Below, in pieces: positions 1 through 20,858 of a DNA stretch of 20,858 nucleotides (positions are counted from its first letter, which is position 1; each line of letters begins with the position of its first letter). The stretch covers positions 1 through 20,858 of IMG/VR virus record IMGVR_UViG_3300039310_000030, one strand, 5' to 3'. This stretch comes from a virus. A model generated the notes under the pieces. The model saw only the letters and a list, made by a program, of their open reading frames with translations, did not search any database and was not told the DNA's origin. A program made the position numbers and the translations under genes.

Positions 1-1
1 G

Positions 2-67
2 AGCGGAGTAGTAGTGGGAGCTGTAGAGTTAGGTAAGTTTTTATTTAAGGTTTTTACTGGAAAATAA
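2..67 (+). CDS. C-terminal end of an upstream gene (partial)
   Basis: An open frame enters from the left edge and stops with TAA at 65-67. The 21 visible residues are hydrophobic with small residues, containing GVVVGAVELGKFLF and ending in TGK, which could be a membrane-associated or buried C-terminal helix. Nothing in this short piece identifies a family. It lies on the same strand as all later genes. It could also be a chance open frame, because the other two + frames have early stops here but the stretch is short. Confidence 0.3.
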   Translation, partial: SGVVVGAVELGKFLFKVFTGK

Positions 68-98
68 GGCTTATTATGAAAAGAATCTTGGAGCTGGT

Positions 99-290
99 AT
101 GTTCATATCTCCAGATATTGAACATGGCTTTATGGGATATACCGAACCTCTTCGTAGGTTTGTTCAGCCTGAAGGATATACTCCACAGGTAAACGAATTA
201 AAGAAAGGTAATCGATGTCCAGTAATTCTAACTTATCTAAAGCTAAGAGTGCTAAGAATGATGAGTTTTATACACGGATGGGAGATGTAG
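99..290 (+). CDS. possible small ORF upstream of and overlapping the methyltransferase
   Basis: An ATG with a reasonable ribosome binding site (GGAG, five bases before the start) opens a 63-codon frame. Its first ~37 residues lie before the methyltransferase start and look protein-like (MFISPDIEHGFMGYTEP...). The rest is simply the methyltransferase start region read in another frame. The frame is also open upstream of the ATG back to about position 33, so it could be a remnant of a longer gene. No family recognised. It may be spurious; the only positive signs are the ribosome binding site and amino-acid composition. Confidence 0.22.
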   Translation: MFISPDIEHGFMGYTEPLRRFVQPEGYTPQVNELKKGNRCPVILTYLKLRVLRMMSFIHGWEM

Positions 291-760
291 AGAAAGAGTT
301 ATTTTACTATAAGGATCAATTGTTTGGTAAGACTGTTTTATGTAATTGTGACGATCCTTATGAGTCTAATTTCTTTCTATACTTTGCTCTTAATTTCGCC
401 GCGCTCGGCTTAAAGCGCCTTATCGCTACAAGTTATGGAACTTCAAAGGTAGCAAAAGGACAGTTAAGTTTCTTTGCTATAAATGTAGACAAAATAGCAG
501 ACATTCCAGTAGATTATTACGGAGTAATGGGAGTTCCTATTACTTTTATAGAGAAATATAATCCTAATCAGTTTGAGATATTAGGAATCGGTATTGCTAA
601 TTTAGGACTGGAAGCCGGAGTAAAACCATATAAGGAAGAACATAAAAAGTATAGAAAAGAAGTTCAAAAAAGAGGGGCAGTTGATGGTGATTTATATATG
701 GTTATAAAAGGAATAGTCGTTGTTCCTTATGCCAGAATTCTAATAAGAAGGAAAGTTTAG
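215..760 (+). CDS. EcoRI-family adenine-specific DNA methyltransferase with central catalytic segment deleted
   Basis: Residues 7-75 match the N-terminal signature of EcoRI-type adenine methyltransferases: KNDEFYT (14-20), VLCNCDDPYESNFF (41-54) and the LGLKRLIATSY stretch. Residues 88-125 match the family's C-terminal part (INVDKIADIP, YGVMGVPITF, KYNPNQFEILG), and the end has the typical YARILIRRK. Family members are usually about 300-370 residues; this one is 181. The missing piece should lie near residue 87/88 (about position 475), where the LSFF stretch runs directly into AINVDK. That piece normally carries the NPPF/DPPY catalytic motif, and no such motif is present. The frame is intact and the start has a good ribosome binding site (AAAGG). 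Methylation activity is therefore unlikely; a DNA- or SAM-binding remnant or a recent deletion are the options. Family assignment is from remembered signatures, not a search. Confidence 0.85.
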   Translation: MSSNSNLSKAKSAKNDEFYTRMGDVEKELFYYKDQLFGKTVLCNCDDPYESNFFLYFALNFAALGLKRLIATSYGTSKVAKGQLSFFAINVDKIADIPVDYYGVMGVPITFIEKYNPNQFEILGIGIANLGLEAGVKPYKEEHKKYRKEVQKRGAVDGDLYMVIKGIVVVPYARILIRRKV

Positions 761-789
761 TATAAAGAAGCAGAAAATAAATATTTTCA

Positions 790-811
790 AAATGTGATCT
801 AGATCACATAT
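790..811. promoter_or_regulatory. near-perfect CRP-type binding palindrome
   Basis: TGTGATCT (793-800) abuts AGATCACA (801-808), a perfect 16-bp palindrome. Extended to 22 bp it equals the consensus cAMP-CRP site of enterobacteria at 21 of 22 positions (mismatch at 810). It lies between the methyltransferase stop and an extended -10 promoter. Its centre (800.5) is about 50 bp before the likely start of transcription, which is not one of the standard activating spacings (-41.5 or -61.5). It may act with a second factor, from another start, or as a repressor site. The same sequence could form an RNA hairpin, but no U-tract follows to make it a terminator. Confidence 0.6.
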
Positions 812-835
812 TTTGCCAAAAGTGCCAAAAAGCCG

Positions 836-844
836 TGGTATAAT
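836..844 (+). promoter_or_regulatory. extended -10 promoter (TGGTATAAT)
   Basis: A consensus -10 hexamer TATAAT (839-844) is preceded by TG one base away, the extended -10 form that can work without a good -35 box. The best -35 candidates (TTGCCA at 813-818) are 20 bp away, too far. The CRP-like palindrome sits just upstream. The predicted start is near 851, leaving a leader of about 220 bases before the zinc-finger gene at 1071. Confidence 0.5.
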
Positions 845-851
845 TATATTA

Positions 852-1016
852 GTGAGAGGGTTCCACGTAGTCCTATTGGGGAAATCCAAAGGAGTACGGT
901 TGTTACGTCGGGCCGACCCGAAGACAATTAAACTGAAACTACTTGATCCGACCTGAATGTACGACATCAAAAATGATTTTGATATCATCAAAACGAAGTT
1001 TGAGAAATCGGCGTGA
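852..1016 (+). other. two tandem tiny in-frame ORFs in the leader, codon use unlike the phage
   Basis: Downstream of the extended -10 promoter, one frame is open from GTG 852 (34 codons; an internal TTG at 900 has a strong AAAGGAG ribosome binding site) to TGA 954-956. It is followed at once by ATG 957 in the same frame, open for 19 codons to TGA 1014-1016. The codons (ccg, acc, atc, acg, tcg, gcg, ctg) are richer in G/C third positions than the phage genes around it. This could be a leader peptide pair, a decayed foreign gene split by TGA, or chance. No homology recognised. The stretch 761-1070 holds no other coding candidate. Confidence 0.2.
966..993. promoter_or_regulatory. triple ATCAAAA inverted-repeat cluster, possible operator
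   Basis: Three copies of a 7-bp half-site alternate in orientation: ATCAAAA (966-972), TTTTGAT (977-983) and ATCAAAA (987-993), separated by 4 and 3 bases. The cluster ends six bases before the -35 box of the promoter at 1000-1028, a typical place for an activator or a cooperative repressor. The regulator is unknown. The repeat also lies within the tiny ORF at 957-1016, so coding use cannot be excluded. Confidence 0.35.
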
Positions 1017-1028
1017 AGCACCTATACT
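1000..1028 (+). promoter_or_regulatory. sigma70-type promoter driving the homing-gene block
   Basis: TTGAGA (1000-1005, five of six consensus bases) and TATACT (1023-1028, five of six) are separated by exactly 17 bp. The predicted start is near 1035, giving a leader of about 36 bases to the ATG at 1071. It is the best -35/-10 match I found in the window. An ATCAAAA repeat cluster abuts it upstream. Confidence 0.6.
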
Positions 1029-1070
1029 AGACAGTAATGTAGTTCAGAGCTCCACTTATAGAATTACTAT

Positions 1071-1805
1071 ATGAAGAACTTAAAACAACACGAAAAGCTG
1101 GCCAGTCAGACGACAACTCCTTATGCCTCTAGTGCGCCTACGGTCGATTTCCTTGAAGAAATCGTACCTAAGGCGCCTTTAAAACCCAAACATGCTGGAG
1201 GAAGACCTCCTCTAGGCTCTATAAACGAAAATAACGACCTTGAAGCAGGTAAAACTTATAATGAAGCCATATTAGTTGAGAATACTTATAGAAGTAGAAA
1301 CTTCTTTGGTAAATCTTATATTATGGCTGATTGTTTATGTTTACGATGTGGAAATCATTTTACTTGTAGATTACAGAATTTGAAAAGTGGACATACTAGA
1401 TCTTGCGGATGTCTTAAAAAAGAAGTCGAGAAAACTTATGCTAAGAATACAAGTTCTAAGTTATCAGACGAAGTATTAAATAAAATAGGCCCTGTATATT
1501 ATGGTCCTAGTTACAATGTATTTGTTAAGCGTAAATTAGCTGGAATGTTCAAGATAGCGTACTTTGTTATTGATTGGGCAGCAAGGCTTTGGAAAGAAAA
1601 GTACCCTGAAGCATATTTGAAAGTTAAAGCTGAGAAGGAAGCCACCTTAGCAATCAAGAAAGCTAAGCAGCTAGCAATCGAAGAAAACGGTTATATTAAA
1701 CTACCTTATCGGTTATTTAGAGTCGGAGGTCCATTCGGACCTACTGAGGGAGAAGAAAGCACTAAACGTTGGAATGAAAAGCACAAGATCCGAACTACTA
1801 GATAG
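1071..1805 (+). CDS. zinc-finger protein of homing-endonuclease type, no nuclease motif seen
   Basis: The 244-residue protein carries at 88-114 a Cys pattern common in DNA-binding parts of phage homing endonucleases: C90-x2-C93, then an F/L-rich spacer and KSGHTRSCGCL with C112 and C114. The stretch HAGGRPPLGS (41-50) resembles an AT-hook core and may contact the minor groove. The C-terminal half is Lys/Glu-rich and probably helical. I see no HNH, GIY-YIG or LAGLIDADG catalytic motif, so it may be a DNA-binding relative or a nuclease I cannot recognise. The ATG has no clear ribosome binding site; the leader can form AGTAAT/ATTACT pairing (1033-1038 with 1062-1067) just before it, so initiation may be weak or controlled. 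The next homing gene starts 20 bases downstream. Confidence 0.7.
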   Translation: MKNLKQHEKLASQTTTPYASSAPTVDFLEEIVPKAPLKPKHAGGRPPLGSINENNDLEAGKTYNEAILVENTYRSRNFFGKSYIMADCLCLRCGNHFTCRLQNLKSGHTRSCGCLKKEVEKTYAKNTSSKLSDEVLNKIGPVYYGPSYNVFVKRKLAGMFKIAYFVIDWAARLWKEKYPEAYLKVKAEKEATLAIKKAKQLAIEENGYIKLPYRLFRVGGPFGPTEGEESTKRWNEKHKIRTTR

Positions 1806-1825
1806 CCAACTTTAATCGGAGATAT

Positions 1826-2569
1826 ATGAAACCAGAGACCAGGAATAAAATATCATCAGCAAGAAAAGGCCAGAAACGCAACTTATCGCCTGAAACTCGA
1901 TTCAAGATGGGCGCCGGTAACCGCGGCCGCAGCCTTAAGAAAATTCCCGTGGAGCTTCAAAACAAAGTCGATGCTTTGAACGCGATACTACCGCCCGATA
2001 AGGTAGCTTTACCCCTAAGTCAAGGCCTAACGACGGTCATTGACAAAAGCGATCTTCCAAGAGTAAAAGCGTTAGGTTCCCTTCAGGTCCGTTTTCCCAA
2101 AAAAGGCAAACCTTACGCATACTATTCTATTTGGGGTGGCGGCAAGAATCACGGCCACAGCCTAGCACGATTTCTACTAGGACTTGAAAAGGGAGATAGA
2201 CGCACCAGTGACCATAAGCAACACTTCGGCCAGGATGGGCTAATGCCAGAATCGACTCTGATTAACTGCAAGGTCTGGAACGGCGAGCAGCACCTTCGAA
2301 TCGCCTCGGTAAGCCAAAACAATTGCAATGCCCGAAAACAAAGCAGGGAGCTAAGTTCTCGCTTTAAAGGAGTAAGTATTTGGCGCCCGAATGGGTATGA
2401 ATATTATCGGGCACAAATAACTCATATTGTAGATGGCGTGTCCCGGACCGTATATCTTGGAGTTTTTCCGTTTACTGATGAAGGCGAAAAGCTGGCAGCG
2501 TTACAATACAACTATTTCAGTAAGCTGTTTCATGGCGATAGCGCCTTGTTGAACGAGATTGAGGATTAG
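1826..2569 (+). CDS. HNH homing endonuclease with NUMOD3 and AP2-type DNA-binding parts
   Basis: The protein has three parts. Residues 1-38 hold two NUMOD3-like repeats (KPETRNKISSARKGQ, then LSPETRFKMGAGNRG), DNA-binding modules of mobile endonucleases. Residues ~95-172 form an HNH-type segment: SDHKQHFG (D129, H130), a conserved NGEQHLRIAS and the NNCNARK end. Residues ~178-237 look like an AP2 domain (SSRFKGVSIW, YYRAQI, YLGVF, AALQYNYFSKLFHG). Such HNH-AP2 proteins are standard phage homing endonucleases that nick DNA and spread their own gene. The ribosome binding site is good (GGAG before ATG). Codons here, especially 1905-2340, are richer in G/C at third positions than neighbouring genes, which fits recent arrival from elsewhere. 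The 113 bp after the stop contains one 21-codon frame (2608-2673) with no other support. Confidence 0.85.
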   Translation: MKPETRNKISSARKGQKRNLSPETRFKMGAGNRGRSLKKIPVELQNKVDALNAILPPDKVALPLSQGLTTVIDKSDLPRVKALGSLQVRFPKKGKPYAYYSIWGGGKNHGHSLARFLLGLEKGDRRTSDHKQHFGQDGLMPESTLINCKVWNGEQHLRIASVSQNNCNARKQSRELSSRFKGVSIWRPNGYEYYRAQITHIVDGVSRTVYLGVFPFTDEGEKLAALQYNYFSKLFHGDSALLNEIED

Positions 2570-2682
2570 TTCTCCACAGCCTACTCCACCGAAGGACTTC
2601 CTCGATAATGCAGCTGGTTGGCCGCCGCCCATCGTATATTCACAATCTCGTATACTCGACCAGACCCAGTTAGTGGACCACT

Positions 2683-2907
2683 ATGAAAAAGAAATCCGAA
2701 CTTGAATCTCCGATAAAAGAATCTATACCTGTTGAGACTATTCAGACGCTATTTGATGTAGCTAAAGCACTTGAAGAGATTCGTAAAACAATCGAGTTTC
2801 GCTTATCGAAAAACACCGCAGAGAGATCTATCCTAGAACGCAGCCTGTTCAGAACGCAACTAACTATAATAGACTTGGGTCTAGTCAACGCTATACCTAG
2901 AGAGTAG
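2683..2907 (+). CDS. small hypothetical helical protein
   Basis: A 74-residue, mostly helical, charged protein with no cysteine or membrane segment; the middle (IQTLFDVAKALEEIRKTIEFRL) looks like an amphipathic helix. No family recognised. The ribosome binding site is weak (TGGA nine bases before ATG), so the start is uncertain. It sits between two homing-type genes, so it may be an accessory passenger or a true phage gene displaced by them. The reading frame is uninterrupted with phage-like codon use. Confidence 0.5.
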   Translation: MKKKSELESPIKESIPVETIQTLFDVAKALEEIRKTIEFRLSKNTAERSILERSLFRTQLTIIDLGLVNAIPRE

Positions 2908-2964
2908 TATACTAGACAGCGGTATAGGGTATAACACTCTGTCAGCTACATATTAACTCCCGCC

Positions 2965-3014
2965 GGCGCCTCAGTTCGAGTAATATTCTTCTAAAGAATA
3001 AATCCTGGGGCGCC
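2965..3014 (+). other. nested GC-rich hairpin in the 2908-3107 intergenic region
   Basis: GGCGCCTCAG (2965-2974) pairs with CTGGGGCGCC (3005-3014) over 10 bp with one G-U. Inside it, ATTCTT (2985-2990) pairs with AAGAAT (2994-2999) around a CTA loop. No U-run follows, so it is not a standard terminator. Downstream, GAAAGC (3040-3045) can pair with GCTTTC (3073-3078) around an inner ATGAT/ATCAT hairpin (3050-3064). Upstream, CTATACC (2891-2897) can pair with GGTATAG (2921-2927). The gap between the small gene and the NUMOD3 gene thus looks like structured RNA or a DNA site; function unknown. Confidence 0.5.
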
Positions 3015-3070
3015 ATTAGGGATAAGTTAGAGTCTAATAGAAAGCTTACATGATGGTCTATCATACTACT

Positions 3071-3099
3071 TTGCTTTCTGACTTGACTCGTGATACAAT
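3071..3099 (+). promoter_or_regulatory. possible sigma70 promoter upstream of the NUMOD3 gene and terS
   Basis: TTGCTT (3071-3076) and TACAAT (3094-3099) are 17 bp apart. The predicted start near 3106 lies only two bases before the ATG at 3108, which would make a nearly leaderless message for that gene and a ~410-base leader for terS. TATAAG at 3101-3106 is an alternative -10. The -35 box overlaps the arm of a hairpin (3040-3078). Confidence 0.35.
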
Positions 3100-3107
3100 A
3101 TATAAGT

Positions 3108-3419
3108 ATGGAAGAAATAACAGAGACCGACTTCGTAACTCCTATGCCTAAATTTCCCGTTAGGCTAGCTAGAACATCTTGTATATGTCCTGAACCATTA
3201 GCGGACGGGTCCAGAGTAATATCTCCATCTTGCTGTAAATGTCATCGTTGGGAATATTTTAAACCAAAGGCCACCCGGCCGCCTAAAGTATATCATTTAC
3301 GCAACGAGAGAGACCTAAAACAAAAACGAATAATATCTGAAGAGACCCGCGCTAAACTAAGTAAAGCACGAAAAGGTAAACCTCCTAACAATAAAGGTAA
3401 ACCTAATAGCTCCATATAG
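3108..3419 (+). CDS. Cys-rich protein with a C-terminal NUMOD3 motif
   Basis: A 103-residue protein whose end (SEETRAKLSKARKGKPPNN) is a clear NUMOD3 DNA-binding motif as found in GIY-YIG and HNH homing endonucleases. The N-terminal half has a Cys/His cluster (CICP, then CCKCHRW) that could bind zinc. No HNH or GIY-YIG catalytic motif is visible, so this may be a DNA-binding remnant of a homing endonuclease or a short relative of unknown activity. There is no ribosome binding site before either the ATG at 3108 or the alternative GTG at 3090; I chose the ATG because the GTG lies within the predicted promoter. It ends 99 bases before the chosen terS start. Confidence 0.6.
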   Translation: MEEITETDFVTPMPKFPVRLARTSCICPEPLADGSRVISPSCCKCHRWEYFKPKATRPPKVYHLRNERDLKQKRIISEETRAKLSKARKGKPPNNKGKPNSSI

Positions 3420-3518
3420 CACATTAAAGACTAATACGTGCTCATTAAGGAACACGACCTGACAGTAGACAACCTAGACAACCTAAACAAGCAAATATCT
3501 GATAGGAAAATAGTTATA

Positions 3519-3854
3519 ATGGCTAAAGACAACAAAAAGATAGACTTAAAGCAACTAGAAGCTTTGTGCAACATTGGATGCACTATGAGCGAAGTTGCTG
3601 CTGTCTTTAATTGTTCAGAATCAACACTTAGCCGTAGATTCTCTAAATACTTCAAGAATGGTATAGAGAATGCAAAGATATCTCTCCGCAGAAAGCAGTA
3701 TGCGCTGGCGCTAGAAGGAAACGTGCCGTTACTTATTCATTTATCTAAGCATGTATTAAATCAGAACGATAAGGTTACTCTTGCAGGCGACAAAGAAGCT
3801 CCGCTTGAGATATTAGTTCGATATGTTGATGAGCCTGATTCCGAAGATCAATAG
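3519..3854 (+). CDS. terS: terminase small subunit
   Basis: The small terminase recognises the viral DNA packaging start and hands it to the large subunit. The 111-residue form starting at ATG 3519 has an N-terminal helix-turn-helix (residues ~11-42: LEALCNIGCTMSEVAAVF followed by NCSESTLSRRF), then the pattern seen in many phage small terminases: LRRKQYALALEGNVPLLIHLSKHVLNQ. A GTG at 3438 would add 27 residues but has no ribosome binding site; the ATG has AGGAAA about ten bases upstream. Position directly before the large subunit supports the call. An intrinsic terminator overlaps its last codons and stop. The packaging site is often inside or near this gene in related phages, but I cannot point to it. 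Confidence 0.88.
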   Translation: MAKDNKKIDLKQLEALCNIGCTMSEVAAVFNCSESTLSRRFSKYFKNGIENAKISLRRKQYALALEGNVPLLIHLSKHVLNQNDKVTLAGDKEAPLEILVRYVDEPDSEDQ

Positions 3855-3868
3855 GGATCGGGCTTTTT
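3832..3868 (+). terminator. intrinsic terminator between terS and terL
   Basis: AGCCTGATTCC (3832-3842) pairs with GGGATCGGGCT (3854-3864) over 11 bp (two G-U pairs) with an 11-base loop, followed by TTTTT (3864-3868). The hairpin includes the terS stop codon. It would limit transcription from terS into terL, so terL may need read-through or its own promoter; I see no convincing promoter in the short gap. Ribosomes finishing terS would cover the left arm, which could couple terS translation to read-through. Confidence 0.7.
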
Positions 3869-3903
3869 CTATGTAGAAACATATATTATGTAAGCAGGTC
3901 CTA

Positions 3904-5880
3904 ATGCCAGCAGTCGAAATACCTTTAATTCCTAATCAAAGGAAGTTACTGAAGGAATTAAGAACCGGTACGCATTCCGTAATAGGAGTGGGCGGAGGCA
4001 GAGGAAGCTCTAAGAGCTCCGGCGCCGACAGATGCATTCTTACTTTAATGGCAGAATTCCCTGGCATCAAGATCTGTCTGGTAATGAGAACATGGGTAGC
4101 TCAAGTTGTTCCATTCCATATAGAGCCTATCAAAACAGAGTTCCCTTGGGTAGCATCAGACCTAAAAGTAAGTCCTCCCGCAGTATTAAGAATTGGGAAA
4201 TCATCCTGTGAGTTTAAGTATGCTCAGAATTACGACCAGGTAGAGGAAGCTTTCAGGTCAGGTAATTATAATACAATTCTAATAGATCAAGCTGAGCAGT
4301 TTACACTAAAAGAAATAACTGAAATCCGCAAAGCTTGCAGGTCTATACTTCCTAAATTCCCTATAGCTAAACTTGTCTTGCTCTTTAACATGCGCGGGTC
4401 TTGTATACAAGACCTTAGGAAGATGTTCCATCTAAAAGAAGTAGGCGACCCTGAGGATTATATATTCTTTAAGTTCGACCCTTGGGATAACTACTACTGG
4501 GTACAAGAGGCTTTAAAAAAAGATGGATATTCTGTAATAGACTATTATAGATGGACTGACGATCAAAGAAAAGAATACGCTGCATTAAAAGGACCATATA
4601 CAAAAACGTTATTCGAAGGTGATCCTGTAATTTCCAAAGCCGACTGGGAAGGATCTTGGGATACAGTTGAAGGAGCCTACTTTGCTAACTCATTCGACTT
4701 GGAAGCTGTAAGATTAAATCCCAACCTTGTCGACCAGATTCAAAAGCCTTGGGCTAATTACTGGCTGTCTGGTGACTGGGGAGAAAAACACTATACAGCT
4801 ATATTGTGGCATTATCGTATTGCTTTAAAGCCAACAGAAGCAGCTCAATATCTTGGATGGACTGGACTTACAAAGCCTATAAATCTTATAGTAACTTATA
4901 GGGAGATGTGCGTTAATGAACGCACAACTACAGAAGTCGGCCGGCTTATAGTTGAAAGCACTCCAGCAATAGAGAAACCATTATTACACGCTTTCTATTT
5001 ATCTCCTGAGTGTGTAACAGAGGATCCAAACTCAGTAGGCTCACAGATTGGTAAAGAATTAAGACCAGCCGGCTTACCGTTACCTATAAAAGCCGATAAC
5101 GACCGTAAGGGAGGTTATACTCTTATGGAGAAGTTACTAAAAGCTGCTAAGTTTAAAGGAGTAGATCCCAACGGTATTCAATATGAGGATGCTTGGTTAA
5201 TATCAAGTGAATGTCCTCAATTACTGGCCGCCCTGCCTATATTAATGCGTGACCCAAACAATCTTGACAGTGTATTGAAGACAGACTTATCTACAGCAAA
5301 GATAGAACAAGACATATCAGAAGCTTGTTTTGCAGCAGGAACTATGATATGGACCAGAAGAGGGCAGGTTCCAATAGAACAAGTAACTACTAATGATTAT
5401 GTTATGACTCGTAAAGGCTGGCGTAGAATTAGACGCAGCTGGCTTAATAGAAAGAATGCCAGAGTAGTAAAAGCTACATTCTCTGATGGTACAGAAATAG
5501 TATGCACTCCAGAACACAAGTTCCATACCGATAAGGGTTGGCTTTCTTTGGATACTATCAGGTATGGTGATATAATTACTTCTCAAGAAAATGTGCTGCT
5601 ATTAGTAGAGTTGCAAGGGGCGACGTCCGAGGATGTATACGACCTTGAAGTAGAAGATGCTCATGAATTTTATGCCAATGGTCTATTAGTACATAATTGT
5701 CGCTATGGATTAAAGAGTATGTTAGCTCCAAAGAAGAAGACAGAGCAAGACATATTCAACGAAGCAATGAATGCAGCAACTCCAGCTCAGAGAATGACGT
5801 TAGCTTGGGCTCATGCTCAAAAGAAGAGTAAACCAAAGAAGCAATTTTTACCCCCTTCTTGGCAATCCGGGAGAAAGTAA
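3904..5880 (+). CDS. terL: terminase large subunit interrupted by a mini-intein
   Basis: This is the ATP-driven packaging motor and headful nuclease. Visible motifs: Walker A-type GVGGGRGSSKSS (28-39), Walker B-type TILIDQAE (124-131; the usual DE is DQAE), and the nuclease start LSGDWGEKHYTAI with D291. The nuclease end motif reads DISEA then, after 124 inserted residues, CRYGLKSML; joined, DISEACRYGL matches the family's final acidic motif with D470. The inserted part, residues 475-598, begins with Cys and ends in His-Asn before Cys599, as in inteins. Without it the protein is 534 residues, a usual terminase length. A ribosome binding site (AGG) precedes ATG by seven bases, and the stop abuts the next start (TAAATG). 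Function depends on protein splicing, because the intein separates parts of the nuclease centre. Confidence 0.95.
   Translation: MPAVEIPLIPNQRKLLKELRTGTHSVIGVGGGRGSSKSSGADRCILTLMAEFPGIKICLVMRTWVAQVVPFHIEPIKTEFPWVASDLKVSPPAVLRIGKSSCEFKYAQNYDQVEEAFRSGNYNTILIDQAEQFTLKEITEIRKACRSILPKFPIAKLVLLFNMRGSCIQDLRKMFHLKEVGDPEDYIFFKFDPWDNYYWVQEALKKDGYSVIDYYRWTDDQRKEYAALKGPYTKTLFEGDPVISKADWEGSWDTVEGAYFANSFDLEAVRLNPNLVDQIQKPWANYWLSGDWGEKHYTAILWHYRIALKPTEAAQYLGWTGLTKPINLIVTYREMCVNERTTTEVGRLIVESTPAIEKPLLHAFYLSPECVTEDPNSVGSQIGKELRPAGLPLPIKADNDRKGGYTLMEKLLKAAKFKGVDPNGIQYEDAWLISSECPQLLAALPILMRDPNNLDSVLKTDLSTAKIEQDISEACFAAGTMIWTRRGQVPIEQVTTNDYVMTRKGWRRIRRSWLNRKNARVVKATFSDGTEIVCTPEHKFHTDKGWLSLDTIRYGDIITSQENVLLLVELQGATSEDVYDLEVEDAHEFYANGLLVHNCRYGLKSMLAPKKKTEQDIFNEAMNAATPAQRMTLAWAHAQKKSKPKKQFLPPSWQSGRK
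5326..5697 (+). mobile_element. mini-intein in TerL nuclease motif (124 residues, no endonuclease domain)
   Basis: The segment has the expected Hint/intein blocks. Block A starts CFAAGTMIWTRRGQVPIEQV with Cys1. Block B contains GTEIVCTPEHKFHT with the TxxH pattern (T61, H64). Block F reads VYDLEVEDAHEFYANG, and block G ends LLVHN before Cys +1. Only about 20-25 residues lie between the two halves, so there is no LAGLIDADG or HNH homing domain. At 124 residues it is close to the lower size limit of natural inteins. Insertion is five residues after the presumed catalytic D470, the sort of conserved site inteins favour. All residues needed for Cys-type splicing are present, so it is probably active. 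Without its own nuclease it cannot home alone. Confidence 0.92.
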
Positions 5881-6159
5881 ATGTTAAAGTGGTATGAAAT
5901 ATTATTCCGGTCACTGTTTCCTTATCGTTATCATCTACAGGATGAGGTGGACTACCTTAAAGGACAGTTAGCATCCCAGACCCGTAGAGCAGATATAGCA
6001 GTAGAACAACTACTGGCATTCAAGATTCAAGCAATAGAAGCTCCCAAGCCAATTAGGATCCCTAAGCCTCCTATAGACCAGGCAGACTTAAAAGGATTAG
6101 GGTGGGAATCTTACCAGAGGACTAAAGCAGCAGTTCAAGCTAGACAGAAGGATAAATAG
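5881..6159 (+). CDS. small hypothetical protein between terL and portal
   Basis: A 92-residue basic protein. The start (MLKWYEILFRSLFPYRYHL) is aromatic-rich and could be an amphipathic or membrane-surface helix. Residues ~20-55 look like a coiled coil, followed by a Pro/Ile/Lys stretch (PKPIRIPKPP) and a helical end. No family recognised. The start directly follows the terL stop (TAAATG), which suggests translational coupling. Position suggests a head- or portal-associated role, but nothing in the sequence proves it. Confidence 0.7.
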   Translation: MLKWYEILFRSLFPYRYHLQDEVDYLKGQLASQTRRADIAVEQLLAFKIQAIEAPKPIRIPKPPIDQADLKGLGWESYQRTKAAVQARQKDK

Positions 6160-6160
6160 A

Positions 6161-6469
6161 ATGGCAAACAATCAGAAACTAATAAGGGGCGCCCTAGGAA
6201 TGGTAATGCCTGCTTCTGAACCTGAACCAGAAACTAAACCTCTTGGTAAGTTAGGCAAATTACCATCCTTAGTAGGTAAAGAAGAATCTAAGGAACCTAT
6301 TACATCTGACCCAGAAGCTATGGAGGCCATATCTACTCTTAAACAAAAAGGTTATGGCCCGGAAGAGGTAGAGGAAGCCTTCAAGGCTGACGATACTGAA
6401 GACTCTCAAGATGTAGGAATGAAGGCCGGCCTTTCTGATAGCCTGCATAAAGTTATGCAATCCCGCTAA
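6161..6469 (+). CDS. small acidic protein with RGALG motif
   Basis: A 102-residue protein that opens with a short basic piece (MANNQKLIRGALGMVMP), then a Glu/Pro/Lys linker (residues ~17-50), then a helical part (EAMEAISTLKQKGYGPEEVEEAF) of about 30 residues resembling small three-helix modules. The RGALG at residues 9-13 recurs in two other small proteins of this cluster (10007-10195 and 10197-10334). It starts one base after the previous stop region and ends ten bases before the portal start. Likely a minor virion or assembly protein; function unknown. Confidence 0.72.
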   Translation: MANNQKLIRGALGMVMPASEPEPETKPLGKLGKLPSLVGKEESKEPITSDPEAMEAISTLKQKGYGPEEVEEAFKADDTEDSQDVGMKAGLSDSLHKVMQSR

Positions 6470-6478
6470 GAGGTTGAG

Positions 6479-8977
6479 ATGGCAGAAGAAGTAAAACAAC
6501 CAATTAAAGAAGACAATACCTCTGCTCCGGGCACTCTGGCGACCCCTGCTCCAGGCACGCTTTCCGAGGTAATTGTAACACAAAGTAAAGTATGGAAGCC
6601 AGACGACTTCGCAGACAATCCATCTATGATGGAGACTATAAAGTCTCTTACTACTGGATACGCTTCAAGCGATGAATCATCCAGACGGTTTAGTGTGTTA
6701 TGCTGTTGGGAAGAGCGTCATTACGATAGAGGTTGGCAGTATCTTGAAGAAGGCAATGGAGGAGGCTGGCAGTTCGCCGCCTGCAATCCAACTGACACTA
6801 AAGGTAATGGCGTCAAAGAAATGAACGACGCCGGCCTATATGCTACAAACATCTATTCAGCTCAAGGAGATATTCTAACAAGTGCTTTATGTAGAGGACA
6901 GATTAAAGTAAACTTCGCTCCTTGCAAGAATAAGTCTCCTGAAAGTGTAGCTTATGCAGAAGCGGCAAACTCATATAAATATTTATGGGAAAAATATAAC
7001 AAATCTCCTGAACTGCAAAGGCAGATTATAGGTATAGCTTGGACAGACCCACGCGCTATAATGTGGACTCGCTCTATTGCAAACATAAAGAATGGTGAGA
7101 ATGAAGACGGCGAGGTTAAAATAATAGAGAAGACAACAGCCCATGGACTGTTGGAATCAAAACTACCTATGTTGGTAGACGACTTAGAAAATGCAGGGTA
7201 CGCTCAGATATTCGAAGAATTAGACTACGCAGTAGCTCGTGCTACATACCCTTGGATGGGTAAGAAGATTAAGCCTTCGATGGGAACTGCTGGAGAATTA
7301 GAGTTCGAGCGGATAGCTCGTATCAATACCCGTATAGGCTTAGTAGGTAACCAGTTATTAGGCACCAGCGGCATCAGAGAAGTAACGATGGGGTATACCT
7401 GGAATCGTCCAGGCACTTTCTATGACGATAAAGTACCAGATGAACATCGTGGTTTCTTAATAGCAAACTTTCCTAAAGGATTGTTTGTTATAATGGCTGG
7501 CAATGAGTTTGTATGTTGCTGGGAAGAATCGATGGACGACCATTTAAGCCTTGGTATGTTTACAAGAGGCTTCGGACAAGCCAGGCGCTCACTTGGAAGT
7601 TCCGATATTTCCATACAGAAGAGAATAAATATATGGGCTGACCTGTGGGATAAGTTTGTTCGTGGTTCCATAGGAATGGTATTGCTTGAACAGCAAGCAT
7701 TCAATGCAGAAGAGATTAATAAGTTAGAAGCAAGCACTACAAGATTCCTTGAAGTTGCAGTTCCAGAAGGAATGGAGATGCAACAATTAGTTGGAATGAC
7801 TCCTGCTCCTACTCCTATTCAAGGTATGCCTGAAATGTTCCAGTGGTACTTGGGGCCTCTCATTCAGTCTATAGATGGTGGAACTCCGGCCTTATTTGGT
7901 GGAGGAGAGGGTGCAGACAACACAGTAGGAGCAACTCAGATTCGTTTCCAGCAAGCATTGGAACGTATTGGTACTCCATGGCTTGTTATTAATCAGATGT
8001 TTGCTACAGCAGTTCGTCAAGCGGCCAACTGCTGCGCTGAGAACGGTAACTCAGAGATGCACGCAAACGTCAATAACAACTATATATCTATAAATCCTTC
8101 TACACTGAAAACAAACAATACTGGCGAATGCGAATGCACGGCCGAAACTCTTACATTGATTCCAGAGTCAGGCGCCCAGAGAGAAGCCAAAGTTCTACAG
8201 ATACTTAACATGGCATCTGCAGACCCACAAGTAGCTACTCTTATCTCCAGCGCATCCAATGCCCGTGAGATAGTAAAAGCCCTGCACATAGATGATATTA
8301 TAACTATCAACGAAGCCGACGCAGAAGACGGAGCTCTTGAAGATATAGACCTACTTCTCGAATCAGAGCCTCTTCTAAATCCTGAATGGCAGCAGCTATC
8401 AGAGCAGTTAGACCAAATGACTAAGGAACACGAAGAAGCTAAGAGTCAAGCTGCTCAATTAGCTCAGACTGGGCCGGTAGATCCTTCTATCATACAAGGT
8501 GGACAGAGTATGGAGCAGCAGGTAACAGACCTGCAGCAACAGTTACAACAGACTCCTCAGTATTTACCAAGTATAGAAGTTCCACAAGACGATAGCGTAG
8601 ATCATGCTACTATAGCAGCAACTGTCTTCTCATGGATGCAAGCAGCGGAAGGACGTAGATTACGCAGAGCGGCTAATCAGGAAAGTCCAGATAACGACCC
8701 TGAACATAAACAGAGTTGGAACAAGTGGACTAATGTATTCTTATATTGGAAATCTCATAACGACATAGCTAAGAAGTTTACGAAGCCAGCAGCACCTGCG
8801 CCTAAAGTTTCGTTGTCTGGTAAGCTTAGTCCAGACATTATAAATCAGATACTGGCAATTGCAGGTATTCAGTCTCCTAACCCTCAACAGGAAAACCAGC
8901 CTAATGAACAGGAAATAGAGACAATACAAAGAACTCCCTATAACGAGATAAAGACTACTAAGCGCCGGAGACTGTAA
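6479..8977 (+). CDS. portal-like protein
   Basis: Portal proteins form the dodecameric ring through which DNA enters the head. This 832-residue protein lies right after terL, the usual place, and has portal-like features: an early SSRRFSVLCCWEERHYDRGW segment, long helical stretches and a C-terminal part rich in Gln and charged residues (about 650-720, likely coiled coil) followed by a Pro-rich, KVSLSGKL-containing end and a basic tail (KTTKRRRL). Length is greater than typical HK97/lambda portals (400-550) and close to the large portals of some short-tailed phages. Ribosome binding site AGAGG, five bases before ATG. No catalytic motif exists to confirm the call; it rests on position, size and overall pattern. 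Confidence 0.75.
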   Translation: MAEEVKQPIKEDNTSAPGTLATPAPGTLSEVIVTQSKVWKPDDFADNPSMMETIKSLTTGYASSDESSRRFSVLCCWEERHYDRGWQYLEEGNGGGWQFAACNPTDTKGNGVKEMNDAGLYATNIYSAQGDILTSALCRGQIKVNFAPCKNKSPESVAYAEAANSYKYLWEKYNKSPELQRQIIGIAWTDPRAIMWTRSIANIKNGENEDGEVKIIEKTTAHGLLESKLPMLVDDLENAGYAQIFEELDYAVARATYPWMGKKIKPSMGTAGELEFERIARINTRIGLVGNQLLGTSGIREVTMGYTWNRPGTFYDDKVPDEHRGFLIANFPKGLFVIMAGNEFVCCWEESMDDHLSLGMFTRGFGQARRSLGSSDISIQKRINIWADLWDKFVRGSIGMVLLEQQAFNAEEINKLEASTTRFLEVAVPEGMEMQQLVGMTPAPTPIQGMPEMFQWYLGPLIQSIDGGTPALFGGGEGADNTVGATQIRFQQALERIGTPWLVINQMFATAVRQAANCCAENGNSEMHANVNNNYISINPSTLKTNNTGECECTAETLTLIPESGAQREAKVLQILNMASADPQVATLISSASNAREIVKALHIDDIITINEADAEDGALEDIDLLLESEPLLNPEWQQLSEQLDQMTKEHEEAKSQAAQLAQTGPVDPSIIQGGQSMEQQVTDLQQQLQQTPQYLPSIEVPQDDSVDHATIAATVFSWMQAAEGRRLRRAANQESPDNDPEHKQSWNKWTNVFLYWKSHNDIAKKFTKPAAPAPKVSLSGKLSPDIINQILAIAGIQSPNPQQENQPNEQEIETIQRTPYNEIKTTKRRRL

Positions 8978-9589
8978 ATGAAGCAGCTTAAAGCACTTAT
9001 ACTTCGTCATGGAGATACTTCTTTAAACGCTTCCAACTGTTATAGAGGCTGGACTGATATTCCTCTTAACAGTAAAGGAAAGGCCCAAGCAGTTGTCGCT
9101 GCCAACTTCTTGAGTAAGTATCCTATAAAGACTATTTTATGCAGTCCTCTGTTAAGAGCGTTTCTAACAGCAAGCATTGTAGCTGCTAAGCATGACGTAG
9201 AAGTAACTCAGACCCGCGGCCTGCTCCCTTGGAATATTGGTTTCTTCTCAGGACATAATAGAGACGAACATGGAGATGCTCTTAGGTTGTTTATAGAATC
9301 TCCTGACGTAGTAGTTCCAGGGGGAGAAAGCTTGACAGCGTTCGAAAACAGAAGTTATGCTTTCTTTGAACACTACCTTAACAACTCAGAAGGATTGGTT
9401 CTGTTCGTAGGTCATACATCTAACGTGACTGCTCTCGTCAATGCTACAGAAGGCGCCAACAAAGTAGAGCCTGAGTTTGGAGATAGCGTTCAGCCTGGAG
9501 GAGTAGCTGCTATATACTTCGACGGAAAGAACCATACAGTAGAAACAATTTTAGGTAAACCAGAAGAAGCAGTATTTGGAGCGTCATAA
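8978..9589 (+). CDS. histidine phosphatase (phosphoglycerate mutase-like)
   Basis: The 203-residue protein has the complete histidine-phosphatase core: LILRHG with catalytic His11 flanked by R10 and G12, the CSPLLRAFLTA motif with R60, the acid in PGGES (E117) and the second histidine in VGHTSNV (H146). These enzymes form a phospho-histidine and remove or move phosphate on sugars, nucleotides or proteins; the substrate cannot be read from the sequence. All active-site residues are kept, so it is probably active. It begins directly at the portal stop (TAAATG) and its own stop overlaps the next start (TAATG), so it is translated with the head genes. A metabolic enzyme inside a head cassette is unusual; it may act on a small molecule, on a virion protein, or simply be carried there. 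Confidence 0.9.
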   Translation: MKQLKALILRHGDTSLNASNCYRGWTDIPLNSKGKAQAVVAANFLSKYPIKTILCSPLLRAFLTASIVAAKHDVEVTQTRGLLPWNIGFFSGHNRDEHGDALRLFIESPDVVVPGGESLTAFENRSYAFFEHYLNNSEGLVLFVGHTSNVTALVNATEGANKVEPEFGDSVQPGGVAAIYFDGKNHTVETILGKPEEAVFGAS

Positions 9590-10035
9590 TGCCGTATAAA
9601 GATCCTATTAAGGCAAAAGAACAATCTAAGATTAGAGGCAAAAAATGGTGGGATAGAAATAAAGAATCAAGAAGATTAATGAGAAAAAAATATGATGAAG
9701 AACATAGAATAGAAAATGCCAATAGGTCTAAAGATTGGTATATAAAAAATAAAGACAAACATAAAAATAATGAATTAAGGAGGTTATATGGAATAGGAAT
9801 AGAAGTAAAAAGACAAATGTATATTGATCAAAAAGGAATATGTCCAGTTTGTAACAAAATATTAGATTTAGATTTTATGAAGTCATGTGTAGATCACGAT
9901 CATAATACTGGAAAAGTTCGTAAGTTATTGCATCGTTACTGTAATGTGTTAGTTGGAGTAGAAGAGAATCAACCAGGAATTTATAAAAGACTTTTGGAGT
10001 ATTTAAATGCCAGCAACCTCGAAAAAGCAGTTTAG
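9589..10035 (+). CDS. endonuclease VII-like HNH nuclease
   Basis: The C-terminal half matches the recombination endonuclease VII/HNH zinc fold: GICPVCNK (C85, C88), CVDHDHNTGKVRKLL (D102, H103, H105) and HRYCNVLVG (H115, C118, N119). In this family the second metal pair is normally CxxC; here it is HxxC, giving a Cys3His site that could still hold zinc. The N-terminal 65 residues are Lys/Arg-rich and helical, typical of DNA-binding leaders in stand-alone versions. Such proteins resolve branched DNA or act as mobile nucleases. The gene is more AT-rich than its neighbours, its start overlaps the phosphatase stop and its last 29 bases overlap the next gene, suggesting insertion between two genes that were once adjacent. 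Confidence 0.85.
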   Translation: MPYKDPIKAKEQSKIRGKKWWDRNKESRRLMRKKYDEEHRIENANRSKDWYIKNKDKHKNNELRRLYGIGIEVKRQMYIDQKGICPVCNKILDLDFMKSCVDHDHNTGKVRKLLHRYCNVLVGVEENQPGIYKRLLEYLNASNLEKAV

Positions 10036-10195
10036 ATGGTTACATACAGAAGATGCTAAAGAAAAGTTAGGTGATGAAGGTGTTAAAGAATGGGAATCTG
10101 CTACAGGTTCACCTAAGGATTTACCAGAAGAAGCACCTAAAAAGAAAAAGAAAATGACAAGAGGTGCTCTTGGAATTTACCCTGCAAAGGAGTAA
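10007..10195 (+). CDS. small basic protein with C-terminal RGALG motif
   Basis: A 62-residue protein beginning MPATSKKQFRWLHTEDAKEK, a pattern common in small phage head-module proteins (Ser/Lys-Gln-...-W/M-helix). It ends with a Pro/Glu linker, a run of lysines and MTRGALGIYPAKE. A GGAG ribosome binding site lies seven bases before the ATG, within the end of the endonuclease gene. The stop lies next to the start of the following gene, which carries the same Lys-run plus RGALG end. Function unknown; possibly virion- or DNA-associated. Confidence 0.75.
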   Translation: MPATSKKQFRWLHTEDAKEKLGDEGVKEWESATGSPKDLPEEAPKKKKKMTRGALGIYPAKE

Positions 10196-10196
10196 T

Positions 10197-10334
10197 ATGG
10201 AAAAGAAAGATAAGCCAGCAGAGATGAAGTTGAAAGTAAAGATTAAAGGCAAGCCTGAACAAGTTGCAAAAGGTTTAGAGTCTCTAGTTCCTAAAAAGAA
10301 GAAGCGCGGCGCCTTAGGACTTATTGACGAGTAG
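10197..10334 (+). CDS. 45-residue protein with Lys-run and RGALG end
   Basis: A short gene with a strong AAAGGAG ribosome binding site ending four bases before ATG, directly following the previous stop. It encodes a Lys-rich 45-residue protein: MEKKDKPAEMKLKVKIKGKP at the start, a short helix (EQVAKGLESL) and the end PKKKKRGALGLIDE. The last 14 residues repeat the C-terminal design of the gene before it (Lys-run then RGALG). Clean frame, good ribosome binding site and the shared motif argue that it is real despite its size. Confidence 0.7.
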   Translation: MEKKDKPAEMKLKVKIKGKPEQVAKGLESLVPKKKKRGALGLIDE

Positions 10335-10343
10335 GAGTTAACA

Positions 10344-10535
10344 ATGTCTGTATTAGATACAAAAGAACGTAAAGCTATTCCAACTGATGAGTTCGCTCTT
10401 CCAGGAAGACGATATCCCATACACGATAGAGCTCATGCTCAGAATGCCTTAGCTCGTGTATCTCAGTTTGGAACCGAAGAAGAAAAAGCTAAAGTTAGAG
10501 CAGCAGTAAAACGCAAATATCCAGATATGAAGTAA
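10344..10535 (+). CDS. small conserved phage protein (LPGRRYPIHD... NALARVSQFGT type)
   Basis: The 63-residue protein has the recurrent phage signature FALPGRRYPIHDRAHAQNAL followed by ARVSQFGTEEEKAKVRAAVKRKYP. I recognise this as a small module seen in many phage and some bacterial proteins, usually near head genes; its biochemical role is not established to my knowledge. Here it is almost the whole protein. Ribosome binding site GGAG before ATG; spacing of nine bases after the previous stop indicates the same operon. Confidence 0.78.
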   Translation: MSVLDTKERKAIPTDEFALPGRRYPIHDRAHAQNALARVSQFGTEEEKAKVRAAVKRKYPDMK

Positions 10536-10558
10536 TAACAAACAACGGAGACAAATAA

Positions 10559-11845
10559 ATGCCAGCAGATGAAGTAATGGATGTATTAGACAGTGGAGCA
10601 GACGATACTCAGCTAGAAGATTCAGGGGCAGAAGGAATTGAAGAAGGCGTAGAACTAGCCGAAGACGGTTCTATAGAAGCCGATACCGAAACTGAAACAG
10701 CAAATAAAGGCGGAGTTAAGACAGAAGAAACTCCAGCAGCTTTAGGTAAATCTATAAGAGACACAGTTCGCAAACTTAGTGAGGAACATCCTGAGCAAGC
10801 AAAGATTCTAAAGCAATTAGCAGACGAACACTTTAGAACTGAAACTACATATAAGAAAGCATTCCCTACATTCGAAGAAGCTACGGCCGCTAAAGAACTT
10901 ATCGAAGCTGTAGGAGGAGTAGACGGAGTACGTACACTTCAAGAACGTATAGAAGCATACGATACTCAAGACAGTTTATTAAACGCTGGAGATCCAAAGA
11001 TACTTGATGAGATCTTTACACTGTTTCCAGACGGAGCAGTTGCGTTAGCTCCAACTTACTTGGAAAAATTAGCAAACGCAGACCCTCAAGCGTTTACTGA
11101 GGCGGTTGCTCCTTATGTAATAAATCTCCTTAATTCAAATGGAGTTTTCAACCATGTAGGACAGATGCTGCAAGAGAAAGATCCTACCAGGCTTGCTTCT
11201 ATGGTAACGCAGCTTGCGACTTGGTTAGACGGACAGGTTAAGGGTGTTAATAATTTAAAGTCCGTATCGGTGCAAAAAGGAACCAAAGGAGCAGACCCGT
11301 TAGCAGCAGAACGAGCTTCTATTAAACAGGAGAAGCAGCAACTCTTTATCGGCAAGGTCGAATCTGCCGCTATGACTAAGATAGCTCCAGTAGTAAATTC
11401 TATAGTCAGTCAGCAAACTAAGAATTATAAACTTAGCGAAGCACAGTCTGCCCACTATAAGGAAACACTGAATGCTAAAGTTTGGGATAGTTTAAACGCC
11501 AATCCAAATTATAACAAACAATTGCAAATTAGATTGGGTACTAAAAACGTAACTCCTGAATCGATAGCTGATTATCAGGCAGCTGAATATAATAAGTTAT
11601 TCAAAGAATTAGCAGCGTCTGTAGCAAGTTCTATTTTTGGTTCTCCTAAAGGCGGCGCGTCTACTGCTGTTAAGAAGGAAGCAACAAAGACAGGAGAAGT
11701 TCCTGCTTCTCCAGGTAAGCCAATAATGCTGACAAAGGCTCCGCAAGATTCACAGTTAGATTGGAATAAACCTAACGCAGAGGTTCTGTATATAGAGAAT
11801 AAAGGATACTTGAAATCCTCTGGAAAGTTTGTAACATGGCGCTAA
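10559..11845 (+). CDS. scaffold-like protein
   Basis: A 428-residue protein located before the major capsid gene, the usual place for an internal scaffold. The first ~55 residues are strongly acidic (many Glu and Asp), the middle is Ala/Gln/Lys/Glu-rich and mostly helical, and residues ~335-400 contain a low-complexity linker. The C-terminus (LKSSGKFVTWR) is short and basic to aromatic. This charge distribution is typical of scaffolding proteins, which guide shell assembly and then leave or are digested. No protease active site seen. Ribosome binding site GGAGA before ATG. It might alternatively be another internal head protein; no sequence motif proves the role. Confidence 0.65.
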   Translation: MPADEVMDVLDSGADDTQLEDSGAEGIEEGVELAEDGSIEADTETETANKGGVKTEETPAALGKSIRDTVRKLSEEHPEQAKILKQLADEHFRTETTYKKAFPTFEEATAAKELIEAVGGVDGVRTLQERIEAYDTQDSLLNAGDPKILDEIFTLFPDGAVALAPTYLEKLANADPQAFTEAVAPYVINLLNSNGVFNHVGQMLQEKDPTRLASMVTQLATWLDGQVKGVNNLKSVSVQKGTKGADPLAAERASIKQEKQQLFIGKVESAAMTKIAPVVNSIVSQQTKNYKLSEAQSAHYKETLNAKVWDSLNANPNYNKQLQIRLGTKNVTPESIADYQAAEYNKLFKELAASVASSIFGSPKGGASTAVKKEATKTGEVPASPGKPIMLTKAPQDSQLDWNKPNAEVLYIENKGYLKSSGKFVTWR

Positions 11846-12072
11846 AGTCATGGCCCACAGATGAGGGTGTACAGTTAAGCCTTCTTGCAGAAATAAGGAG
11901 TAACGCAGGTTCGAAGTGTAGTTTTTCATGGCAGTCGAATAGGGATGGAAAAACACATTCCTGTTCTCTTCCATCAGGACATTTGAATAAGATTCACGTC
12001 AGCGATCCTGGTTGTATTTGCGGATCTTCTGAATGTGAAGCTAAGTATTGTAAGTCAAGTTTACAACGGTAA
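11836..12072 (+). CDS. small Cys/His-rich, probably zinc-binding protein
   Basis: A 78-residue frame starting 10 bases inside the scaffold-like gene. It has a dense metal-ligand pattern: C28, H41, C43, H49, H54, C60, C62, C67, C72. The order C-x(12)-H-x-C-x(5)-H-x(4)-H resembles small zinc-binding phage proteins. The C-terminal CxC...C...C group could bind a second metal. GGAAAG about nine bases upstream can serve as a ribosome binding site. No family name can be given. The pattern is unlikely by chance, but the overlap and weak start leave some doubt. Confidence 0.55.
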   Translation: MALKSWPTDEGVQLSLLAEIRSNAGSKCSFSWQSNRDGKTHSCSLPSGHLNKIHVSDPGCICGSSECEAKYCKSSLQR

Positions 12073-12076
12073 TAAA

Positions 12077-12241
12077 CCACAAATCCTGGTTCTTATAGTA
12101 CGCCATCGACTTGGCATTAAAACTATGACAGGGAAATAAGTTATCGGCTTTGTGGAGAGCATCACACTTGTCGCGCACCAGCCGCGTTAACGGGAAAGCC
12201 AGTGGGGATCCTCAAAGGGACTCAACCTCTATTTTGTTGAG
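12077..12241 (+). other. structured leader before the major capsid gene
   Basis: The 204-base gap before the capsid gene holds nested inverted repeats: CCACAAA (12077-12083) with TTTGTGG (12149-12155), CCTG (12085-12088) with CAGG (12129-12132), ATAGT (12095-12099) with ACTAT (12122-12126) and GCCA (12102-12105) with TGGC (12112-12115). These stack into one long imperfect stem. A separate hairpin CTCAAC/GTTGAG spans 12221-12241. No U-tract follows either. It could stabilise or process capsid mRNA. I see no convincing promoter or gene in the gap. Confidence 0.4.
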
Positions 12242-12276
12242 ATAAGAAACACAAAATTCCTTTTTGGAGTAATATT

Positions 12277-13596
12277 ATGGCACTCGGCGTTGAAGCATCT
12301 GTGGAAGCTGTTGAAGTAGAACAGTTTGCCGCAAAGATTCCCTCTCTGATTCCTAAATCTAACACCTTCTGGTCGTTAGCACAGGATCGTTTTACTAAGG
12401 TTCCGGTTTCTTTCCAAACCATTGCTGGAACTACGACTCGTCCTTCTTTCCGTGTTCCGTTCCGTGTACAGGGTGGCGCCTTTGTCTCCCAAGGTACTGG
12501 TGACGGCGACTCGTTAGGGCGTGGCAATCAATCCGTATGGGGCGACTTCGCATTAAGCCCAGTATGGCATTATGCTGTATGCGAAACTACCACTTTGGCA
12601 CAGCTTGCTTCAACTGGCAAGCAGCGCAGCCGTATCGCGCTTAAGGCTGAGGAACTAAAGAACTCTCTTGATTCAGCTATGGCTGGTCTGGAAGGTATCT
12701 GCTACGGTGACTCTTCCGGTGCTATCACTCAAATTCCGGCTGGTGCTATTATTTCTCTTTCTGGTGGAACTGGAAACTCTGTAGCTTACATTACTGGCGT
12801 TCGCGCTATGGCTTTCACGGATAATCAGATTGTTCAGATTTTCCCATCCGAAGGCGGAACCGCTCGCGGTAGTGCAACTATCTCTGTTAACTCTCCAGAA
12901 ACCAGCACTCTGTTCTTCAGCACTGTTCTTCCGGCCAACACTACTCAAGGCGATTATATTATGATTGCTGGTTCCAGCGGTGCTTTGAATCAAGGCGTGT
13001 TCGGAACTACAGCTTGGCAGAACTCTGCAACTACAGGTATTCTGGCCGGCTATAACCGCGCAACATTCCCAAATCGTATTACTACTCCTTCCGTTAACCT
13101 TGACGGCGCCCCAATCGTGGCTTCCTTCTCGGCTCGTGCTGAAGCATTGCTTGGTCGTGCAATGGGTGCGGATAATAAAGCGAAGGACTCTGGAATTTAC
13201 ATTCTTCCTGAAGGCCAAGCTTACGCTATCGCACAGACTCAGTATTACTCTAAACAAGTCAACAACTCTGGTGAGTTCAAGGAAGGCAAGGAAGTGCCTG
13301 ACGTGAGCAAGAAGTATTTCCAGAAGACTTATGGCGGCCGTGAGTCACACGTTTCCTATGTACAGCCTGTCGGTCGTCTTGACCTTCTGTTGACTGACAA
13401 CTGGAACATTGGCGAGTTGATTCCTCTTCAACTCCATAACTACGGCAACGGACAGACAACTGTACCAGTTCCTGATCCTGCGGGTCATGGTTGGTTGACT
13501 TCTAGCCAGTTTGCTTATGTTGTGTCCTTCAACTTCGCGAATTCTGCTCCTAAACAAGGCCTATTTGCGTATGGTGCTGCTGAGCCAACTATATAA
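12277..13596 (+). CDS. major capsid protein
   Basis: This 439-residue protein follows the scaffold-like gene and has the make-up of HK97-fold phage capsid proteins: a helical start, a FRVPFRVQGGAF segment, a GDGDSLGRGN loop, then a long helix (ALKAEELKNSLDSAMAGLEG) and beta-rich Gly/Ser/Thr regions. It builds the icosahedral shell. No cleaved N-terminal domain or protease site is evident. Ribosome binding site GGAG, seven bases before ATG. Codon choice differs sharply from the other genes: all 15 arginines use CGT or CGC, and isoleucine uses ATT/ATC except one ATA at the very end, whereas terL and portal use AGA and ATA freely. This is the mark of very high expression in a host that reads CGT/ATC well. 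Confidence 0.88.
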   Translation: MALGVEASVEAVEVEQFAAKIPSLIPKSNTFWSLAQDRFTKVPVSFQTIAGTTTRPSFRVPFRVQGGAFVSQGTGDGDSLGRGNQSVWGDFALSPVWHYAVCETTTLAQLASTGKQRSRIALKAEELKNSLDSAMAGLEGICYGDSSGAITQIPAGAIISLSGGTGNSVAYITGVRAMAFTDNQIVQIFPSEGGTARGSATISVNSPETSTLFFSTVLPANTTQGDYIMIAGSSGALNQGVFGTTAWQNSATTGILAGYNRATFPNRITTPSVNLDGAPIVASFSARAEALLGRAMGADNKAKDSGIYILPEGQAYAIAQTQYYSKQVNNSGEFKEGKEVPDVSKKYFQKTYGGRESHVSYVQPVGRLDLLLTDNWNIGELIPLQLHNYGNGQTTVPVPDPAGHGWLTSSQFAYVVSFNFANSAPKQGLFAYGAAEPTI

Positions 13597-13628
13597 GAAT
13601 GAACAACTTACAAGCATGATGTTTTGCA

Positions 13629-13668
13629 ACAATTAACTTTTGATTTTCGCGGGTATTTGGTTAATTGT
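13629..13668 (+). other. 9-bp inverted repeat after the capsid gene
   Basis: ACAATTAAC (13629-13637) and GTTAATTGT (13660-13668) are perfect inverted repeats around a 22-base loop. No U-run follows, so it is not a normal terminator. It stands three bases before the hairpin that covers the GIY-YIG start and may protect the end of the capsid message or form a larger fold with that hairpin. Confidence 0.4.
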
Positions 13669-13671
13669 AAA

Positions 13672-13709
13672 GTTCATGGTATTATTTCATTAGAGGTAAT
13701 ACCATGAAC
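13672..13709 (+). promoter_or_regulatory. 13-bp hairpin sequestering the GIY-YIG start codon and ribosome binding site
   Basis: GTTCATGGTATTA (13672-13684) is perfectly complementary to TAATACCATGAAC (13697-13709), leaving a 12-base loop. The ribosome binding site TAGAGG (13691-13696) is in the loop and the ATG (13704-13706) is inside the right arm. In the full transcript from the capsid side the start would be hidden. This mirrors translational silencing known for some phage T4 homing endonucleases such as I-TevI, where an RNA hairpin blocks the ribosome binding site. Confidence 0.8.
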
Positions 13710-14366
13710 AAGTTTTATGTTTATAAGTATATTCGTTCTAAAAATAGCAAGCATGGTCCAGCAGGTTCTCCTTACTATATAGGTAAGGGTTGTGGAAAAC
13801 GTGCTTGGAGTATAAAAGGACATAGAATTAAGCCGCCAGTAAATACTGACAACATTATTTTTATTTCAACAGGAATAAGCAACGAAGAAGCTTTATGCTT
13901 AGAGAAATCTTTAATTAAACAGTATGGTCGTATAGATTTAGGTACTGGTTGTTTATGGAATATGACAGACGGAGGAGACAATCCTCCAGGAATGAAAGGC
14001 AAGCACCATTCTGCTAAATCCAAAACTAAAATGAGAGCAGCCAAGTTAGGAAAGAAAACTGGTCCTCATTCTGCTGAATGGAATGCTAACATATCAAAAA
14101 GTCAGACAGGTAAAGTTGTAAGTCCTGAAACTTGCGCATTAATTTCTAAGAATCATAATCATCCTAAAAATTTATATACACCTGAGTGGTGCGAAAAAGT
14201 AAGTAAATCTAAAATTGGAAAGAAAAGACCTGATATGTTATCAGGCTCTGAGCATCAAAAGAAATGTGCGGCAAGTAATAAGGGAGGCAAACGTTCTCCA
14301 GAAACTATTCTGAAGATGCGTGAAGCAGCGAAGAAACGTGAAGCAAAGAAACGTAATAAAACTTAA
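13704..14366 (+). CDS. GIY-YIG homing endonuclease with NUMOD3 repeats
   Basis: Residues 1-95 form a GIY-YIG nuclease: FYVYKYI (Y5, Y7), SPYYIGKG (Y24-G29), R33, the catalytic glutamate in ALCLEKSL (E67) and LWNMTDGG (N86). The rest carries several NUMOD3 DNA-binding repeats (for example HSAKSKTKMRAAKLGKK, VSPETCALISKN, TPEWCEKVSKSKIGKK, SPETILKMREAAKKRE). This layout is that of stand-alone phage homing endonucleases that cut a related genome lacking the gene and copy themselves in. All catalytic residues seen are present. It lies between the capsid gene and the GroES-like gene, with codons rich in AGA, AAA and ATA, unlike the capsid. Its start codon is buried in a 13-bp hairpin. Confidence 0.93.
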   Translation: MNKFYVYKYIRSKNSKHGPAGSPYYIGKGCGKRAWSIKGHRIKPPVNTDNIIFISTGISNEEALCLEKSLIKQYGRIDLGTGCLWNMTDGGDNPPGMKGKHHSAKSKTKMRAAKLGKKTGPHSAEWNANISKSQTGKVVSPETCALISKNHNHPKNLYTPEWCEKVSKSKIGKKRPDMLSGSEHQKKCAASNKGGKRSPETILKMREAAKKREAKKRNKT

Positions 14367-14381
14367 AGGGAGACAATAGAA

Positions 14382-14885
14382 ATGGCGGAACAATCTAACC
14401 AGATTTATCAAAATGTGGAAAAATCAAGCATTATAGTAGATAATCGTAAAATTAAAGGACTCTCTCTTAAAGATCATTGGAAGCCCGGAGGAGAGTTCGA
14501 CCCAGAGCAGAATACGCAATCCGAATGGAAAGAAAAGGCGGAAGCAGCCGGATTTAAGTTTAGTCCTCCTGAGCCGTTATTCTTTAACATTCTAATACGT
14601 CAATCCGGAGCAGAACACCACAAGCACACAAGAGGGTTTGGATTAAACCTTGAGATTCCTGAATCATATCGGCAAAGGCCAGGAGTAGGAGTAATAGTAG
14701 CGGTTGGTTCTTCTGTAGGAGATAATGCTAAACCTGGCGATTTAGTTAAGTTTGGTCTTCTTTCCGAAGATGTAGAGTTTGAAGGAGAGAAGTTTTCTCT
14801 CGTAGATATTCGTAACTGTAAGTACGTTGAACGGGTATACGTTGAAGTAGCCTCTAAGGATAAGGAAGATGAAACCTCTAGATAG
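14382..14885 (+). CDS. GroES-like co-chaperonin
   Basis: Residues ~62-152 of 167 fit the co-chaperonin 10 fold: PLFFNILIRQ (first strand), a flexible GFGLNLEIPES segment in the place of the mobile loop, then GVGVIVAVGSSVGDNAKPGD and LVKFG, and FSLVDIRNCKYVERV at the end, matching the GroES order GxVxAVG...GDxVxF...xIxxxDIL. The N-terminal 60 residues are extra and hydrophilic. GroES-like proteins cap GroEL; phage versions such as T4 gp31 are needed to fold the capsid protein. The position right after the capsid region supports the same job. Good ribosome binding site (GGGAGA). The assignment rests on pattern match only. Confidence 0.75.
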   Translation: MAEQSNQIYQNVEKSSIIVDNRKIKGLSLKDHWKPGGEFDPEQNTQSEWKEKAEAAGFKFSPPEPLFFNILIRQSGAEHHKHTRGFGLNLEIPESYRQRPGVGVIVAVGSSVGDNAKPGDLVKFGLLSEDVEFEGEKFSLVDIRNCKYVERVYVEVASKDKEDETSR

Positions 14886-15591
14886 AAATGTCAGAGAAAT
14901 AATTTATCCTCCAGACCTTTTACAAGAGAGAATTACTAATGCTGGCGGGCTAAATCCTTACGGAGATCCAATCTTTAGATTAGCCTGGTCACAAGCTGAA
15001 GTTGTGATTCAAGGTGGAGAGTGGGAAGCTGCTGGAGAAACTTTCGTAGGTTATAGAGAGGTTCCAGCTTTCGATAACTTGCCTCACTGGGTATTGTTAC
15101 AATGGTGCCCTCCAGGAATAAGCGTTAATATGCCGTTTCTTCCACCAGAAACACCGACTCAGTTCTATAATAACAACCGAGACCCTAATACAGGATTATG
15201 CTTATTAGGAGAATATCCTTATCGCGGAAGTTACCAATTATTACTTCCCTTAATAGACAAGGAGTTTCATAACGGTCAGCTTTTTATTGAAGCTTACGAA
15301 TTGACCAGCGAACTAGTAGATGTTATAATTCCTGTTATTTTAGCAGGAATGGAAGTTAGTATAGAAGCAAAGATGAAGTTCAACAAGGCTACGGAAGAAG
15401 CCGAAAAAGCTAAACTTCTGCAGACCTTTGAAGATGCTTACGCCGACGGCGTTCGTAAAGAAACGTTATCTTCTACAGCATGGTTAGAGGATAAACAGCG
15501 CAAACTGGAAAGAGATTTCCAAACTATGGCTCGCCAGATAGATGTTTTACACAGATACCGGCGCCTGCAGTCCAACACAGCAATCAATTAG
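14869..15591 (+). CDS. hypothetical virion-module protein
   Basis: A 240-residue protein starting 17 bases inside the GroES-like gene, with AAGGAAG before the ATG. Residues ~1-150 appear mixed alpha/beta with many aromatics and prolines (FRLAWSQAEVVIQGGEWE, HWVLLQWCPPG); residues ~150-240 form a long charged helical region probably coiled coil (EEAEKAKLLQTFEDAY, KLERDFQTMARQIDVLHRYRRL). I do not recognise the family. Operon position between co-chaperonin and the zinc-ribbon protein suggests a head or neck protein. Confidence 0.7.
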   Translation: MKPLDRNVREIIYPPDLLQERITNAGGLNPYGDPIFRLAWSQAEVVIQGGEWEAAGETFVGYREVPAFDNLPHWVLLQWCPPGISVNMPFLPPETPTQFYNNNRDPNTGLCLLGEYPYRGSYQLLLPLIDKEFHNGQLFIEAYELTSELVDVIIPVILAGMEVSIEAKMKFNKATEEAEKAKLLQTFEDAYADGVRKETLSSTAWLEDKQRKLERDFQTMARQIDVLHRYRRLQSNTAIN

Positions 15592-15602
15592 GAGACAAGT
15601 AA

Positions 15603-16412
15603 ATGCCTTATAGAGAAGTTCCAGAAGTAGCTCAAGAAAAAGAAACACAAGTTAATAGGATGATGACGCCTAATGTTTTATTAGTTACTGATAACTATGC
15701 GCCTTCCAGCATTCCTATTTATATTTTCAGTGTAAGTCCCCTTCCGTGGGGTAAAGAACAAGGGATCCAAAGAGTTCCAAACCATCCACACCTATATATA
15801 AAAGCCTGTCCACCAACAGAAGAGTATGTTTTAGTAGGAGAAGTAGCTCATCCTTTTCCTGTTGAGGATTTCGATACTAACGGAATAAGATTTACTCGCT
15901 GGACTAATGGATACTTAGAAGCCGCCAAAATGCTAAATCCGCAGAATCCAGGACTAGACCAGGACTGGGACGGAGCACAGCTCGATTATCCAAAAAATAA
16001 TCTAAATTCATTTGGAGTATTCTGGTCATTAAGTAACCCTCCTAAACCAGAAGAAGTAGCAGCAGCGAAGCGTAGAATGGAAGCTACTTTTAGCAAAGAG
16101 CTTGCCGTATTAGCTCAGATTGAAAGAGAAGATCCTGCTTCTGTAAAGAACGCCGTTACGCGCACAGCACACGCCGCGGCCGAATACTTTAGCCAGAAGA
16201 ATGGCGACCCTTTGAATTTCTCTTGGCATAATAACAATTATCGTGCAAAGAATGACACTTTTGGTAAGATTGAGTGTCCAAACTGCTACGAGAAAGTTCA
16301 CCCGAAAGCTGCTGTCTGTCCTCATTGCTCTGCCATATTGGATGAAGTCAGAGCAAAGGTATTATTCCCCGATAGATTCTCTAAAGTTGGTCGCAAGGAG
16401 ATAGCGGCCTAA
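15603..16412 (+). CDS. hypothetical protein with C-terminal zinc ribbon
   Basis: A 269-residue protein. The first ~135 residues are Pro/aromatic-rich and likely beta-structured (VSPLPWGKEQGIQRVPNHPHL, then TNGIRFTRWTNGYLEAAKML). Residues ~146-200 are helical. The end has a clear zinc ribbon: IECPNC (C225, C228) and AAVCPHC (C239, C242). Many phage virion-module proteins carry such ribbons, which usually stabilise a fold or bind nucleic acid or protein. Good ribosome binding site (GGAGA). The 115-base gap that follows contains a large hairpin. No function can be named. Confidence 0.75.
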   Translation: MPYREVPEVAQEKETQVNRMMTPNVLLVTDNYAPSSIPIYIFSVSPLPWGKEQGIQRVPNHPHLYIKACPPTEEYVLVGEVAHPFPVEDFDTNGIRFTRWTNGYLEAAKMLNPQNPGLDQDWDGAQLDYPKNNLNSFGVFWSLSNPPKPEEVAAAKRRMEATFSKELAVLAQIEREDPASVKNAVTRTAHAAAEYFSQKNGDPLNFSWHNNNYRAKNDTFGKIECPNCYEKVHPKAAVCPHCSAILDEVRAKVLFPDRFSKVGRKEIAA

Positions 16413-16414
16413 CC

Positions 16415-16497
16415 TCTTGCGTGGGAGGAAAGACTATTAGGAAGTGTCTCCCTTCCCAATCCTGGTCTCAATAAGTCTCAACCCCTTCCACGCAAGG
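16415..16497 (+). other. long multi-part intercistronic hairpin
   Basis: CTTGCGTGGGAGG (16416-16428) pairs with CCTTCCACGCAAG (16484-16496), 13 bp with one G-U, plus a closing T-G. Inside, AGACT (16431-16435) pairs with AGTCT (16474-16478), and GGAAG (16440-16444) with CTTCC (16452-16456). Bases GATTTT follow the stem, a weak U-tract, so it may act as a partial terminator or mRNA stabiliser between the zinc-ribbon gene and the connector gene. Confidence 0.6.
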
Positions 16498-16527
16498 ATT
16501 TTATAAGTATTCTTGAGGTAAAATGTA

Positions 16528-17394
16528 ATGCCACCCATCGGAATAACTTCATATCCGTCGCTTACTCAAGTAGCAAACTTGGTTAGAACTTTTGTCGACG
16601 ACGACAAGCGTGGTCTGACTGGAACTCCAGGTGAAGGTCAGATTTTAACTAACCCGCAGTACGACGATTCTGGAACTTTAATTCCAGGAACCAATAAAAG
16701 TACAACTCTTCCCACACTTATGAATAGCGCGATCAGAGAAATCTATCGTGAGATTCGTATAATGGGGCAGCCGACACTTTACGGTGATAACTATATTCTG
16801 TACAGTTTGCCTCCTGTAAACTCTCCTCTCGGTGCTGGAGTAGCAAACCCAGCAATTCAAGTAGCGTTACAATTTACCGGTTATTTCGATGGGATTCAAG
16901 TTTGGCCTAATTTTACTTTGCCAAACAATATGCTATATCCTTTGGAAGTATGGCAGCGGCCGTCTGGAACAAATTATCCTTTCAGTTTGGTTCCTCAAGC
17001 TACCGGCGCCCTTCGTCCTTGTAATCAGCAGATGAGTTTAGGTGAGTGGGAGTGGCGCTCAGATGGAATATGGTTTAATGGCTCCACTCTTCCAATGGAT
17101 ATTCGTATACGGTGGGAATTTACATTCGTTGATTTAGCTTCTCCTAATATAGATTGGGATGACACTTATATTCCTATCTTGGATTCTCAGGAAGCCGTAG
17201 CCGATGCTATATCTGTTAGATATGCTCGCAGGCTAGGCGGCGCCACCTTAGAAGACGCCAAACAGCAAGCTAAAAAGTCTGTATTTCAATTACGTCAACA
17301 GATTACAAGGTCCAGACAAGGAATAAACAATGTTAGGCCAATCTTTAAGAGTGGCCATAACGGAAAAAACGACTTCGGTCGAGCAATGTATTAA
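16528..17394 (+). CDS. probable head-tail connector or adaptor
   Basis: A 288-residue protein after the head genes. It starts with a helical piece (YPSLTQVANLVRTFVDDDK), contains a PTLMNSAIREIYREIRIMG helix, a beta-rich middle with many Pro/Trp (residues ~110-200, e.g. NMLYPLEVWQRPSGT and EWRSDGIWFNG) and ends in a helical, basic tail (AVADAISVRYARRLGG, VFQLRQQITRSRQ). A helical start, beta insert and long C-terminal helix after capsid genes suit an adaptor that docks under the portal. No exact family recalled. Ribosome binding site GAGG, eight bases before ATG. It follows the large hairpin at 16415-16497. Confidence 0.6.
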   Translation: MPPIGITSYPSLTQVANLVRTFVDDDKRGLTGTPGEGQILTNPQYDDSGTLIPGTNKSTTLPTLMNSAIREIYREIRIMGQPTLYGDNYILYSLPPVNSPLGAGVANPAIQVALQFTGYFDGIQVWPNFTLPNNMLYPLEVWQRPSGTNYPFSLVPQATGALRPCNQQMSLGEWEWRSDGIWFNGSTLPMDIRIRWEFTFVDLASPNIDWDDTYIPILDSQEAVADAISVRYARRLGGATLEDAKQQAKKSVFQLRQQITRSRQGINNVRPIFKSGHNGKNDFGRAMY

Positions 17395-17410
17395 TAAAGG
17401 AGTAACACAA

Positions 17411-17797
17411 ATGGCTATCTCTCTTACGCTAACTGTTTTCAACGAGCCTTATGGCGTTGATATGACTAACACTCGCATGATTCTACGCGGTAACGCTGTT
17501 TGGGCAGCAGGAACTTATGTAGCTGGAGGCCAAGTGCCTGTAGCTCCTCCTTATCTTTATGCTTCTGGAGATACAGTTCTGATTCCAACCTTAAACTTAC
17601 TTCCAGATAGTTTGACTCTTGAGTCTGTTGCTGGTAGTGGGTTTGTTTATGGGTATAACAAGTCTACTGGCAAGGTTCAGATTTTCACTACTGGAACTGC
17701 TTCTGGAGACGCTCTGAATGAGCTCGCCGGCGGTGGTTTGCCTGATGCTGTTGTAGCCGATGTAATTGAATTTGTTGCTACTTTCGTAAAGCAGTAA
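17411..17797 (+). CDS. small beta-rich structural protein
   Basis: A 128-residue protein starting at ATG 17411, chosen because AAAGGAG lies nine bases upstream; a start at 17330 would lie inside the previous gene with no ribosome binding site. It has a beta-rich make-up: ISLTLTVFNEPYGVDMTNTR, PDSLTLESVAGSGFVYGYNK, GKVQIFTTGTASG and a C-terminal VVADVIEFVATFVK. I recall similar small phage proteins with a GxGxxYxYDxxxxKxxxF core near capsid or tail genes, thought to be virion components; exact role not known to me. Confidence 0.72.
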   Translation: MAISLTLTVFNEPYGVDMTNTRMILRGNAVWAAGTYVAGGQVPVAPPYLYASGDTVLIPTLNLLPDSLTLESVAGSGFVYGYNKSTGKVQIFTTGTASGDALNELAGGGLPDAVVADVIEFVATFVKQ

Positions 17798-17811
17798 TAT
17801 TGAGGTGAAAC

Positions 17812-18447
17812 ATGTCAACATCTATACTAACTAATACGGTTATTACCGATTCGGACGGGCAAGTTTGGGCAAATGGCGCTTGGTCTGCTACTTTAATAAC
17901 CGTAAGCGGCGGAGTAGCTACAGTTAATCGAGTACCTGTATCTGATACTATTTTGACTGGATACATGGACTCTACAGGAAAGATTGTAGCCACTCTAACA
18001 GATACTTCTACTATAGATCAAGTAGGAACTGAGTGGCAGTTCGTTTTAACACCAAACGCCTCTACTCGTTCTTCTGTAGTATCTACTGCAGTTACTGGAG
18101 CTACTCCTAACTTGTCTACGGTTCTTTCGGCTGGAGTAAAAGCTCCTAGGTTTGCCGCCAGTGAAACAGCTTACGGATATAACGACGCTGAAGTAATGAA
18201 TCCAATTTTAGGTTCAGTTTATTTGAATACCATAGATAATAATTTTCATTTTTTTGATCAATCTGGTTGGGGCGGCTCGGAATATACAACTGTTCAATTA
18301 ACTCCTGTAACTCCTCCAACCAGCGCAGCTACAGCAGGAACTATTGGTCAATTAGTAGCAGGAACCGATGGCAATTTATACTTCTGCTCTGCTACAGGAG
18401 TAGCTACTGCGGCAACCTGGAATGTTCTTACAATGACAGCAGTTTAA
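17812..18447 (+). CDS. beta-rich structural protein, tail or fibre related
   Basis: A 211-residue protein rich in Thr, Ser, Ala and Val with almost no charged runs. The first ~90 residues repeat short strands (VITDSDGQVWANGAWSATL, VNRVPVSDTILTGYMDSTGK). Residues ~130-211 contain MNPILGSVYLNTIDNNFHFF, a single strand-turn, then a Thr/Ala/Pro-rich end with GTIGQLVAGTDGNLYFC. The opening pattern (insertion of user-like default values and DSDGxxW...G.) is common in phage tail-fibre and baseplate-attached proteins. Ribosome binding site TGAGGTG, before ATG. Exact function unknown. Confidence 0.65.
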   Translation: MSTSILTNTVITDSDGQVWANGAWSATLITVSGGVATVNRVPVSDTILTGYMDSTGKIVATLTDTSTIDQVGTEWQFVLTPNASTRSSVVSTAVTGATPNLSTVLSAGVKAPRFAASETAYGYNDAEVMNPILGSVYLNTIDNNFHFFDQSGWGGSEYTTVQLTPVTPPTSAATAGTIGQLVAGTDGNLYFCSATGVATAATWNVLTMTAV

Positions 18448-18455
18448 GAGGAACA

Positions 18456-20858
18456 ATGAATAACAATTCACAAAGGCAATCTGCCCATCTTGAGAACTTC
18501 GGCGGGGTTATTACTCTAGCACAACCTCACGATCTTCCTGAGGGGGCGTCTCCAAGAAACCTGAATTGTGATTTCACGGTAGGTTCTGTATTTACTCGTC
18601 AAGGGTTGTTTAATCCATTCACCTATAGCGGTTCTTCTGTTACTAAACCCGCCACAGTAGCAGTAGACACTCCTATAGGTGGAGTTGTATGGACTGATCC
18701 TGACAACGTTCTGGTAAACACAAGCGTGTATGCTAGCGTAGCATTGGTGTCTGACTCAAGCAGCGCGTCGTCAGTTGTTTCTTCTGGAACATCTGTAGGC
18801 GGAGGTGTTCCTTGGGTAAATCCAAGTAATATAGACTCGACTGTTGCTTTTGCTTCTGTAGCGTTGACATCTGGAGGGGGCGGCGGTGGAACTACTTACT
18901 ATGCCCCTTCTACAGGAAATATAGTATTCAATGCTAATTCTTCTAATCCTTCCCCTCCCCCAGTTTACAGTTATTTAAGCGGTCTTCCTTCCGTTGCTGA
19001 AACCGAATGCACTCTTTATTTCGTTGTAAATGGATCAGTAAATGCTGTAGAAGGTGGTGGTGCGTTTGCTGTAAGTTATTCGATAGACGGCGGGGTTACT
19101 TGGCATGGAATATTCAGTTGGGGCGCCCCAAGTTTTGGTCCTGTAACAATACCTACTACTATATCTGGAATTACAAACATAAACCAGATTCAGTTACAGT
19201 TAGAAGGAAATGGTGCTTGTGGTCCAGCCGGTTATGTTTCTATTCAAGGATATTTAACAAGTTGGTATGTCGTTACTACTGGTAGCGATCCAACTGCTCC
19301 TGCCCTAACAGCACAAACACTACAAGCTGCTGTTTCTGGATTGACTTTGCCAGACGGAGCAACAGTTACTGGCCTTGAGGTTTCGTTTCAGGGAGATTAT
19401 TCAGGAGCGGCCCCATCAGTACAAGCAGCCTTAAATGTAGGTTCGGCCGAACCTGCTTTCTCTCTAACAACTTCTCCAGCTACTTATACTTTTGGAGGAA
19501 ATGGAAATCTATGGGGATATGCGAATTGGTCTAATGATGTATTGGCGTCACTTGTAGTTAATTTCTATGTTTCTGCAACGGATACAAGCAACATAAACCT
19601 GAATAGTTTAATGGTTACTGTTTTCTATTCCATACCAGAACCTTCTTCCGATGCTTTGGATATTACAGGGTTCGGATATTCTATTCCAAGCACTTCTACT
19701 CCTCAAGGATTTGTTGTTACCTTTCCGGCTTATACTTCAGGAGAAGCAACTCTTACAGTTCAGTTATTAAAAGCAGGAGTCCCGGTAGGAACTGCTAAAT
19801 CAATTTATTTACCTAACACTTCTACTCAATTAACGTTTGGGGGAAGCAATGATTTGTTTGGCGCCCCTTGGTTATATTTCGATTTGAATTCTACTCAGTT
19901 CGGTCTTCGTATAGAAGCTACTTCTTCCGACGCTGCTACCATATACGTAGGATACGTAACTATAACAGCTTATCTTACTCCTTCTTCTGCCAACTTCAAT
20001 TATGTAACTACTTATGAGGACAACTTCGGAGATATAGAAACCCTTGCTCTTGATAGTAACGGCCAATGGTGGGGAGAAGATGTAATTAACGATAAAGGAG
20101 AGCTAACTCCTCTGTTTAATACAGTTCCTGGAGGGTTTGCTTCAAGCTTTACAGCAGACAGTAGACAGTTTATAGCAATTAGTAATTTATTAAGAGGAAC
20201 TTATCCTCCCCAAGGCTATAACTCTCAGTGGAATGATAGAGTAAGCCAAGTTGGGCCTGGAGCTCCTCCTGACTTTACTGGTACTCTATCCGCGGGCGGC
20301 GTGGTAAATATTACTTCTTACTCTACTGCTTCGGGAGTAGTTATTCTTGAAGGAACAAACAATTTAACTCCAGGAGAAGTAGTAAAATTTAATATCTTGA
20401 CCGGTCCAACTTATTTAAACGGACCGGTAGGTTATAATGTTTTAGGAACTGGACTTTCTACTTCACAATTCGAAGTTGCATATATTGGAGCTGCTGGTTC
20501 TGGAGCTGCCTCTGGAACTGCTGTAGGACAGTACACTTATCCTATCGTGGAGTCTCCCGACGGTATTACTCAATATCCATTCTGGAATTTAGCATATTCA
20601 GGTCAAAATGCGTTAAATGCCGTGTTATGGTCTGCTGGTCCTGGAACTTTAAGTAATGGTGCAGTAGTAACAGTCTATTATCTAAACGCTTATGTTTATC
20701 AAAACGGAATTGATCAAAATTTACAAACACTAATGCAACAACAGTTATTTCCGGTATATGTAACAGTAAGTGGAACACCAGTTGCCGTTGCAAATGGAAC
20801 ATTTTTAGTTACTAATATAGGAATTGGAACTCCTCCTACTGGCGGAGATCAGTGTTAT
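18456..20858 (+). CDS. large beta-rich repeat protein, probable tail/adhesin (3' end outside window)
   Basis: The frame from ATG 18456 (ribosome binding site AGAGGAAC) is open for 801 codons to the window edge; I checked the whole reading. The start HLENFGGVITLAQPHDLPEG leads to NLNCDFTVGSVFTRQGLF, a pattern of phage structural proteins that bind along a tail or surface. Two W-x-[ND]-P-x-N modules follow (W79, W120), each ending SVALVSD or SVALTSG. Later segments at ~280-395 and ~405-508 share TxTFGG-x(4)LxG and FGYSIPST patterns, typical of repeated beta-sandwich domains in phage adhesins. A GGGGGG linker (residues 140-145) separates early modules. Role in receptor binding is inferred. Confidence 0.8.
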   Translation, partial: MNNNSQRQSAHLENFGGVITLAQPHDLPEGASPRNLNCDFTVGSVFTRQGLFNPFTYSGSSVTKPATVAVDTPIGGVVWTDPDNVLVNTSVYASVALVSDSSSASSVVSSGTSVGGGVPWVNPSNIDSTVAFASVALTSGGGGGGTTYYAPSTGNIVFNANSSNPSPPPVYSYLSGLPSVAETECTLYFVVNGSVNAVEGGGAFAVSYSIDGGVTWHGIFSWGAPSFGPVTIPTTISGITNINQIQLQLEGNGACGPAGYVSIQGYLTSWYVVTTGSDPTAPALTAQTLQAAVSGLTLPDGATVTGLEVSFQGDYSGAAPSVQAALNVGSAEPAFSLTTSPATYTFGGNGNLWGYANWSNDVLASLVVNFYVSATDTSNINLNSLMVTVFYSIPEPSSDALDITGFGYSIPSTSTPQGFVVTFPAYTSGEATLTVQLLKAGVPVGTAKSIYLPNTSTQLTFGGSNDLFGAPWLYFDLNSTQFGLRIEATSSDAATIYVGYVTITAYLTPSSANFNYVTTYEDNFGDIETLALDSNGQWWGEDVINDKGELTPLFNTVPGGFASSFTADSRQFIAISNLLRGTYPPQGYNSQWNDRVSQVGPGAPPDFTGTLSAGGVVNITSYSTASGVVILEGTNNLTPGEVVKFNILTGPTYLNGPVGYNVLGTGLSTSQFEVAYIGAAGSGAASGTAVGQYTYPIVESPDGITQYPFWNLAYSGQNALNAVLWSAGPGTLSNGAVVTVYYLNAYVYQNGIDQNLQTLMQQQLFPVYVTVSGTPVAVANGTFLVTNIGIGTPPTGGDQCY

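Follow-up and report, generated by a model that had tools for sequence, protein, structure and literature searches.

The large terminase subunit (TerL) is the commonest intein host among phage proteins, and several mycobacteriophage TerL inteins have been tested for splicing (PMC5050341). An intein carrying an HNH endonuclease is also known (Dalgaard 1997, as cited in PMC5050341). In Microcystis phage Mic1, a mini-intein interrupts the nuclease domain of TerL at motif III, running from C to N between DHL and CDALRY (PMC7156551). Endonucleases hidden out of frame have been described in non-splicing insertions. The ShiLan domain, inserted in a phage gene, encodes in the third frame a 195-aa HNH endonuclease with zinc fingers while the host frame stays open, and its +1 residue is Thr or Ser in invaded alleles and Pro in empty ones; Pacc40 is another hidden-HNH insertion, and neither of the two is considered to splice (PMC11855218).

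Here we analyse a fragment of a tailed-phage genome that makes up a whole IMG/VR record (20,858 bases; hereafter the window) and whose TerL gene holds a putative intein at motif III. The Mic1 mini-intein occupies the same motif; it differs in being 146 aa long, in sitting in another register of the motif, and in having no recognisable hidden HNH tail. ShiLan is without an intein splicing domain and is believed to remain part of its protein, whereas in the relatives of the window element the HNH gene is nested in a true intein. The in-frame HNH intein described by Dalgaard in 1997 is reportedly that of Synechocystis GyrB. In that case the intein protein includes the HNH as one of its domains, whereas in the window's relatives the HNH has a reading frame of its own. 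Split inteins in fractured genes are said to have been described by Dassa in 2009, with an endonuclease of a family different from the hidden HNH. Natural gp41-1 is split and resides in a helicase, unlike the contiguous window intein in TerL motif III; its split, which we take to be 88/37, lies near the place of the HNH gene in the relatives of the window intein.

The intein and its host gene

The TerL precursor gene occupies positions 3904–5880 on the plus strand and comprises 658 codons, 534 residues of which would remain after splicing. It matches phrog_2 (E=1e-18). When a profile of the TerL family was searched against PDB sequences, nothing matched; a fold search succeeded instead, Foldseek matching the AlphaFold model to the D6E and Sf6 large terminases and the P22 nuclease domain (5oe8, 4idh, 4dkw). 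In an alignment of 22 TerLs, D470 and D291 are invariant, D398 is nearly so, and position 473 is Asp or Glu in all rows but one, which is gapped at this point. D291 and D398 are candidates for motifs I and II and, together with D470, fit the acidic residues expected of an RNase H-like nuclease. On this assignment the element lies inside motif III: D470-I-S-E473-A474 (5311–5325, plus strand) immediately precedes the intein, which starts after residue 474, four residues past D470, and covers TerL residues 475–598. The initial annotation had likewise placed an intein in the nuclease motif near D470. As the insertion site touches the nuclease centre, TerL nuclease function, and with it headful cutting, would probably wait on splicing. 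Four intein-free TerLs that are 75–76% identical to that of the window (L001, L002, L182, and L183) miss exactly these 124 residues, and the segment is precisely absent from further homologous TerLs as well.

The element (5326–5697, plus strand) runs from C1 (C475), the N-terminal nucleophile of block A, to N124. It matches Pfam Intein_splicing (5e-13) and NCBIfam intein_Nterm and intein_Cterm, all above the curated cut-offs, and its best sequence match among solved inteins is gp41-1 (6qaz, 4e-12). Block B reads TPEH at intein residues 61–64 (5506–5517, plus strand), T61 and H64 being invariant in alignment A2. The C-terminal splicing blocks F and G (VYDLEVEDAHEFYANGLLVHN; 5635–5697, plus strand; TIGR01443) end in H123-N124, and the next codon (5698–5700, plus strand) supplies a +1 extein Cys (C599), where empty alleles of the same clade have Ala or Val; the residues required of a class-1 intein are thus in place. 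A Hint fold is indicated by the matches to solved inteins and by Foldseek matches of the precursor model to 6qaz, 6riy, and 6bs8, the confidence of that model being low within the intein. gp41-1 (6qaz, 6riz) was also the best intein match of the window model and is of similar minimal size. The whole intein lies within a single ORF (3904–5880), and its splicing blocks set it apart from ShiLan-type insertions, which hide an HNH without such blocks. Pfam and NCBIfam detected no endonuclease between blocks B and F. At 124 aa it is the shortest of 71 related inteins compared, in agreement with its initial annotation as a very short mini-intein. Judged by its sequence, we conclude that the window element is a contiguous class-1 mini-intein.

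The HNH gene in frame +2 and its remnant

Relatives were collected by scanning viral contigs, GTDB contigs, and phage records for the intein and its family. The closest inteins at the same TerL site carry ~175 additional codons between the splicing blocks; among them, the full-length inteins of L042, L187, and L005 occupy a site identical to that of the window. Read in the intein frame, the insert is featureless and the splicing domains are all that can be recognised; read in frame +2, it encodes an HNH_3 endonuclease, above the Pfam cut-off, with C-terminal zinc fingers. Over all fetched loci, intein–HNH pairings were found 99 times in frame +2 and once in frame 0, in Lactobacillus phage CL2, whose gene is fractured. 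Deduplication left 73–74 distinct hidden-HNH cases in frame +2, and loci excluded by the first filter showed the same HNH frame when rechecked. The hidden gene starts just past block B and mostly stops 43–55 nt before the intein end, within block F. A few inserts gave no HNH match (e.g., L058, L113, and L075), and no hidden HNH was present in the longer inteins (413–485 aa) that belong to other families.

By sequence, I-HmuI, a homing endonuclease (1u3e, E=0.007), is the solved relative nearest to the hidden HNH. The model of the hidden HNH reached a pLDDT of 92.9, and a Foldseek search of this model against the PDB returned nothing at E≤0.001, with weak zinc-finger matches only. Our first hidden-HNH alignment was too diverse to scan collections. 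In the open-licence PMC literature that we searched, we found no report of a splicing intein with an HNH gene nested within it in frame +2 or otherwise out of frame. Unannotated HNHs lie within genes annotated only as terminase large subunit in Acinetobacter phage Highwayman (L024), Tetrasphaera phage TJE1 (L026), and Rhodobacteraceae phage LS06-2018-MD07 (L022). One short stretch (L135) holds two hidden-HNH inteins (1730–2743 and 3176–4129), both with the HNH in +2, and another locus (L012, 4001–4789) has one in a gene judged by eye to encode a DegT-like aminotransferase, not a packaging protein.

Between L042 and L187, amino acid identity is 68% in the hidden frame versus 42% in the intein frame and 41% in the third frame. 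In all nine pairs compared, substitutions concentrate at hidden-frame third positions, the hidden frame being the conserved one, and the intein frame of the insert drifts like the unused third frame apart from staying stop-free. It is open in 50 of 50 inserts, whereas shuffling the synonymous codons of the HNH gave a mean of 2.5 stops and the third frame has 15; this openness was partly selected for, as the sets were found via ORFs holding both splicing halves. We conclude that purifying selection acts on the hidden HNH frame: the endonuclease is selected and the intein frame is merely held open.

Signals for expression of the hidden gene are heterogeneous. A Shine–Dalgarno sequence of at least 4 nt precedes 17 of the 50 hidden starts, many others having no clear site. 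A TGATATAAT-like box recurs exactly 6 nt upstream of the hidden start codon, with 7 or 8 of its 8 bases matched in 15 of 39 cases (e.g., L088 and L054). The -10-like signal scores 4.62 in the relatives versus 3.98 (sd 0.12) in synonymous shuffles, the sequences being related and an in-frame Gly-Asp motif contributing to the score. Tentatively, the box may act as an internal promoter that gives rise to a leaderless mRNA. The window itself has TGATATAAT, an extended -10-like box, at 5568–5576 (plus strand). We also considered programmed -1 frameshifting, which would yield an intein–HNH fusion; in elements with the canonical GD codons, however, these create a TGA in the hidden frame, 12 nt ahead of the start codon, and separate initiation is then the likelier route.

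The window copy retains the end of this gene. In frame +2, SRKCAAISRVARGDVRGCIRP and a TGA stop (5583–5648, plus strand) align with the C terminus of the L042 hidden HNH (SRECAAVSRIAAGGVRGRVRS, followed by its stop) and also match the HNH tails of L187, L190, L005, and L010. The match scores 70–74, compared with a mean best score of 33 in recodings, and when the intein peptide was recoded synonymously 5000 times, 1 recoding reached the observed score (P=0.0002, an optimistic value as the sequences are related). The other five frames of the window intein gave no HNH-tail match. What is left of the HNH is its last 21 codons and the stop; the initial description of an intein with no endonuclease holds, but the copy does have this out-of-frame tail. 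In the intein tree, the window copy groups with five inteins, all of which carry a hidden HNH (support 99/83). The mini-inteins of L046, L064, and L100 also retain HNH tails, of differing lengths, which suggests that the loss probably occurred repeatedly. Mini and full forms interleave in this weakly resolved tree, and the direction of change elsewhere in it is uncertain. The window copy itself reads as a deletion derivative of a full element. It also appears homing-dead: without the HNH, it would spread only via ordinary recombination or with an enzyme supplied in trans.

Mobility, the +1 residue, and neighbouring elements

The insertion site is polymorphic, occurring empty, with a mini-intein, or with a full element. 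The inteins of the window and L005 are 65% identical, whereas their host TerLs are 38% identical; as the intein is the closer of the two, we conclude that the element moved horizontally between lineages. The +1 residue is Cys (five) or Ser (one) in all six intein-bearing TerLs and neither in any of 16 intein-free TerLs, which have Ala, Val, Leu, or Ile instead. Since Cys or Ser at +1 tracks the intein, the element apparently supplies the nucleophile itself, in line with an earlier speculation on inteins (PMC11855218). At motif III the same intein family takes several registers, and it occurs at motif I too.

At five loci (L031, L032, L033, L034, and L036), terminase genes have a free-standing relative of the hidden HNH beside them, and no intein match was found in the fetched stretches of these loci. 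Phages with such a gene next to terL include BP10, EauM-23, PAE1, and SN1. PMC10448857 discusses a terminase-assisting HNH of HK97 in the same neighbourhood. Such free-standing genes beside terL are a plausible source of the nested HNH.

In Brochothrix phage BL3 (L027, 1936–2607) and Lactobacillus phage CL2 (L035, 1650–2760), TerL is fractured at motif III: IntN is fused to the N-terminal part of TerL, IntC and the C-terminal part are on a later ORF, and between them lies an HNH gene in CL2 and only an HNH remnant in BL3. With IntN and IntC on separate ORFs, both resemble the fractured genes attributed to Dassa, whereas the window gene is contiguous. They look like candidate natural split inteins, split descendants of this family.

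The ~20 kb of the window contain four more homing-type endonuclease genes (1071–1805, 1826–2569, 9589–10035, and 13704–14366), which comprise phrog_374 and phrog_99 HNHs, an endonuclease VII, and a phrog_314 homing endonuclease with NUMOD3. Just upstream of the two HNH genes, a 181-aa ORF (215–760) matches an EcoRI-type adenine methylase profile of 345 positions and looks truncated. A histidine phosphatase or alpha-ribazole phosphatase-like gene (8978–9586) lies just downstream of a portal-like gene and is kept in L002, L186, and L187. A contig 99.9% identical to the window (L003, IMGVR_UViG_3300039412_000133) begins at the base corresponding to window position 5704, 7 nt past the 3' end of the intein, possibly an assembly break where alleles with and without the intein coexist.

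Origin of the minimal form

We consider it highly probable that the window element is a spliceable intein left over from a mobile element whose +2-frame HNH gene was deleted. Translation would give the full-length precursor, from which the intein would excise and join D470-I-S-E-A to C-R-Y-G, rebuilding motif III, after which TerL could package and cut DNA. The intact element would combine a splicing intein with an HNH_3-type homing endonuclease gene set between the splicing blocks. Made as a separate protein, the HNH would cleave terL alleles without the intein at the codons for motif III, whereupon repair would copy the intein together with the +1 Cys codon. A deletion of ~175 codons would then have removed all of the HNH gene save its tail, leaving the intein splicing-competent and no longer self-mobile. 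We infer that the window element splices and that the HNH of its relatives is expressed and cuts the terL site.

The initial annotation proposed instead that the intein might be a timing or stress switch on packaging, that is, a domesticated mini-intein whose conditional splicing in response to redox state, temperature, or metal times the TerL nuclease. Its position at the active-site motif would suit such a role, and a similar idea was put forward without a test for the TerL inteins of phage Mic1 (PMC7156551). However, the element is absent from the closest TerL relatives, its site is polymorphic, the intein is closer than the TerLs of distant hosts, as expected of horizontal transfer, and the mini form is conserved within no lineage that we found. 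Nothing indicates regulated splicing, and the remnant of a homing element explains the copy, so we regard a switch as very unlikely. A primordial mini-intein that never had an endonuclease, with the HNH invading sister inteins later, would agree with the mixture of mini and full forms on the intein tree and with the free-standing HNH relatives beside terL. It is disfavoured by the 21 HNH-tail codons that the window keeps where they would be expected, in frame +2, by the grouping with five hidden-HNH inteins, and by the HNH tails in L046, L064, and L100; we give it little credence. Least probable, and in our view hardly tenable, is a segment retained unspliced as an insertion tolerated in TerL. 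The ShiLan insertion, also hiding a third-frame HNH, is thought to be of this kind (PMC11855218), yet it is without splicing blocks, whereas all class-1 splicing residues are present in the window element; moreover, a retained insert next to D470 should disrupt motif III, and the +1 Cys tracks the intein.

Decay of a mobile intein through loss of its nested HNH gene thus remains our preferred account. The hidden out-of-frame HNH deletion that lies behind the small size, like the Ala-to-Cys change at +1, had been missed in the initial annotation. With somewhat less confidence, we think it probable that phage inteins, many of them in terminase nuclease motifs, have the homing endonuclease encoded by a separate gene that overlaps them in frame +2 and has its own internal start, perhaps on a leaderless mRNA from the extended -10 box 6 nt upstream. 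Splicing and homing would then be carried out by separate proteins, and mini forms (the window) and split forms (BL3 and CL2) would arise by decay of the nested gene.

The deletion of a nested gene, its scar still readable, would explain the natural origin of a minimal intein. The parent family departs from the textbook view, in which the endonuclease of an intein is one of its domains, and entails dual coding over ~200 codons in public phage genomes annotated as terminase only. The association at +1 offers direct comparative support for an intein bringing its own nucleophile by co-conversion. Mini-inteins of such size are useful protein-engineering parts, and scanning of hidden frames should reveal unannotated endonucleases in many “domainless” inteins.
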